DNA of 64,000 nucleotides from Gammaproteobacteria bacterium Ga0077554 (GTDB taxonomy: Bacteria > Pseudomonadota > Gammaproteobacteria > Ga0077554 > Ga007554): contig LNFF01000015.1 in assembly GCA_001464585.1 (NCBI GenBank), forward strand, positions 1 through 64,000, written 5' to 3'. The notes beneath the pieces are model-generated. The model worked only from the letters and a program-made list of their open reading frames with translations. It had not been told where the DNA came from and searched no databases. Shown here piece after piece: positions 1 to 64,000 of the stretch. The stretch's first letter is position 1; each line of letters begins with the position of its first letter. A program made the translations under genes and the position numbers.

Positions 1-114
1 CGCGTCACCGTCACACTAATAGCCCCCATCGCCATGGACGAAGGCCTGCGTTTCGCGATCCGCGAAGGCGGCCGCACCGTGGGTGCCGGGGTCGTATCTA
101 AGGTAATTGAGTAA
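1..114 (+). CDS. tuf: Elongation factor Tu, C-terminal end (partial)
   Basis: This is the last 37 codons of EF-Tu, which delivers aminoacyl-tRNA to the ribosome as a GTP complex. The reading frame is open from base 1 and ends at a TAA at 112-114. The visible peptide carries the family's C-terminal beta-barrel (domain 3) signature, including [16 protein letters not shown] and the terminal SKVIE. Only five bases separate it from rpsJ, as in genomes where the str operon runs directly into the S10 operon. The rest of the gene lies outside the window. Confidence 0.96.
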
Positions 115-119
115 AACTG

Positions 120-431
120 ATGGCTAACCAGAAAATTCGTATTCGCTTGAAAGCGTTTGATCACCGGCTGATTGATCAATCGGCGCGTGAGATCGCTGAA
201 ACTGCCAAGCGTACCGGCGCCCAGGTAAAGGGTCCGATTCCGTTGCCCACAAAAATCGAGCGGTTTACGATTCTTGTGTCGCCGCATGTTGATAAGGATG
301 CGCGTGACCAATACGAGATTCGTACCCACAAGCGCCTGATGGACATCGTGGATCCGACTGATAAAACCGTCGATGCCCTGATGAAGCTGGATCTGGCGGC
401 GGGTGTGGATGTACAGATCAAATTGACGTGA
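120..431 (+). CDS. rpsJ: 30S ribosomal protein S10
   Basis: S10 is a protein of the 30S head and, as NusE, also takes part in transcription antitermination. It is 103 residues, the normal bacterial length. Family landmarks are [14 protein letters not shown] at the start, the GPIPLPTK loop (about residues 38-45) and the C-terminal [16 protein letters not shown]. It is the first gene of the S10 operon. The start is the ATG five bases after the tuf stop. No separate promoter is obvious, so it may be cotranscribed with tuf. Confidence 0.98.
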
Positions 432-438
432 TTAAACA

Positions 439-462
439 GAAGCCCGGCTATCTGGGGGCTTC
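439..462 (+). other. Intergenic hairpin between rpsJ and rplC
   Basis: Seven-base arms (439-445 GAAGCCC and 456-462 GGGCTTC) flank a ten-base loop in the 64-base rpsJ-rplC gap. No U-tract follows, so an mRNA-stability or processing hairpin is more likely than a terminator. This is a sequence-only prediction. Confidence 0.35.
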
Positions 463-495
463 GTCATCATCTATATAAATGTAAAGGTTTTAAAT

Positions 496-1143
496 ATGGC
501 AATCGGATTAATCGGCCGCAAATGTGGAATGACACGGATATTTACTGCGGAGGGCGTCTCCGTGCCTGTTACCGTGATCGACGTGGGCGCTAACTATGTG
601 ACCCAGGTGAAAACCGTGGAAAACGATGGTTACCGTGCTTTGCAGGTGACTGTGGGCAAGCGCCGTGCGTCCCGTGTCACCAAAGCGTTGGCGGGTCATT
701 ATGCCAAGGCGGGTGTTGAAGCGGGTCGCAGCCTCTGGGAGTTTCGTCTCGAAGGTAGTGAGGGCGAAGGAATTGTTGCCGGTACTGCGTTGAAAGTTGA
801 TGCGTTTCAGCCGGGTCAGATTGTTGATGTGGTGGGTACCAGCATAGGTAAAGGTTTTACCGGTACCATCAGGCGTTACAACTTCACCATGGGTGACGCT
901 ACCCACGGTAACTCGCTGTCACATCGTGCGCCGGGTTCTATCGGTCAACGCCAGACGCCGGGTCGTGTATTCAAGGGCAAGAAGATGGCCGGGCAGATGG
1001 GTAACGAGCGTTGCTGCGTACAGAATCTTGAAGTAGTGCGGGTTGATTCCGAGCGTGGTTTATTATTGATTAAGGGCGGCGTACCCGGCTCCAAGGGCGG
1101 TGATGTGATCGTCTCTCCCGCCGTGAAAGCGCGTGGCGTGTAA
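496..1143 (+). CDS. rplC: 50S ribosomal protein L3
   Basis: L3 binds 23S rRNA early in 50S assembly and reaches toward the peptidyl transferase centre. It is 215 residues. It opens with [14 protein letters not shown] and carries the long central loop with the [20 protein letters not shown] stretch (about residues 137-156), whose Gln is N5-methylated in E. coli. The C-terminus has the usual [13 protein letters not shown]. The ATG at 496 follows a weak AAAGG box. Second gene of the S10 operon. Confidence 0.98.
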
Positions 1144-1167
1144 GAGCCTTACCCTAGAGGAAGTATC

Positions 1168-1788
1168 ATGGAATTACATCTGCAAAATTTGAAGTCGAGT
1201 GCCGTTGGCGGATCTGTTCAGGTATCTGCGGATACCTTTGATCGTCCCTACAACGAATCACTGGTGCATCAGGTCGTTACCGCGTATCTGGCGGGTGGCC
1301 GCGCCGGTACCCACGCGCAAAAAACCCGTGCGCAAGTGCGTGGCGGTGGTATCAAGCCGTGGCGCCAGAAAGGTACGGGCCGCGCACGCGCCGGTACCAT
1401 CCGTAGCCCGATCTGGCGTACCGGTGGCAAAACATTTGCCGCAGTGACTGCCGATTATTCGCAAAAGGTCAACAAAAAGATGTATCGCGCCGCGATGCAG
1501 GTCATTTTGTCCCAGTTGGTGCGCCAGGAGCGTTTGATTGTGGTTGAGGCAATTTCAATCGCCGCGCCCAAGACCCGCGAGCTGCTGGGTGTTTTGAAGG
1601 GCATGGATCTGAGCAATGTATTGATTGTTACGGACACAGCGGATCAGAACCTGTATCTGGCTGCGCGTAACCTCTACCGGATTGCGGTATGTGATGTGGC
1701 CCAGATTGATCCGGTGAGTCTGGTGGGTTTTGAGAAAGTAGTGATTACGGTGGGTGCCGTGAGAAAGATTGAGGAAGCATTGGCATGA
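1168..1788 (+). CDS. rplD: 50S ribosomal protein L4
   Basis: L4 lines the peptide exit tunnel and in enterobacteria also represses the S10 operon; regulation here is inferred only. It is 206 residues. The extended arm is visible as [20 protein letters not shown] (about residues 58-77), which contacts 23S rRNA. An AGAGGAAG ribosome site lies eight bases before the ATG. Its stop overlaps the rplW start by four bases (ATGA), so the two are probably translationally coupled. Confidence 0.98.
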
Positions 1789-2084
1789 ATCAAGAGCGTT
1801 TAATGAATGTATTGCTGGCTCCTCATGTCTCGGAAAAGGGCACGCGCGCCGCTGAATTAAATCGGCAATTTGTTTTTAAGGTGGCAAGTGATGCCACCAA
1901 ACCTGAGATCAAGAGCGCCGTTGAGAAGATGTTCAACGTGCAGGTTTCTGCGGTTCAGGTGTGTAATACCGAAGGTAAGGTCAAGCGTTTTGGTCAGCGG
2001 CTCGGTAAGCGTTCCGGTTGGAAGAAGGCCTATGTCACCCTGAAAGAAGGTAGTGATATTGACTTCATGGGATCGCAACAGTAG
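1785..2084 (+). CDS. rplW: 50S ribosomal protein L23
   Basis: L23 sits at the exit of the polypeptide tunnel and docks trigger factor and SRP. It is 99 residues. Landmarks are [11 protein letters not shown] (residues 10-20), the [20 protein letters not shown] helix region and the [20 protein letters not shown] loop toward the C-terminus. It begins inside the last codons of rplD. Confidence 0.97.
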
Positions 2085-2114
2085 CTCCTGGTCAGCGTAT
2101 AAAGGGTCATAGTC

Positions 2115-2936
2115 ATGTTAGCTAAAGAAAAACCGACATCTGCGGGGCGCCGCTTTGTTGTAAAGGTAGCGGGCGCACAGTTGCATAAGGGCGCACCATA
2201 CGCGCCACTCCTGGAGCCAAAGTCCCGGAACGGTGGCCGTAATAACCTGGGCCGCATTACTGTGCGTCACCAAGGTGGTGGCCACAAGCAGCATTACCGC
2301 ATAATTGATTTTAAGCGCGACAAAGATGGTATTCCGTCACGCATTGAGCGTATCGAATATGATCCGAACCGTAGCGCGCACATCGCGTTGATGCTGTACG
2401 CTGATGGCGAGCGCCGTTACATTATCGCGCCTAAAGGTGTGAAGGCTGGCGACAGCTTGATGTCGGGTTCCGAGTCACCCATCAAAGCGGGCAATTGCCT
2501 GCCGTTGCGCAACATTCCGGTGGGCGCTACGGTGCATTGCATAGAGCTGAAGGCTGGCAAGGGCGCGCAGATTGCGCGCAGCGCTGGCACGGGCGTGCAG
2601 CTTATCGCGCGTGAAAGCGGTTATGCCACGGTGCGCTTGCGCTCTGGCGAAATGCGCAAAATCCACGTGGATTGCAAGGCGACCATTGGTGAAGTGGGTA
2701 ATGAAGAGCATAACCTGCGTTCTTTGGGCAAGGCCGGTGCGTCACGCTGGCGCGGCATTCGCCCCACGGTGCGTGGTGTTGCCATGAATCCCGTTGATCA
2801 TCCGCACGGTGGTGGTGAAGGTAAAACATCCGGTGGCCGTCATCCCGTATCACCATGGGGTACACCTACCAAGGGTTACAAGACGCGCAATAACAAGCGT
2901 ACGGCTGGCATGATTGTACGTCGGCGCCATAAGTAA
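2115..2936 (+). CDS. rplB: 50S ribosomal protein L2
   Basis: L2 is a large primary 23S-binding protein required for subunit association and peptidyl transfer. It is 273 residues, with [20 protein letters not shown] near residue 45 and the universal [14 protein letters not shown] loop near residue 225, which holds the conserved histidine. The basic tail ends [11 protein letters not shown]. The start ATG follows a 30-base gap after rplW, without a strong Shine-Dalgarno. Confidence 0.98.
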
Positions 2937-2957
2937 ATAGTCAAAGAGGATTGAAAC

Positions 2958-3239
2958 GTGTCACGTTCAGTTAAAAAGGGTCCATTTATTGATGCGCACC
3001 TGGCCAAAAAGGTCGAGGTAGCGGTGAGCGCCAATAGCAGGCGTCCGATCAAGACCTGGTCGCGGCGCTCCATGATATTCCCCAGCATGGTGGGTTTGAC
3101 TATCGCTGTACACAATGGAAGATTGCACATTCCAGTGTTGGTGAGCGAAAACATGGTTGGCCACAAGTTGGGTGAATTTTCAATAACGCGCACGTTTAAG
3201 GGTCACTCCGGTGACCGTAAAACAGCGGCGACGAAGTAA
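2958..3239 (+). CDS. rpsS: 30S ribosomal protein S19
   Basis: S19 is a protein of the 30S head that forms a heterodimer with S13. It is 93 residues and starts at a GTG preceded by AGAGGA. The N-terminus [14 protein letters not shown] and the central [10 protein letters not shown] and [11 protein letters not shown] segments are family signatures. The C-terminal [18 protein letters not shown] is also standard. Confidence 0.98.
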
Positions 3240-3251
3240 CGGAGTTTTGCG

Positions 3252-3587
3252 ATGGAAACCTTTGCAAAGTTAAAGTACGCGCACATCTCGGCTCAAAAAG
3301 GCCGATTGGTTGCGGATCAGATTCGCGGCATGCCCGTAGGCGGCGCCCTGCAGTTGTTGTCGTTCAGCGATAAAAAAGCCGCCGCCTTGATCAAGAAAGT
3401 CCTTGAGTCGGCGATTGCCAATGCGGAACACAACGACGGCGTCGATGTTGATGAGTTGAAAGTATCCAAAATCTGTGTGGACGAAGGTTCAACACAAAAA
3501 CGTATGCACGCGCGCGCCAAAGGCCGTGGTAGTCGTATCCTGAAGCGCACCAGCCACATCACTGTGACTGTGGCCGAAAAGAAATAA
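3252..3587 (+). CDS. rplV: 50S ribosomal protein L22
   Basis: L22's long beta hairpin lines the exit tunnel and is a site of macrolide resistance changes in other bacteria. It is 111 residues. Landmarks are [20 protein letters not shown] near the start and the hairpin segment [21 protein letters not shown] (about residues 83-103), which has a normal-length loop. An ACGGAG box precedes the ATG. Confidence 0.98.
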
Positions 3588-3602
3588 CCTGAGAGATTAA
3601 TC

Positions 3603-4292
3603 ATGGGTCAAAAAGTTCACCCGATAGGCATACGCTTAGGAATTGTTAAAGATTGGACATCCACCTGGTATGCCGATTCCAAACATTATCCTGATTACCT
3701 GAATGATGATTTGCGGGTGCGGGCATTTCTTAAAAAGAAATTGTCGCAGGCATCCGTAAGCCGGATTCAGATTGAGCGTCCGGCGCGCAACGCGCGCATC
3801 ACCATTCACACGGCTCGTCCCGGCATTGTGATTGGCAAGAAGGGTGAAGATATCGAAGCCTTGCGTAAAGAAGTTGCGGTGATGATGAAAGTGCCTGTGG
3901 GCATGGTGCACATCAATATTGAAGAGATTCGCAAGCCGGAGCTTGATGCTACGTTGGTCGCGGAAAGTGTTGCCCAGCAGCTGGAGCGCCGCATAATGTT
4001 TCGCCGCGCCATGAAGCGTGCGGTTACCAATGCGATGCGCCTTGGTGGCCTGGGTGTCAAGATTAAAGTGGGTGGCCGTTTGGGTGGCGCAGAAATCGCG
4101 CGTAACGAATGGTACCGCGAAGGCCGCGTACCTTTGCACACCCTGCGTGCAGACATTGATTACGGCGTTGCCGAGGCGCATACGCCTTCCGGTGTTATTG
4201 GCATTAAGGTCTGGATTTTCAAAGGCGAAGTGTTTAATAAGGGCGATAAGACTGAAAGCGCCGTTGCCGCCGAGAAAGCTTCCGGTAATTAA
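3603..4292 (+). CDS. rpsC: 30S ribosomal protein S3
   Basis: S3 forms part of the mRNA entry site and its helicase activity. It is 229 residues. The N-terminal [14 protein letters not shown] is diagnostic. The KH domain carries [18 protein letters not shown] (about residues 76-93), and the C-terminal domain has [19 protein letters not shown]. It closely follows rplV (15 bases). Confidence 0.98.
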
Positions 4293-4318
4293 CAGGCCAT
4301 ACAAGAGGATTTAGGGTT

Positions 4319-4732
4319 ATGTTACAGCCTAAGAAAACCAAATATCGTAAACAGCACAAGGGTCGCAACCGTGGTTTGGCGACCACTGCCAACAAAGTCA
4401 GTTTTGGTGAGTTTGGCTTGAAGGCGCTTACCCGTGGCCGGTTGACTGCGCGCCAGATTGAGGCGGCGCGCCGCGCCATGACGCGTTACGTGAAACGTGG
4501 CGGCAAGGTGTGGATCCGTGTGTTCCCGGATAAGCCCATCACCAAGAAGCCCCTCGAAGTGCGTATGGGTAGCGGTAAAGGTAATGTTGAATACTGGGTC
4601 GCCCAGATTCAGCCTGGCCGGATGTTGTATGAGATGGAAGGTGTGGCGGAAGATGTGGCGCGCGAAGCATTTAAGTTGGCGGCGGCCAAATTGCCCGTAC
4701 AAACAGCCTTCATAACGCGGACGGTGATGTAA
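4319..4732 (+). CDS. rplP: 50S ribosomal protein L16
   Basis: L16 helps shape the A-site region of the 50S subunit. It is 137 residues with the typical start [19 protein letters not shown], the [20 protein letters not shown] segment (about residues 64-83) and [18 protein letters not shown] after it. Its TAA overlaps the rpmC ATG by one base, implying coupling. Confidence 0.98.
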
Positions 4733-4929
4733 TGGAAACGAAAAATCTTAAAGGCAAGACGGTTGCGGAACTGAACCAGGAATTGATGGGTTTGCTGCGC
4801 GAGCAGTTTAATTTGCGTATGCAAAGGGGTTCGGGTCAGCTGTCCAAGCCTCATCAGTTAAGGGTTGCGCGCAGGAATATCGCACGCGTCAAGACCGAAT
4901 TGACCCATAAATCAGGTAGCGCATCATGA
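4732..4929 (+). CDS. rpmC: 50S ribosomal protein L29
   Basis: L29 is a small two-helix protein beside L23 at the tunnel exit. It is 65 residues. The [20 protein letters not shown] helix and the [12 protein letters not shown] helix match the family. It overlaps rplP by one base and rpsQ by four, so the rplP-rpmC-rpsQ trio is tightly coupled. Confidence 0.97.
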
Positions 4930-5186
4930 GTGAAAAAGCGAAAGTATCGCACGCAATGACCGGACGTGTTGTCAGCAACAAAATGGACAAGTCCATAACC
5001 GTGCTGATCGAGCGGAGTGTGCGCCATCCCCTTTATAACAAATATATAAAGCGGTCGAGCAAGATGCATGCCCATGATGAGAGCAATGAGTGCAATGAAG
5101 GTGATTTGGTTCAGATACAGCAATGTCGTCCGCTGTCTAAAACCAAGTCTTGGCGGTTAGTAAAGGTTATAGAAAAAGTAACCTGA
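4926..5186 (+). CDS. rpsQ: 30S ribosomal protein S17
   Basis: S17 is a primary 16S-binding OB-fold protein. It is 86 residues. [20 protein letters not shown] and [19 protein letters not shown] are characteristic. It is the last gene of the S10 operon by E. coli convention. A 97-base gap follows with no convincing promoter or terminator, so transcription probably continues into rplN. Confidence 0.97.
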
Positions 5187-5283
5187 GGCGTGTTGCCCAA
5201 GTCGCGTGACGGGGTTTGCCCCTGTTGATCGCGCCAGGCAAGATGCGCAGAATCAAGTTCTAAGATGGGCTGGAGATAGGTCA

Positions 5284-5652
5284 ATGATCCAAACAGAATC
5301 ATCGTTGCAAGTGGCGGACAACAGCGGTGCGCGCGAAGTGATGTGTATCAAGGTGCTGGGCGGTTCACATCGCCGTTATGCAGGCATCGGCGACATCATC
5401 AAGGTCAGCGTGAAAGATGCTATGCCGCGTAGCAAGGTTAAAAAAGGCGAAGTCTACAATGCGGTCGTTGTAAGGACGCGTTGCGGTGTGCGTCGTCCTG
5501 ATGGTTCATTGATCCGCTTCGATGGTAATGCGGCGGTGTTGTTGAATAACCAATTGCAGCCGATTGGCACGCGCATCTTCGGGCCGGTAACGCGCGAATT
5601 GCGTACCGAGCAGTTCATGAAGATTGTTTCATTGGCTCCGGAAGTACTTTAA
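5284..5652 (+). CDS. rplN: 50S ribosomal protein L14
   Basis: L14 forms an intersubunit bridge and is the binding site of silencing factor RsfS. With the ATG at 5284 it is 122 residues, exactly the family length, and starts [19 protein letters not shown]. The frame is open for another 26 codons upstream, but that extension matches nothing in the family. A GGAGATAGG ribosome site lies just before the chosen start. First gene of the spc operon. Confidence 0.97.
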
Positions 5653-5745
5653 GGCAAAAGAATGTGCGGCGGTCGCAGGGATACGCAAGAACCGCCATCC
5701 ATGCACGACGAAATAGTTTAAGCGTAAAGTAGCGAGATATAAAAG

Positions 5746-6063
5746 ATGCGCAAAATCAGGAAGGGTGATGACGTAATCGTCATTACCGGTAAAGACAAAG
5801 GTAAGCGTGGCGCAGTGCTGCGGGTGTTGGTTAATGACCGCGTTGTCGTGGAAAACGTCAATATTGTAAAGCGGCATACCAAACCTAATCCTGGCCGTAA
5901 TGTGCCAGGCGGTATTATTGAAAAAGAGATGTCTGTACACATTTCCAATATCGCATTGTTCAACCCCATCACAAAACGCGCTGACCGGGTGGGCATCAGG
6001 ATTCTGGAAGATGGACGAAAGGTACGTTACTTTAAGTCCAACAGCGAAGTTGTGGACATTTAA
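5746..6063 (+). CDS. rplX: 50S ribosomal protein L24
   Basis: L24 is an assembly initiator of the 50S subunit with a KOW domain. It is 105 residues. The KOW motif is visible as [20 protein letters not shown] (residues 7-26), followed by [13 protein letters not shown] and the C-terminal domain. The 93-base gap after rplN holds no recognisable gene. Confidence 0.97.
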
Positions 6064-6077
6064 GGTCGGAAAATACA

Positions 6078-6617
6078 ATGGCAAGATTGCAAGAATATTA
6101 TCGTGATACAGTGGTCAAACAGCTTACCCAGCAGTTTGGCTACAAGAGCGCCATGCAGGTTCCCCGTATCACCAAAATCACCCTGAATATGGGTGTAGGT
6201 GAAGCGGTGGGTGATCGCAAGATCATTGAGAATGCGGTGGCTGATTTAACAAAAATTGCTGGCCAAAAGCCCGTGATAACCTTGGCCCGCAACTCTGTCG
6301 CAACCTTCAAGGTGCGTAAGGACTGGCCGATTGGTTGCAAGGTTACGTTGCGCCGTGAACGCATGTTCGAGTTTTTTGATCGCCTGGTAACGGTGGCTAT
6401 TCCGCGTATCCGCGATTTCCGTGGCTTGAGTCCCAAGTCGTTTGACGGGCGCGGTAATTACAGCATGGGTGTGCGCGAGCAGATTATTTTTCCTGAAGTT
6501 GATTACGACAAGATTGACGCCTTGCGCGGTTTGGATGTGACCATTACAACCACCGCCAAGACTGACGAAGAAGGCCGCGCCTTGCTGGCGGCATTTAATT
6601 TTCCCTTTAAGAAATAA
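6078..6617 (+). CDS. rplE: 50S ribosomal protein L5
   Basis: L5 binds 5S rRNA and contacts the P-site tRNA and S13. It is 179 residues. Landmarks are [15 protein letters not shown] (about residues 29-43), [19 protein letters not shown] and FNFPFKK at the C-terminus. It follows rplX by 14 bases. Confidence 0.98.
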
Positions 6618-6638
6618 AGACGAAGTAAGGGTTAGAAT

Positions 6639-6944
6639 ATGGCAAAACTTTCCATGATTAACCGCGAAGTCAAGCGTTTGGCTGCGGTAAAGAAATATGC
6701 GGCCAAGCGTGTTGAGCTGAAAGCCAAAATACGCGATTTGAATATTTCTGCTGAAGAGCGTGATGTGGCGCGTAGTGCGTACATGGCCTTGCCACGCGAT
6801 GCCAGCCCCACCCGCATGCGTAACCGTTGCCGTATTACTGGCCGGTCACGCGGTGTTTACCGCAAGTTTGGCTTGGGCCGCAACAAGTTGCGCGAAGCGG
6901 CGATGCGCGGCGACATTCCGGGCCTAGTTAAGGCAAGCTGGTAA
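6639..6944 (+). CDS. rpsN: 30S ribosomal protein S14, zinc-free form
   Basis: S14 is a 30S head protein. It is 101 residues, the long form. [20 protein letters not shown] is present (about residues 58-77) with a single cysteine, so the zinc ribbon of short S14 proteins is absent. This contrasts with S4 and L36 in the same cluster, which keep their zinc ligands. A 100-base gap to rpsH follows. Confidence 0.97.
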
Positions 6945-7044
6945 GCCTGGCGGGTAAATGCGGGTAAATATGGTTCGGGCAAGTGCTGCCGAGAGCTTGA
7001 AATACAAAGTTAAAGTGTGCCCTTAAAGTGAACGTGGTGACAAC

Positions 7045-7440
7045 ATGAGTTTAACAGATCCTATTGCAGACATGCTGACGCGGATTCGCAATGCTTCGGC
7101 GGCGAATAAAGTGGAAGTGAGCATGCCTTTGTCCAAGCAGAAGCTGGCGCTTGCCAAGGTACTGAAGGACGAAGGCTACATCAACGAATTTTCCGAGCGG
7201 GATACCGATGGTAAGCCCGTGCTCGTGGTGGCGTTGAAGTACTATCAGGGTAAGCCGGTAATTGACACCATCAAGCGCGTAAGTCGCCCTGGATTGCGTG
7301 TCTATCGTGGCAAAGATGAAGTGCCTAAAGTGCTGGGTGGCCTGGGCATCACGATTGTATCGACGTCCAAGGGTGTTATGACCGACCGTGCGGCCCGTGC
7401 TGCTGGGTATGGCGGTGAAGTGATTTGCACGGTTTCATAA
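7045..7440 (+). CDS. rpsH: 30S ribosomal protein S8
   Basis: S8 is a primary 16S-binding protein; in E. coli it represses the spc operon by binding near the rplE start. It is 131 residues. Signatures are [17 protein letters not shown] and the C-terminal [20 protein letters not shown] and GGEVICTV. No E. coli-like S8-binding helix was traced here, so autoregulation is inference from the family. Confidence 0.98.
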
Positions 7441-7453
7441 GGTAGGTATTGAA

Positions 7454-7987
7454 ATGTCCAGAGTTGCAAAAAAGCCTATTACTCTCCCCAAAGGGGTAGA
7501 AGTTAATATTCAGGGGCAACTTGTTACCGTTAAAGGCAGCAAGGGGTCGTTGGCATTTGATGTTCCAGCGGGTGTGGCAGTAGCGCAAGACGCAAATGTT
7601 TTGACGTTTGAGCCGCGTGATGCGCAGACGTTTTCGAATGCCATGGCGGGTACTACGCGTGCGCTGGTAAATAATATGGTGACTGGTGTAAGTGCCGGGT
7701 TCCAGAAAAAACTGGAACTGGTAGGTGTTGGCTATCGCGCCCAGGTACAGGGTTCCAAGTTGAATTTAACGCTGGGATTTTCTCATCCCATTGTTTTTGA
7801 GGCGCCCAAGGGCATCTCAATTGAAACCCCGAGTCAAACCGAGGTTTTGGTTAAAGGTATAGACAAACACCAGGTAGGCTTGGCGGCTGCCAAGATTCGC
7901 GCCTATCGCCCGCCTGAGCCTTATAAGGGTAAGGGTGTCCGTTATTCGGATGAAGTGATTGTCCGTAAAGAGGCCAAAAAGAAGTAA
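7454..7987 (+). CDS. rplF: 50S ribosomal protein L6
   Basis: L6 lies near the factor-binding site of the 50S subunit. It is 177 residues. [17 protein letters not shown] at the N-terminus and the C-terminal [20 protein letters not shown] (about residues 153-172) are the classic motifs. It is 13 bases after rpsH. The 51-base gap to rplR contains a short AAGGCC/GGCCTT hairpin at 8010-8025. Confidence 0.98.
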
Positions 7988-8038
7988 CGGCCGTTAAGAT
8001 CTAGCAGTAAAGGCCATCAGGCCTTAAGGGTAAGTATT

Positions 8039-8392
8039 GTGGATAAGAAAATAACGCGTTTGCGCCGCTCCAAAAAAGCTCGTGCAAAGATCAGAGAGAT
8101 GGGTATTCATCGGTTGTGCGTGCATCGCACGCCACGGCATATCTATGCGCAGTTGATTGCTCCCACTGGCTCGCAGGTAGTCGCCAGTGCGTCTACGCTG
8201 GATGCCGATGTGAAGGGTGGACTCACTGGCACGGGTAATGTGGTTGCGGCAACACTGGTGGGCAAGATGATTGCGGAAAAGGCCCGCGCTGCGGGCATCA
8301 CCAAAATTGCCTTTGACCGTTCCGGTTTTAAGTATCATGGTCGTGTGAAGGCGTTGGCTGATGCCGCGCGTGAACACGGCCTCGAATTTTAA
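8039..8392 (+). CDS. rplR: 50S ribosomal protein L18
   Basis: L18 binds 5S rRNA and joins it to the central protuberance. It is 117 residues and starts at a GTG (8039) preceded by [29 protein letters not shown] is the basic N-terminal arm, and [20 protein letters not shown] is the conserved C-terminal signature. Confidence 0.97.
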
Positions 8393-8404
8393 GGAACCAA
8401 GAGC

Positions 8405-8911
8405 ATGGCAAATTATGATGCACCAGCTACGGCTGACGGATTACAGGAAAAATTAATCTCCGTAAGACGCGTTGCCAAGGTGGTAAAAGGTGGCCGTCAG
8501 TTTGGATTCTCCGCATTGACCGTAGTGGGCGATGGTCAGGGTCGTGTTGGCTTTGGTCGTGGCAAGGCGCGTGAAGTGCCTGCCGCCATCCAGAAAGCCA
8601 TGGAGGATGCGCGCCGGAATATGCGGTCGATCCGTTTGCAGGGCAATACCTTGCAGTATCCGATCACGGTTTCGTTTGGTGCGTCCAAGGTATTTATGCA
8701 GCCTGCCTCGGAAGGTACCGGAATTATTGCCGGAGGCGCCATGCGTGCCGTATTTGAAGTGGTTGGCGTACATAACGTGCTGGCCAAGTGCATCGGCTCC
8801 AGCAACCCGATTAACGTGGTGCGTGCCACAGTTAAGGGTTTGACGGGAATGGCAGATGCGGAAAGTGTCGCAGCAAAGCGCGGCAAAAAAGTCGAAGAAA
8901 TAGTGGGTTAA
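8405..8911 (+). CDS. rpsE: 30S ribosomal protein S5
   Basis: S5 supports translational accuracy and mRNA unwinding at the entry channel. It is 168 residues. The double-stranded-RNA-binding-like domain carries [20 protein letters not shown] (about residues 17-36) and [17 protein letters not shown]. The C-terminal domain has [19 protein letters not shown]. Normal spacing within the operon. Confidence 0.98.
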
Positions 8912-8915
8912 TGTC

Positions 8916-9107
8916 ATGCCGGCAACTAGCAAAAAGTTAAGAGTCACCTTGGTGCGTAGCACCAATACCAAGTTGCCATCGCATAAAGCATGCGTGGCCG
9001 GATTGGGTTTGCGTCGTATGCGCCATACCGTGGAGCTTCAGGACACGCCATGCGTGCGGGGCATGATCAACAAGGTGTACTACCTGGTAAAGGTTGAGGA
9101 AATTTAA
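8916..9107 (+). CDS. rpmD: 50S ribosomal protein L30
   Basis: L30 is a small peripheral 50S protein. It is 63 residues. [20 protein letters not shown] and [21 protein letters not shown] are the family pattern. Its stop is one base before the rplO start. Confidence 0.96.
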
Positions 9108-9108
9108 C

Positions 9109-9552
9109 ATGCGTTTGAACACTATTAAGCCCGCACCGGGCGAGAAGCAATCGCCCAAGCGCGTCGGTCGCGGTATTGGCTCTGGCTTGGGCAAGACCTG
9201 CGGCAGAGGCCATAAAGGCCAATCAGCACGTGCAGGCGGCTTCCATAAGGTTGGGTTTGAAGGCGGACAGATGCCTATGCAGCGTCGTTTGCCCAAGATT
9301 GGCTTTGCCTCTCTGAGCGCGGGCAAAACCGCAGAGTTGACGCTGAGCGAGTTGGCCAAAATTGGCGCGCAGGGTGGTGTGGTTGATCTGGCTGCGTTGA
9401 AGCTGGCGAATCTGGTTCCGCTCAATGCGGAGCGTGTCAAGGTTATCCAGTCGGGCAGCATCAATAATGTCGCCGTGAAGTTAAGTGGCATCGCGGTAAC
9501 CAAAGGCGCACGTTCGGCAATTGAAGCCGCCGGCGGCAAGGTCGAGGGCTAA
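9109..9552 (+). CDS. rplO: 50S ribosomal protein L15
   Basis: L15 is a late-assembling 50S protein. The ATG at 9109 gives 147 residues starting [20 protein letters not shown]. The frame is open five codons further upstream inside rpmD, but that would add a non-family leader. The glycine-rich [19 protein letters not shown] (about residues 21-39) is diagnostic. A GAGGAAAT box within rpmD serves as the ribosome site. Confidence 0.97.
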
Positions 9553-10911
9553 GTGGCAGATTCGCGCGCAGCGGCGTTGGGTGGTCTGGCGGCGGCGGGC
9601 AAGTTTACTGAGCTCAGGCAGCGCCTGTTTTTCCTGCTGGGCGCGCTGATTGTTTATCGCATGGGAACGTTTATCCCGGTTCCCGGTATTGACCCGCACG
9701 CCCTGGCAGCGCTGTTTGAATCGCAGCGCGGCACCATCATCGACATGTTTAACATGTTCTCGGGCGGTGCATTGGAGCGCTTCACGGTTTTTGCCCTGGG
9801 CGTGATGCCCTATATTTCGGCCTCGATCATTCTGCAGTTGTTGACTGTAGTATGGCCGACGCTGGAGAAGCTGAAAAAAGAAGGTGAATCAGGGCGCCGC
9901 AAGATTACCCAGTATACCCGTTACCTGACGGCTGTTTTGGCAACCGGCCAGGCGGGGGGTATTGCCATCGCGCTGCAAAAGCAGCAAATGAATGGTGTAT
10001 CCGTGGTGATAGACCCAGGATATGGCTTCATGATTACCGCTGTGTTGACGCTGGTTGCCGGTGCCATGTTTCTGATGTGGCTGGGCGAGCAGATTACCGA
10101 ACGCGGCATTGGCAATGGTATTTCCATGATTATCTTTGCCGGTATTGTCGCCGGGTTACCGTCGGCGATTGGTGGCACGCTGGAACTGGCACGCACCGGT
10201 GAAATGCATGTGCTGATGGTGTTGACGTTATTTGTCATGGCGTTGGCGGTGACTGCGGGCGTGATTTTTGTTGAGCGCGGGCAGCGGCGTATTACCGTGA
10301 ACTACGCCAAGCGCCAGCAGGGTCGTCAGGTCTATGCTGCGCAGACCAGCCATTTGCCGATGAAGGTCAATATGGCCGGTGTAATTCCGCCGATCTTTGC
10401 CTCAAGCATTATCCTGTTTCCGGGGACAATTGCCGGCATGGCGGGTAATGCCGAGGGCATGGGATGGCTGACGGATCTGTCCAATATGTTGTCGCCTGGA
10501 CAGCCGATTTATGTCATGTTGTATGCCTCAGCCATTATATTTTTCGTATTTTTTTATACAGCCTTGGTGTTTAATCCCAAAGACACGGCAGATAACCTGA
10601 AAAAATCGGGTGCTTTTGTGCCGGGCGTGCGTCCGGGTGACCAGACTGCCAAATATATTGATACGGTTATGACGCGCCTGGCGGTGGCGGGTGCGATTTA
10701 CCTGACGATAGTCTGTCTGTTGCCGGAGTTTTTGATTGTTGGATGGGGGGTGCCATTCTACTTTGGCGGTACTTCCTTGCTGATTATCGTGGTAGTGGTG
10801 ATGGATTTCATGGCTCAGGTGCAGGCACATTTGATGTCCCACCAGTATGAAGGTTTGTTGAAAAAGGCCAACCTCAAGGGGTATGGCGGCGGTGGCGGGT
10901 TGATGCGCTAA
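9553..10911 (+). CDS. secY: Preprotein translocase subunit SecY
   Basis: SecY is the pore-forming subunit of the SecYEG translocon in the inner membrane. It is 452 residues, starting at a GTG directly abutting the rplO stop, with a GAGGG box inside rplO. Ten hydrophobic spans are expected. Visible signatures are [20 protein letters not shown] (plug and TM2 region), [20 protein letters not shown], and cytoplasmic loop 5 with [20 protein letters not shown]. The C-terminus is [15 protein letters not shown]. Its place in the spc operon matches most Gammaproteobacteria. Confidence 0.98.
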
Positions 10912-11047
10912 CCGGGTGCGAAGCCTTCGCCCCTGGACGGTTTGGTAGGCTTTCTTGTTGATTTTTAAGTGATTAATGAGTTTTTTTGGGCGGTTATTGT
11001 TGGTCTGCGCCTTAGATAGATTTAGATAGTTTGGTTGGAGAAGAGCG

Positions 11048-11161
11048 ATGAAGGTCCGTGCTTCAGTTAAAAAGATGTGCCGCAATTGTAAGGTGGTGCG
11101 TCGCAAGGGTGTTGTCCGCATTATTTGTTTGGATGCGCGGCATAAACAGCGTCAAGGTTAA
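11048..11161 (+). CDS. rpmJ: 50S ribosomal protein L36, zinc-binding form
   Basis: L36 is the smallest 50S protein. It is 37 residues, beginning [19 protein letters not shown] and ending in HKQRQG. The zinc ligands Cys11, Cys14, Cys27 and His32 are all present, so this is the zinc-containing (C+) type. A TTGGAG ribosome site precedes the ATG. It closes the spc operon, 101 bases before rpsM. Confidence 0.97.
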
Positions 11162-11197
11162 CTGACGTTGTTTGGGTATTTCTCTGTGGGGTATTTA

Positions 11198-11226
11198 TTG
11201 ATTTCCGGCCCTCAGACGACTATAAT
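11198..11226 (+). promoter_or_regulatory. Sigma-70 promoter of the alpha operon
   Basis: TTGATT (11198-11203) and TATAAT (11221-11226) are separated by exactly 17 bases in the rpmJ-rpsM gap. Transcription would begin near 11233, about 30 bases before the rpsM ATG. This is the best -35/-10 pair noticed in the ribosomal cluster. Confidence 0.75.
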
Positions 11227-11262
11227 GGCTAGTTTTACCGGGTATCAATAGCAGGAGAACGC

Positions 11263-11619
11263 ATGGCTCGTATTGCCGGTGTAAATATACCTGTGCAAAA
11301 GCACACGGTTATTGCTTTAACTGCCATTTATGGCATTGGCTCAACCCGTGCGCGCCAGATTTGTGGGGCAGCAGGTATCAAGCCCAATGTGAAGGTCAAA
11401 GAGCTTACCGAAGCCGAGATCGAAGCATTGCGTACAGAAGTAAGCAGGGTTAAGGTGGAAGGCGATTTGCGCCGCGAAGTGTCCATGAGCATCAAACGCT
11501 TGATGGATCTTGGCTGTTACCGTGGGTTGCGTCACCGCCGTGGATTGCCGGTGCGCGGTCAGCGTACCCGTACCAACGCCAGAACCCGCAAGGGTCCACG
11601 CAAGGCGATACGTAAGTAA
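11263..11619 (+). CDS. rpsM: 30S ribosomal protein S13
   Basis: S13 forms intersubunit bridges with L5 and contacts the P-site tRNA. It is 118 residues. [20 protein letters not shown] and [12 protein letters not shown] are at the N-terminus, and [19 protein letters not shown] at the C-terminus. An AGGAG box lies six to seven bases before the ATG. First gene of the alpha operon, with its own promoter. The inferred 5' leader is only about 30 nt, which seems too short for an E. coli-type S4-binding pseudoknot. Confidence 0.98.
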
Positions 11620-11661
11620 CCCCCTGTAAGATAAGCTGAAATAGCAGTTTAGGAAATCGAT

Positions 11662-12051
11662 ATGGCAAAAGTAGCTACGCGTACTCGTAAACGTGTAAAA
11701 AAGAATGTGGTTGATGGGGTTGCGCATATTTACGCTTCTTTCAACAACACCATTATTACGATTACTGATCGCCAGGGCAATGCCTTGTCATGGGCGACGT
11801 CAGGCAGTTCCGGATTCCGTGGATCGCGCAAGAGCACGCCTTTTGCTGCACAGGTTGCGGCTGAAAAAGCGGCTAACATTGCGCAGGAATTTGGCATGAA
11901 GAATGTTGATGTTCTTGTGAAGGGTCCTGGCCCCGGCCGGGAGTCTGCGGTACGTGCGCTGCATGCAGTTGGCTTTAAGGTCAATAGCATTACAGATGTC
12001 ACCCCGATTCCGCACAATGGTTGCCGTCCGCCTAAAAAGCGTCGCGTTTGA
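11662..12051 (+). CDS. rpsK: 30S ribosomal protein S11
   Basis: S11 lines the platform of the 30S subunit near the mRNA exit. It is 129 residues. [20 protein letters not shown] (about residues 15-34), [13 protein letters not shown] and the C-terminal [12 protein letters not shown] are universal. A 70-base gap with a duplicated hairpin (12056-12101) separates it from rpsD. Confidence 0.98.
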
Positions 12052-12055
12052 ATTC

Positions 12056-12101
12056 AAGGCTCCTGTGGAGCCAAACTTAAGGTTCCCCTGGGAGCCAAAC
12101 G
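12056..12101 (+). repeat. Two tandem 23-nt hairpin units between rpsK and rpsD
   Basis: Units at 12056-12078 and 12079-12101 share the frame AAGG-Y-TCC...GGAGCCAAAC. Unit 1 pairs GGCTCC with GGAGCC; unit 2 pairs GGTTCCC with GGGAGCC, retaining the stem with one G-T pair. They lie about 20 bases before the rpsD GTG. Confidence 0.6.
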
Positions 12102-12121
12102 AGTAAAGTTGGAGAGTAGTT

Positions 12122-12748
12122 GTGGCCAAATACACTGGTTCGAAATGCCGCTTGTGCCGTCGTGAAGGCGAGAAGCTCTTTCTCAAGGGCGAGAAATGCT
12201 ATACAGCCAAGTGTGCTGTTGAAAAACGCACGTCTGCGCCGGGTCAGCATGGCGCGAAGAAATCCCGCCTGACGGATTACGCAGGCCAGTTGCGCGCCAA
12301 ACAGAAACTGCGCCGTATTTACGGCATGCTGGAAGGCCAGTTCCGTCTTTATTACAAGGAAGCCGAGCGCCGCAAGGGTTCGACAGGTGAGCAGTTGCTG
12401 CAATTGCTGGAGCGCCGCCTGGATAATGTGGTATACCGCATGGGTTTTGGTGCTTCACGCAGTGAGGCGCGCCAGTTGGTGCGTCATAACGGCATTACCG
12501 TTAATGGCAAGAAGGTCAATATTCCTGCGTACCTGGTTAGCCCCAGCGATGTTATCGCCATTGCCGAAAAATCAAAGAAGCAGTTACGCGTGCAGGCAGC
12601 ACTGGCATTTGCCCAGCAGCGCGGTTTTGCGAGCTGGATTGATGTTGATGTTGAAAAAATGCAGGGCGTCTTCAAAGCCATTCCAGAACGTAGTGATTTG
12701 CCGTCCGATATTAATGAGAACCTGGTAGTGGAGCTTTACTCCAAGTAA
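12122..12748 (+). CDS. rpsD: 30S ribosomal protein S4, zinc-ligand form
   Basis: S4 nucleates 30S assembly and in E. coli represses the alpha operon. It is 208 residues from a GTG start with GGAGAGTAG upstream. Four N-terminal cysteines, Cys9, Cys12, Cys26 and Cys31, form a C-x2-C-x13-C-x4-C set like the zinc-bound S4 of other bacteria; E. coli S4 lacks this set. The S4 RNA-binding fold is visible from [20 protein letters not shown] (about residues 98-117) to [14 protein letters not shown]. Confidence 0.97.
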
Positions 12749-12814
12749 TCATGTGCTCCAGTAACAACTGGGGATGGATGAAGTACGTCACGCTTAACAT
12801 AAGAGAGGAATAAC

Positions 12815-13816
12815 ATGCAGGGTTCGGTATTCGAGTTTCTGAAACCGCGTCTGGTGGATGTCCATGTCATTAGTGGCATGCGTGCCAAGGTGACGCTGGA
12901 GCCCTTGGAGCGTGGTTTTGGCCACACGCTGGGGAATGCGTTGCGGCGCATCTTGTTGTCTTCAATGCCGGGTTGCGCGGTGGTTGAGGCCGAGATTGAA
13001 GGCGTGCTGCATGAATACACCAGCATGGAAGGCGTGCAGGAAGATATTATTGATATCCTGCTGAACCTGAAGGGGTTGGCGTTGCGTATGCATGGCCGTG
13101 ATGAGGCCTGGTTGACGCTCAACAAGAAGGGCGCAGGCCCGGTGTTGGCGCGCGACATTGAGTTGAGCCATGACATTGAGCTGGTTAATCCCAATCATGT
13201 GATTGCCAATCTCACCAAGCAGGGTGAGCTCAAAATGAAGCTCAAAGTAATGCGTGGGCGTGGTTATCAGCCGGCGTCCAACCGTAACAACACTGAAGAT
13301 ACTGGCCATGCGATTGGCAGATTGCAGTTGGATGCGTCGTTTAATCCCGTGCGTCGCGTTTCTTATGTGGTTGAGAGCGCCCGTGTTGAGCAGCGCACCG
13401 ACCTTGACAAGCTGGTGATTGATATCGAGACCAACGGCACGATTGATCCGGAAGAGGCAATTCGCCGCGCCGCGACGATCCTGCAGGAACAGTTGTATGT
13501 GTTCGTTGATCTGAAGGGCAAAGAAGAGTCACAGACCGCTGTGAAGGAAATGGAAGTTGATCCTATCCTGTTACGTCCGGTGGATGATCTGGAGTTGACG
13601 GTACGTTCCGCCAACTGCCTGAAGGCTGAAAATATTTATTACATCGGTGATTTGATTCAGCGCACCGAAGTTGAGTTGTTGAAGACCCCCAACCTGGGCA
13701 AGAAATCTTTGACCGAGATCAAGGAAGTATTGGCTGCTCATGGCTTGTCATTGGGCATGCGTCTGGAAAACTGGCCACCGGCCGGTTTGCAGAAGAAAGA
13801 AAAAGCCTCGGCTTAA
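12815..13816 (+). CDS. rpoA: RNA polymerase subunit alpha
   Basis: Alpha dimerises to nucleate RNA polymerase assembly and contacts UP elements and activators. It is 333 residues. The N-terminal domain has [20 protein letters not shown] (about residues 28-47). The C-terminal domain has [20 protein letters not shown] (about residues 263-282), the DNA- and activator-contacting surface, and [15 protein letters not shown]. An AGAGAGGAA box precedes the start. Confidence 0.98.
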
Positions 13817-13829
13817 TCTGGGGTGTTGA

Positions 13830-13857
13830 GAATGCTGAAAGCGGTTATTCAGCATTC
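13830..13857 (+). other. Hairpin between rpoA and rplQ
   Basis: Ten-base perfect arms GAATGCTGAA (13830-13839) and TTCAGCATTC (13848-13857) enclose eight bases. No T-run follows. It sits in the 128-base rpoA-rplQ gap and may be an mRNA processing or stability element. Confidence 0.5.
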
Positions 13858-13944
13858 CTGTTAAGTGATTAGGTAATTAAGATGCTGCGGCATCGGCAGG
13901 TGGACGCTCTGTGTGGCGAGTCACGGCTTTAAGGAAGTTTAACC

Positions 13945-14343
13945 ATGCGTCATCGTAATTCTGGTCGTCAATTAAGCCGTAATAGCACGCATCGCAACGC
14001 GATGTTGCAGAATATGGCGGTATCCTTGCTGCGTCATGAGATTATCAAAACCACCTTGCCCAAGGCCAAAGAGTTGCGCCGTGTGGCGGAGCCTTTGATT
14101 ACCCTGGCGAAGATTGATAATGTTTCCAAGCGCCGTTTAGCGTTTGCGCGTTTGCGTGACCGTGACATTGTGACCAAGCTGTTTAATGAGCTTGCACCGC
14201 GTTACAAGACACGTCCGGGTGGTTATCTGCGGATTCTCAAGTGTGGCTTCCGCTCCGGTGACAATGCCCCGATGGCGATTGTGGAGCTGATGGATCGTCC
14301 TGAGGCTTCTGTTAATACACAAGCGCCGGTTGCTGCGGAGTAG
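13945..14343 (+). CDS. rplQ: 50S ribosomal protein L17
   Basis: L17 is a 50S protein near the tunnel exit. It is 132 residues. [20 protein letters not shown] is the N-terminal signature, followed by [20 protein letters not shown] and [20 protein letters not shown]. The last 15 or so residues are a variable tail. It is the last gene of the alpha operon and is followed 16 bases later by a strong terminator. Confidence 0.98.
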
Positions 14344-14359
14344 TTTTCTGCACATGACC

Positions 14360-14400
14360 AGACATAAAAAAACCGGGCAATGCCCGGTTTTTTTATGTCT
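14360..14400 (+). terminator. Bidirectional intrinsic terminator after rplQ
   Basis: A perfect 20-bp inverted repeat (14360-14379 and 14381-14400) has a GC core CCGGGCA/TGCCCGG followed by T7, with A7 on the opposite side. It can terminate transcription in either direction and closes the ribosomal cluster. Confidence 0.93.
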
Positions 14401-14461
14401 GGTGAAATGGTTTTTAACCCAGATTTTTTCCATTAGGTGCCTTATCATGAAACGTTCAAAA

Positions 14462-14525
14462 CAAGATCCCTCACTGCGTTCGGGATGACGGTTCCCTGTC
14501 ATTTCGACCACCGGGAGAAATCTTG
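14462..14525. repeat. GTCATTTCGA-family dispersed repeat, copy 1
   Basis: It has ends CAAGAT/ATCTTG. The right half reads TGTCATTTCGACCACCGGGA, almost the same as the reverse complement of the right arm of copy 2 (36211-36294). The left half is the related TCGGGATGAC variant. It lies between the rplQ terminator and nudF in a 239-base gap with no gene. Confidence 0.6.
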
Positions 14526-14639
14526 CTTCATTTCCGCGCTCTTTGGGGAAAAATACCCGAATTTTAATAAGGTGATCCTGAGTGAATATTCCAGTTTACA
14601 TGCGCGGAGTACAATCAAAAGGTTTGTGAGAGGTAGTCA

Positions 14640-15242
14640 ATGAACGAGACCGATGTAGAGATTCTGGAGCGCGTGGTGTGCTACCAGGGGTATTTCCGGA
14701 TAGAGCGTTATCGTGTGCGGCATCGGTTGTTTGGTGGTGGATGGAGCGGTGTAATATCACGCGAGTTGTTTGAGCGCGGTCATGCGGCGGCGGTGTTGCC
14801 GTATGATCCGGTGCTGGATCGCGTGGTGCTGATCGAGCAGTTTCGCGTGGGCGCATTATCTGCACCAGGCGGGCCGTGGTTGATGGAGATTGTGGCCGGT
14901 GTGATAGATGCTGATGAAACGGGGCAGCAGGTAGCGTATCGGGAAGCGCAAGAGGAAGCGAATTGCACATTGCAGGCGTTGTTGCCGGTGTGTGAATATC
15001 TGGCAAGCCCAGGTGGTACATCGGAGCGCATCAGTTTATTTTGCGGCAAGGTAGATGCGTCGCAGGCGGGGGGTATTTATGGTTTGCCGGAGGAGGGGGA
15101 GGATATTCGGGTGCTGACGATGCCTTTTGATGAGGCGTTCGCGTGTATGCGTGAAGGGAAAATTAATTCAGCGAGTGCGATTATTGCGTTGCAGTGGTTA
15201 GCGATGAACCGGGAGAGTGTACGTAAGCAGTGGGGTGAGTGA
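14640..15242 (+). CDS. nudF: ADP-ribose pyrophosphatase, Nudix family
   Basis: This Nudix hydrolase should split ADP-ribose into AMP and ribose 5-phosphate. It is 200 residues, close to the NudF length. The Nudix box runs from Gly87 through Glu93 to the metal-binding REAQEEAN (101-108). The preceding FRVGALSAPGGPWLMEIVAG and following YLASPGGTSERISLFCG (about 119-135) are NudF-subfamily features. GAGAGGTAG precedes the ATG. It stands alone after the ribosomal terminator. Confidence 0.9.
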   Translation: MNETDVEILERVVCYQGYFRIERYRVRHRLFGGGWSGVISRELFERGHAAAVLPYDPVLDRVVLIEQFRVGALSAPGGPWLMEIVAGVIDADETGQQVAYREAQEEANCTLQALLPVCEYLASPGGTSERISLFCGKVDASQAGGIYGLPEEGEDIRVLTMPFDEAFACMREGKINSASAIIALQWLAMNRESVRKQWGE

Positions 15243-15251
15243 AGTATAGGG

Positions 15252-15318
15252 TTGGCGAATCACGCTCAGGGAATTATCCGTCATGTGTTCTGCCCGGCGC
15301 AGATAGCTGCCGCCAAAT
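15252..15318 (-). pseudogene. Remnant copy of the 3' end of the fructosamine-kinase-like gene
   Basis: These 67 bases align without gaps to 16748-16814, the last codons of the kinase gene; the final 18 bases (15301-15318 against 16797-16814) are identical and about 54 of 67 match overall. Read on the minus strand it gives GGSYLRRAEHM, against GGSYLRQAEHM in the intact gene, but the true stop has changed. The two copies bracket the nuclease-like gene as direct repeats. Confidence 0.75.
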
Positions 15319-15392
15319 TAAAGAAACTGAAGCCAAGCCGGGTCAGGTTTGATGGCCTGGTTTCGGCTATCGTCCTGACACTATCGTCTTTC

Positions 15393-16502
15393 CTAGAACG
15401 GGATGTCATCGTCTTCAAACTCGAATGGCCCGTTGTAGCGGTAGACTTTCTGGAGCGCTTTGGCGACATGCCCTTTGGCGTTGGCATCAGAATTCAGGAT
15501 TCGAGCGCCCTCAGTTCCGAACTGACCATAGACTTGTGCTGATTCCTTTGGATTGCTCCAGAAGATATTTATTGATTCTGGCTCAGGGGCCTTCAGGTTA
15601 TGCTGAAAGAATGGACCTATAATGTGCCATCTCGACTCTTTGCGGAAATCTTCAATCAGTACGCTGACGCGCTTGCCGTCTTTCATGATGTCTCGGTAGA
15701 ACGCGTTGCACTCGGAATCAAACCACTGGCAGTTCGCCGAGTGAAGCGTGCCATATTCAGGCAAGACGTCTGCAAACGTGTCTGCACGAATGAATCGAAT
15801 CCGTGAGACCGACTCGCGCTTCTTGATGATGTACTGTGCAATATAGTGTTCACCATTAACCGGTACTGCATCAACTGCTTGTCCGGTAAACATCAAACGG
15901 ATGAGGTCAGTGTCGACGACTGAGAGTAGGTTGAACTGATAGATAGCTGGTGTCTTCTTGCGCTGAGGTAAGGCGCCCAGTTCGTAAGCCTGTGCCTTCA
16001 TCAGTGAGGTAACCGCAGCGAAGATACTCTTGTCATTCTGGGGCGATCCAGATGTCTTATTCATTTCCTGGAATGCAAATACTTCAACCGCAGGCGTTTG
16101 GAGTGCGTTCTTTACACCCAGCCGGATGGCGTCCTCGTGGTATCGCTTCGCGGCACCAGCCCCAGCTAGTTGATGCATGATCGCTTTGTCATTTGACCAT
16201 GCGTGAAGTGGCTGCCAATCGGAGTTCGGGTCCTTCAGGTTTATTTCCCGAGCGAGCAATGCCCAAAGGTTATTATCACTCTTCTTGCAGCTGATAATTA
16301 GCGTCGTGTAGACGTCAAAGTGCTGGATTTTGGATGTTTGGTATGCGACAAGATCTATTTCGCGAATTGATTCTTCCGCATCATCTACGTAATACTTGTT
16401 GCTGATGACCGTCCACTTTGCGGCTTTCAGCAGTTGCGCGATGCGGTTCTCAAGTACGAACCCTGTCTTCTCAATCTGCGCAGGGAGGTGCTCATATGTC
16501 AT
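15393..16502 (-). CDS. Unknown protein with nuclease-like N-terminus and an SSB-like C-terminal tail
   Basis: I do not recognise this 369-residue protein as a named family. Its N-terminus looks like a restriction-endonuclease-like (PD-(D/E)xK) fold: Glu18 in a helix, REIDLVA with Asp50, then LIISCKKS with Lys73. The usual Glu of ExK is Ser71, so catalysis is uncertain. The middle has no motif I can name. The last ten residues are FEFEDDDIPF, nearly the acidic tail of single-stranded DNA-binding protein SSB that recruits repair enzymes. The gene is bracketed by direct repeats of the neighbouring kinase 3' end, suggesting acquisition as a unit. A genome-maintenance or defence role is inference only. 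Confidence 0.75.
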   Translation of the reverse strand: MTYEHLPAQIEKTGFVLENRIAQLLKAAKWTVISNKYYVDDAEESIREIDLVAYQTSKIQHFDVYTTLIISCKKSDNNLWALLAREINLKDPNSDWQPLHAWSNDKAIMHQLAGAGAAKRYHEDAIRLGVKNALQTPAVEVFAFQEMNKTSGSPQNDKSIFAAVTSLMKAQAYELGALPQRKKTPAIYQFNLLSVVDTDLIRLMFTGQAVDAVPVNGEHYIAQYIIKKRESVSRIRFIRADTFADVLPEYGTLHSANCQWFDSECNAFYRDIMKDGKRVSVLIEDFRKESRWHIIGPFFQHNLKAPEPESINIFWSNPKESAQVYGQFGTEGARILNSDANAKGHVAKALQKVYRYNGPFEFEDDDIPF

Positions 16503-16747
16503 TTGTGCGGCCTAACGAAGTAGATGCCAGTAAAATACCTAAAATTTATCAGTCTGTCATCTAAAGCTGGATTTAACTATACTTTTTATTTGGGATCAAT
16601 GCCAGCCTTGTTTCAGTGGCGACCATTTTCATTTTTTAGCACACCTTTGGTTTTATCAATGCCACACACCCAAAATCTCCTTAAATTATTAGAATAAGTT
16701 CAGGTAAAACTGGGTATGTTCGAGGTGGCATATTGACCATCGATTGT

Positions 16748-17644
16748 TTAGCGAATCTCACTCAACAATCTGTCAATCATGTGTTCCGCCTGGCGCAGAT
16801 AGCTGCCGCCAAATAAGTTCAGATGATTCAGAATATGATATAGGTTGTAAAGGATTTTGCGGGTCTTAAAGTCAGTATCCAGCGGATACGCATCACGATA
16901 GGCGTGATAAAAGTTTTCTGAAAATCCGCCGAAGAGTTCGGTCATGGCAAGGTCGGTTTCGCGGTCGCCGTAATAGATGGCAGGGTCAAAAATGACTGGG
17001 CTATCTTGTGCGTCGATCCCGTAGTTTCCTGACCATAAATCACCGTGCAGTAAGGAGGGTGTGGGTCGGTAGTTTGTAAAGAATATGGGGATATCTGCGA
17101 GTAATTGTTCACCTTTGCGTTGCAGTGCGCCGGTGTATCCGTGGTGTGCGGCTAATGATAATTGAACGCCGAGGCGATGCTCGCGCCAGAAGTGTGGCCA
17201 GTGATCATGCTCGGTGTTGATTTGGGGTGTGGTGCCAAGGGTGTTGTTGATCCGCCAGCCATAGCGCGGTGCGGTGACACGATGCAGTTGCGCAAGCTGG
17301 TGACCGAGGCGCACTTGATTTTGTGCGGTGCTGTTGCTGGCAAGTTCGATATATTCCATCGCCAGATACGCGCTGCTTTCTCCTGTGCCCCAGCATATCG
17401 GTTGCGGTACGCGAATAATTTTTGTCTGTGCTATTTCACGCAGCCCTGCCGCCTCAGCCTCGAACATGCTGATGCGGGCGGTGGTGTTCAGCTTTACGAA
17501 ATATTGAGCGCCGTTGCGATCTGCGATGACATAGGCGGCATTAACGTCGCCGCCGGATACCGGGCGTTGCGTGTGGAGTATAAACGGTGCGTGGATTGCC
17601 GCTGAGATGTCAGCGGCAATCGCTGTCGCCGTTTTTGGTGTCAT
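16748..17644 (-). CDS. Fructosamine kinase family protein
   Basis: Members of this family phosphorylate ketosamine adducts of sugars on proteins or amines, starting deglycation. It is 298 residues with a protein-kinase-like fold. Lys51 (FVKL) and Glu62 in FEAEAAGL form the nucleotide-site pair. The catalytic loop is HGDLWSGN (200-207), and FDPAIYYGDRETDLA (219-233) supplies the metal-binding Asp220. The C-terminal NLYHILNHLNLFGGSYLRQA is also family-typical. Its ATG overlaps the tal stop by four bases, so it is coupled to transaldolase, a plausible sugar-phosphate link. Confidence 0.9.
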   Translation of the reverse strand: MTPKTATAIAADISAAIHAPFILHTQRPVSGGDVNAAYVIADRNGAQYFVKLNTTARISMFEAEAAGLREIAQTKIIRVPQPICWGTGESSAYLAMEYIELASNSTAQNQVRLGHQLAQLHRVTAPRYGWRINNTLGTTPQINTEHDHWPHFWREHRLGVQLSLAAHHGYTGALQRKGEQLLADIPIFFTNYRPTPSLLHGDLWSGNYGIDAQDSPVIFDPAIYYGDRETDLAMTELFGGFSENFYHAYRDAYPLDTDFKTRKILYNLYHILNHLNLFGGSYLRQAEHMIDRLLSEIR

Positions 17645-18789
17645 GCGCTGGCGCGTTTTTGCGGGGTCATTGCGGCCACTTTGCTGTCAATGGCGGTGAG
17701 TAATGTTTTGAATGAGCCGAGGAATGATTCCACGCCTTCATCTTCGAGTTGCAGGGTGACGGCATCAATGCTAATGCCCAGGCTTTGGATCAGATCGAGG
17801 CTGGCGCGGGCTTCATCTACGCCGTCTTTCAATGTGGAGCGCACTTTGCCGTGTTCCTTGAATGCTTTGTACGTGGCAGGCGGAATGGTGTTGACCGTGT
17901 CGGGCCCGATCAACATTTCGATGTACATGACATCACTGTAAGCAGGATTTTTTACGCCGGTGCTGGCCCACAGCAGGCGTTGTGCATGCGCGCCCGCTTT
18001 GCGCAGTTGTTCAAAGCGCGGCGTTGAGAAATAGCGTTCATATGATTGGTAGGCGAGTTTGGCATTGGCAATGGCGGCCTTGCCTTGTGCGTTCTTGATG
18101 CGCACATGTTGTGCGGGCGGCGCGGTTTTTAGTTTTTCATCAAGCAGTTTGTCAATCAATGTATCAACACGGCTCACAAAGAAGCTGGCAACGGAGGCGA
18201 TTTTATGTAAAGGCTTGCCATTTTTGTGTGCCAACTCCAGGCCGGCAATATAGGCTTCAATGACTTCTTCGTAACGCGCTACAGAGAATAGCAGCGTCAC
18301 ATTAACATTAATGCCATCGGCAATCAGTGCGGTGATGACGGGCAATCCTTCTTTGGTCGCGGGCACTTTAATCATCAAATTCGGGCGATTCACGCGTGCG
18401 GCTAAACGGCGCGCTTCGGCAACGGTGCTGGGGGTGTCATGGGCAAGATCGGGCGACACTTCTAGGCTGATCATGCCGTCACTCCCGCCCGTTTGATCAT
18501 ATACGGGGCGCAGTAAATCAGCGGCCTGCTGAATGTCTTCTATCGCCAGGCTAAAGAATAAATCACGGCTGTTTTGTTTGGGATTGTGTTCGAGTAAATG
18601 CGCCAGCGCATCGTCATAATCTTTGCTGCCGTTAATGGCTTTTTCAAAAATGGTGGGGTTGGATGTAACGCCTTTCAGCCCGTCTTCACGGATCATGCGC
18701 TCCAGCTCCCCGGACCGCAGCATGCTGCGTTGAATGTTGTCATACCAGGGACTTTGCCCGAAATTTTGCAGCTCCACCAATGGATTCAT
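17641..18789 (-). CDS. tal: Transaldolase
   Basis: Transaldolase exchanges dihydroxyacetone units between sugar phosphates in the nonoxidative pentose phosphate pathway. It is 382 residues, the longer form found in many bacteria rather than the 316-residue E. coli TalB type. The signature TSNPTIFEKAI is at 42-52, and the Schiff-base lysine is predicted as Lys141 in LMIKVPATKEGL. The C-terminus has the LQLEDEGVESF element. A GGAGAAACAACC site precedes the ATG, and a perfect short palindrome (18819-18835) lies about 30 bases upstream. First gene of a two-gene operon with the kinase. Confidence 0.95.
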   Translation of the reverse strand: MNPLVELQNFGQSPWYDNIQRSMLRSGELERMIREDGLKGVTSNPTIFEKAINGSKDYDDALAHLLEHNPKQNSRDLFFSLAIEDIQQAADLLRPVYDQTGGSDGMISLEVSPDLAHDTPSTVAEARRLAARVNRPNLMIKVPATKEGLPVITALIADGINVNVTLLFSVARYEEVIEAYIAGLELAHKNGKPLHKIASVASFFVSRVDTLIDKLLDEKLKTAPPAQHVRIKNAQGKAAIANAKLAYQSYERYFSTPRFEQLRKAGAHAQRLLWASTGVKNPAYSDVMYIEMLIGPDTVNTIPPATYKAFKEHGKVRSTLKDGVDEARASLDLIQSLGISIDAVTLQLEDEGVESFLGSFKTLLTAIDSKVAAMTPQKRASA

Positions 18790-18818
18790 GGTTGTTTCTC
18801 CCTCGTTATTTATCTATG

Positions 18819-18835
18819 AAGGGGAATTTCCCCTT
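18819..18835. promoter_or_regulatory. 17-bp palindrome upstream of tal
   Basis: AAGGGGAA and TTCCCCTT flank one central T, a perfect dyad 30 bases before the tal start codon on its 5' side. The position suits an operator or a 5'-leader hairpin. The binding protein is unknown. Confidence 0.4.
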
Positions 18836-19089
18836 GGTATAGCTATATCGGTATTTGCGCGCCAATGCTGAGCATCTTTGCTGACTTATATGACCATAGC
18901 GTTACTTTATAGTGCCGTGTTGATAAATGCCATGACTCTATATGGATTTTAGCAATACTCATGCCATTTTGTGAGGCATCGTGCTGATTATATATTGGGC
19001 AATGATTGGGGACGGCAAGGAATATCGAAGGGCTTGGATAATTCAAAAATCGCTATTTTGAAAAAGCCGGATTCTTTTGCAGCAATTGA

Positions 19090-19118
19090 TTAATCAGATT
19101 CACTGATTGGCGTATAAT
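19090..19118 (+). promoter_or_regulatory. Probable ilvD promoter
   Basis: TTAATC (19090-19095) and a consensus TATAAT (19113-19118) are 17 bases apart, 31 bases before the ilvD start. The -35 is weak and the -10 perfect. Confidence 0.5.
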
Positions 19119-19149
19119 CAGGATTCCATTACTCTCACGGAAACAGAGC

Positions 19150-20823
19150 ATGCCTGACAATCGTAAAAGCAAAGTCGTCACACAAGGTGTACAGCGTTCG
19201 CCCAATCGCGCCATGTTGCGTGCGGTGGGGTTTACCAATGAAGATTTCGACAAGCCCATCATCGGTATTTCCAACAGCCACAGCACTATTACACCCTGCA
19301 ATATGGGCATCGGCAGTTTGGCGGTGCGTGCCGAACAGGCGGTGAAGGCGGCGGGTGCGATGCCGCAGATGTTTGGCACCATCACCATCTCCGATGGCAT
19401 TTCGATGGGTACCGAAGGCATGAAGTATTCGCTGGTGTCGCGCGAAGTGATTGCTGATTCGATTGAAACCGTGTGCAACGGTCAGAGCATGGATGGTGTG
19501 CTGGCGATTGGCGGCTGCGACAAGAATATGCCCGGCGCGATGATCGCCATGGCGCGCATTAATATCCCGGCAATTTTCGTCTACGGTGGCACCATCAAGC
19601 CGGGACATTATCGTGGCCGTGACCTTACTGTTGTCAGTGCTTTTGAAGCGGTGGGACAATTCAACGCACATAAAATTGACGAAGAAGAATTAAATGGCAT
19701 TGAGCGTAATGCCTGTCCGGGCGCAGGTTCATGTGGGGGCATGTTCACGGCAAACACCATGTCGTCGGCGTTTGAAGCGATGGGCATGAGCCTGATGTAT
19801 TCATCCACCATGGCGGCGGAAGATGCGGAAAAAGCCGAGAGCACGGCAGAGTCTGCCCGAGCGCTGGTCAACGCCATTAAAAAACAGATATTGCCGCGCG
19901 ACATTATCACGCGCAAGTCCATTGAAAATGCGATTACGGTGATCATGGCGGTGGGTGGTTCCACCAACGCGGTGCTGCATTTCCTGGCCATTGCGCACAG
20001 CGCGGGCGTGGAGCTTGGCATTGATGACTTTGAAACCCTGCGCGGTCGTGTGCCGGTGTTGTGTGATCTTAAACCTTCCGGAAAATATGTCGCCACCGAT
20101 CTGCATCGCGCCGGCGGCATTCCGCAAGTGATGAAAATGCTGCTGGCGCACGGTTTGCTGCACGGTGATGCGCTCACCATTACCGGTCAGACCGTTGCTG
20201 AAGTATTGAAAGATATTCCTGCCGAACCGCGTGGCGATCAAGACGTGATCCGTCCCTGGAATAATCCGATGTATGCACAAGGCCACCTTGCCATCCTGAA
20301 AGGCAATCTTGCCACGGAAGGCGCCGTCGCTAAAATTACCGGCATTAAAAAATCCAGCATCACTGGCCCCGCGCGCGTCTTTGATTCTGAAGAAACCTGC
20401 ATGGCCGCGATATTGGCGCGGAAAATTGTTGCGGGCGATGTGGTGGTGATTCGCTACGAAGGCCCCAAAGGCGGCCCCGGCATGCGCGAAATGCTGTCTC
20501 CCACCTCGGCCATTATTGGTGAAGGTTTGGGTGATAGCGTTGGTTTGATTACTGACGGACGTTTCTCCGGTGGCACCTACGGCATGGTGGTCGGCCACGT
20601 CGCACCCGAAGCCGCCGTGGGTGGCGCCATTGCGCTGGTAGAAGAAGGTGACAGCATTACCATTGATGCTGCCGCGCGCTTGTTGCAGCTCAATGTATCT
20701 GACGCAGAGCTTGCGCGCCGCCGCGCCGCCTGGCAGCCACCCAAGCCACGCTACACCACGGGTGTGCTGGCGAAATATGCCAAACTGGTTTCGAGCGCCA
20801 GCAAAGGTGCTGTTACAGATTAA
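19150..20823 (+). CDS. ilvD: Dihydroxy-acid dehydratase
   Basis: IlvD removes water from dihydroxy acids in valine, isoleucine, leucine and pantothenate synthesis. It is 557 residues. The three cysteines of the iron-sulfur site are Cys50 (TITPCNMG), Cys123 (GGCDKNMPG) and Cys195 ([18 protein letters not shown]), with the carbamylated-lysine candidate Lys125. C-terminal [20 protein letters not shown] is universal. No other ilv gene is adjacent. A hairpin without a T-run follows at 20835-20872. Confidence 0.97.
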
Positions 20824-20834
20824 AAGTCCTGACT

Positions 20835-20872
20835 AACACAGTGGAGCGGCGCATGCACCGCTCCACTGTGTT
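20835..20872 (+). terminator. Strong hairpin after ilvD
   Basis: A 15-bp perfect stem (20835-20849 and 20858-20872) encloses an eight-base loop, 11 bases after the ilvD stop. There is no T-tract, so it may stabilise the 3' end or act with Rho rather than as a classical terminator. Between it and 21138 I see no gene and no recognisable riboswitch. Confidence 0.6.
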
Positions 20873-21138
20873 ATCGGTGGGAGAATAAATACCCTGTGCG
20901 CCTGAAAAATTCGCTAAAGTCAGGTGCCTTTCTGTTCTCCTGTTGATCTTTGATTTATCCGTGGCTGGGTGGCGCCAACACTTTAGCGTAGCGCGTTAGT
21001 GCGTGCCGTGCAGTAGTAATGCTTTTTTCATAAATAACCATCGACAATGCCTTTACGATAAAAACACACGAAACTTTTTCTGGCAAACCTGTTCTAATAC
21101 GTCTTTGAGTCTCTTGTTATTTTTTAAAGGATGTGCGA

Positions 21139-22110
21139 ATGGATTTGGTAAGCGTGGGTTCCTGGTGGATGTGGTTGGGCTTCATCATCTTTGTGTTGAT
21201 AATGCTCGCTGTCGACCTGTTCATGTTAGGCGGAAAAACCGTACACAAGGTTTCTTTTAAAGAAGCATTAAGCTGGTCTATTGTCTGGGTATCATTGGCC
21301 TTACTCTTCAACGCAGGATTATGGTGGTATCTTGACGGGCAGATGGGGCGAGAAGTCGCTGATGCAAAAGCACTGGAATTTTTCACTGGCTATCTGATTG
21401 AAAAATCTCTCGCCGTCGACAATATCTTCGTCTTTTTGATGATCTTTACCTACTTCGCGGTGCCAGCAGAATACCAGCGTCGTGTCTTGTTGTATGGGGT
21501 GTTAGGCGCCATCGCCATGCGTGCGGTGCTGATTCTGGCAGGCTCGGCACTCATCACCCAATTCCACTGGGTGCTGTATATTTTCGGCCTTTTTCTGCTG
21601 GTGACCGGCATCAAAATGTTCTATTTTGCCGATAAAGAACCTGATCTTGCACAGAATCCATTGTTGCGCTGGATGCGCGGCCACATGAAAGTCACCGATG
21701 AATATCACGGGGAAAAATTCTTCGTGATGAAAGACGGTGTTCGTTATGCTACGCCGATGTTTTTGGTGTTGATTCTAATCGAATTTTCTGATCTGGTGTT
21801 CGCGGTTGACAGTATACCGGCGATATTCGCAATAACCACTGACCCATTCATCGTTTTTACGTCAAATATTTTCGCCATCCTGGGATTGCGTGCGATGTTT
21901 TTTTTGCTTGCAGATGTCGCCGACCGTTTTCACTTGCTCAAATATGGCTTGGCCTTGGTGTTGGTTTTTATCGGCACAAAAATGCTGATTGTAGATCTTT
22001 ACAAGATTCCGGTTTTGCTGGCGTTGGGTGTGGTGGCGGCCATTCTGGTGGTCTCGGTAATATTGAGTATTGTTACTACCCGGCCAGGCGCGTCGGTGAA
22101 AAAGCCCTAA
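21139..22110 (+). CDS. TerC/Alx family integral membrane protein
   Basis: TerC-family proteins are inner-membrane proteins linked to tellurium resistance and, for Alx, to pH and manganese homeostasis. The ATG at 21139 follows AAAGGA by seven bases and gives 323 residues; a GTG two codons upstream is possible. About seven hydrophobic spans are visible. Family acidic motifs are [19 protein letters not shown] (about 80-98) and [20 protein letters not shown] (about 208-227). The 3' end converges with lnt, and the two stop codons overlap inside a shared hairpin. Confidence 0.93.
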
Positions 22111-22125
22111 CGCGGCTTTTTCACC
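22095..22125. terminator. Shared terminator overlapping the ends of terC and lnt
   Basis: A perfect 12-bp stem (22095-22106 and 22114-22125) with A5/T5 runs encloses a seven-base loop holding both stop codons. Because the genes converge, the stem encodes VKKP at the C-terminus of both proteins. It can work in both directions. Confidence 0.85.
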
Positions 22126-23615
22126 AGCATCGTCACACCGAGGATCAAAATCAATATCACTACTACCGGCAGATTACCGATACGTACATAAGGCGTTGCG
22201 CCGCTCATGGGCTGAACCGTGCCCGTGAGCACCTGGACTTCAAACTGTTTGGCTAAGGCCTGCAGTTTGCCGTTGGGAGCAACAATGGCAGTAATGCCGG
22301 TGTTGGTCGTGCGCAGCAAGGGGCGACCGGTTTCGAGCGCGCGCATGCGCGTGATTTGTAAATGCTGGTGTGGGCCAATGGAGCCGCCAAACCAGGCGTC
22401 GTTGCTGACGTTCACCAGCAACGACGCTTCAGGCAATTGACGTATTACTTCTTCGCCAAATACGGCTTCGTAGCAAATCGAAATCGCAGCTTTTTGTCCC
22501 GCTACGGCCAGTGGTCGTTGGTCTACGCTGCCCTTGCTGAAATCGGACATTGGCACGTGCAGAAAATCCACCACGCTCGCCAAGATGCTTTTCAGCGGCA
22601 AATATTCGGTGAATGGCACCAGGTGTGATTTGTGATAAAACGCCGTATGGCTGCCCACGCTCATCATGCTGTTGTAATAGCGTTGCGTGCGTTCATCCAG
22701 CACCGGCAGGCCAAATAATATATCCGCACCGTTTTCGCGCGCTTCTTTTTCCAGGCCAGTGACGAAGGGCTTGGCTTCATGATAAAACAGCGGCATCGCT
22801 GTTTCTGGCCAGACAATTAAATCACTGTCCCAATGCTCACGGGTAAGGCGCAAGTAAAGTTCCAGAGTGGGCACTAACACGTCCGGGGTCCATTTCACAT
22901 CTTGCGCAATGTTGCCCTGAATCAGGCTGACTTTTAGCGGCGACCCGGTCGGCTGCGTCCACTGCTGCATGTTCAGTAGTCCGGCAGTAATCCATATTAC
23001 TGCTAACACGGCGAGGTAGCGTAATTTCGATACCATGCCGCGTGTATCCAATAGCGCCATAACCACCAGTCCAGCGCTGAATGCCATGGCCCAGGATACG
23101 CCATACACTCCTAATATGGGCGCAAGCCCGGCTAACGGCATGTCAATCTGGCTATGACCGAGATACAGCCACGGAAAGCCCGTTAAGAACCAGCCGCGTA
23201 TCCATTCGAAGAGCGTCCAGGCGGCAGGGAATACCAGTAATAATTTGAGCGGCGTGCTGACAGTAAAAAAGCGTGTTACAAAATAACCGCAGAGTGCCGG
23301 AAACCATGCCAGCACCAACACGAATAATGACATGAGAAAAATGGACAGCGGCAAACTCACGCCGCCAAACTCGTAGATGCTGATATATATCCAGGTGACG
23401 CCTGCACCAAACATCCCCAGGCCAAACAGCAAGCCACGCCACAACGCACGGCGGGGTGAGGCCTGTAGCCACAAAAAAAACAGGGCGGCGGGCGCCAGGA
23501 GCGCCACTATGGAAATGTCGAATGGAGAAAATGCCAAGGGCAGCAATGCGCCGCTGATCAGCGCCAGCACGTCACCGCGCCATGATGTCACCCATGATGT
23601 CGGCCCTGATGTCAT
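22107..23615 (-). CDS. lnt: Apolipoprotein N-acyltransferase
   Basis: Lnt transfers the third acyl chain onto lipoproteins at the periplasmic face of the inner membrane. It is 502 residues. Several transmembrane spans fill roughly 20-215, followed by a nitrilase-like domain. The catalytic triad is visible as Glu271 (VWPETAMP), Lys329 ([15 protein letters not shown]) and Cys381 ([10 protein letters not shown]). It is last in the minus-strand miaB-phoH-ybeY-corC-lnt series, as in E. coli. The C-terminal VKKPR is encoded by the shared terminator. Confidence 0.96.
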
Positions 23616-23664
23616 TAGGGTTGGAGAGGAATAAATGTATTAAGCATGCGGTGGGTACGGAATA

Positions 23665-24615
23665 TTATTTCCGTTCAGAGTAGTGTTCAGCCTCGCTGGC
23701 TGTGGATGAAAGTTCGCTTTCATCTTCTCGCACCAGTGCGCTTTTATCTCCTCGCGATTCACTTTCATCTTCCCGCGCCACCATTGAGACTTGCAATAGA
23801 TGAACCCGACGATTGTCCGCATGCAATACTTTAAAACGGAAACGACCAATGGTAAGGGATTCACCGCGGCGTGGCACCCTGCTAAAACTATGCACTACCA
23901 ATCCACCAATCGTATCAAATTCAGCGTCGCTAAAATCACTGCCAAAGTAATTGTTAAAATCTTCAATGGGCGTGAGCGCCTTCACGGTATAGTTGGATTC
24001 GCTGTGTTTTTTGATAAATGACTCTTCATCAATATCATGTTCGTCTTCAATTTCCCCGACGATCTGCTCCAGGACATCTTCGATGGTTACCAGACCGGCG
24101 ACGCCACCGTACTCGTCAACGACAATTGCCATGTGATTACGGTTGGCGCGAAATTCCTTAAGTAAAACATTCAGGCGTTTGCCCTCGGGGATAAACACCG
24201 CTGGGCGTAAAATATCGCGCACATTGAAGGCTGAATGGCGTCCCGGTACAAAGTAACCCAGTAAATCCTTGGCCAACAAGATACCGATCACCTCATCACG
24301 GCTTTCAACAATCACAGGAAAGCGCGAGTGCTCTGACTCAGTGATGATAGGCAAGATGTCCTGCAAGCCCGTATCATGCTCAATGACGACCATTTGCGCG
24401 CGCGGCACCATGATGTCGCGCACCTGCATTTCGGAAACCTGCATCACGCCCTCAATCATGGCCAGCGCATCTGAGTCCAGCAAGCGCCGCTGCTGAGCAT
24501 CCCGCAGCAGCTCTATAAGCTGTTCGCGGTCTTTCGGCTCACCCAGCAACACATGGCTTAATCGCTCCAGCCAGGAACGGTGTGTTGGCCCGTTACTAGA
24601 TCGTCCTTCATTCAT
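23665..24615 (-). CDS. corC: CBS-domain protein CorC/YbeX (magnesium-cobalt efflux type)
   Basis: CorC is a cytoplasmic CBS-pair protein linked to magnesium and cobalt efflux and, as YbeX, to ribosome metabolism. It is 316 residues. Two CBS motifs span about 65-190, starting VRDIMVPRAQMVVIEHD and including AIVVDEYGGVAGLVTIEDVL. The CorC/HlyC C-terminal domain contains FDTIGGLVVHSFSRVPRRGE. An extra acidic tail of about 38 residues follows, containing two REDESE repeats, longer than usual. Neighbours ybeY and phoH support the assignment. Confidence 0.94.
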   Translation of the reverse strand: MNEGRSSNGPTHRSWLERLSHVLLGEPKDREQLIELLRDAQQRRLLDSDALAMIEGVMQVSEMQVRDIMVPRAQMVVIEHDTGLQDILPIITESEHSRFPVIVESRDEVIGILLAKDLLGYFVPGRHSAFNVRDILRPAVFIPEGKRLNVLLKEFRANRNHMAIVVDEYGGVAGLVTIEDVLEQIVGEIEDEHDIDEESFIKKHSESNYTVKALTPIEDFNNYFGSDFSDAEFDTIGGLVVHSFSRVPRRGESLTIGRFRFKVLHADNRRVHLLQVSMVAREDESESRGDKSALVREDESELSSTASEAEHYSERK

Positions 24616-24656
24616 ATTGTGTGGTTACCATTTTTTTGTTGTCATCATTGTAGGGA

Positions 24657-25142
24657 TCAGGCGTAAGGATTAGGGAAGCCCAGCCTGGCTAAAATCCGGG
24701 TTTCCAGTGATTCCATTTCCTGGGCTTGTGCGTCTTCCAGGTGATCGTAACCTAATAAATGCAGCGTACCATGTACCACCATGTGCGCCCAATGCGCCGC
24801 CGCTTCTTTGCCTTGTTCGCGTGCTTCGCGTTCTACTACCGGTGCGCACACTGCAATATCACCCAGCAACGGCACAGGCAATTCATCAGTGTTTTCTATC
24901 GCAAATGACAGCACATTGGTTGCGCCCTGTTTGTGGCGATAAGTCTGGTTAAGCATTGCGCTCTCTGCGCTGCTGACAATGCGTACTGTTAATTGTGCTT
25001 CGCTAGATAGCTGCGCTCCGCTAGGCATCCCTGCCAGCGCCGCTTCAGCCCATGTGATAATCTGCCGGGCATTTGGCAGGCCAGCGCATTCTGCGACCGA
25101 CAAGTCATCACCGTATTGCACATCTATCTCGATAGTGTTCAC
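24657..25142 (-). CDS. ybeY: rRNA maturation endoribonuclease YbeY
   Basis: YbeY is a single-strand RNase used in 16S 3' maturation and ribosome quality control. It is 161 residues. The metal site HGTLHLLGYDH (124-134) gives His124, His128 and His134. TNVLSF near 75-80 is also family-typical. It starts two bases after the phoH-like stop, so the two are coupled. Confidence 0.97.
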   Translation of the reverse strand: MNTIEIDVQYGDDLSVAECAGLPNARQIITWAEAALAGMPSGAQLSSEAQLTVRIVSSAESAMLNQTYRHKQGATNVLSFAIENTDELPVPLLGDIAVCAPVVEREAREQGKEAAAHWAHMVVHGTLHLLGYDHLEDAQAQEMESLETRILARLGFPNPYA

Positions 25143-25144
25143 GG

Positions 25145-26161
25145 CTAATTTTTAGTATCCGCGTTTGATTCAAACGATTCATAGGCCGTGACAATGCGCT
25201 GCACTAATGGATGGCGCACCACATCTTTCGCCTGAAAGAAAGTGAAGCTGATACCTTCAACATCGCGCAACACTTCTGTGGCGTGGCGCAGACCGGATTG
25301 GCGCGGGCGTGGCAAATCGACTTGCGTTACATCGCCGGTGATAACCGCCACGGAACCAAAACCCAGGCGCGTCAAAAACATTTTCATTTGTTCGGCGGTG
25401 GTATTTTGCGCTTCATCCAGAATAATGAACGATTCATTCAGGGTGCGGCCACGCATATACGCCAATGGCGCAATCTCGATAACATTGCGTTCGATCAATT
25501 TGGCTACGCGTTCAAAGCCGAGCATTTCATAGAGCGCGTCATATAAAGGCCGTAAATAAGGATCGATTTTTTGCGCCAGATCGCCCGGCAGAAAACCCAG
25601 GCGTTCACCTGCTTCTACCGCCGGGCGGGTCAGCAGCAAACGCCGCACCTTTTCCTGTTCCAGCGCGGCGACCGCACACGCCACGGCCAGATAGGTTTTT
25701 CCGGTGCCCGCCGGCCCAATGCCGAAATTAATATCATGTGTCATAATATTTTTCAGGTAGCGCTGCTGATTATAGCCGCGACCACGCACCGCACCTGCGC
25801 CGCGCGGAAGCCGGATGCTAATATCTCCGGGTGCCCCTGCATCTTCAAGCGCTTCATCCGTTGCGCTGGCAATCAATGCATCCATGCCGGACTCCTGTAA
25901 AAATAAATGCACCCGCGCTGGCGTGAGTGTGGTATGTGCGGTCTCGTTGTATAGAGTTTGCAATACCTGAGCCGCTGCCTGGATGGGCGCGGCGTCACCA
26001 ATTACGCGAAAAACATTGCCGCGATTGTTGATTTCTACGCCCAGACGGCGCTCAATTTGCCGCAGGTGTTCATCGAACTGGCCGCCTAAATTCGCCAGGC
26101 GCTGATTGTCTGCCGGTTCGAGTGTGAAGTCGATCGTCTGCGTGGGTGCTGGTGTATTCAA
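25145..26161 (-). CDS. ybeZ: PhoH-like ATPase (YbeZ)
   Basis: PhoH-family P-loop ATPases act with YbeY in RNA metabolism; the exact substrate is not known. It is 338 residues. A KH-like N-terminal region precedes Walker A GPAGTGKT (149-156). Walker B is [11 protein letters not shown] (about 245-255), and [20 protein letters not shown] follows. The start overlaps the miaB stop by four bases. Confidence 0.96.
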
Positions 26162-27555
26162 AGGAGGCTTGAATGGTTATGGGGCATGGCGGTGGGCAAC
26201 ACTTGTGCCGCAGCATCAAAACCCTCTGCCTGCGGCGCCTTGATCCACTCACCACGCAATGAGCTGGGCAATGCCTCGGTAATGCGTACATCGACAAGCT
26301 GCCCGATTAACGCCATGTTCCCTGCAAAATGCACAGCACGATTATTTTCGGCGAGTCCAGACATGCTTCCGTCCGCATTGCATTGTTCAACCAGCACCTG
26401 TTGCACCGTGCCAATCATGGCCGCCGCAATTACCGTGGCGTGTTTGTTGATGCGTTCCTGCACGCGCGCCAAGCGCGCTTTTTTGACATCAAGCGGCACA
26501 TCATCTGGCAGGTTCGCGGCGGGCGTACCGGGGCGCGGGCTATAAATAAAACTGAAGGATCGGTCAAAACCGATGGTGTCGATCAATTGCAGGGTAGCCT
26601 CGAAGTCGCTGTCGGTTTCGCCGGGAAATCCGATGATGAAATCCGATGAAAGCGTAATGTCAGGGCGCATCGCACGCAGGCGGCGCATCTTGTCAACATA
26701 CTCTTGCGCGGTATAACCACGTTTCATTAATTTCAAGATACGGTCAGAGCCACTTTGCACCGGCAAATGCACATGGCTGACGAGCTGCGGCACGTGGGCG
26801 TAAACATCAATCAGGCTATCGGAAAATTCCGCCGGATGCGATGTGGTGTAACGCACCCGCGCAATGCCCTCGATCGCCGCAACATAGCTGATCAATAACG
26901 CCAGATCAGCGTGATCACCGTCAGCCATCGCACCATAATACGCATTTACATTCTGTCCCAGCAGCGTCACCTCGCGCACACCTTGTCGGGCGAGCTGCGC
27001 CACTTCGCGTAACACATCTTCAAGAGGGCGGCTTACTTCTTCGCCGCGCGTATAAGGCACGACACAAAATGTGCAATAACGGCTACAGCCTTCCATCACT
27101 GAGACCAGCGCCGTGGAACCTTTCACGCTGGGCGTGGGCAGGTTGTCAAATTTTTCGATTTCGGGAAAGCTGATGTCCATAGTGGGGGCACGTTTGCGCT
27201 GCACAGCGTCCAGCAGGCGCGGCAAACGGTGCAGGGTTTGCGGGCCAAATACCATGTCCACATAAGGCGCGCGACGGAAAATCGTCTCGCCTTCCTGGCT
27301 GGCGACGCAGCCACCTACGCCGATGACCAGATGGGGGCGCGCTTTCTTCCACTCGCGCCACCGGCCTAGTTGATGAAATACCTTTTCCTGGGCATTTTCC
27401 CGGACTGAACAGGTATTTAGCAGCAGCACGTCAGCCTCTTCGGCGGTTTCTGTTAATTGCAGGTCGTGGGAACTCTTGAGCACATCTGCCATTTTGGAAG
27501 AATCGTACTCGTTCATTTGGCAGCCAAATGTTTTGATATAAAGTTTGAGAGCCAT
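26158..27555 (-). CDS. miaB: tRNA-2-methylthio-N6-dimethylallyladenosine synthase MiaB
   Basis: MiaB is a radical-SAM methylthiotransferase that modifies A37 of tRNAs reading UNN codons. The ATG at 27555 gives 465 residues starting [20 protein letters not shown], close to the E. coli length; the open frame upstream runs through a hairpin repeat and is not family sequence. Auxiliary cluster cysteines are Cys12, Cys49 and Cys83. The SAM cluster cysteines are Cys157, Cys161 and Cys164 in [14 protein letters not shown] domain lies at the C-terminus. First gene of the miaB-ybeZ-ybeY-corC-lnt group. Confidence 0.97.
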
Positions 27556-27582
27556 TCGCGCCTGTAAAAACTTATGATTAGG

Positions 27583-27731
27583 TATAGAGACCTCTGAGAA
27601 ACTCGCTGAAACGGCGCTGGCGTTGTTGGAAATGCGCTCAAAATGCTCATGTACTTCGTGTACACTCCGCTTTTTCGCACATTTCCGCCTTGCCATCATC
27701 CGTTTGATCGAGTTTCTCAGAGGTCTCTATA
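27583..27731 (+). repeat. Structured hairpin repeat, copy 1 (103-nt core)
   Basis: Perfect 23-bp outer arms (27583-27605 and 27709-27731) flank a 103-nt core (27606-27708). The core aligns without gaps with copies at 33629-33731 (reverse orientation) and 60954-61056. It starts CTGAA and ends TTGAT. The inner stem is AAACGG/CCGTTT, and the core hairpin is GTAC-TTCGT-GTAC. It lies just upstream of miaB. Confidence 0.9.
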
Positions 27732-27828
27732 ACCTACTACGTTCCCGAGAAAATTTCCAGTTTGTCGGGTATTCGCCGGAACCTTTCAAAATTTTTTTAA
27801 TCCAACTAAGGTTTCCCGACATGTTTTT

Positions 27829-27857
27829 CTGTACTTGTCAAGAAAATGTGTTATTCT
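27829..27857 (+). promoter_or_regulatory. Probable extended -10 promoter of cspA
   Basis: TGTTATTCT (27849-27857) fits an extended -10. The matching -35 position (27829-27834, CTGTAC) is poor. It lies about 150 bases before the cspA start, consistent with a long cold-shock leader. Confidence 0.4.
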
Positions 27858-28009
27858 CGGCCTGTCGCTGCCGGAATTTTGATTGAATTTTTTGGTGGCA
27901 ACTGAATGTCGGATTGCTCGCAAAGGCCTCTAACCCGCTTGTGCTTCGCTTCATCCCCGTCATTCGCTCCAACGCTTGATGTAATATTTTTTAATGAGGA
28001 AGTGACAAA

Positions 28010-28216
28010 ATGCGTATCGGTACCGTAAAGTGGTTTAACGAATCTAAAGGTTTTGGTTTCATCTCCCCGCAAGACGGTGGTGAAGATGTATTTGTGCATT
28101 ACAGCGCAATCTCCGGCGATGGTTTCAAGACCTTAGCTGAAGGCCAGACGGTTAAATTCGAAGAAAAGAAAGGCCCTAAAGGTCCGCAAGCGACCATCGT
28201 ACAAGCCGCGACCTAA
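28010..28216 (+). CDS. cspA: Cold-shock protein, CspA family
   Basis: This is a small single-strand nucleic-acid-binding OB-fold protein acting as an RNA chaperone. It is 68 residues. [13 protein letters not shown] (about 7-19) holds RNP1, and DVFVHYSAI holds RNP2. GAGGAAGTG precedes the ATG. A hairpin terminator follows at 28261. Which Csp paralogue it is cannot be decided, and whether it is cold-inducible or constitutive is unknown. Confidence 0.93.
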
Positions 28217-28260
28217 TCTTTAGAAAAACTAAAAAGCAAAAAAACCGCTTATATTATACA

Positions 28261-28300
28261 CCTCCCTGCCGTCTGGCGGGGAGGGCTTTGCTGTTTTTTG
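28261..28300. terminator. Terminator between cspA and the convergent ATPase gene
   Basis: CCTCCCTGCC and GGCGGGGAGG (28261-28284) pair with one mismatch around GTCT, followed by a T-rich run near 28293. It lies between two convergent genes and may serve both. Confidence 0.6.
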
Positions 28301-28365
28301 TCTTTTGCTTGAGGCCTTGCGCAGTATGGCTTTTTTTGAGAAATGCGGCGCAATGGACTGACCAA

Positions 28366-29874
28366 TCAGCGTCGTCCGCCCATCAGTGATCCCAATACTC
28401 CCCGTAGAATTTGTCGACCCACCTGACTGCCTATAGCGCGGGCGGCACTTTTTGCCATGGCTTCTACTACGCTTTCGCGTGGACGTGCTGTGGTTGCCGG
28501 TCGGGATTCTTGCCGGTCGTTGGCTTGCGGCGCACGTTTACGCTGGAGCACAGCGGTTTCTTCGGTTGCCCCTTCGTTATCACTATTATTGCTTGCCGTG
28601 GTGGCGCGCGTTTTTAAAATTTCATAGGCTGATTCCCGATCCATGGTTTTTTCGTAATGTCCGTAAATCAGCGACTGTTGAATGGCGGCCTGACGTTGCT
28701 GCGCAGTGATAGGGCCAATCTGGCTGTGGGGCGGGCTGAGCAGGGTGCGCTGCACAATTCCGGGGCGGCCCTGTTCGTCGAGTAAAGACACCAGGGCCTC
28801 GCCTACCGCCAGTTCGGTGATGACGCTGGCTACATCCAGATCTGCATTGCTGCGAAATGTTTCGGCCGCGGCGCGCACCGCTTTCTGGTCACGCGGGGTA
28901 AAGGCGCGCAGGGCGTGCTGGACACGATTGCCCAGTTGGCCGAGGATTTTGTCGGGGATGTCAAGCGGATTCTGGCTTATAAAATAGACGCCTACGCCTT
29001 TGGAGCGAATCAGGCGCACCACTTGCTCAACTTTTTCCAATAATACTGGCGGGGCGTCATTAAACAGCAAGTGCGCTTCGTCGAAAAAAAATACCAGCTT
29101 GGGTTTGTCACGATCGCCCACCTCGGGCAGTCGCTCAAATAGTTCGGATAATAGCCACAAGAGGAAGGTGGCATACAGTTTGGGCGAGGTCATCAGCTTG
29201 TCGGCGGCAAGAATATTAACCACGCCCTGACCGTTGTCAGTTTGCATCAGGTCATCCAGATTCAGCGCCGGTTCGCCAAAAAAGTGCTCGCCGCCCTGCG
29301 ATTCGAGGGTGAGAAGCGCGCGCTGGATGGTGCCGATGCTGGCGGCGGAGACATTGCCATATTCGGTGGTAAATTCTTTGCTGTTGTCGCCGAGAAATTG
29401 CAGCATGGCGCGCAGATCTTTCAGGTCGAGCAGCAGCAGACCCTGGTCATCGGCTATTTTGAACGCCAGGGTGAGTACGCCTTCCTGGGTGTCATTCAGG
29501 TTGAGCAGGCGCGCCAGTAGCAAGGGGCCCATTTCAGAGATGGTGGTGCGTACCGGGTGCCCCTGTTCGCCAAATACGTCCCAGAATGTCACGGGGCAAG
29601 CGGTAAAGCTAAAGTCATTTAGATTCAATAATTTGATGCGTTCCTGCACTTTCGGTGTGGCGCTGCCGGGTTGGCCTAAGCCCGACAGATCACCCTTTAC
29701 ATCGGCCATGAACACCGGTACACCCAGGCGGCTAAAGCCTTCTGCCAAGCCTTGCAGGGTGATGGTTTTGCCAGTGCCCGTGGCGCCAGCAATTAATCCG
29801 TGCCGATTGGCCATTTTAGGCAGCAGATAAAGCGCTTGTTCAGTATTACTGCCTATGAAAATAGAGTCATTCAC
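28366..29874 (-). CDS. HerA/YjgR-like ATPase (DUF853)
   Basis: This family of HerA-like AAA ATPases is annotated as putative helicases or DNA-translocating pumps; its role is not settled. It is 502 residues. Walker A is GATGTGKT (30-37) and Walker B is [12 protein letters not shown] (about 252-263). [18 protein letters not shown] is a DUF853 hallmark. A low-complexity linker and a short glycine-rich end ([13 protein letters not shown]) form the C-terminus. Convergent with cspA, no operon partner. Confidence 0.88.
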
Positions 29875-30006
29875 GAGGGTTCCCTCTGGTCTTAAGTTGT
29901 TGGTTAATGAAACTCACTTGCACTTGGGGCGTATATTTAAGAATTTTTTAATGCTCTGGCGCTAAGCCCTTATGCCGCCTCATGTTTGCGGAGTATTCAC
30001 AAAATC

Positions 30007-30027
30007 TGTGGATAACTCTGTGGATGA
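30007..30027. promoter_or_regulatory. Pair of DnaA-box-like nonamers
   Basis: TGTGGATAA is the reverse complement of TTATCCACA; 12 bases further a TGTGGATGA differs at one position. There is no dnaA, dnaN or AT-rich repeat array alongside, so this is not called an origin. It may be a DnaA-titrating or regulatory site for the minus-strand gene. Confidence 0.35.
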
Positions 30028-30080
30028 AACCTTTGTAAGCACAATGAAACCGCGTCAGGAATGGCTTCGTGACAAAATGG

Positions 30081-30093
30081 TGACAAATTGTCA
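30081..30093. promoter_or_regulatory. 13-bp palindrome TGACAA-A-TTGTCA
   Basis: A perfect dyad with one central base, preceded by a half repeat GTGACAAAAT. It could be an operator for the HerA-like gene (start at 29874, about 207 bases away on the minus strand). The regulator is unknown. Confidence 0.35.
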
Positions 30094-30230
30094 TATATTT
30101 TAAGCATATTAAAATCAACTAGTTAATTAATATTATTGGACTCTTATGCGCTTTTGTTAGGATGGTAGTCGCTTTTTGTCCGAGACGCGCAGGGCATGTG
30201 TATAAATGGCTTATTGTGCTTGACAAAAAT

Positions 30231-30653
30231 CTAAAAGGGCTTCACCACGGCCAGAATAACGATGGCGAACAATAGTATTACGGAGGCTTCATTAAACCAG
30301 CGGTAAAAAACATGGCTGCGCTGGTTGCGGTCATGCTGAAAATCCAGCATTAGCTTGCCGCAATACGCATAATAGACCACCAATATTACCACCAATAACA
30401 GTTTTAGATGTAGCCAGGCGCTTTGGGAATAGGCCTGCCAAGCATATGCAATGAGCATCCAGACGCCAAAAGCCAGCGTTAGAATAGCCCACGGCAGCAC
30501 AAAAAAGAATAATTTGCGCTCCATGATTTTCAGGCGCTCGCTGGTGGCTTTATCCTGCGTGAGCGCATGGTGTACAAATAATCGGGGCAAATAAAAAAGA
30601 CCCGCAAACCATGCCGTCATGAAAATGATATGAAACGCTTTGACCCATAGCAT
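30231..30653 (-). CDS. hemJ: Protoporphyrinogen IX oxidase HemJ
   Basis: HemJ is a membrane protein that oxidises protoporphyrinogen IX in heme synthesis in organisms lacking HemG or HemY. It is 140 residues with four hydrophobic spans. The family start MLWVKAFHIIFMTAWFAGLF with His8 and the YLPRLFVHHA segment are present. The C-terminal FYRWFNEASVILLFAIVILA also matches. It heads no clear operon; a 93-base gap separates it from the upstream metallopeptidase gene. Confidence 0.93.
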   Translation of the reverse strand: MLWVKAFHIIFMTAWFAGLFYLPRLFVHHALTQDKATSERLKIMERKLFFFVLPWAILTLAFGVWMLIAYAWQAYSQSAWLHLKLLLVVILVVYYAYCGKLMLDFQHDRNQRSHVFYRWFNEASVILLFAIVILAVVKPF

Positions 30654-30746
30654 AAATAGTCCTTGTTTTCTTAAAGGGTAACGGGTGGAGTGGATAGCCG
30701 GAGCGCCGCTCTACTTTCAGCTTTCAGCAAGACAAGAAGCCTGGCG

Positions 30747-31511
30747 TTACTCTATCCAGCCCGGCATGCCGCCACGTGTGTTGCGCAATTGCATGTCCAG
30801 CGCGGCATAATCAGGCTGCATTTTTTTCATCAGCGCCCAGAATTTTTGGGAATGATTCATGTGTATGGTATGGCATAGCTCATGTACTAATACACATTGC
30901 ACTACCTGGGGAGACAGAAATAATAATTTGCAATTGATGTTAATGTTTTTCTGGCGGCTGCAGCTTCCCCACCGGGTTTTTTGTGAGCGTACCCGTGCCT
31001 TGTTAAAGGGCAGGTTTTTTTCCATTGCTGTGTGTTCCAGCCAGGGAGTGAGATGGCGTTGCGCTTTGCATATCAGCCAGCGTCGTAAGGCTGCCTTGCA
31101 CAAGTCTACGTCGTTGATATTGCCGCGTAGCGTTAATCGGGCATGTGCAGCATCTACTGTCAGGGTGACGCGCGACCTGTCTGTTGCTGTGTAAGTAACT
31201 TGCCAATGTTCGGCAATCGCTGGCAATGCAATGATGTCAGGCAAGGCATCGCCGCCAGTGTTCCAGTTTGCGTTTTCATTATGTATGGCATCGCGCCGTA
31301 GTGCTATGCGCCGCAACGTCGCTTCTATCCAGGCCTGTTTGCTACGCACCAGCACGGGAATGCGCCGTGCGTCGAAACCATGGGGCACCACTACTTCGAC
31401 CTGTCCACGGTGCGATACTTTCAAACATACATGTCGCGCGCGAATACTTTCACGCACGGTGTAGTTCGGTGTGTTTCCTGTCATGTCTGTTGATGGGTGA
31501 AGCGCAAGCAT
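30747..31511 (-). CDS. YgjP-like metal-dependent hydrolase (DUF45)
   Basis: This is a minigluzincin-like protein of 254 residues. RSQKTRWGSCS (175-185) precedes VHELCH (209-214), giving His210, Glu211 and His214, with His220 in NHSQKFW as third ligand. This is the YgjP/DUF45 pattern; the substrate is unknown. Its ATG shares one base with the preceding cytochrome stop codon (TAATG), so translation is coupled. A second possible ATG lies at 31484. Confidence 0.87.
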   Translation of the reverse strand: MLALHPSTDMTGNTPNYTVRESIRARHVCLKVSHRGQVEVVVPHGFDARRIPVLVRSKQAWIEATLRRIALRRDAIHNENANWNTGGDALPDIIALPAIAEHWQVTYTATDRSRVTLTVDAAHARLTLRGNINDVDLCKAALRRWLICKAQRHLTPWLEHTAMEKNLPFNKARVRSQKTRWGSCSRQKNININCKLLFLSPQVVQCVLVHELCHTIHMNHSQKFWALMKKMQPDYAALDMQLRNTRGGMPGWIE

Positions 31512-32839
31512 TACGGCGCAGGCACGCGTTTATGCTGAATCTTGGGCCAGTACACGTCAAGATTAAATGCCGGACTGTGTGCTTGTATGTGGCATTGCGC
31601 GCAGATTTTTTCACGTGGCCAGTGCGCGTTTGCCACAGGTTGCGCGCCGCCCGAGGTGGCGTGCGCCTGCGCGGCGCCATGGCACGACTCGCATTGTACG
31701 TTGCTTAAGTGAGGCGTGGTGTCATCATCAATGAAACCGCCGGGTGTGTTGAAACCTACGGTGTGGCAGACGATGCAATTAGGGTCAAACGCCTTGTTGA
31801 CGCGACGCAAAGTGCCATAGGCACGGCCATGGCGACTGCCGTGCCATATCTTATGTTCTGCCGCATGGCAGGTCTGGCATACCTGTTCTCCGGCATACGG
31901 GCTTGCGCCGGACTGCGCGGCTTTGGCAAGTTGCACACCTTTTTCGTAGTCTGCTTTGACGCGTGCGTTATATTCCTTGTACCAGCCGGCCAGCCGTTTC
32001 GCGTCGGGAATGGTTTTTGGCAAAGGGATAATGCGATGTTGCCATGATTTGATTGTGCCGTTTGCATTCAGCGTTACGTCAAGCTCGGCCATGCGCATGC
32101 CACGGGAGCCGGGTTGCAATACCAGCGTATTTTCTATTTTTTTTGGTTCTGCATATTTTTCATAGGCTGAGCGCACCAGCAAAATATCAACATGCGCCAG
32201 TGGAAAAAGTTGCTGCGCTTCAGCCAGTTTTAAAGTGGTTGCCAATACAGTGGTGACGCCTTCCTGTTTGGCGCGTTGCAAAGACTGTAGTAGCGCGGCG
32301 CTGTTATTGTTTTCGGCCGTCAGTTCATGGCTGGCCTGCATCTGGCGCTGTGGCGACTCGCGCGGGTCTATCCAGTTAAAAAATGCGATTGTTTTGCCAT
32401 CGCGTGTGATGCGCCGCTCCGCCGCAAAAGTCGTGTCATTCCAGTTGCTGGTTACCCACGGCAAACTGTCAGCCTTGATGAAATCCACGCCATATGCTAG
32501 ATCTGTCCACTGCACACCCATGGCATCATATTTCAAGGCATTCACGCCTTTGAGAATATATTCACCCGTGAGCCGGTCATGCACCGATTCGCTGCGCAGA
32601 AAACCGCCGGACGAAAGCAGAAACAGATGCGGCTTTTTTTTTCGCAGGCGATCTATCAGGGTGGCTTGACGGCGAATACCGCCAAAATCACCTTCCAAGC
32701 TGCATCCGCAAGGTTCCAGTTCCCCATCAAGATTGCCGGTATAAACTACAGTTAGATGATTGCTTGCTGCATAGGCTGGGTTCATGAGCAGCAGCGCACA
32801 ACATAATCCACTGATAACGGTAAGCAGGGTTTTTTTCAT
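31511..32839 (-). CDS. Exported tetraheme cytochrome c with an UshA-like N-terminal domain
   Basis: With the ATG at 32839 this is 442 residues with a signal peptide (MKKTLLTVISGLCCALLLMN, cleavage near AYA-AS at 24-25). About 27-275 resembles a UshA/metallophosphoesterase-type domain, starting TVVYTGNLDGELEPCGC, but I do not see a full set of metal ligands. The C-terminal part carries four CxxCH heme motifs starting at Cys321, Cys355, Cys383 and Cys413. It is predicted periplasmic, for electron transfer; its partner is unknown. It follows mtnC by seven bases. Confidence 0.85.
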   Translation of the reverse strand: MKKTLLTVISGLCCALLLMNPAYAASNHLTVVYTGNLDGELEPCGCSLEGDFGGIRRQATLIDRLRKKKPHLFLLSSGGFLRSESVHDRLTGEYILKGVNALKYDAMGVQWTDLAYGVDFIKADSLPWVTSNWNDTTFAAERRITRDGKTIAFFNWIDPRESPQRQMQASHELTAENNNSAALLQSLQRAKQEGVTTVLATTLKLAEAQQLFPLAHVDILLVRSAYEKYAEPKKIENTLVLQPGSRGMRMAELDVTLNANGTIKSWQHRIIPLPKTIPDAKRLAGWYKEYNARVKADYEKGVQLAKAAQSGASPYAGEQVCQTCHAAEHKIWHGSRHGRAYGTLRRVNKAFDPNCIVCHTVGFNTPGGFIDDDTTPHLSNVQCESCHGAAQAHATSGGAQPVANAHWPREKICAQCHIQAHSPAFNLDVYWPKIQHKRVPAP

Positions 32840-32846
32840 GGAATAT

Positions 32847-33530
32847 TTACTCAACAGAAAAGCCATCAAAGTCGTGCGCCTGCCGATGTGTCTTTGCTGC
32901 GTCAGCATTGCCCGGCACGCCATCGCGCAGTAACCACACGGTTTGCATTCCTGATTGCTGGGCGGCATCCAGCTCTTCTTTTATGTCCGACAGAAACAGG
33001 ATTTTCTGTGGCGCCAGTTCAATAATCTGCGCGATTTTCTGGTATGAAATGGCTTCTTTCTTGCTGCCCACACTGGTATCAAAATAACCGGAGAAGAGTG
33101 GGGTGAGGTCGCCGTCTTCGGTGTGTGCGAACAATAGCTTTTGGGCATGTACTGATCCGGATGAAAACACGTACAGGCGCTTGCCTTGTGCGTGCCATGC
33201 TTTAAGGTTGCGCGCCGCATCGGCATACACATGGCCAGTGAAGTCACCGCGTTTGTAGCCTTGTTCCCAGATCATGCCTTGCAGGGTTTTCAGCGGTGTA
33301 ATTTTTTTATCTTCACTCATCCAGCGCAATAGCTGTTCGATCACCTGGTTGTCGGTAGTGACATGTGTGATGGCCGCCACTTCGTCCAATAGCATACGCA
33401 CATCATGATCGTGGGCGTGCGTACGCACGAAGTCGTTCATGTGTTCGCGGGCGTAGGGAAACAGCACGTCTTTGACAAAAGAAAGTGAGGATGTGGTACC
33501 CTCAATGTCGGTGATGATGGCCTTGATCAT
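32847..33530 (-). CDS. mtnC: Enolase-phosphatase E1
   Basis: MtnC both enolises and dephosphorylates diketomethylthiopentyl phosphate in the methionine salvage pathway. It is 227 residues of the HAD superfamily. DIEGTTSS (8-15) supplies the nucleophile Asp8 and the acid Glu10. SSGSVHAQKLLF and FLSDIKEELDAAQQSGMQTV are further HAD motifs. No other mtn gene is adjacent. Downstream it is nearly contiguous with the cytochrome and the YgjP-like gene, which have no known link to salvage. Confidence 0.95.
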   Translation of the reverse strand: MIKAIITDIEGTTSSLSFVKDVLFPYAREHMNDFVRTHAHDHDVRMLLDEVAAITHVTTDNQVIEQLLRWMSEDKKITPLKTLQGMIWEQGYKRGDFTGHVYADAARNLKAWHAQGKRLYVFSSGSVHAQKLLFAHTEDGDLTPLFSGYFDTSVGSKKEAISYQKIAQIIELAPQKILFLSDIKEELDAAQQSGMQTVWLLRDGVPGNADAAKTHRQAHDFDGFSVE

Positions 33531-33607
33531 GAACGCTCCTTACGGCGTGAATCTAAAACGACAATAACCTATTTTACACGCCTTGACCGTTAACATATAC
33601 GCTCCCT

Positions 33608-33752
33608 ATGGGTGCCTCTAAAAATTCAATCAAGGTGATAATGGCAAGGCGAAAACAAGCGAAAAAGCGGAGTTTACAAGAAGTAAATGAGCATTTTGAG
33701 CTTTTTTTCAACGCTGCCAGTGCACCTTCAGTGAATTTTTAGAGGTGCCCAT
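33608..33752 (-). repeat. Structured hairpin repeat, copy 2 (103-nt core, reversed)
   Basis: Outer arms 33608-33628 and 33732-33752 (21 bp; the two non-Watson-Crick positions are both G-T) flank the 103-nt core (33629-33731). In the minus orientation it has the same CTGAA/TTGAT ends, inner stem AAGGTG/CACCTT and core hairpin TTTAC/GTAAA. The last arm ends immediately before the next start codon and contains its AGAGG site. Confidence 0.9.
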
Positions 33753-34499
33753 ATGGCTATCCTCTGGCAGAAGACCATCAATGGCACGCACTATGAAGTA
33801 AGGGCGGCGGGGCAATCCCGGCGCTTATATAGCGACGGCGTATTTCACAGTCAGTATAACTCTGCGCACCCTGTCACAGGCACCTTGTGGGACCTGCTGA
33901 TGCCCCCCGCATTTTTTTATGAGCCGGATAACATCAAACGTGTACTGGTACTTGGACTCGGCGGCGGCACAGTAGTTCGCCAGCTATTGCATTTTGTGCG
34001 ACCCGAGCACATTGTGTGTGTGGAGCTTGATCCCGTGCATATCATTATAGCCCAACGCTTTTTCGGCGTGACGCAGAAAAATGCCGAGGTGCATCAGGCC
34101 GATGCGAAACGCTGGCTGGAGGGCTATCAGGGGCCAGGCTTCGACATGATTATTGATGATCTGTTTGGTGAGCATTACAGCCAGCCTATTCGCGCCATCG
34201 ACGCGAATGCGCAGTGGTTCACTCGTCTGACACGGCATCTGGCGCCAGGCGGGGCGCTCGTCGTCAACTTCGTATCGCGATATGAAATGCGTCAGTCTGG
34301 GTATTTTTCAAACATCTCCGTCGCGCGCCGTTTTAAAGCAGCATTCCAGTTGACCGATCCCCTGTGCGACAATGCCATCGGCGTGTTTCTGCAGCAACAC
34401 ACCACCAGCCGTAAGTTACGTGACAGGCTGAAAGTTACCCCTGAGCTCAGCACGGCGCTAAAAAACGGAAAACTGCGCTATCGGATTCGGCAGGTGTGA
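33753..34499 (+). CDS. Spermidine synthase-like methyltransferase-fold protein
   Basis: The protein is 248 residues with a Rossmann fold. RVLVLGLGGGTVV (63-75) is the nucleotide loop, and VELDP (90-94) ends in the acidic ribose-binding residue. The region DMIIDDLFGEHY (131-142) replaces the D-P-x-G-P active-site signature of true spermidine synthases, so I do not call it SpeE. speD is 7 kb away and not linked. Translation begins at the edge of hairpin repeat copy 2, whose AGAGG is the only good ribosome site. The gene overlaps the next by four bases (GTGA). Confidence 0.82.
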   Translation: MAILWQKTINGTHYEVRAAGQSRRLYSDGVFHSQYNSAHPVTGTLWDLLMPPAFFYEPDNIKRVLVLGLGGGTVVRQLLHFVRPEHIVCVELDPVHIIIAQRFFGVTQKNAEVHQADAKRWLEGYQGPGFDMIIDDLFGEHYSQPIRAIDANAQWFTRLTRHLAPGGALVVNFVSRYEMRQSGYFSNISVARRFKAAFQLTDPLCDNAIGVFLQQHTTSRKLRDRLKVTPELSTALKNGKLRYRIRQV

Positions 34500-35422
34500 A
34501 CATCATAAAGTGGCACAGAATGAATAATTTTTTGTTCAGAACAATTCCCCTGTTAATCTGCCTGCATGCTTCGGCGAGTATTGCGGCTCCCCAAAACGCG
34601 CCCATTCCAGCGGATAAGGATACTGTCGTATTGGTCGCGGGTGATGTTGCTCAATGCAATGTGCGTGGCGCGCAACTCACCGCCGATGTCATCCAGCAAA
34701 TGCCTGATGCGATAGTGCTTGCGCCCGGTGATCTGGCGTATGAAAACGGCTCTGCCAAGGATTTTGCGCGCTGTTATGATCCATCGTGGGGCAAGTTCAA
34801 AGACCGCACCTGGCCCGCGCCCGGCAATCATGAATACGGCACGCCGGGCGCCACAGGTTACTTCAACTATTTCGGCAGCCGCGTCGGCGCGCCTGATAAA
34901 GGTTACTATAGTATCGACATCGGGCAATGGCACGTCGTCGCGCTTAACAGCAATATTGATGCGGATGTTGATTCCACACAAGTCGCCTGGCTACGCAAAG
35001 ATCTTGCCGCTAATGCTGGATCCTGCATCCTGGCTTTCTGGCATCATCCACGTTACAGCTCAGGTTTTCATGGCAGTCATCGGCGTATGCAAGCGGTATG
35101 GGAAACGCTTCACGAGCACGGCGCGAGTATTGTTATTGCCGCACACGATCATCATTACGAACGCTTCGCTCTTCTCGATGCGCTGGGAAAACAAACCACA
35201 ACGCGTGGCATTCGCTCTTTTGTCGTCGGCACGGGTGGCGCAAGGCTTTACAACTTTGGCCTGCGCGGCGAAAACAGCTTGGCCTGGCACGGCGTAACCT
35301 GGGGCGTGCTCAAGCTCACCCTGCATGCCGATAGCTACGATTGGGAATTTTTGTCTGCGCAACCCACCACTTTTCAGGATAAGGGTAGTAGTCCATGCGC
35401 CAATACATTAGTCAGCCGTTGA
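34496..35422 (+). CDS. Exported metallophosphatase (purple acid phosphatase-like)
   Basis: This is a calcineurin-like phosphoesterase of 308 residues from the coupled GTG at 34496, or 300 from ATG 34520. Both keep the signal peptide NNFLFRTIPLLICLHASASI. Metal-binding motifs in order are VAGDVAQC, APGDLAYENG, PAPGNHEYG, FWHHPRYS and AAHDHHYERF. It is predicted periplasmic or secreted; the substrate is unknown. The overlap with the previous gene suggests one two-gene transcript. Confidence 0.88.
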   Translation: MNIIKWHRMNNFLFRTIPLLICLHASASIAAPQNAPIPADKDTVVLVAGDVAQCNVRGAQLTADVIQQMPDAIVLAPGDLAYENGSAKDFARCYDPSWGKFKDRTWPAPGNHEYGTPGATGYFNYFGSRVGAPDKGYYSIDIGQWHVVALNSNIDADVDSTQVAWLRKDLAANAGSCILAFWHHPRYSSGFHGSHRRMQAVWETLHEHGASIVIAAHDHHYERFALLDALGKQTTTRGIRSFVVGTGGARLYNFGLRGENSLAWHGVTWGVLKLTLHADSYDWEFLSAQPTTFQDKGSSPCANTLVSR

Positions 35423-35611
35423 AGGTGCATTCTTCCTGAAAATACCGCCCTGCAAGAAGCCCGCGAAAAAATCCAGGGCTTTATACTGGGGCCGATTTAG
35501 GCGAAAATAGTACAATAGTGTGCCCGGTTTCCACGCTGTAGTTGGCGTAATGCAGAAAAAGTGGGCGCCAATACACATAAACCTCATCCAGAACAAAAGG
35601 ATAGCTGTGAC

Positions 35612-36196
35612 ATGCTGCTGATGATCGACAACTACGACTCCTTCACCTACAATCTGGTGCAATACCTGGGTGAGCTGGGTGCGGATGTGCGCGTCTATCG
35701 TAATGATCAGATTACCGTAGATGAGATTGCGCAACTTGCGCCGGATCATATCGTGGTGTCGCCCGGCCCCTGCACGCCGAATGAAGCGGGCATTTCAATG
35801 GCGGCGATCAAGGCCTTTGCGGGTAAGATTCCGCTGTTGGGCGTGTGCCTGGGGCATCAAAGTATTGGCCAGGTGTTTGGCGGCCGCATCATTCATGCGC
35901 GTGAAATTATGCACGGCAAAACCTCCATGATTTATCACACCGGCGTGGGCGTGTTTCATGGCTTGCCCAGTCCGTTTGAAGCGACACGTTATCATTCGCT
36001 GGTGATTGAAAAAGCCACCGCGCCAGAATGCCTGGAAATGACCGCGTGGACGCAAACTGCGAGTGGTGAGGTTGATGAGATCATGGGTGTGCGCCATAAA
36101 ACATTGGCTGTGGAAGGCGTGCAGTTTCACCCTGAATCCATTTTGACGCAGCACGGCCATGCCATGCTGCGGAATTTTCTCGAAACCAAAGAATAA
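35612..36196 (+). CDS. trpG: Anthranilate synthase glutaminase component
   Basis: TrpG supplies ammonia from glutamine to TrpE (or to PabB) in chorismate amination. From ATG 35612 it is 194 residues; AAAAGGA lies ten bases upstream. The catalytic Cys79 sits in [12 protein letters not shown], the oxyanion loop is [13 protein letters not shown], and the second catalytic motif is GVQFHPES near the C-terminus. No trpE precedes it here. It is followed by a repeat, then trpD and trpC. Confidence 0.95.
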
Positions 36197-36210
36197 AAAT
36201 CTCTGATGAG

Positions 36211-36294
36211 TGTCATTTCGAGCGTAGCGAGAAATCCTGGTCTCGAACGAGTGTGAGAGATCTTCAAGGATTTCTCCCTGTGGTCGAAATGACA
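36211..36294. repeat. GTCATTTCGA-family dispersed repeat, copy 2
   Basis: Outer arms TGTCATTTCGA/TCGAAATGACA (36211-36221 and 36284-36294) and inner arms GAGAAATCCT/AGGATTTCTC (36229-36238 and 36267-36276) form an 84-base hairpin. It sits inside the trpG-trpD gap and separates two genes that are usually adjacent. Confidence 0.8.
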
Positions 36295-36341
36295 GTACAC
36301 CGTATATTAAAGGCTCTAATAGTAATGATTTGGATTCCAAT

Positions 36342-37358
36342 ATGGACATGATCGCCGCAATACGCGCTGTTACCGAACGCCGTGACCTCACATCTGACGA
36401 GATGCGCGACGTGATGCGCGCCATTATGAGCGGTGGTGCCACGCCAGCACAGATCGGTGGTTTTTTAATTGGCCTGCGCATGAAGGGCGAAACGGTGGAC
36501 GAGATCACCGCTGCTGCGCAAGTGATGCGTGAGCTGGCCACCAAAGTGGACGTTCACGGCGCGCATGTGGTGGATACCTGTGGCACTGGTGGTGACGGCG
36601 TGCATACGTTTAACATTTCCACCGCGAGTGCCTTTGTCGCAGCCGCCGCCGGCGCAAGTGTTGCCAAGCACGGCAATCGTTCGGTGTCGAGCAAATCCGG
36701 CAGCGCAGATGTGCTTGAGGCTGCCGGTGTCAAGCTCAACATCACGCCCGCGCAAGTGGCGCGTTGTGTGAATGAGGTAGGTGTAGGGTTTATGTTCGCG
36801 CCCGCACACCACGGCGCCATGAAACATGCGATTGGCCCACGCCGTGAAATGGGCGTGCGCACGCTCTTTAATGTGCTGGGGCCGCTGACGAATCCTGCGG
36901 ATGCACCCAATCAGGTGTTGGGTGTGTTTAGTGATGAATGGTTGATACCGTTAGCCAGCGTGCTGGCGCGTCTCGGCAGCCGCCATGTGCTGGTGGTACA
37001 CGCGCAAGATGGCATGGATGAGATCAGCATCGGCGCACCGACGAATATTGCCGAACTGAAAGACGGCCAGATTTCCAGCTATACCGTAACCCCTGAACAA
37101 TTCGGCGTGCAACGCGGAGATATTGCCGCGCTGAAATCGAATGATGCACAACACAGCCTGACAATACTGCGTGCGGTACTCGACAACGGGCCTGGCCCGG
37201 CGCGCGATATTGTCATGTTAAATGCCGGTGCAGCGATTTATGTGGCGGGTCTTGCTGGCACGTTGCAGCAAGGAATAGACAAGGCGGATGAAGTTATCAC
37301 CAGCGGTGCGGCACGCGCCAGGTTCGATGCGTTGATCAGTTTTACCGATAGCCTGTGA
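36342..37358 (+). CDS. trpD: Anthranilate phosphoribosyltransferase
   Basis: TrpD joins anthranilate to PRPP in tryptophan synthesis. From ATG 36342 it is 338 residues; a TTG four codons upstream and an ATG two codons downstream are alternatives, and no strong ribosome site decides. The PRPP-binding glycine-rich loop is [17 protein letters not shown] (about 80-96). [19 protein letters not shown] and RRELGVRTLFN-type [11 protein letters not shown] complete the pattern. One base separates it from trpC. Confidence 0.96.
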
Positions 37359-37359
37359 T

Positions 37360-38166
37360 ATGAGTCAGACGCCAGACATCCTGAACAAAATACTCAAGCG
37401 CAAGGTTGAGGAAATCGCCGAGCGCAGCACTGCATTGTCAATGCGTGAGTTGAGCAAGCGCGTAGACTCTGCCCCGCCGCCACGCGACTTTGTGGTCGCG
37501 CTGCAAGCGAAACTCGCCGAGGGGCAGTCGGCAGTGATTGCCGAAATAAAAAAAGCCTCACCGAGTCGCGGTGTGTTGCGTGAAGACTTTTACCCTGCTG
37601 AAATTGCCGCAAGTTATGAGCGTCACGGCGCCGCGTGTTTGTCGGTGCTAACCGACGCGGATTTTTTTCAAGGCAGTGAGACGTATTTGCAGCAGGCGCG
37701 CGCCGCGTGCAGTTTGCCGGTATTGCGCAAAGATTTTATTATTGACCCCTATCAGGTCTATGAAGCGCGCGTGATCGGCGCCGATTGCATTTTGCTGATT
37801 GTTGCGGCGCTGGGCGATGCCATGATGCTGGAGTTATCGCATCTGGCAGAGCATTTGGGTATGGCTGTACTGGTGGAAGTACATGACACCGACGAACTGG
37901 AGCGTGCGCTGGAATTGCCTACACCGTTGATCGGCATCAACAACCGTAACCTGCGCACCTTTAGCACTGATCTGAACACCACCCTGAATTTATTGTCTGC
38001 CATTCCACAGGATCGCATCGTGATTACCGAGAGCGGCATTAACGCCCGGTCCGACGTGGCGCTGATGCGCGAGCATAATGTCCATGCTTTTCTGGTGGGT
38101 GAGGCGTTTATGCGTGCTGTTGATCCGGGTGCGGCGTTGGCGCGGTTATTTGATAGGTATGCGTAA
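37360..38166 (+). CDS. trpC: Indole-3-glycerol phosphate synthase
   Basis: TrpC closes the indole ring of indole-3-glycerol phosphate. It is 268 residues, without the fused TrpF domain of E. coli. [12 protein letters not shown] (about 62-73) holds the catalytic lysine. [27 protein letters not shown] and [11 protein letters not shown] are the following TIM-barrel motifs. The last eight bases overlap the start of the RusA-like gene. Confidence 0.97.
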
Positions 38167-38731
38167 AAGAGACTATGGAGTTTACCCTCACTATCGCGGC
38201 GATCTGAAAGCTAATCGAGGCTCGAAGGAGAAGCAGGAGCTTCGTAGATCTTTCCACGCGCAACTAAAAAATTTGTGGGATCAAAGACCACTGAAGGAAA
38301 GGCAAGGACTCTTAGATAAACAGCCAACAAATGGTGACATAGGAGTTATCCAAACTATCAAAGGGTTCCACTTTGCGCCCCTTGTTACCGAGAGGCTCAA
38401 TTTGATCGCGGAGCTGAGGATCACATTGCTTCGTCCAGAACCGCCAGGTTCTATCATTACGCAAGCGGGCGACATCGACAATCGCCTTAAAACATTGTTT
38501 GATGCATTAAAAGTTCCGACAGAACCCACGGCAATTCCTTCGGGTGATGCTCCAAGGGAAGGAGAAGACCCGTTTTATTGTTTGTTGGAAGACGACAATT
38601 TAATTACCAAAGTCCAAGTTGAAACTGATCGACTGTTGGTCGAATGCAAAAACCCATCCGAAGTTGTGCTTCTGATTCATGTGACAACGAAAGCAACAAG
38701 GTTAAGTTGGGCGAACATGGGCTTGGGATAA
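38159..38731 (+). CDS. RusA-like (Holliday junction resolvase fold) protein
   Basis: I do not recognise a named orthologue. From ATG 38159, which overlaps the trpC stop, it is 190 residues. The pattern [17 protein letters not shown] (104-120) followed by [17 protein letters not shown] (142-158) is the RusA arrangement: acidic Asp105 and Asp107, the DN-x2-K helix with Lys111, then the Asp145-Asp146 pair. RusA cuts four-way junctions. The N-terminal 70 residues and the last 30 are unlike classical RusA, so the fold is likely but the activity is inference. Its place in the trp cluster is unusual. Confidence 0.7.
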
Positions 38732-38813
38732 AGTGAGAATGCATAACAATATCATCAGCACAGGGGGTGAAAAGCGTTGCACCTTCACTGCCCAGTTTTT
38801 TATTGCCAATTAT

Positions 38814-38846
38814 GTAGGATGCGGTGAGGTACGAACCGCATCGTTT
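38814..38846. repeat. REP sequence, left of RayT
   Basis: This 33-base sequence begins GTAGGATGCGGTGAG and ends AACCGCATCGTTT. The copy at 39414-39447 is the same sequence in inverted orientation. Inner GATGCGGT and ACCGCATC segments form a small hairpin. Confidence 0.8.
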
Positions 38847-38878
38847 GTGATGCATCTGGATGATACTGGAAGCTCCCA

Positions 38879-39409
38879 TTGACCGAATACCGCCGTGCCC
38901 GAGTGCCTGGAGCCACATGGTTTTTTACGGTGGGGCTTGCCGAGCGGCATGGTAATCGATTATTGACGGAAAGAATTGATGCCTTGCGTATGGCATTCCG
39001 CACGGTACGGGAGCGGCATCCCTTTCATATGGAAGCCGTGGTTATCATGCCTGATCACCTGCATTGTGTCTGGTCGTTACCCGCAGGTGATAGCGATTAC
39101 TCGACGCGCTAGGGGTTAATCAAGGCAGGGTTTTCCCGCGCCGTGGAGCGTGGCGAGCGTCGCTCCACGAGCCGCGCTAAACGCGGCGAACGTGGGATTT
39201 GGCAACGCCGTTTCTGGGAGCATTGTATCCGTGATGAAGAAGACTATGCTCGTCATGTTGATTATATTCACTGGAACCCCGTGAAACACGGTTATGTGCA
39301 ACGGGTGGCGGATTGGCCGCATTCAAGTTTTCATCGGTTTGTTGAAAAAGGTATTTATCCCCTGGATTGGGGCGGTGGTGAACGAGTGATAATTGCGGGC
39401 GCGGAATAA
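38879..39409 (+). pseudogene. REP-associated tyrosine transposase (RayT) interrupted by an amber codon
   Basis: RayT proteins are Y1-type HUH endonucleases that act on REP hairpins. The frame from a TTG start (GGAAG nearby) spans 177 codons. MPDHLH (57-62) is the HUH pair, and the tyrosine is in [14 protein letters not shown] (Tyr129). Codon 78 is TAG (39110-39112), where the family has Trp in a STRW-type motif, so a single TGG to TAG change is likely. Without readthrough only the first 77 residues are made. Inverted REPs flank the gene. Confidence 0.88.
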
Positions 39410-39413
39410 CTCG

Positions 39414-39447
39414 AACGATGCGGTTCACTGCGTTCACCGCATCCTAC
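39414..39447. repeat. REP sequence, right of RayT
   Basis: This is the reverse-complement partner of 38814-38846: AACGATGCGGTT...ACCGCATCCTAC. It carries GTTCACTGCGTTCACC where the left copy has a shorter centre. It sits between the RayT gene and the 3' end of crp. Confidence 0.8.
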
Positions 39448-39473
39448 GCCGAGTATAAACGGTAGGTCAACTC

Positions 39474-40106
39474 CTACCGCGCCCCATTCACCACAATAGA
39501 TTTCCCCTTCGCTGAGATCAGGTTCTGATCTTCAAGCCCTTTTAATACTCTGCCCACCATTTCGCGGGAACAGCCGACGATGCGTCCTAATTCCTGGCGC
39601 GTGATGCGGATTTGCATACCGTCAGGATGGGTGATGGCGTCGGGTTCTTTACACAGATCGAGCAGTGTACGTGCGATGCGACCCGCCACGTCCATGAAGG
39701 CCAGGCGACCGACCATACCGCTGGTTCTGCGCAGGCGCAAGGCCATCTGGCTGGCCAGTTCAAAAATAATATCCGGATCTTCGATCGCCAGTTGGCGAAA
39801 GCGCGGGTAGCCGATTTCGGCGACTTCGCATTGGCTGCGGGCGCGCACCCAGGCGCTGCGTTTTTTTTCTTCGTCGAACAGCCCCATTTCGCCGAAAAAA
39901 TCTCCGGCGTTGAGGTATGACAAAACGATCTCATGGCCGTCTTCATCTTCAATCAATACGGTCACCGAGCCTTCGATAATGTAATACAACACGTCGGTTG
40001 AATCACCGGCATAGATCAATACGCTTTTGGCGGGGTAGCGGCGTTTGTTGCAGTGCGCCAGAAAGCGGTCGATGGCCGGGCTGCTAATTTTCCTTTTGGT
40101 TGGCAT
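39474..40106 (-). CDS. crp: Cyclic AMP receptor protein
   Basis: Crp is a global regulator that binds DNA when loaded with cAMP. It is 210 residues and close to E. coli Crp throughout. [20 protein letters not shown] is the cAMP pocket with its Glu and Arg-Ser pair. [20 protein letters not shown] leads into the recognition helix [20 protein letters not shown]. The GGAGAC site precedes the start. It is divergent from osmC, as in E. coli where crp neighbours yhfA. Confidence 0.96.
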
Positions 40107-40191
40107 GATGTGTCTCCTACAGTTCAGCGGTGTTATACAGGACGCTTAAAATGCCTGTCGCTATGTATAGCCATACCTGTATTAGCGGCTG

Positions 40192-40224
40192 ATCACAGGC
40201 GTTTATAAAGGCCAGGGCTGTGAT
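40192..40224. promoter_or_regulatory. Inverted ATCACAG...CTGTGAT pair between crp and osmC
   Basis: ATCACAG (40192-40198) and CTGTGAT (40218-40224) are Crp half-site-like (TGTGA/TCACA) sequences facing away from each other across 19 bases, in the 157-base divergent region. The spacing is not that of a normal Crp site. Autoregulation is possible but unproven. Confidence 0.35.
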
Positions 40225-40263
40225 AAACTTCCATAAAGATAATGGTCTTGCGGAGGAAGCATC

Positions 40264-40683
40264 ATGAAAGCGCGAATCAAGTGGGTGCAGGATGTCATGT
40301 TTGTCGGTGAATCAGAAACCGGCCATGCGGTGGTGATGGACGGCGCGCCGGATATTGGCGGACGCAATCTGGGCGTACGGCCCATGGAAATGCTGCTGCT
40401 GGGGCTGGGGGGCTGCTCGGCGATTGACGTGATGCTGATCCTGAAAAAATCCCGCGAGGCGGTGGACGATTGCGTGGTGGAGATCGACGCCCAGCGTGCA
40501 ACGCAGGATCCCAAGGTGTTCACCCAGATCCATGTGCATTTTGTGGTCACAGGTAAGGCGTTGAAAGAGGCCACGGTGAAACGCGCTATTGATCTGTCTG
40601 CTGAAAAGTACTGTTCGGCGTCGATCATGCTGGGTAAAACCGCCGTGATTACGCATGATTATGAAATCCGCGAGATTGCATAA
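40264..40683 (+). CDS. OsmC family protein, YhfA-like
   Basis: This is an OsmC/Ohr-fold protein of 139 residues. GRNLGVRPMEMLLLGLGGCS (about 37-56) and the second motif SAEKYCSASIMLG (about 117-129) hold the two cysteines (Cys55 and Cys122) of the peroxide-reducing family. The substrate is unknown. GCGGAGGAAGC is a strong ribosome site. It is divergent from crp and followed four bases later by a VOC gene. Confidence 0.9.
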   Translation: MKARIKWVQDVMFVGESETGHAVVMDGAPDIGGRNLGVRPMEMLLLGLGGCSAIDVMLILKKSREAVDDCVVEIDAQRATQDPKVFTQIHVHFVVTGKALKEATVKRAIDLSAEKYCSASIMLGKTAVITHDYEIREIA

Positions 40684-40686
40684 GGT

Positions 40687-41094
40687 ATGATCACCCCTAA
40701 TCCCACCCTGGGGCTGCGTCATATCGCCCTGTTTGTGAAAGACCTGGAAGCGTGCGAGGGTTTTTACGTCGGTTTGCTGGGCATGGCAGTGGAATGGCGC
40801 CCCGACCCAGGCAATGTGTACCTCACCTCCGGGCATGACAATCTGGCACTGCACCGGGTGCCTGCTGAATTGCCACCGCTGGATGCATCAGAACGCCTCG
40901 ACCATATCGGGTTTATTGTCGAGTCACCGCAGCAAGTGGATGTTTGGTATGACTTTCTGCGCGCTCATGATGTGCCCATGAAGACTGCGCCGCGCACCCA
41001 CCGCGATGGCGCGCGCAGCTTCTATTGCCTGGATCCTGAAGGGGTTACCGTGCAAATGATTTACCACCCCCCTCTCAGCAAAAATAGTGCATAA
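40687..41094 (+). CDS. VOC (glyoxalase/dioxygenase) family protein
   Basis: This single-domain VOC-fold protein has 135 residues. LGLRHIALFVKDLEACEGFY opens with the first metal histidine; HIGFIV and the late Glu-containing CLDPEGVTVQMIY supply the others. The reaction cannot be read from the sequence; fosfomycin-resistance, glyoxalase and dioxygenase members share this fold. It probably shares a transcript with osmC. Confidence 0.88.
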   Translation: MITPNPTLGLRHIALFVKDLEACEGFYVGLLGMAVEWRPDPGNVYLTSGHDNLALHRVPAELPPLDASERLDHIGFIVESPQQVDVWYDFLRAHDVPMKTAPRTHRDGARSFYCLDPEGVTVQMIYHPPLSKNSA

Positions 41095-41205
41095 TACGGC
41101 GCTAAATTACAGCGTGCGATTTCGCGCTAGGTTCTGTTGACATTTTGGGCGTTTTTGCGTGGTATTGACTGGCGCGTGTGGGCGCCGTGCGGGGAGATAT
41201 GAATT

Positions 41206-42021
41206 GTGGTAAAGCCGCTTAAAAAACTCAAGCTTCAGGGCTTTAACAACCTGACGAAATCACTGAGCTTCAATATTTACGACATCTGCTATGCTAAAAC
41301 GCCCAAGCAGCGCCGTGAGTATATCGAATATATTGACGAGGCCTATAACGCCGAGCGTTTGATGCAGATTCTCACCGATGTGTCGAACATCATTGGTGCG
41401 AATATCCTCAACATCGCCCATCAGGATTACGATCCGCAGGGCGCCAGCGTGACCATGCTGATCTCGGAAGAGCCGGTAGCCGCGCGTGATATCTCCAATA
41501 CCGAAGCGCCCGGCCCGTTGCCCGATGCGGTGGTTGCGCATCTCGACAAAAGCCATATCACTGTGCATACCTATCCGGAAAGTCATCCCGGCAGCGGCAT
41601 CAGCACCTTCCGCGCCGACATCGACGTGTCTACCTGCGGCCGCATCTCACCGCTGAAAGCCTTGAACTACCTGATTCATACTTTTGAATCGGATATCGTC
41701 ATCATGGACTACCGCGTGCGCGGTTTTACGCGTGACATCACCGGCAAGAAACTGTTCATAGACCACAAGATCAATTCGATCCAGAATTACCTGTCCAACG
41801 ATACCAAAGACCGTTATCAGATGCTGGATGTCAACGTCTACCAGGAAAACATCTTCCACACCAAGATGATCCTGAAAGAATTTGATCTCGACAATTACCT
41901 GTTTGGCACGGGACAGAAAGACCTGCTGCCTACGGAAAGTAAAAAAATCATGAAATGGTTGCGGCGTGAAATGGCCGAAATTTTCTATGGCCGTAATTTG
42001 AAAAAAGGCCTTAAAGTGTAA
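41206..42021 (+). CDS. speD: S-adenosylmethionine decarboxylase proenzyme
   Basis: SpeD makes decarboxylated SAM for spermidine synthesis. It is 271 residues, the long gammaproteobacterial form, starting at a GTG with GGGGAG upstream. Self-cleavage is predicted between Lys115 and Ser116 ([15 protein letters not shown]), with Ser116 becoming the pyruvoyl group. [20 protein letters not shown] and [13 protein letters not shown] are also typical. No speE follows; a repeat and rsmD do. Confidence 0.96.
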
Positions 42022-42033
42022 TGTGCGGTATGC

Positions 42034-42062
42034 TGTCATTTCGAGCGTAGCGGGAAATGACA
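42034..42062. repeat. GTCATTTCGA-family dispersed repeat, copy 3 (short)
   Basis: TGTCATTTC and GAAATGACA arms (42034-42042 and 42054-42062) enclose 11 bases. It is a compact version of copy 2, lying between speD and rsmD. Confidence 0.75.
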
Positions 42063-42121
42063 CATGCTCTGTACGTCGCTATGACTGGGTCTTCGATCTT
42101 CCGTACCGTACTCTTTTACCC

Positions 42122-42718
42122 TTGAAAACCCAACCAAAAACCGGCCAGTTACGTATCATTGGAGGGCGCTGGCGCAGCAGAAAGCTGGCGTTCCCCGATG
42201 TGGAAGGCTTGCGCCCCACGCCGGATCGGGTGCGTGAGACGGTGTTTAACTGGCTGCAGTCGGTTGTGCCCGGCGCTCGTTGTCTGGATTTATTTGCAGG
42301 CAGCGGTGCGTTGGGTCTGGAAGCGTTATCGCGCGGCGCGGCGCATACGGTATTTGTTGACCAGGATGCGGCGGCAGCACGCTGTGTGCGCGAACACTTA
42401 ACCACGCTCGATACAACGGATGCACAGGTGATACAGGCCGATGTGCTTGCGTATTTGCAGGGCGGTGTACAATGCTTTGATGTAGTATTTATCGACCCGC
42501 CGTACCGGCATTACGATCTATTGCAAACCTGTTGTGCGCGCCTGGAAGCCGGGGGCTGGCTTGCGTCACGGGCGTATATTTATCTGGAAACAGAAAGTAA
42601 TCGTGACGTGCCGCCCGTGCCGCCCAACTGGAAAGTAATCCGCAGTAAAAAAGCCGGGCAGGTCGGGTATCATCTGGCGTTGCGCGAAGCGCCGAATAAG
42701 CTGCGAAGCGCTGAATAA
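42122..42718 (+). CDS. rsmD: 16S rRNA (guanine966-N2)-methyltransferase RsmD
   Basis: RsmD methylates G966 of 16S rRNA. A TTG at 42122 gives 198 residues beginning MKTQPKTGQLRIIGGRWRSR, the E. coli length. The frame is open back to a GTG at 42023, but that extension crosses a repeat and is non-family. No good ribosome site is visible, so the start is uncertain. CLDLFAGSGALGLEALSRG (54-72) is the SAM loop and IDPPY (124-128) the catalytic motif. Confidence 0.9.
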   Translation: MKTQPKTGQLRIIGGRWRSRKLAFPDVEGLRPTPDRVRETVFNWLQSVVPGARCLDLFAGSGALGLEALSRGAAHTVFVDQDAAAARCVREHLTTLDTTDAQVIQADVLAYLQGGVQCFDVVFIDPPYRHYDLLQTCCARLEAGGWLASRAYIYLETESNRDVPPVPPNWKVIRSKKAGQVGYHLALREAPNKLRSAE

Positions 42719-42724
42719 ACCTTA

Positions 42725-42904
42725 AACCTAAAAACGGCGATTGGAACCTACTGCGAATGTCTAATACACTGAATCTGTGTGATAAAATCACGAAATCTGT
42801 CCTCACCGTAGCGGTGCTACGGTTGCGGAATATTTTCGTGATTTTATCACACATCTTCAGCATCTTAGCCCTTCTCGCTACGGTTCAATCGCCGTTTTTA
42901 GGTT
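42725..42904. repeat. 180-bp nested palindromic element
   Basis: Perfect 19-bp outer arms (42725-42743 and 42886-42904), perfect 20-bp inner arms (42776-42795 and 42834-42853) and an apical 8-bp hairpin (42805-42812 and 42816-42823) are arranged on one axis. It fills the 203-base gap between rsmD and the acyltransferase gene. It has no core in common with the 103-nt family. Confidence 0.85.
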
Positions 42905-42921
42905 AAAAAGAAGAACCCACC

Positions 42922-43800
42922 ATGCGCGCTGCGCTTATAAAATTATTGCTGCGATTCTTTGCCCGGTTGCCCTTGCGTATGGCGCATGCGCTGGGCGCGA
43001 TTATTGGCACATGGTTGGTGTTTATGCCGAATAAATTACGCGCCATCACACGCATCAATATCGCGCTGTGTTTTCCCACCATGGGTGAGCAGGAGCGCAA
43101 GCGTTTGCTGCACCGCAGCTTGATCGAAACCGGCAAGACCCTGACAGAGATGGGCGCCTTATGGCTTTGGCCAGGAGACAAGATGCTGGCGTTAGTCTCC
43201 CGAGTCAGTGGTGAGCATCTGGTGAAAGAAGCGCTCGCACAGGGTAAGGGCATGATTCTGGCGGCGCCGCATCTGGGTGCGTGGGAAGTGGTAGGGTTGT
43301 ATTGTTCGGCTCATTATCCCATCACCAGCCTGTATCGCCCGCCGCGCATGAGCGCGCTGGACAACATGATGCGCGCCGCCCGGCAACGCCTCGGCGCAAC
43401 GCTGGTGCCTACCGATGCGGGAGGCATTCGCGCCTTGTATCGCGCGCTGGAAAAGGGTGAAATGGTGGGCATTTTGCCCGATCAGGAGCCGGGCGCGGGC
43501 GCGGGAGTTTTCGCCCCGCTGTTTGGCGTGCCCGCGTACACCATGGTGTTGGTGGCGCGTTTGGCGCTAAAAACCAAAGCGCCGGTAATTTTTGCCTATG
43601 CGGAACGCTTACCCCTCAGTTCAGGTTATCATCTGCATTTCCTGCGCGCACCACCTGCTCTTCATGAAGGCTCTGTAGAAGATTCCACGCGTGCAGTGAA
43701 TGCCATGGTGGAAGAGTGCGTGCGCGCCTTGCCAGATCAATATCAATGGAGTTACAAGCGGTTTCGCAGCCGACCAACGGGGGAAAAACGCTTGTATTAA
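42922..43800 (+). CDS. Lipid A biosynthesis-type lysophospholipid acyltransferase (LpxL/HtrB family)
   Basis: Members acylate lipid A intermediates at the inner membrane. It is 292 residues with an N-terminal hydrophobic anchor. The catalytic H-x4-E motif is APHLGAWEVVG (116-126; His117 and Glu122). Further family segments are TSLYRPPRM and GILPDQEPGAGAGVFAPLFG. LpxL, LpxM and LpxP cannot be separated by eye. It closely follows the palindromic element. Confidence 0.9.
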   Translation: MRAALIKLLLRFFARLPLRMAHALGAIIGTWLVFMPNKLRAITRINIALCFPTMGEQERKRLLHRSLIETGKTLTEMGALWLWPGDKMLALVSRVSGEHLVKEALAQGKGMILAAPHLGAWEVVGLYCSAHYPITSLYRPPRMSALDNMMRAARQRLGATLVPTDAGGIRALYRALEKGEMVGILPDQEPGAGAGVFAPLFGVPAYTMVLVARLALKTKAPVIFAYAERLPLSSGYHLHFLRAPPALHEGSVEDSTRAVNAMVEECVRALPDQYQWSYKRFRSRPTGEKRLY

Positions 43801-43817
43801 ACGGGAGCAGATTATTT

Positions 43818-44405
43818 ATGGCAGAAAATTCTTTAACAACACAAGAAAAGTGGGACGCGCTTTACCGCGATTCAGAAACGCCACCTGATGTAGCTGAGGT
43901 GCTACGCGAAAATGCGCACCTGTTACCGGCCTCGGGCAAGGCGCTGGATTTTGCATGCGGCCTGGGAGCCAACGCACTGTTTCTCGCCGCGCAAGGTTTG
44001 GAAACGCATGCGTGGGATATTTCACCCGTGGCCATTACCCGGCTAACAGAGAACGCCAGCACGCGTGGATTGACACTGCATGGCGATGCGCGTGATCTGG
44101 CAGCCCAGCCACCGTTGCCCGCGAGCTTTGATGTGATAGTGTCGTGCCACTTTCTGGAGCGGCCACTCAACCCGCACTTAATGGCCGCATTACGACCGGG
44201 TGGATTATTATTTTATCAGACCTTTACCCTGGAACGTGTCGATGATTCCGGCCCGAAAAATGCCGAATATCGCCTGGCAGTGAATGAACTGCTCACTCTG
44301 TTTCCCAGTCTACGCGTGTTGGTTTACCGCGAAGAGGGTTTAGTGGGCGATGTGCAGTGCGGGTTTCGTAACAAGGCGATGCTGGTGGCGCAGAAGGTGG
44401 GCTAA
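43818..44405 (+). CDS. Class I SAM-dependent methyltransferase
   Basis: It has 195 residues from ATG 43818 (GGGAG upstream). The SAM-binding motif ALDFACGLGANALFLA (42-57) is followed by acidic AWDISPVAI. VSCHFLERP and RPGGLLFYQTF are the later strands. The substrate is unknown; the fold is similar to TehB/UbiE-like proteins. It lies 17 bases after the acyltransferase gene and probably shares its transcript. Confidence 0.85.
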   Translation: MAENSLTTQEKWDALYRDSETPPDVAEVLRENAHLLPASGKALDFACGLGANALFLAAQGLETHAWDISPVAITRLTENASTRGLTLHGDARDLAAQPPLPASFDVIVSCHFLERPLNPHLMAALRPGGLLFYQTFTLERVDDSGPKNAEYRLAVNELLTLFPSLRVLVYREEGLVGDVQCGFRNKAMLVAQKVG

Positions 44406-44470
44406 AGTGCAGACGCAATGAATTGGGGTGATTCTAGTGCGATAAAAGGTCATACTGGGGCTTTCCTCTG

Positions 44471-44494
44471 GGACTAATGTCGGGCATAATGTCC
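44471..44494. promoter_or_regulatory. Candidate operator of the restriction-modification genes
   Basis: GGACTAATGTC and GGGCATAATGTCC lie side by side, each a GGAC...GTCC-like half palindrome. The first contains GAC-TAAT-GTC, a perfect dyad in its outer bases. They are about 27 bases before the methyltransferase start. Related methyltransferases repress their own promoters through such sites, and this one has an N-terminal helix-turn-helix. Confidence 0.4.
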
Positions 44495-44521
44495 GAAAAC
44501 TAACCCGGCGAGGCGCCAGAT

Positions 44522-45769
44522 ATGCTGCAGAACAACCCCTTGGACTTGCTTAGACAGGCTCGAACCCGCTATAGCCAAGGCGAACTTGCATCCCTGCTTG
44601 AGGTTGATGTACGCACTATTCGTAGATGGGAGGTTCGAGATAACAATCCCCCTCCTTATCTTGCTGACGCGATCCGTCAGCGTATATTGCCCTTGGTGTC
44701 AGTTGAACCCACGAAGAATTACCATTTCACCTTCATTGACCTGTTCGCAGGCATTGGTGGTATCCGGTTAGGTTTTGAAGCGCATGGCGGTCACTGCGTG
44801 TTTACCAGCGAATGGAACACCTTTGCGCAGAAGACCTATCTAGCCAACTTCCCTCAGGATGATGCCCATCTTCTGGCGGGTGACATCACTGCTGTTGATG
44901 CCGAGGATATCCCTGACCATGACCTGTTGCTGGCGGGCTTTCCCTGCCAGCCGTTCAGCATTGCAGGTGTTTCCAAAAAGAATGCGCTTGGCCGTCCGCA
45001 CGGTTTTGAATGTACGACCCAAGGCACCCTGTTTTTTGATGTGGCCCGTATTATTGCCACCAAACGCCCCAAGGCATTTCTGCTGGAAAACGTCAAGAAC
45101 CTGCTTTCGCACGACAAGGGAAATACCTTCCGTGTAATTCTCCAGACACTGCGTGATGAGCTGGGATACGACGTGCATTACAAGGTCATTGATGGTCAGC
45201 GCTTTGTGCCACAGCATCGTGAGCGCATCATCATTGTCGGCTTCCGCGAGAAGACAGGGTTTTCATGGGATGATCTGAAACTGCCTGCCGAAGGCCCCCG
45301 CCTTTCCAGCATCCTGCACCCACAGGATGGCAGCGAAGTAGCAGAAGAGCCCTACACAACCGGCTCCAAGGCAACGATCAACAGCAAGTACACATTGACT
45401 CCAAAGCTATGGGCCTATCTGCAAGCCTACGCCGAGAAGCACCGCGCTGCGGGTAATGGTTTTGGTTTCGGGCTTGTGAATGGTGAAAGCGTTACGCGCA
45501 CACTCTCGGCTCGCTACTATAAGGACGGTTCGGCCATTCTTGTTTCGCAAGATTCGCACAAACAGCCTCGCCGCCTGACGCCACGCGAGTGTGCACGCCT
45601 TATGGGCTTCCCGGACAATTTTAATATTCGGGTATCGGATACGCAGTCTTATCAACAGCTCGGACAGGCAGCAGTTGTGCCAGTGATCAAGGCGGTCGCT
45701 GGCATTATGAACCCACACATAATGATGATGGTTTCAGCAAATACACATGGGGAAGCGAATGTCAGCTAG
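44522..45769 (+). CDS. DNA (cytosine-5)-methyltransferase with N-terminal helix-turn-helix
   Basis: This type II methyltransferase has 415 residues. An N-terminal HTH (about 15-45, SQGELASLLEVDVRTIRRWE) is joined to a full C5 domain. Motif I is FIDLFAGIGG (71-80), motif IV GFPCQPFS with Cys142 (139-146), motif VI ENV (189-191) and motif VIII QHRER (231-235). Motifs IX-X include RRLTPRECARLMGFPDNF. The nearby EcoRII-like nuclease suggests CCWGG as target, by inference. Its start is isolated after a 116-base gap. Confidence 0.95.
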   Translation: MLQNNPLDLLRQARTRYSQGELASLLEVDVRTIRRWEVRDNNPPPYLADAIRQRILPLVSVEPTKNYHFTFIDLFAGIGGIRLGFEAHGGHCVFTSEWNTFAQKTYLANFPQDDAHLLAGDITAVDAEDIPDHDLLLAGFPCQPFSIAGVSKKNALGRPHGFECTTQGTLFFDVARIIATKRPKAFLLENVKNLLSHDKGNTFRVILQTLRDELGYDVHYKVIDGQRFVPQHRERIIIVGFREKTGFSWDDLKLPAEGPRLSSILHPQDGSEVAEEPYTTGSKATINSKYTLTPKLWAYLQAYAEKHRAAGNGFGFGLVNGESVTRTLSARYYKDGSAILVSQDSHKQPRRLTPRECARLMGFPDNFNIRVSDTQSYQQLGQAAVVPVIKAVAGIMNPHIMMMVSANTHGEANVS

Positions 45770-46538
45770 AACTGGCTGGACGCGCCAGCAACTGTTAGTG
45801 GCATTCAATCTATATTGCCAAATGCCATTTGGGAAAATACACTTCAGTAACCCAGAGATCATTAAATATGCGGAGCTGATCGGTAGAACACCGTCAGCAC
45901 TGGCGATGAAGTTGAGCAACATCGCCAGCCTTGATCCGGCAATAACCTCAACGGGACGCAAGGGGTTGGAAGGCGCTTCAGCCGCTGATAAAGCGATGTG
46001 GAAAGAAATGCAGGCAGATTGGGAACACTTCGCCATCGAGGCACAGTACGCCGCAACTACTTTTGGAGCTACCACTGAATTTGGAACTGCTACTGACGAC
46101 ATGTCCATGCCGGGTGAGATCGTCGATTACACGGGAAGCAATAAAATAGTTCAGACAACAACTCGTATTGGTCAGATTTTTTTCCGGCGGTCCGTACTTA
46201 GTGCTTACAATTATCAGTGCTGCATTACTGGTCTATCCGTACCCAAACTGTTGGTTGCAAGCCACATCATACCTTGGCGTGTTGACGCGGCAAACCGGCT
46301 CAATCCTAGAAACGGCCTGTGCTTGTCGATGTTGCATGACAAAGCATTTGATGCCGGGATTATCGCGATAAGGGAAGATATGACTGTCAGTGTTTCCCGG
46401 AAACACGCAACCAATGCAGATCATTTTTTCAACTCGGCGTTGTTAGCCTACGATGGTAAGTCGATAGCATTACCAGAAAAATTTTGTCCGTTTTCAGAAT
46501 TTCTAGCTTACCATCGACAACACATTTTCGAGGCGTAG
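45759..46538 (+). CDS. HNH endonuclease
   Basis: It is a 259-residue nuclease (263 if the in-frame ATG at 45747 is used; the GGGGAAG site favours 45759). The HNH core is CCITG...ASHIIPW...NPRNGLCLSMLHDKAF, with His169, Asn185 and His193. The N-terminal 140 residues resemble the DNA-recognition part of other HNH restriction proteins but are not recognised. It overlaps the methyltransferase gene by 11 bases, so they are cotranscribed and coupled. It is a candidate restriction partner. Confidence 0.88.
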   Translation: MSARTGWTRQQLLVAFNLYCQMPFGKIHFSNPEIIKYAELIGRTPSALAMKLSNIASLDPAITSTGRKGLEGASAADKAMWKEMQADWEHFAIEAQYAATTFGATTEFGTATDDMSMPGEIVDYTGSNKIVQTTTRIGQIFFRRSVLSAYNYQCCITGLSVPKLLVASHIIPWRVDAANRLNPRNGLCLSMLHDKAFDAGIIAIREDMTVSVSRKHATNADHFFNSALLAYDGKSIALPEKFCPFSEFLAYHRQHIFEA

Positions 46539-46547
46539 GGATCAATT

Positions 46548-46865
46548 ATGAATGTGCGATTTGAATATCTTTATCGAGATGCAGGCAATTTCAAAAATTG
46601 GGGTGAAGTCGTGTTTTCCAATCCCCGCAACATCAATGTTGACCTTGTTGCGGCAATGGCAGAAAAAGTTCTTATCGACCACGCCTACTTTGTAGCATCC
46701 AAGGCCGACGTTCCTGATCTGCACTTTGCGAAACATGATGAGGAGCTCGACCACGGTTGGCACGAAGTTCATGCTTTCCAATTCACGGATGACGCGCCGA
46801 ACGATGTGCAAGGACGAGATATCGAAGGATTCATCGAATCGCTTCAGTGCGCGTCGCGGGTATAA
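46548..46865 (+). CDS. Small unknown protein in the restriction island
   Basis: A protein of 105 residues with a good AGGGATCAATT ribosome site and no recognised domain. It contains ELDHGWHEVHAFQFTDDAP and many acidic residues. It lies between two nuclease genes with close spacing (9 bases before, 27 after), so it probably belongs to the module. A role as regulator or accessory protein is only a guess. Confidence 0.75.
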   Translation: MNVRFEYLYRDAGNFKNWGEVVFSNPRNINVDLVAAMAEKVLIDHAYFVASKADVPDLHFAKHDEELDHGWHEVHAFQFTDDAPNDVQGRDIEGFIESLQCASRV

Positions 46866-46892
46866 AGAACAGAACAGGATTGTATCGAATTT

Positions 46893-47624
46893 GTGTCACG
46901 CTTCATCCTCGACAGTATTGGCGTTGTTGTTGAAACGACCGAAGAGACATACCTTGATGAAATGCTCACCAAGTTCAATGGCGGTTTCCCAACAACAAGG
47001 CTGTTTTCCTCTTATGCACGCTCTACGCTGAAGGACATTGAGCCTCAGGATGGGCCTGACGATGTGCTGATGGCGTGGATGGAGCGGGAAGAAATTCTGT
47101 TCCGCACGCTTGAACGGCACATGCTGGCAGATCGTCTTGTAAAAGGGTTTGATGGAGATGTGGACAGCTTTATCTCTTTGTCCCTTTCTGTTCAGAACCG
47201 CCGGAAGAGCCGTGTTGGCCTTGCACTGTATAACCATCTTGAAGAGCTGTTTACCGGGTGTGGAGTTCGTTACTCGCGCACAGCGGTAACAGAAAACAGA
47301 TCAAAGCCTGATTTTATTTTTCCCGGACAGGCGGAATATCATGATCCATTATTCAATCCCCTGAACCTCACTATGCTTGGCGTGAAGTCCACCTGCAAGG
47401 ACCGCTGGCGACAGGTACTGGCTGAAGCTGACCGCATTGAAAAAAAGCATCTCCTGACCCTGGAGGCGGCGATCAGTAATAACCAGACCGATGAAATGAA
47501 GGCTAAAAATCTCCAACTGGTTTTGCCTCGCCGATTGCACTCGACGTATTCGGATACACAACAGGCATGGCTTATGGATTTGGCTTCGTTCACTGCCTTG
47601 ATAGCTGAGCGGCAAAGTGTATAG
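46893..47624 (+). CDS. EcoRII-like type II restriction endonuclease, catalytic domain only
   Basis: The protein is 243 residues from a GTG. About 105-240 matches the EcoRII C-terminal catalytic domain: SKPDFIFPGQAEYHD (137-151) gives Asp140, and LTMLGVKSTCKDRWRQVLAE (159-178) gives Lys165, Lys169 and Arg171. EcoRII itself is about 404 residues with an N-terminal effector-DNA-binding domain, which is missing or replaced here by a 100-residue unknown region. Cutting at CCWGG-type sites, and protection by the neighbouring methyltransferase, is inferred. Confidence 0.9.
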   Translation: MSRFILDSIGVVVETTEETYLDEMLTKFNGGFPTTRLFSSYARSTLKDIEPQDGPDDVLMAWMEREEILFRTLERHMLADRLVKGFDGDVDSFISLSLSVQNRRKSRVGLALYNHLEELFTGCGVRYSRTAVTENRSKPDFIFPGQAEYHDPLFNPLNLTMLGVKSTCKDRWRQVLAEADRIEKKHLLTLEAAISNNQTDEMKAKNLQLVLPRRLHSTYSDTQQAWLMDLASFTALIAERQSV

Positions 47625-47635
47625 GCATAAAAAAT

Positions 47636-49087
47636 TTATTTCCGCCAGAACGCCGGGCTGAGTATCACTAACAGCGTAAACACTTCCAGCCGGCCCAGCA
47701 GCATGGCGAAGCTGAGAATCCAGATGCCGGTGTCGCTTACTGCGACGAAGGTGGTGGCAACCACGCCCAGGCCGGGGCCGCCGAGGTTCAGGCAGGTGGC
47801 GACGCCGGAAAATGCCGCTACCATGTCCAGTCCGGTTGCCATCAGTGCCAGTGATAATACGACGAAGCTGGTGATGTACAGGGCAGAAAATCCCCATACC
47901 GCTTCCACGACCCGATCAGGCAATGAACGCTCGCCGATTTTTACCGGAATAATCGCGTTGGGATGTATCAGGCGTTTGATTTCACGCAGGCCTTGCTTGT
48001 AGAGCAGCAGGATGCGCACGACTTTCATACCGCCTGCCGTGGATCCAGCGCAGCCGCCAATAAAGCCGATGGTGATTAACAGCGGTGGCAGGAACAAGGG
48101 CCACACGGAAAAATCAGCGGTGAGAAATCCGGTGCTGGTGATCATGGTAACGACCTGAAATGCGCCGTAACGTAGCGCGTCCCAGAAATTCGGGTAACGT
48201 CCTGTAATCAATAACACCGCCGTGGTGATGGCAATAACAGCCGCGACAATGGTAAAAAATCCGCGCACTTCTGCGTCATGCCAATAGAGCTTTATATCAA
48301 GCTGTCGCCACGCCATAAAGTGAATAGCAAAATTAATGCTGCCCAATAACATGAAGACCATGGCGATGATGTCAATCACGGCATTGTTGAAATGACCCAT
48401 GCTGGCATCGTGCGTGGAAAAACCGCCGGTGGAAACGGTGGCAAAACTGTGGCCAATCGCATCGAACAGGCTCATGCCTGCCAACCAATAGGCGGCTGCG
48501 CAAGCGATGGTGAGTCCCAGGTAGATATACCATAAGGCACGTGCTGTTTCGGTGATGCGGGGCGTGAGTTTAGTGTCTTTCATCGGGCCGGGGGTTTCAG
48601 CACGATAGAGCTGCATGCCACCAATGCCGAGCATGGGGAAAATCGCCACGGCTAACACGACGATTCCCATGCCGCCGAGGAATTGCAATTGTTGCCGATA
48701 ATACAAAATGGATTGCGGCAACTGATCCAGGCCGACGATGACCGTGGCGCCGGTAGTAGTAAAACCGGATACGGATTCAAACACCGCCCTGGTAAAGGAC
48801 ATGTGCGGATGTTCCGCCAGCATAAAAGGCAGGGCGCTGACCATGCTCAATGCGGTCCAGAACAATACCACCACCACGAAACCATCACGCAGGCGCAATT
48901 CTTTATGGTAGGTGCGTGCAGGCAGCCAGCAAAACAGGCCAGCAAGAAAGGTTAGTGCAAAAGCCATAAAAAATGCGTTTTGTGTGTTGTCGGCATACCA
49001 GTAAGAAACACCTACGGGCGGCAACATGGTAACGCTGAACAGCATCAGCAGTAAACCAAGAATGCGTTGGATGGCGGTAAGTTGCAT
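47636..49087 (-). CDS. trkH: Potassium uptake protein TrkH
   Basis: TrkH is the membrane channel of the Trk potassium system. It is 483 residues. Four selectivity-filter loops are visible, each with a key glycine: SGFTTTGATV, VSTGGFSTHDA, TSTGFLTADFS and GGCAGSTAGGMKVVR. It follows trkA by 33 bases on the same strand, so the channel and its gating subunit are made together. The 3' end converges with the restriction island, 11 bases apart. Confidence 0.95.
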   Translation of the reverse strand: MQLTAIQRILGLLLMLFSVTMLPPVGVSYWYADNTQNAFFMAFALTFLAGLFCWLPARTYHKELRLRDGFVVVVLFWTALSMVSALPFMLAEHPHMSFTRAVFESVSGFTTTGATVIVGLDQLPQSILYYRQQLQFLGGMGIVVLAVAIFPMLGIGGMQLYRAETPGPMKDTKLTPRITETARALWYIYLGLTIACAAAYWLAGMSLFDAIGHSFATVSTGGFSTHDASMGHFNNAVIDIIAMVFMLLGSINFAIHFMAWRQLDIKLYWHDAEVRGFFTIVAAVIAITTAVLLITGRYPNFWDALRYGAFQVVTMITSTGFLTADFSVWPLFLPPLLITIGFIGGCAGSTAGGMKVVRILLLYKQGLREIKRLIHPNAIIPVKIGERSLPDRVVEAVWGFSALYITSFVVLSLALMATGLDMVAAFSGVATCLNLGGPGLGVVATTFVAVSDTGIWILSFAMLLGRLEVFTLLVILSPAFWRK

Positions 49088-49120
49088 TTGCAGGAGAGGG
49101 TCTCGGTCGCCGTTTTAAGT

Positions 49121-50494
49121 TTAAAGAAATGTTGCGCTGACCTGAAACAAGCGCTCCACGTCTCTGATGCGGCTTCTGTCGACCAGGAACAGAATCACAT
49201 GATCTTCCGCTTCGATTACTGTGTCATGATGCGCAATAAGCACCTCGTCATGACGCACAATCGCGCCGATGTTGGTACCGGGCGGTAATTTAATGTCTTG
49301 AATGGCGCGGCCTACAACTTTGGAAGACTTGCGGTCACCGTGTGCGATAGCCTCGATGGCTTCCGCCGCGCCACGCCGCAACGAATGCACCACGGCCACG
49401 TCGCCGCGCCGCACATGGGCGAGCAGACTGCCAATCATGGCTTGATGGGGCGATATGGCGATATCAATCGTGCCACTTTCTACCAGATCAACATAAGCCG
49501 AGCGGTTAATCAACGCCATTACTTTGCGCGCACCCAGACGTTTGGCGAGCATGCCAGAGAGAATGTTGTCTTCATCGTCATTGGTGAGCGCACAAAATAC
49601 GTCAGTAGCTTCAATATTTTCTTCCTTCAATAAATCTTCGTCAGTAGCATCACCCAGCAATACCGTGGCTTTTTTTAGTTCTTCTGACAGAAGCCGGGCG
49701 CGTTGCGGATTGTGTTCAATGACCTTAACCTGATAATCATTTTCCAGGGCTTTGGCGAGGCGTTTGCCGATGTTGCCGCCGCCGGCGATCATGATGCGTT
49801 TGAAGGGCTGATCGAGGCGACGCAGTTCACCCATCACCGCGCGGATGTCTTTTTTCGCGGCGATGAAAAATACTTCATCGTCGACCTCAATGACAGTATT
49901 CCCTTCGGGAATGATCGGCTTATCACGGCGAAAAATTGCGGCAACGCGCGTCTGGATGCCGGGCATATGTTCGCGCAGCGCGCGTAGCTCCCGTCCCAGC
50001 AAAAGGCCGCCGTAATGAACGCGCACGGCGACCAGGCGTACTTTGCCATGCGCAAAGTCCAGCACTTGCAATGCGCCAGGGTATTCAATGAGCCGTTGGA
50101 TATAATCTGTGACGGCTTGGTCGGGGCTGATCAGTACGTTTACTGGAAAAGCCCCTTCCTTGAATAGCTGAGGAAAATTCAGGTATTCGGTGGAGCGTAC
50201 GCGTGCGATTTTGGTGGGCGTGTGGAACAGCACATGTGCGATCTGGCACGCTACCATATTGGTCTCGTCACTGTTGGTGACGGCCAGGATCATGTCGGCA
50301 TCTTCCGCGCCAGCGCTTTTCAGCACTTCTGGATGGGAGGCCTGGCCGCAGATGGTGCGCAAGTCGAGACGATCCTGCAAATTTTGCAGGCATTCCATGT
50401 CGGTGTCGATCACGGTGATGTCATTGGCCTCGCTGACCAGATTAGCGGCCACTGAAGAACCCACTTGTCCGGCGCCAAGGATAATTATTTTCAT
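49121..50494 (-). CDS. trkA: Trk potassium system NAD-binding protein TrkA
   Basis: TrkA gates TrkH by binding NAD(H) and nucleotides in the cytoplasm. It is 457 residues with two RCK domains. The first Rossmann loop is [12 protein letters not shown] (5-16) and the second [16 protein letters not shown] (about 234-249). It lies between ntrX and trkH on the minus strand. Confidence 0.95.
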
Positions 50495-50592
50495 TTTAGA
50501 TGATCCTTTAGATCATGGCCTGATAAGGGAGCCTGTGATTAAGTCTGGTGATTGAATCAGGACTTCATCCGATGCGCTGGCGCAGAATTTTA

Positions 50593-52053
50593 TCACTGAT
50601 CGAGTGTTTCAGGTACGCCCCCTACATTAATTCCCAGGGCGCGCATTTTTCGGTATAAATGGGTGCGTTCCATGCCTGCCAATTTAGCGACCTTGCTGAT
50701 ATTGCCCCCCGTCTCCAGTAGCTGATATTCCAGGTAGGCTTTTTCGAACTGGTCACGCGCCTCTCTCAGCGGTAAATCAAAAGCCCGTGGGGAGAGCGAA
50801 GCGAGGGGGGCGAAGCCGGTCCGCGTTGGGCTATACCGTTCGGCACTGTCACCCAAGGCGGTTTCCACTTCTGCCACGCCGACCTCCGCATCGCTGCCCA
50901 AAATCAATAGACGCTGAACCAAATTCTTGATTTCTCTTATATTTCCGGGCCAAGCATGATTGCGTAAACGGTTTTGCGCCGCCAGGGAAAAATTACGGTA
51001 GGGCAAATTTTCCTGCCGTACAAAAATATCCGTATAGTAGCTAATCAAGTCCGGCACATCTTCGCAATGTTCCCGCAAGGAAGGTATGCGTAATGGTAAC
51101 ACGTTAAGCTGGTAATAGAGGTCTTCACGGAAGCGTTTGGCCTGGACTTCCACAGCCAGATCATGGCGGGTGGCGGCGATAATGCGCGCATCCAGCTTGA
51201 CGGGTTCATTGCCATCCATTCTTAAAAAAGAACCGTTGCGCAGGGCGCGCGCCAAGCGTCCCTGCACGGATGAATCCATATCGCCAACTTCATCCAGAAA
51301 TAGCGTGCCGCCATTGGCCTGCTCTAGCTGTCCGTAGTGAATTTTACCGTCTTTTTCGCCACCAAAAAAATTGAGGGCGCTGTGATTAAGGGCGCTGGGA
51401 TGGGTGGCATTGGGGTTGTCGCCCCCGCCTTTATTGTGAGAGGTATGGTTAACGGCCATGCTGACATCAATAAAAGAATTGTGGCGTCGTGGGCTACAGT
51501 TATGCAAGTAACGGGCGAATAATTTTTTACCGGCTCCCGCCTCGCCAGCAATCAATACGGGAGCTTCATGTTGCGCGATCTTTTTTACCTGTTCGCGTAA
51601 TGCCTGCATTACTATACTGCGGCCGATAGGCTCCTCAAGCGTAACGCCATGGGCGCGCAGGCCGAGATTTTCGCGCTGCAACTTGTCGGCCTCAAGCGCA
51701 CGTTTTACGGTAACCAGCAGTTTGGCCATCGACAAAGGTTTTTCCAGAAAATCGTAAGCGCCCAGCCGGGTTGCTTCGACGGCAGTTTCCACCGTCGCAT
51801 GACCAGACATCATGATGACGGGGGACATGACCCCACCTTCATTGGCCCATTCTTTCAAAAGCGAAATACCATCAATGTCGGGCATCCAGATATCGAGCAA
51901 TATTAAATCAGGACGCCGTTCACGCCGTGCGCGCTGTGCCGCCGCACCGTTTTCTGCAGTGGACACCTTGTATCCCTCGTCTTGCAGAATTTCCTTGATC
52001 AGCTCGCGTATATCACGCTCATCGTCTACAACAAGAATGTAAGCGGTGTTCAT
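50593..52053 (-). CDS. ntrX: NtrX-type response regulator
   Basis: NtrX pairs with NtrY, often in nitrogen or redox control. It is 486 residues: receiver domain with Asp54 (LILLDIWMPD) and Lys105, then a sigma-54 AAA domain with Walker A GEAGAGKK (170-177) and Walker B GGTLFLDEVGDM (248-259), and a Fis-type HTH near the end (GNISKVAKLAGMERTHLYRK). The GAFTGA loop expected near 232-240 is absent, and an Asn-rich insert sits at 204-226. It may therefore not activate sigma-54. Confidence 0.92.
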   Translation of the reverse strand: MNTAYILVVDDERDIRELIKEILQDEGYKVSTAENGAAAQRARRERRPDLILLDIWMPDIDGISLLKEWANEGGVMSPVIMMSGHATVETAVEATRLGAYDFLEKPLSMAKLLVTVKRALEADKLQRENLGLRAHGVTLEEPIGRSIVMQALREQVKKIAQHEAPVLIAGEAGAGKKLFARYLHNCSPRRHNSFIDVSMAVNHTSHNKGGGDNPNATHPSALNHSALNFFGGEKDGKIHYGQLEQANGGTLFLDEVGDMDSSVQGRLARALRNGSFLRMDGNEPVKLDARIIAATRHDLAVEVQAKRFREDLYYQLNVLPLRIPSLREHCEDVPDLISYYTDIFVRQENLPYRNFSLAAQNRLRNHAWPGNIREIKNLVQRLLILGSDAEVGVAEVETALGDSAERYSPTRTGFAPLASLSPRAFDLPLREARDQFEKAYLEYQLLETGGNISKVAKLAGMERTHLYRKMRALGINVGGVPETLDQ

Positions 52054-52092
52054 GTGCGGTTGCTCCGTAAGCCGTTAAAAATTGTAAAGTTC

Positions 52093-54405
52093 TTATTCGG
52101 GTGCTGAGCTATCGGTTGCCGACGCAGGCATCGTGCCCAAGCTGTGTGACAGCGGCAAGCGCACGCTCACACAGGCGCCCCCCTCAGGATTATTTTCCGC
52201 TTTCACTACACCCCCATGCTCTTCCACAATCTTTTTTACAATGGCCAAGCCTAATCCGCTACCCTTGGATTTTCGGGTGACGCCGGGTTCGAAAAGTGTG
52301 CCAAGTATATCGATCGGAATGCCTGGCCCATTATCGCGGACAGTAAGTTCTATGCCGTTAAAGTCGGTATCATGTACCCAGCGCGTGGTAATAATAATAC
52401 AGCATCCCGCGTTTTCGTGTAGAGCGTCAAGGGCGTTTTTCAATAAATTATGCAGCAATTGGCGAAAGCGCCCTGTGTCCGCTTCAATAGTGGGTAGTTG
52501 CTGGTCCAGCTCGGTGAGTAACTGAATTTTCGGGTCATGACCACGGTACAGATCCAGCACATCTTCGATTAAAATATTAATGTTCAGCGGCTGCAGCACC
52601 AATTTTGGCGCACGCGCATAATCTGAAAAAGCTTTTACCATTTCTTTCATGGCGCCCACTTGCTGAATAATGGTATGCGTGGCCCGGTCCAGCACATGGG
52701 CATCTTCTTCGTTGCCGGTGTAAGCCACAATAGTGTCCAGATATTTATACCGCAAACGCTCGGCAGAGAGCTGGATGGGCGTCAGTGGATTCTTGATTTC
52801 ATGAGCCAGGCGCCGCGCCACTTCGCCCCAGGCGGCATCTCGTTGCGCTTGAATGAGCGCGGTAATGTCATCAAATACGGTTACATAACCACTGTCGATA
52901 TGTTCGGTATCGGGTTCGGGCGGTTGCCCGTGTTGTACAGAGGGCCCGTGTTGCACAGGGTGCCCATTTTCAATGTGGGGCAGAGGCGCGCCACGACACA
53001 TCAGAATTTGTCGGCCGCCGCTGCCAAACAGTGCTACTTCTTCGCGCCATTCCTGTGGGGTGCCGGACAAGTGTGGCAAAAGCGCGTCAGCAAAAACCCG
53101 CAGTGGAGGATAATCGTCCCTGATCTGGCGCAAAGTCTTGCCGATGTGCCGGGTGATGTCGCTGCCCAGAATCTGATTCGCCGCGAGGTTCGCAGTACGT
53201 AATACCTGCCGCGCATCGAAAGTGAGTACACCCGATGATAATCGCACCAGCACGGCCTCCAGATAGGCGCGCTGTTGTTCTGCCTGTTGATGGCTGAGTT
53301 GCGCCTCATCACGCGCCAGCGCGATTTTTTTTGTCATATCATTGAAAGATGTGACGAGAAAACTTAACTCATCATGGGCAGGTAATGAGGGCAGTTGCTG
53401 GTCATAATTTCCGGCGGCGACGGCGCGGGTGCCAATCGCCAGAACACGCACCGGCTCAGTCAGGCGGCGCGCTGAAAACAGCGCTGCCCACACGGCCATC
53501 AGCAGGCTGAGCAGCATGACCAGTGAAAGCGTCAGCGTAAAACTGAATTTAAGTGGTTCGCGTAAATAATCCAATTCCTGATATTTTGCATACGCGGTTT
53601 GCACGCCTTCGGCGAGTGTATTCATATTGCTGGCGACCGGAAACAGCGCCTGAAGTGCTTGGGATGCATCGCTGAGGGTGGTGCCGTGCACATTAACAAT
53701 CACGCGTACATAGAGCCCGGTGTCACGGATTGGATCAAGCCCTACATGTGTCAACCCTTGCCGCAGACTTAATAATATCGATTCGCTGGGTTGCAGGGGC
53801 ACAATCAAGGTAGGGTCATCGCTGCTGAACACAATCACTTGTCCATGCGTGGTCATTAAGGTTAAATCCGATGCCCCGCTGCGATAGCGCAAGGCATCCA
53901 TGCTGGCAAGGGCCTGGGTGGGAGAGAGGCCTTCCAGCTCGCGCGCCATCAGCTCGGTTTGCCGTAACAGATCACGCATGCGGCCATCCAGGGCGATGCG
54001 GCTTAGCTCAAGAGAATCCGTGAGTGCTTTTTCAGTGCGCACGTCAAACCAGCTATCAATGCCGCGTTGTAAAAAATCTACCGAGAAGTAATACACTAAC
54101 GATACCGGCACCACCGACAGAATCACGAATATTGTTACCAGCCGTACGGTGAGACGTGAGCCTACCACCCCTTCACGGTATTGGCGCCGCAGGCGCTGCA
54201 GATTGACGGTAATTAAGCCTACCAGCACCACTAATTCGAGTAGATTGAGAATCAGAAGAAAAGAATAAAGCTGACCAAACTGCGCGGAGTTTTGGGTGGC
54301 GCTGCTCATCAAATAGAGCGATACCAGCAATAGGAAAAATAACGTAATAACCGGGGTAATGCCGGCGCTCAGTCGTCTTAAGGCGCGAGTGACCATATAT
54401 GCCAC
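52093..54405 (-). CDS. ntrY: NtrY-type sensor histidine kinase
   Basis: This is a 770-residue membrane sensor. Hydrophobic spans at the N-terminus and about 287-312 flank a periplasmic region, followed by a HAMP, a PAS region, and HisKA/HATPase domains. RRLAHEIKNPLTPIQLSAER carries the phospho-acceptor His; the N box is LLKNALDAL, and the G boxes are VRDNGPGI and GSGLGLAIVKK. The PAS-linker has a short PVQHGPSVQHG repeat. Its start overlaps the DUF4390 gene by 28 bases. Confidence 0.93.
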   Translation of the reverse strand: MAYMVTRALRRLSAGITPVITLFFLLLVSLYLMSSATQNSAQFGQLYSFLLILNLLELVVLVGLITVNLQRLRRQYREGVVGSRLTVRLVTIFVILSVVPVSLVYYFSVDFLQRGIDSWFDVRTEKALTDSLELSRIALDGRMRDLLRQTELMARELEGLSPTQALASMDALRYRSGASDLTLMTTHGQVIVFSSDDPTLIVPLQPSESILLSLRQGLTHVGLDPIRDTGLYVRVIVNVHGTTLSDASQALQALFPVASNMNTLAEGVQTAYAKYQELDYLREPLKFSFTLTLSLVMLLSLLMAVWAALFSARRLTEPVRVLAIGTRAVAAGNYDQQLPSLPAHDELSFLVTSFNDMTKKIALARDEAQLSHQQAEQQRAYLEAVLVRLSSGVLTFDARQVLRTANLAANQILGSDITRHIGKTLRQIRDDYPPLRVFADALLPHLSGTPQEWREEVALFGSGGRQILMCRGAPLPHIENGHPVQHGPSVQHGQPPEPDTEHIDSGYVTVFDDITALIQAQRDAAWGEVARRLAHEIKNPLTPIQLSAERLRYKYLDTIVAYTGNEEDAHVLDRATHTIIQQVGAMKEMVKAFSDYARAPKLVLQPLNINILIEDVLDLYRGHDPKIQLLTELDQQLPTIEADTGRFRQLLHNLLKNALDALHENAGCCIIITTRWVHDTDFNGIELTVRDNGPGIPIDILGTLFEPGVTRKSKGSGLGLAIVKKIVEEHGGVVKAENNPEGGACVSVRLPLSHSLGTMPASATDSSAPE

Positions 54406-54977
54406 TCGCTGCTCAGGCGCCAGCCTGGGGAAATGTAAGCCAATACACGAATTGGCACGGGTAATGTTTCAAGATCAAGTTTGGTGCGTAACCGCACAAA
54501 GTATTGTTCGTTGGGCAACAGTAACTGTGCATCGAGCATCGGAAAATTTTCAATAACGCTGAGGTGGTCGAGCGCTGTTTTTAATGTGGGAAAACTGGTG
54601 TGAACCCCGGTGTTGAGGTTTTTAACCAGGTATTGCTGGGTGAGTGCATGATAAGAAAGTTGATAGCTCTGCCCAATGCTGGCGATTTTTTCTGCCCACA
54701 AATATTCCCGCTGACGGAGCACTTCGATGTTTAAGGTGATCGTCAGTGGTATGCCTTTTTGCAGCGCGCCGAGCGCTTCTTCACTGAGTTGATAAGAGAG
54801 GCGCGTATTCAGGCGGTACACTTTATCAACCAGTGTGGTTTCCGCGCCACGCACTATGAACTCGCCGTCGGATTCCTCCGCCCAGGCAAGGCCAAAATAT
54901 AAAAAGCATACCAAAAATAATATTAATGGCATTATTTTATGGTGGGCATATACTGAATCGGGATGCCATTTTTTCAT
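54378..54977 (-). CDS. DUF4390 domain protein with signal peptide
   Basis: It has 199 residues from ATG 54977 (a GTG at 54995 is possible). The N-terminal hydrophobic segment MPLILFLVCFLYFGLAWA is a signal peptide or anchor, ending near AWA-EE. The rest, including TLVDKVYRLNTRLSYQLSEE and LTKTL-like LKTALDHLSVIENFPMLDA, is DUF4390. It is predicted periplasmic and usually found beside ntrY. Function unknown; an input role for NtrY is a guess from context. Confidence 0.85.
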   Translation of the reverse strand: MKKWHPDSVYAHHKIMPLILFLVCFLYFGLAWAEESDGEFIVRGAETTLVDKVYRLNTRLSYQLSEEALGALQKGIPLTITLNIEVLRQREYLWAEKIASIGQSYQLSYHALTQQYLVKNLNTGVHTSFPTLKTALDHLSVIENFPMLDAQLLLPNEQYFVRLRTKLDLETLPVPIRVLAYISPGWRLSSEWHIWSLAP

Positions 54978-55022
54978 GGTCTCAGTAATCAACACGTAGC
55001 GGAAGCGCTACCCTTCATTCCA

Positions 55023-56354
55023 TTATTCTTTTATTAACCGTGCGTAATAGAACCCATCCATGGCATCTTCGCCCGGTAACACCTGTCGCCCCACTTCCAT
55101 GGGGTGGCCCCACTCGGCAATGATAGGCTGTTCATGCGCGTCAGGGTGATTTGCCAGAAACCGCATAATTTGTTGCTGGTTTTCTTGAGGCAGGATAGAA
55201 CAAGTGACGTATAAAAGCATCCCCCCTCCCTCTTTTGCTGGGCGCAGTAATGGCCATAGCGCCTCAAGAATGCGTGCCTGCTGTTCTGCCAATGCCATAA
55301 TGTCTTCGGCGCGACGCAGGGTTTTGATGTCGGCGTGGCGGCGTATCACACCGGTGGCGGAGCATGGTGCGTCCAGCAAAATACTGTCAAATGGAATACC
55401 GTCCCACCAAGTGGTGGGAGTGGCCGCGTCGCCTTGCTGCACGCGGGCAGATCCATCTATATCCAGGCCCAGGCGTTGCAGCGTTTCACCTATGCGCTTC
55501 AGGCGTTGGCCATCGTTATCCAGCGCGATGAGTGCAATGTCGGGTTGAGACTCCAGAATATGCGCGGTTTTTCCGCCAGGGGCGGAGCAAGCATCCAGTA
55601 GCCGTTGCCCAGGCTGCGCCTTAATTAATGGTGCAGCCAGTTGCGCGGCGGCGTCTTGCACCGATACCCAGCCGTCCCTGAAACCGGGCAGGTGTTCCAC
55701 ATCAATCGGTTGCGCCAGAGTAATGCCATGCGACGTGTGCGGCGCGGCGTGGGCTGCAATGTCCGCCGCTTGCAATGCCTGCAAATACGCAGCGCGATCC
55801 ATGTGCCGCGCATTCACGCGCAATGTCATGGGGGGATGTTGGTTGTTGGCGGTGAGAATGGCTTGCCAGCATAAGGGTTGGGCATTCTTGATGGCGTTAA
55901 GTAGCCACGCAGGATGAGCGTATGCGGCTGCGTCATCACGATCAACTTCCGTGGCGATGCGCTGCGCATCGCGCACATAACCGCGCAGCACGGCATTGAT
56001 CAGACCGCTCGCCCATGCTTTGTTCAAAGCTTTAACGGCTGACACCGTTTCAGTCACGGCCGCATGATCAGGCGTGCGCATATAAATCAGTTGATACAGG
56101 CCCAGCAACAGCAGGGCATGGATGTCGGCATCGCGCGCCTTGAGTGGTTTGCGCATCAGGTGTTGTAATATGGCGGTTAACCGGGGCTGCCAGCGCAGCA
56201 CACCGTAGCACATCTCCTGCAGCAGCGCGCGTTCGCTTGCCTGTTTGTCAGAAGGGGGGATTTGTGCCAGGTATTGCGGCAGCACTGCGCTTAACGAGCG
56301 TCGTTCAAACAAAACCTGTACCAGCGCTTCAGCGGCGAGTGCGCGGGTACTCAT
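55023..56354 (-). CDS. rsmB: 16S rRNA (cytosine967-C5)-methyltransferase RsmB
   Basis: RsmB methylates C967 of 16S rRNA. It is 443 residues. A NusB-like N-terminal domain precedes the methyltransferase domain. SAM-site [17 protein letters not shown] (about 251-267) is followed by [19 protein letters not shown] and the catalytic-cysteine motif [14 protein letters not shown]. Its start overlaps the fmt stop by four bases. Confidence 0.96.
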
Positions 56355-57307
56355 GTAAGTGTCGGGTACAGTGACAGCAGCGTGCGATTGGCATTCAGGA
56401 AATCCGCTACCGCCATAGGGCGTCCTCCGGGTAATTGTAGTTGCAGCAAGCGCAACACGCCATTACCCGTGGCCACGTCAATGCCTTCGCGGTGCGCGGC
56501 GATTATTGTGCCCGGCGGTTGTGTCGGCGAAGTATTAATTGCGCAGGCTGCTAAAATGAGTAGCGGCGACCCATTACCTAATTGCGCACGCGCCGTGGGT
56601 TTAGGGCTGAAGGCGCGCACCTTGCGCTCGATATCAATGGCGGATTGTTGCCAATCTATGTGCGTTTCGGCCTTGTCGATTTTGGCGGCGTAACATGCCA
56701 GTGCGTTGTCCTGAGCGATGGGTTGTGCTGTGCCCGCGTCGAGTTCCTCCAGCACCGGCAGCAACGCGTGCGCGCCCAGAGACGCCAGGCGATCATGCAG
56801 CGTCAGCGTGGTGTCGTCGGGTAATATCGGGCACGTCACCTTGGCCAGCATCGCTCCCGTGTCCAGTCCTGCGTCCATCTGCATGATCGTCACACCCGTT
56901 TCGCTGTCACCCGCCAATATCGCGCGGTGTATCGGCGCGGCACCGCGCCAGCGTGGCAGCAGCGACGCGTGAATATTCACGCAACCCAAACGCGGCGCGG
57001 CCAGCACCGCAGGTGGCAGCAACAAGCCATACGCCGCCACCACCATCACATCCGCCTGCAAGGCGCGCAATTCTGCCTGCGCCTCGGGCGACTTCAGGCT
57101 GGCAGGTTGATATACTGGAATATCCTGCTGCAATGCCAGTTGTTTAACCGGGCTGGCCTTCAGCGCACGACCGCGTCCGGCGGGACGATCCGGCTGCGTG
57201 TACACCGCGCAGACCTGATAGCGTTGTGGTGAGCGCAGCAATGCTTCCAGCGCCGCCACGGCAAAGTCTGGCGTACCGGCGTAAATGATTTTTAGAATGT
57301 TACTCAC
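56351..57307 (-). CDS. fmt: Methionyl-tRNA formyltransferase
   Basis: Fmt formylates Met-tRNA for translation initiation. It is 318 residues. The formyl-donor site shows [20 protein letters not shown] (108-127), and [10 protein letters not shown] follows with the catalytic Asp region. It lies eight bases after the def stop and overlaps rsmB, forming a def-fmt-rsmB operon. Confidence 0.97.
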
Positions 57308-57315
57308 ACGGGGGC

Positions 57316-57819
57316 TTATAAGGTTTGACGACGCTGTTTTTCAAGCTTTTTGCGGATACGCTGCCGTTTCATTTCCGAGAGGTAATCCACAAACAGCTTG
57401 CCTTCGAGATGATCAATTTCGTGCTGTATACATACCGCCATAACGTCATCCACCTCCATGTCGAGCGGTTTGCCATCACGCCCCAGCGCCTTCACGCGAA
57501 TCCGCTGAGCGCGTTCCACCGGCTCAAAAATGCCCGGCACCGACAAGCAGCCTTCTTCCATGGTTTCGATGCCGTCTTTGCGTATTATTTCAGGGTTAAT
57601 CAGGCATAAAGGTGTTTGGCGATTTTCTGAAATATCTATAACAATCAATCTTTTGAATACATTCACCTGCGGCGCCGCCAAACCGATGCCCGGTGCCTGA
57701 TACATGGTTTCGAGCATATCATCCACCAGCTTGCAGATGGCGTCATCCACCCGTGGAATCGGCAGGGATTTGCCCCGCAAGCGCGGGTCAGGGTAATGCA
57801 AAATTGAAAGAATAGCCAT
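57316..57819 (-). CDS. def: Peptide deformylase
   Basis: Def removes the formyl group from nascent proteins. From ATG 57819 it is 167 residues, matching family length; an open upstream extension of 26 codons is non-family. The three motifs are [19 protein letters not shown] with the metal Cys, and [12 protein letters not shown] with the two metal His and the catalytic Glu. First gene of the def-fmt-rsmB group, divergent from the LysM gene. Confidence 0.97.
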
Positions 57820-58046
57820 GGCAAAAAAATCCGTTGTTAACTTAATCGATTCACCGTCCGATATAGAAAGTGAGATTATCAGTAGGGGCAGCCCCACTGG
57901 TTAATGAACATTATAATCCTAAAAACGGTTGTCCCCGCTATGGTTTCATGCGGATTTCAGGCGCCGTTTTCAGAATAACGGATTGGGTAATGGACTTGGC
58001 GCCCCGCGCAAGTGATGGTTCGGACACCACATTCAAAAGGACAGCT

Positions 58047-59198
58047 ATGTTTACTATAAAGACATTTTCAGGTGCCGTGCTGGCGTTGGCGATGGGCGTA
58101 ATGGGCGTCATAACCGCTCCAGCCGCACGCGCAGAGACGGTGGCGCTCAACCCCGATCACCCTGACCGCCATACGGTAGTCAGGGGCGATACGCTGTGGG
58201 GAATTTCATCGCGATTTTTACGCGATCCCTGGCAGTGGCAAGAGGTGTGGCGGATTAACCCCGACATTCAGAATCCGCACCGCATCTACCCCGGCGATGT
58301 CGTATTTTTAACGATGCAGGACGGCCAGCCGGTGTTGCAGGTGGAGCCGGGGCCAGCGCATCCGCGTAACAGCAGCCCAGCCAGCGAATCTGTATTGGCA
58401 CAGTCTTCTGCCGCGCATGCCACCGTTACACCCACGGGCTTGCGGGTGGTGAAGCTGTCACCCCAGGTGCGCATGGCCGGGCTTGATTTAGCCATTCCCA
58501 CCATTCCCATGGACATCATCAACCCGTTTTTGCTGCGCGCACGGGTGGTGACACAAGAAGAAATGAATGATGCGCCCTACATAGTGTCGCTTGAAGAAGG
58601 ACGCGTCTCCAGCGGCATGGGCCAAAAGGCCTATGTGCGTAACCTGGCTGATAATGCCGGCATGCAGTTTGGCGTATTTCATCAAACCGTCGCCTATCGC
58701 AACCCCGGCGCGAAGAGAGAAGACGTTCTTGGATATGAAGCAATTCAGGTGGCCGAAGCCCGTGTGGATCGTTTTGGCGACCCCGCCACCCTGATGCTCA
58801 CGGCCTCTTACCGTGAAACCCTGCTCGGTGACCGGTTGCTGCCGATGACCCAGGAAGAAATCAATCCCTTTCTATTGCCGCGCGCCTACGATAAACCCAC
58901 CCCCGGCAAAATTGTTGCCGTGGTCGATGGCGTCTCCAAAATCGGGCAATATCAAGTGGTGGCGATTAATCTGGGCACGCGTGACGGCGTCGAGCCAGGC
59001 CACGTATTCATCGTGAATCAGGCCGGCACCCAGGTAAGAGACGGCGTGCAGCCCGCGCGCAAGGGTAATATTGTTACGCTGCCAGAAGAACGCGCGGGCG
59101 TACTGCTGGTATTTCGCCCGTTTGAGCGCGTCAGCTACGCACTGGTGGTCACGGCGGAAAAGGAAATCCGCCAATATGATGCGGTAGTGGCGCCATAA
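58047..59198 (+). CDS. Exported LysM-domain protein
   Basis: It is 383 residues from ATG 58047, with AAGGA six bases upstream. A signal peptide (TFSGAVLALAMGVMGVITAP, cleaved near ARA-ET) leads into a LysM domain: HTVVRGDTLWGISSRFLRDP and WQEVWRINPDIQNPHRIYPG (about 41-80). The C-terminal 290 residues have no domain I can name. LysM domains bind peptidoglycan, so it is predicted periplasmic. A LysM gene beside dprA is common in Gammaproteobacteria. Confidence 0.88.
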   Translation: MFTIKTFSGAVLALAMGVMGVITAPAARAETVALNPDHPDRHTVVRGDTLWGISSRFLRDPWQWQEVWRINPDIQNPHRIYPGDVVFLTMQDGQPVLQVEPGPAHPRNSSPASESVLAQSSAAHATVTPTGLRVVKLSPQVRMAGLDLAIPTIPMDIINPFLLRARVVTQEEMNDAPYIVSLEEGRVSSGMGQKAYVRNLADNAGMQFGVFHQTVAYRNPGAKREDVLGYEAIQVAEARVDRFGDPATLMLTASYRETLLGDRLLPMTQEEINPFLLPRAYDKPTPGKIVAVVDGVSKIGQYQVVAINLGTRDGVEPGHVFIVNQAGTQVRDGVQPARKGNIVTLPEERAGVLLVFRPFERVSYALVVTAEKEIRQYDAVVAP

Positions 59199-59258
59199 AC
59201 CTGACAGGCGCCCGGATAAGGCTGAACTTATCTCCACCAACGTACATCTTAGTGGTCA

Positions 59259-60419
59259 ATGACTGAAAAGCCCAATGATGTACCTGACCTTGCCTACTGG
59301 CTGGCGTTATTGCATGCGCCAGGCGTTGGCCCCGTCACCTTCCTCGCTTTGCTTGACTATTACACCACGCCGCGCGCCGTGTTTGAAGCCGGGGCTACGC
59401 CCGGTAATATCGCCGCCAACAATGGCCTGACGCCGCCGCGTATCGGTGCCGCCACCCTGGCGTATCTGCGTAACCCTGATTGGGACGCAGTCGAAAAAGA
59501 CCTCGCCTGGCAGGCGCAGCCCGATAACCACATCATCACCCTGCATGACCCCGCCTATCCACCCCTGCTCAGGCAGATTGCCGATGCGCCGCCCCTGTTG
59601 TTTGTGCGCGGCAAGCCCGATGTGCTGGCGCGGCCGCAGCTCGCCATGGTGGGGAGCCGTAACCCGTCTGCCGGGGGCAAAGAGATTGCCCATGACTTTG
59701 CGCGGCACCTGGCCAGCGCCGGGTTCACCATCACCAGTGGCCTGGCGCTGGGGATTGACGCCGCCAGCCATCAAGGCGCATTGGATGCTGGCGGCGCCAC
59801 CCTCGCCGTGACCGGCACCGGACTGGATCGCGTCTATCCGGCGCGGCACCGTGATCTGGCGCACCGCATCGCCGAACACGGTGCCCTGGTGTCGGAGTTC
59901 CCCCCGGGTACGCCGCCCCTGGCGGAAAATTTTCCCCGGCGCAACCGCATCATCAGCGGCCTGAGCGTGGGCGTGCTGGTGGTGGAAGCCGCGTTGCAAA
60001 GCGGCTCCCTGATCACCGCCCGTTTAGCGGGCGATCAGGGGCGCGAAGTGTTCGCCATTCCCGGCTCCATCCACAACCCGCTGGCGCGCGGTTGCCATGC
60101 CTTAATCCGCCAGGGTGCCAAATTAGTGGAGAATGTGCGTGATATACTGGAAGAATTAGGCGCTTATAACCTCGGGATACCAGGCGAATCACCCCCGCAG
60201 GACACTGATTTTGGGTCTGATGCGGCGGTTGGGTTTGATGATAGCCAGCTGAAATTACTCAGTTTTATGGACTTTTCGCCCGCATCTGTCGATGTTCTGG
60301 TAGAACGGAGTGGGTTGACGCCAGAACAGGTTTCCTCCATGCTTTTGGTATTGGAATTGCATAATAGGGTTGAATCGGTGGCCGGTGGGCTTTATATACG
60401 GGTTAATAGGAGATCCTGA
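59259..60419 (+). CDS. dprA: DNA-processing protein DprA
   Basis: DprA loads RecA on incoming single-stranded DNA during natural transformation. It is 386 residues. The Rossmann-like core is LAMVGSRNPSAGGKEIAHDF (about 128-147), then TSGLALGIDAASHQGAL, TGTGLDRVYPARH, FPRRNRIISGLS and ALQSGSLITARLAGDQGREV. A winged-helix C-terminal domain follows. It is one base before smg. Confidence 0.95.
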   Translation: MTEKPNDVPDLAYWLALLHAPGVGPVTFLALLDYYTTPRAVFEAGATPGNIAANNGLTPPRIGAATLAYLRNPDWDAVEKDLAWQAQPDNHIITLHDPAYPPLLRQIADAPPLLFVRGKPDVLARPQLAMVGSRNPSAGGKEIAHDFARHLASAGFTITSGLALGIDAASHQGALDAGGATLAVTGTGLDRVYPARHRDLAHRIAEHGALVSEFPPGTPPLAENFPRRNRIISGLSVGVLVVEAALQSGSLITARLAGDQGREVFAIPGSIHNPLARGCHALIRQGAKLVENVRDILEELGAYNLGIPGESPPQDTDFGSDAAVGFDDSQLKLLSFMDFSPASVDVLVERSGLTPEQVSSMLLVLELHNRVESVAGGLYIRVNRRS

Positions 60420-60420
60420 A

Positions 60421-60903
60421 ATGAAAGAAAATGTGCTGGATATCCTGATGTACCTGTTCGAGAACTATCTTGAAGGCGAGATGGAGTTCACATCCAATCA
60501 GGAGGCATTAAAAAAAGAGTTGATCGAAGCCGGTTTTCAATACAGTGAAATCGACAAAGCCTTTGCGTGGCTCGAAGGCATGGCGCGGCTGCGTGAAAAT
60601 GGCGCGGCGATATTGCTGCCGGTCGGCAATTCCATCCGTGTGTTTACCGATGAAGAAGTTACCAAGCTGGATACAGAATGCCGTGGTTTCCTGCTGTTTC
60701 TGGAACAAATCGGCGTGCTGGACCTCACCAACCGGGAACTCGTCATTGATCGCATCATGGCGCTGGAAAGCAGCGATGACATTGATCTTGCCCAACTGAA
60801 ATGGGTGATCCTGATGGTGCTGTTTAACCAGCCCGGCCAGGAGGCCGCCTTCGCCTGGATGGAAGATCTGGTCTTCGACGAAATCACCCATAGCTTGCAT
60901 TAA
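60421..60903 (+). CDS. smg: Smg family protein (DUF494)
   Basis: Smg is a small conserved protein of unknown function found beside dprA. From ATG 60421 it is 160 residues; the frame runs further upstream into dprA but that is non-family. MKENVLDILMYLFENYLEGE is the family start. It has an AGGAG site and lies one base from dprA. Hairpin repeat copy 3 follows it. Confidence 0.92.
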   Translation: MKENVLDILMYLFENYLEGEMEFTSNQEALKKELIEAGFQYSEIDKAFAWLEGMARLRENGAAILLPVGNSIRVFTDEEVTKLDTECRGFLLFLEQIGVLDLTNRELVIDRIMALESSDDIDLAQLKWVILMVLFNQPGQEAAFAWMEDLVFDEITHSLH

Positions 60904-60933
60904 TTATGAATACACGCTACAAGGTTGCATCTA

Positions 60934-61076
60934 AGAAACTGTTCACGATCTCGCTGAAGGGCGCATCGCGGCGTTGGAAGCGGGCTCAAAATGCTCATTT
61001 ACTCCGTGTAAACTCCGCTTTTTCGCCCGTTTCCGCCTTGCGCTGCATCCCTTGATCGAGATCGTGAACAGTTTCT
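60934..61076 (+). repeat. Structured hairpin repeat, copy 3 (103-nt core)
   Basis: Perfect 20-bp outer arms (60934-60953 and 61057-61076) flank the 103-nt core (60954-61056). The inner stem is AAGGG/CCCTT and the core hairpin TTTAC-TCCGT-GTAAA. It fills the smg-topA gap, ending 35 bases before topA. The outer arms are unrelated to those of copies 1 and 2 over most of their length. Confidence 0.9.
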
Positions 61077-61111
61077 AAACGCGCCTTGTACGCTTCGGAA
61101 TTCCTTGATCC

Positions 61112-63451
61112 ATGAAAAACCTGCTGATTGTTGAATCGCCCGCCAAGGCCAAAACCTTGAAGAAATACCTGGGCAAGGATTTTGAAATCCTTGCCTCGTA
61201 TGGTCATGTGCGCGATTTGCTGCCCAAAGAAGGCGCCGTCGATACCGCGCATGATTTTTCAATGAAATATCAGCTCATCGAAAAAAATGAGAAACATGTA
61301 GACGCCATCGTCAAAGCCATGAAAAAGGCAGACGTGCTGTATCTGGCAACCGATCCAGACCGTGAAGGCGAAGCCATTTCCTGGCATCTGTATGAAATTC
61401 TCAAGCAAAAGAAACTACTCAAAGACAAGCCGGTGCATCGCGTCGCGTTCTACGAAATCACCAAGCGCGCCGTTAATGCCGCCGTAGAAAATCCGCGCGA
61501 ATTGTCCATGGAGCTGGTGAATGCCCAGCAGGCGCGGCGCGCGCTGGATTATCTGGTGGGTTTCAACCTGTCACCGCTGTTGTGGAAGAAAATCCGCCGT
61601 GGCTTGTCAGCCGGGCGCGTGCAAAGCCCGGCATTGCGCATGATTGTCGAACGCGAAGAAGAAATCGAAAAATTCATTGTACGTGAATACTGGAGCATCG
61701 CCGCCAGTCTCACCAAAAAGGCCGAACGCTTCTCGGCCAAGCTAACGCATTATCAAGATAAAAAACTCGAACAGTTCAGTATCACCGACGGCGAGCAGGC
61801 CGCACAGGCTCAAGAGGCTTTATTGCGCGCCGCCGCCGGAAAACTGGTGGTCACCAAAGTTGATAAAAAGCAGCGCAAACGTAATCCTTCGCCGCCGTTC
61901 ACCACCTCTACCCTGCAACAGGAAGCTTCACACAAGCTGGGCTTTACCGCGCAGCGCACCATGCGTCTTGCGCAACAATTGTATGAAGGTATTGACACCG
62001 GCAGTGGCGCCGTCGGTTTGATTACCTATATGCGTACCGACTCGGTGAATCTTGCGCAGGACGCCTTGAATGAAATCCGTGAACTGATTGCCGTGCGTTA
62101 TGGCAAAGATAATGTGCCCGCGCAACCACACGTCTATAAAACCAAATCAAAAAACGCCCAGGAAGCGCATGAAGCGATCCGTCCCACCGCCGCCGAGCGC
62201 GTGCCCGAGTCCATCAAAGACAGCCTGAGCGCCGAACAATATAAATTGTATGACCTGATCTGGAAGCGCACCATCGCCTGCCAGATGATTCCCGCCACGC
62301 TTGATACCGTCGCCGTCGACATGGCGGCGGGCGAGGGCAACATCTTCCGCGCCAATGGCTCGGTGATTGTTGACCCCGGTTTCATGGCGGTGTATCAGGA
62401 AAGCGTGGATGACGTTAAAGACAGTGCCGCAGACGCATCAGGAAAAGGCAGCAGCGACGATGAGCGCCGCTTGCCTGCGTTGCTGGTGGGTGAGAAGGTC
62501 GATGTGCTGGGCATTGAGCCAGAACAGCATTTCACCGAGCCACCGCCGCGTTATGGCGAAGCCAGCTTGATCAAGGCACTCGAAGAACGTGGCATTGGTC
62601 GCCCGTCCACCTATGCCAGCATTATTTCCACATTGCAGCAGCGCGAATATGTCGAGCTGGACAAACGCCGCTTCAAGCCGACGGATGTAGGGCGCGTCGT
62701 CAATAAATTTCTCACCGAATATTTTACGCAATATGTCGACTATGATTTTACCGCGCACCTCGAAGACGAGCTTGATGCTGTATCACGTGGCGAGAAAGAG
62801 TGGGTGCCGCTGCTGCGCGAGTTCTGGACGCCTTTCAAGGCGCTGGTCGATAACACCCAGGAAAATGTCGAACGCAAAGACGTTACCCAGGAAGCCATGG
62901 ATGAAGCTTGCCCCAAGTGTGGCAAGCCTTTGTCGATACGTCTCGGCAGGCGCGGCCGCTTTATTGGTTGCACCACGTATCCCGAATGCGATTACACGCG
63001 TAATCTCAGCGAAGAAGCGGGCGAGGAAACCGTACCTGAAGTGGTGGAAGGGCGCACCTGCCCCAAGTGTGATTCAGCACTCATCATGCGCATGGGGCGC
63101 TACGGCAAATTCATCGGCTGCAGCACCTACCCCGAATGCAAACACATCGAACCGCTGGAAAAACCCGCCGACACTGGCGTCGACTGCCCGGTGTGTCATA
63201 AGGGCACGCTACTCAAGCGCAAATCACGCTACGGCAAAATATTTTATTCCTGCGCCACCTATCCCGACTGCACCTACGCCGTCTGGAACGAGCCAGTGAA
63301 AGAACCCTGCCCAAAATGCAACTGGCCGTTGCTCACCATTAAAACCACCAAGCGCCGTGGCACAGAAAAAGTCTGCCCGCAAAAAGAATGCGGTCATGCT
63401 GAGCCGTATGCCGTGGAAGACGCGCCAGTTGAGTCGGCGGACGCCAGGTAG
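61112..63451 (+). CDS. topA: DNA topoisomerase I
   Basis: TopA relaxes negative supercoils by a type IA mechanism. It is 779 residues. The TOPRIM domain starts LLIVESPAKAKTLKKYLG (4-21) and has YLATDPDREGEAISWHLYE. SAGRVQSPALRMIVERE follows, and the active-site tyrosine is in VGLITYMRTDSVN (about 303-315). The C-terminus has CxxC zinc ribbons (CPKCGKPL, CPKCDSAL, CPVCHKGTL and a last CPKCNWPLL). The ATG has only a weak ribosome site. Confidence 0.97.
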   Translation: MKNLLIVESPAKAKTLKKYLGKDFEILASYGHVRDLLPKEGAVDTAHDFSMKYQLIEKNEKHVDAIVKAMKKADVLYLATDPDREGEAISWHLYEILKQKKLLKDKPVHRVAFYEITKRAVNAAVENPRELSMELVNAQQARRALDYLVGFNLSPLLWKKIRRGLSAGRVQSPALRMIVEREEEIEKFIVREYWSIAASLTKKAERFSAKLTHYQDKKLEQFSITDGEQAAQAQEALLRAAAGKLVVTKVDKKQRKRNPSPPFTTSTLQQEASHKLGFTAQRTMRLAQQLYEGIDTGSGAVGLITYMRTDSVNLAQDALNEIRELIAVRYGKDNVPAQPHVYKTKSKNAQEAHEAIRPTAAERVPESIKDSLSAEQYKLYDLIWKRTIACQMIPATLDTVAVDMAAGEGNIFRANGSVIVDPGFMAVYQESVDDVKDSAADASGKGSSDDERRLPALLVGEKVDVLGIEPEQHFTEPPPRYGEASLIKALEERGIGRPSTYASIISTLQQREYVELDKRRFKPTDVGRVVNKFLTEYFTQYVDYDFTAHLEDELDAVSRGEKEWVPLLREFWTPFKALVDNTQENVERKDVTQEAMDEACPKCGKPLSIRLGRRGRFIGCTTYPECDYTRNLSEEAGEETVPEVVEGRTCPKCDSALIMRMGRYGKFIGCSTYPECKHIEPLEKPADTGVDCPVCHKGTLLKRKSRYGKIFYSCATYPDCTYAVWNEPVKEPCPKCNWPLLTIKTTKRRGTEKVCPQKECGHAEPYAVEDAPVESADAR

Positions 63452-63495
63452 CGTGCGCTGTGCGCACGACAGGTTACTGGGTGCAGAGCAATAAC

Positions 63496-63963
63496 ATGAG
63501 CGCCACCCGCGTGACGCCCGAACCCGCGCTAGAAAATGCCTACTGGCCAGCGCACGCGGAACTCCTGCTGCACAGTTACCAACATTGGACGGGTCGCGTT
63601 TTACTCGTGGATGACACCACAGCCCGCGCCTTGTATCACGCCCCCTTCGCCGTGCTCTCGCACGACGCCACGCCCGCCCCATGCTTCACCTACGCCAATC
63701 TCGTTGCGCAAACCGTGTTTGAAATGCCTTGGCCTGAAATCATCGGCTTACCCTCACGCTACTCCTCCGAAGCCCTCGCCCAAACCGAACGCGCGCATCT
63801 ATTGGAGCGTGTCGCAACACAAGGTTATATCGACGACTACAGCGGCGTGCGCATCACCCGCTCCGGAAAACGCTTCCTGATACAACAGGCCACGGTATGG
63901 AATCTGCTAGACCGGCAGGGCAAACGGCTTGGTCAAGCCGCGTGCTTTATGCCAGGTTTATAA
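63496..63963 (+). CDS. MEKHLA domain protein
   Basis: It has 155 residues from ATG 63496; the frame is open to a GTG at 63460. YQHWTGRVLL, HAPFAVLSHDATPAPCFTYA, GLPSRYSSEALAQTERAHLL and SGVRITRSGKRFLIQQATVW match the PAS-like MEKHLA family. The function is unknown; members are small cytoplasmic proteins. It follows topA by 44 bases. No gene is seen in the last 37 bases of the window. Confidence 0.85.
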   Translation: MSATRVTPEPALENAYWPAHAELLLHSYQHWTGRVLLVDDTTARALYHAPFAVLSHDATPAPCFTYANLVAQTVFEMPWPEIIGLPSRYSSEALAQTERAHLLERVATQGYIDDYSGVRITRSGKRFLIQQATVWNLLDRQGKRLGQAACFMPGL

Positions 63964-64000
63964 AATCGTTAGCCGTATTGCGCCCAATGTCGGCGTTGCC

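What the first reader, a model, noticed from the sequence alone, without database searches (positions are those of the whole stretch)
15393..15424. An unknown nuclease-like protein ends in an SSB-type tail, DDDIPF
The C-terminal FEFEDDDIPF is almost the acidic tip by which SSB recruits RecQ, exonuclease I, PriA, RecO and others, yet the protein is not SSB. With a PD-(D/E)xK-like N-terminus it may compete for, or join, the SSB interaction network. A tail mimic would be a neat strategy for a mobile or defence protein.
Basis: partly seen in the sequence, partly recalled or inferred. Interest (0 to 1): 0.75.

Follow-up and report, generated by a model that had tools for sequence, protein, structure and literature searches.

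The report
Mobile nuclease-like protein with SSB-like tail
A gene carried by prophages, integrons and plasmids makes a nuclease-fold protein that, across distantly related bacteria, keeps the same C-terminal tip that the cell's single-strand DNA-binding protein uses to call in repair and replication enzymes, which suggests it plugs into that network.

Summary
ORF 15393-16502 (-), 369 aa, ends FEFEDDDIPF. In the whole 2.9 Mb genome, "[DE]IPF-stop" occurs only here and in the chromosomal ssb gene. The tail is conserved. In 23 relatives down to about 31% identity, from Proteobacteria, Bacteroidetes and Bacillus, the last residue is always Phe and 21 of 23 end in PF. The C-terminal domain carrying it has only 21% mean column identity, and the tip is its best-conserved part. 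Tail-less cousins share only the nuclease domain. The AlphaFold model (pLDDT 91) shows a PD-(D/E)XK nuclease fold with the catalytic ExK changed to an invariant SCK, a KH-like domain, and a flexible tip. No Pfam, NCBIfam, PADLOC or PHROG family covers it. Genes occur singly and patchily: as an integron cassette, beside phage or integrase genes, on plasmids, and beside Tmn, OLD-like and type I RM genes. The window copy lies between two copies of a neighbouring gene's 3' end, like an integration scar. Best reading: a mobile, probably defence-related nuclease-like protein that uses an SSB tail mimic to dock on host SSB-binding proteins. Binding, catalysis and phenotype are untested.

The parts
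15393..16502 (-). CDS, 369 aa: nuclease-fold + KH-like domain + SSB-Ct-like tail
   Evidence: ORF; 72-31% identical full-length relatives
15735..16487 (-). Residues 6-256: PD-(D/E)XK nuclease-like domain
   Evidence: AlphaFold2 pLDDT 90.6; VIA-align best rows McrC 6hz4 Z 8.4 (134 aligned, 3.5 A), AF1548, Hjc resolvases, R.BspD6I, NucC, HamA
16353..16364 (-). Residues 47-50, REID: metal-binding Asp candidate (D50 invariant)
   Evidence: alignment A3
16281..16292 (-). Residues 71-74, SCKK: position of ExK, with Ser in place of Glu; invariant
   Evidence: tail-less relatives mostly keep ECK/EVK
15411..15680 (-). Residues 275-364: KH type II-like alpha/beta domain (a-b-b-a-a-b)
   Evidence: models of the whole protein and of this domain alone; RbfA, EngA KH, RimP, S3, KH-CPSF, DciA at Z 4.5-6
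15396..15425 (-). Residues 360-369 FEFEDDDIPF: SSB-Ct-like tail; 365-369 predicted flexible
   Evidence: pLDDT 46 for the last two residues in the domain model
16748..16814 (.). Copy 1 of 67-bp direct repeat: 3' end of the phosphotransferase-like ORF 16748-17644
   Evidence: 81% identical copies, last 23 bp identical
15252..15318 (.). Copy 2 of the repeat: displaced 3'-end remnant on the far side of the gene (att-like scar)
16510..16516 (-). GTTAGGC, fits the GTTRRRY cassette crossover core, 7 bp before the ATG (suggestive only)
   Evidence: no attC found downstream

Best explanation
The gene belongs to an undescribed, horizontally mobile single-gene family. Its product has three parts: an N-terminal PD-(D/E)XK nuclease-like domain with an altered SxK active site, a C-terminal KH-like domain of a fold that often binds single-stranded nucleic acid, and a short exposed tip [I/V/L]PF-COOH that copies the C-terminal tip of host SSB. 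Proposed mechanism: the tip docks in the SSB-Ct pocket of one or more host SSB-interacting proteins (such as RecO, ExoI, RecQ, PriA, RecG, Pol III chi or primase). This concentrates the nuclease/KH body at single-stranded DNA where those proteins work, for example on the replicating or recombining DNA of an invading phage or plasmid. The likeliest role is defence of the host or of the resident mobile element. Shown: sequence, conservation of the tip, predicted folds, mobile and defence-linked context. Inferred: docking on host partners, nucleic-acid binding, cleavage, defence.
For: Terminal F in 23/23 and PF in 21/23 relatives although the carrying domain has 21% mean column identity; in it only N337, F362, P368 and F369 reach 90%. 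Indels occur just before the tip, yet the tip stays at the exact C-terminus. [DE]IPF-stop is unique to ssb and this gene in the genome. Only synonymous changes in the last 10 codons against L003. The tip is flexible in the models. The host SSB ends DDDIPF; the L007 host SSB ends DDVPF and its relative VDVPF. No SSB gene is found in the carrying phage and plasmid records searched, so the partner network would be the host's. Context: integron cassette, phage/prophage contigs, E. coli island beside an integrase at tRNA-Asn, neighbours Tmn, OLD-like, PDC-S28 and type I MTase.
Against: No binding or activity data exist. The tip leaves the last beta strand with only about five free residues and no linker, unlike SSB, so docking could be sterically limited. 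Three relatives (L012, L014, L017) have no acidic residue in their last seven; L011 ends IIF and L018 ends FLF. The ExK Glu is replaced, so catalysis is uncertain. Matching of tips to host SSB tips rests on few non-IPF cases: L007 fits, L012 (FPF against SSB LPF) does not. Several relatives have no defence neighbour.
Confidence: 0.5

Rival explanations
1. Competitor: the tail occupies SSB-Ct pockets and so blocks or diverts host (or phage-recruited) repair and replication enzymes. It would protect a mobile element's DNA or shut down replication during infection; the nuclease domain is catalytically dead and serves as a DNA-binding scaffold.
For: The ExK Glu is Ser in all relatives, consistent with loss of catalysis; the tail copies the part of SSB that binds enzymes, not DNA; genes sit in prophages and other mobile elements.
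Against: E18, D50 and K73 are invariant, which a dead scaffold would not need; SxK active sites with a displaced Glu are known in Cfr10I-type enzymes (own knowledge). A single low-copy protein would have to outcompete abundant SSB tails.
Confidence: 0.2
2. The PF tip is intramolecular or used in self-assembly: it packs on the protein's own body or on a partner subunit and has nothing to do with the SSB network. Likeness to SSB-Ct is convergence on a hydrophobic C-terminus.
For: Acidic residues are not universal (L012, L014, L017); F and P dominate the conservation; the tip follows directly on a conserved strand with F362.
Against: Low model confidence at the tip in both models, so no predicted packing; conservation right at the carboxylate, as in SSB-Ct; most members keep D/E before the tip.
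Confidence: 0.25
3. Chance resemblance in one protein.
For: The matching peptide is short.
Against: Conserved in 23 relatives of low identity and unique in the genome.
Confidence: 0.02

Closest known systems
Bacterial SSB C-terminal tip (SSB-Ct, DDDIPF; PMC5872125, PMC10018359)
   Same: Same last residues, at the exact C-terminus, predicted flexible; F and P most conserved
   Different: No OB fold, no SSB domain, no long disordered linker; attached to a nuclease-fold/KH-like protein; acidity weaker in some members
PD-(D/E)XK nucleases (McrC, Hjc/AF1548, R.BspD6I, NucC, HamA)
   Same: Core fold by model; conserved E18, D50, K73
   Different: ExK is SxK in every member; unique C-terminal KH-like domain and tail; no sequence-level family match
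NERD (PF08378)
   Same: Weak sub-threshold match over residues 14-66 (E 0.11)
   Different: Below gathering score; NERD proteins are not defined by an SSB-like tail or a KH-like domain
KH type II-like folds (RbfA, EngA/Der KH, RimP, S3, DciA/DUF721)
   Same: Predicted a-b-b-a-a-b topology; Z 4.5-6
   Different: No GxxG loop at the a1-a2 turn (LNSDAN); no sequence match

Membership tests
SSB (PF00436) | OB-fold SSB domain | tested here: not met
   Pfam scan gives only sub-threshold NERD; model is nuclease + KH-like
SSB-Ct-type interaction tip | C-terminal hydrophobic-P-F, conserved across homologues | tested here: met
   F 23/23, PF 21/23
SSB-Ct-type interaction tip | Acidic residues before the tip | tested here: inconclusive
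   Present in most, absent from the last seven residues of L012, L014 and L017
SSB-Ct-type interaction tip | Binds SSB-interacting proteins | not testable with these tools
   needs a binding assay
PD-(D/E)XK nuclease superfamily | Core restriction-endonuclease-like fold | tested here: met
   Model pLDDT 90.6; top VIA rows for residues 6-256 are mostly PD-(D/E)XK enzymes, best Z 8.4; Foldseek alone gave no E below 0.001
PD-(D/E)XK nuclease superfamily | D...(D/E)xK catalytic motif | tested here: not met
   REID present but SCK in place of ExK in all members checked
PD-(D/E)XK nuclease superfamily | Nuclease activity | not testable with these tools
   needs a biochemical assay
NERD (PF08378) | Score over Pfam gathering threshold | tested here: not met
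   13.4 bits against 22.1
KH type II domain | a-b-b-a-a-b topology | tested here: met
   secondary structure order of the model and matches
KH type II domain | GxxG loop | tested here: not met
   LNSDAN at the turn, not GxxG
Known anti-phage system (PADLOC 2.0.0) | Match to a PADLOC protein model | tested here: not met
   No match for P0001; only single weak matches for other members
Integron gene cassette (window copy) | attC hairpin downstream, GTTRRRY upstream | tested here: inconclusive
   GTTAGGC present 7 bp before ATG, no attC downstream; relatives L003 and L008 do show attC-like hairpins

The most novel reading that the evidence does not exclude
A mobile single-gene system that mimics the host SSB tail to hijack or occupy host SSB-interacting proteins, bringing a variant PD-(D/E)XK nuclease to single-stranded DNA of invaders. 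In the papers searched no non-SSB protein family with an SSB-Ct mimic was found.
Probability: 0.5. Interest if true: 0.85.

Novelty: new variant of a known kind. Interest (0 to 1): 0.74.

Why it matters
SSB recruits at least 17 genome-maintenance proteins through its tip (PMC10018359). A non-SSB protein that keeps the same tip over large evolutionary distances would show that mobile elements or defence genes enter this hub by mimicry. It would offer a natural probe or inhibitor of SSB interactions and add a new way to target nucleases to replicating invader DNA. It also gives a one-residue test: remove the terminal Phe.

Tried and rejected
Chance resemblance: rejected by the genome pattern count and by conservation. 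SSB paralogue: no SSB domain. Mimic of the element's own SSB: no SSB found in nine carrying records, some of them fragments. Search bias: one pattern contained PFEFEDDD, but among the loci it returned only L003 carries that string, and searches did not select on the tail. Known families: Pfam, NCBIfam, PHROGs and PADLOC gave nothing convincing; PDB sequence search nothing; sequenced phages (INPHARED) nothing. Foldseek against PDB and BFVD gave no E below 0.001. First attC scans were too strict and found nothing; a relaxed scan found the L008 sites. Literature searches found no tail mimic in a non-SSB protein, though the library lacks most subscription papers.

Full report
Observation. The window carries an intact 369-codon ORF at 15393-16502 on the minus strand, ending in FEFEDDDIPF and TAG. 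A pattern search of the whole 2.9 Mb genome for [DE]-Ile-Pro-Phe-stop finds two places only: this gene and the end of the chromosomal ssb gene, which ends FDDDIPF. In a background of 361 other ORFs, ten end in PF. Eight are SSBs, one is a metallo-beta-lactamase-fold protein of a prophage, and one is unidentified.

Conservation. Relatives were collected from GTDB genomes, plasmids, viral/prophage contigs and E. coli genomes. One search scanned with six peptides, one of which touched the tail; among its loci only L003 carries that string. Counting the window, 23 proteins with an intact C-terminus were read. All end in Phe and 21 end in Pro-Phe; the exceptions end IIF (L011) and FLF (L018). Tips include DDDIPF, DDIPF, DEIPF, EDDIPF, VDVPF, SLPF and YLPF (Priestia, a Firmicute). 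The domain that carries the tip is poorly conserved: 21% mean column identity over residues 275-364. Within 275-369 only N337, F362, P368 and F369 reach 90% (22 sequences). Small indels fall just before the tip, yet it stays at the exact C-terminus. Window and L003 differ only synonymously in the last ten codons, 4 changes against 0. A wider set of relatives shares only the nuclease domain, is 209-315 aa long, mostly keeps the canonical ECK or EVK, and has no PF tail.

Architecture. AlphaFold2 on the window protein with 15 relatives gave pLDDT 90.6. VIA-align rows for residues 6-256 are mostly PD-(D/E)XK enzymes: McrC Z 8.4, AF1548, Hjc, R.BspD6I, NucC and HamA. Foldseek alone had no significant match, so this rests on the consistency of the list plus the motif E18 ... 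REID50 ... SCK73. The Ser replaces the usual Glu in every member. From general knowledge, Cfr10I-type enzymes also have SxK with a displaced Glu, so activity is possible but not shown. Residues 275-364, modelled also on their own, have the order a-b-b-a-a-b of type II KH folds, and the matches are mostly RbfA, EngA KH, RimP, S3, KH-CPSF and DciA. Z values of 4.5-6 are middling and may mean only a common arrangement. The GxxG loop is absent. The tip is flexible in the models (last two residues at pLDDT 46).

Distribution and setting. The family is rare: one further full-length member among 369 class genomes besides the window, and 14 of 5,426 E. coli genomes. In L008 it is the first gene beside an integron integrase (TIGR02249, E 3e-142) and is followed by tandem attC-like hairpins. 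In L003 it lies between two attC-like sites, the downstream one folding with z -5.9. In L017 it is 34 bp from a phage integrase. In L019 it is beside a RecT-MBL pair. In L020 it is beside a Tmn-like ATPase (PADLOC E 9e-171). In L022 it is beside genes that look by eye like phage tail genes. In L057 it lies between a large phage protein and a small holin-like ORF judged by eye. In E. coli it is two genes from a tyrosine integrase at tRNA-Asn. L012 has an OLD-like neighbour, and L004 has PDC-S28 and a type I methyltransferase. Prophage hotspots of defence genes are documented (PMC9122126). The window copy is flanked by two 67-bp copies (81% identical, last 23 bp identical) of the 3' end of the neighbouring phosphotransferase-like gene. 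This looks like an integration scar, though no integrase is adjacent and no empty site was demonstrated.

Host match. Chromosomal SSBs of the gamma- and betaproteobacterial carriers read here end DDDIPF. The L007 carrier's SSB ends EDDVPF and its relative VDVPF. The Saprospiraceae SSB ends DDLPF while the relative ends NNFPF. This is suggestive but too few cases. Nine carrying phage or plasmid records show no SSB gene, so the tip would speak to host partners.

Mechanism. The best reading is that the tip docks into SSB-Ct pockets of host proteins and so places the nuclease/KH body at single-stranded DNA, most likely in defence. A competitor role and an intramolecular role for the tip remain open. 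Conservation, predicted folds and setting are shown; docking, cleavage and phenotype are inferred.

Verdict. The interaction claim is plausible and sharply testable, not proven.

Noticed in passing
L019:9089-9820 (-): A prophage metallo-beta-lactamase-fold protein next to RecT also ends in an SSB-like tip (ENFDLLPF). A Porphyromonas phage homologue ends EFNKTPF, while Bacillus phage homologues lack it: a possible second, independent tail mimic in phage recombination.
   Followed up: partly
L008:6897-8483 and L003:7921-9192: Relatives of the window gene sit as integron cassettes with attC-like hairpins, L008 beside an integron integrase of 469 aa, longer than usual.
   Followed up: partly
15252-15318 and 16748-16814: 67-bp direct repeat of the 3' end of a phosphotransferase-like gene flanking the gene; possible att sites of a lost or minimal integrating element.
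   Followed up: partly
G000:C6:236680-236997 (L038): The genome has a second SSB, ending GDDIPY instead of IPF.
   Followed up: no
L058:10357-11949: In E. coli the gene lies downstream of a 530-aa protein with a weak CoiA N-terminal match, in an island with mobQ, pilV and tyrosine integrase; in strain MS14386 both genes look shortened or split.
   Followed up: no
L016:5980-6652: Leptospira weilii plasmids carry broken copies of the family.
   Followed up: no
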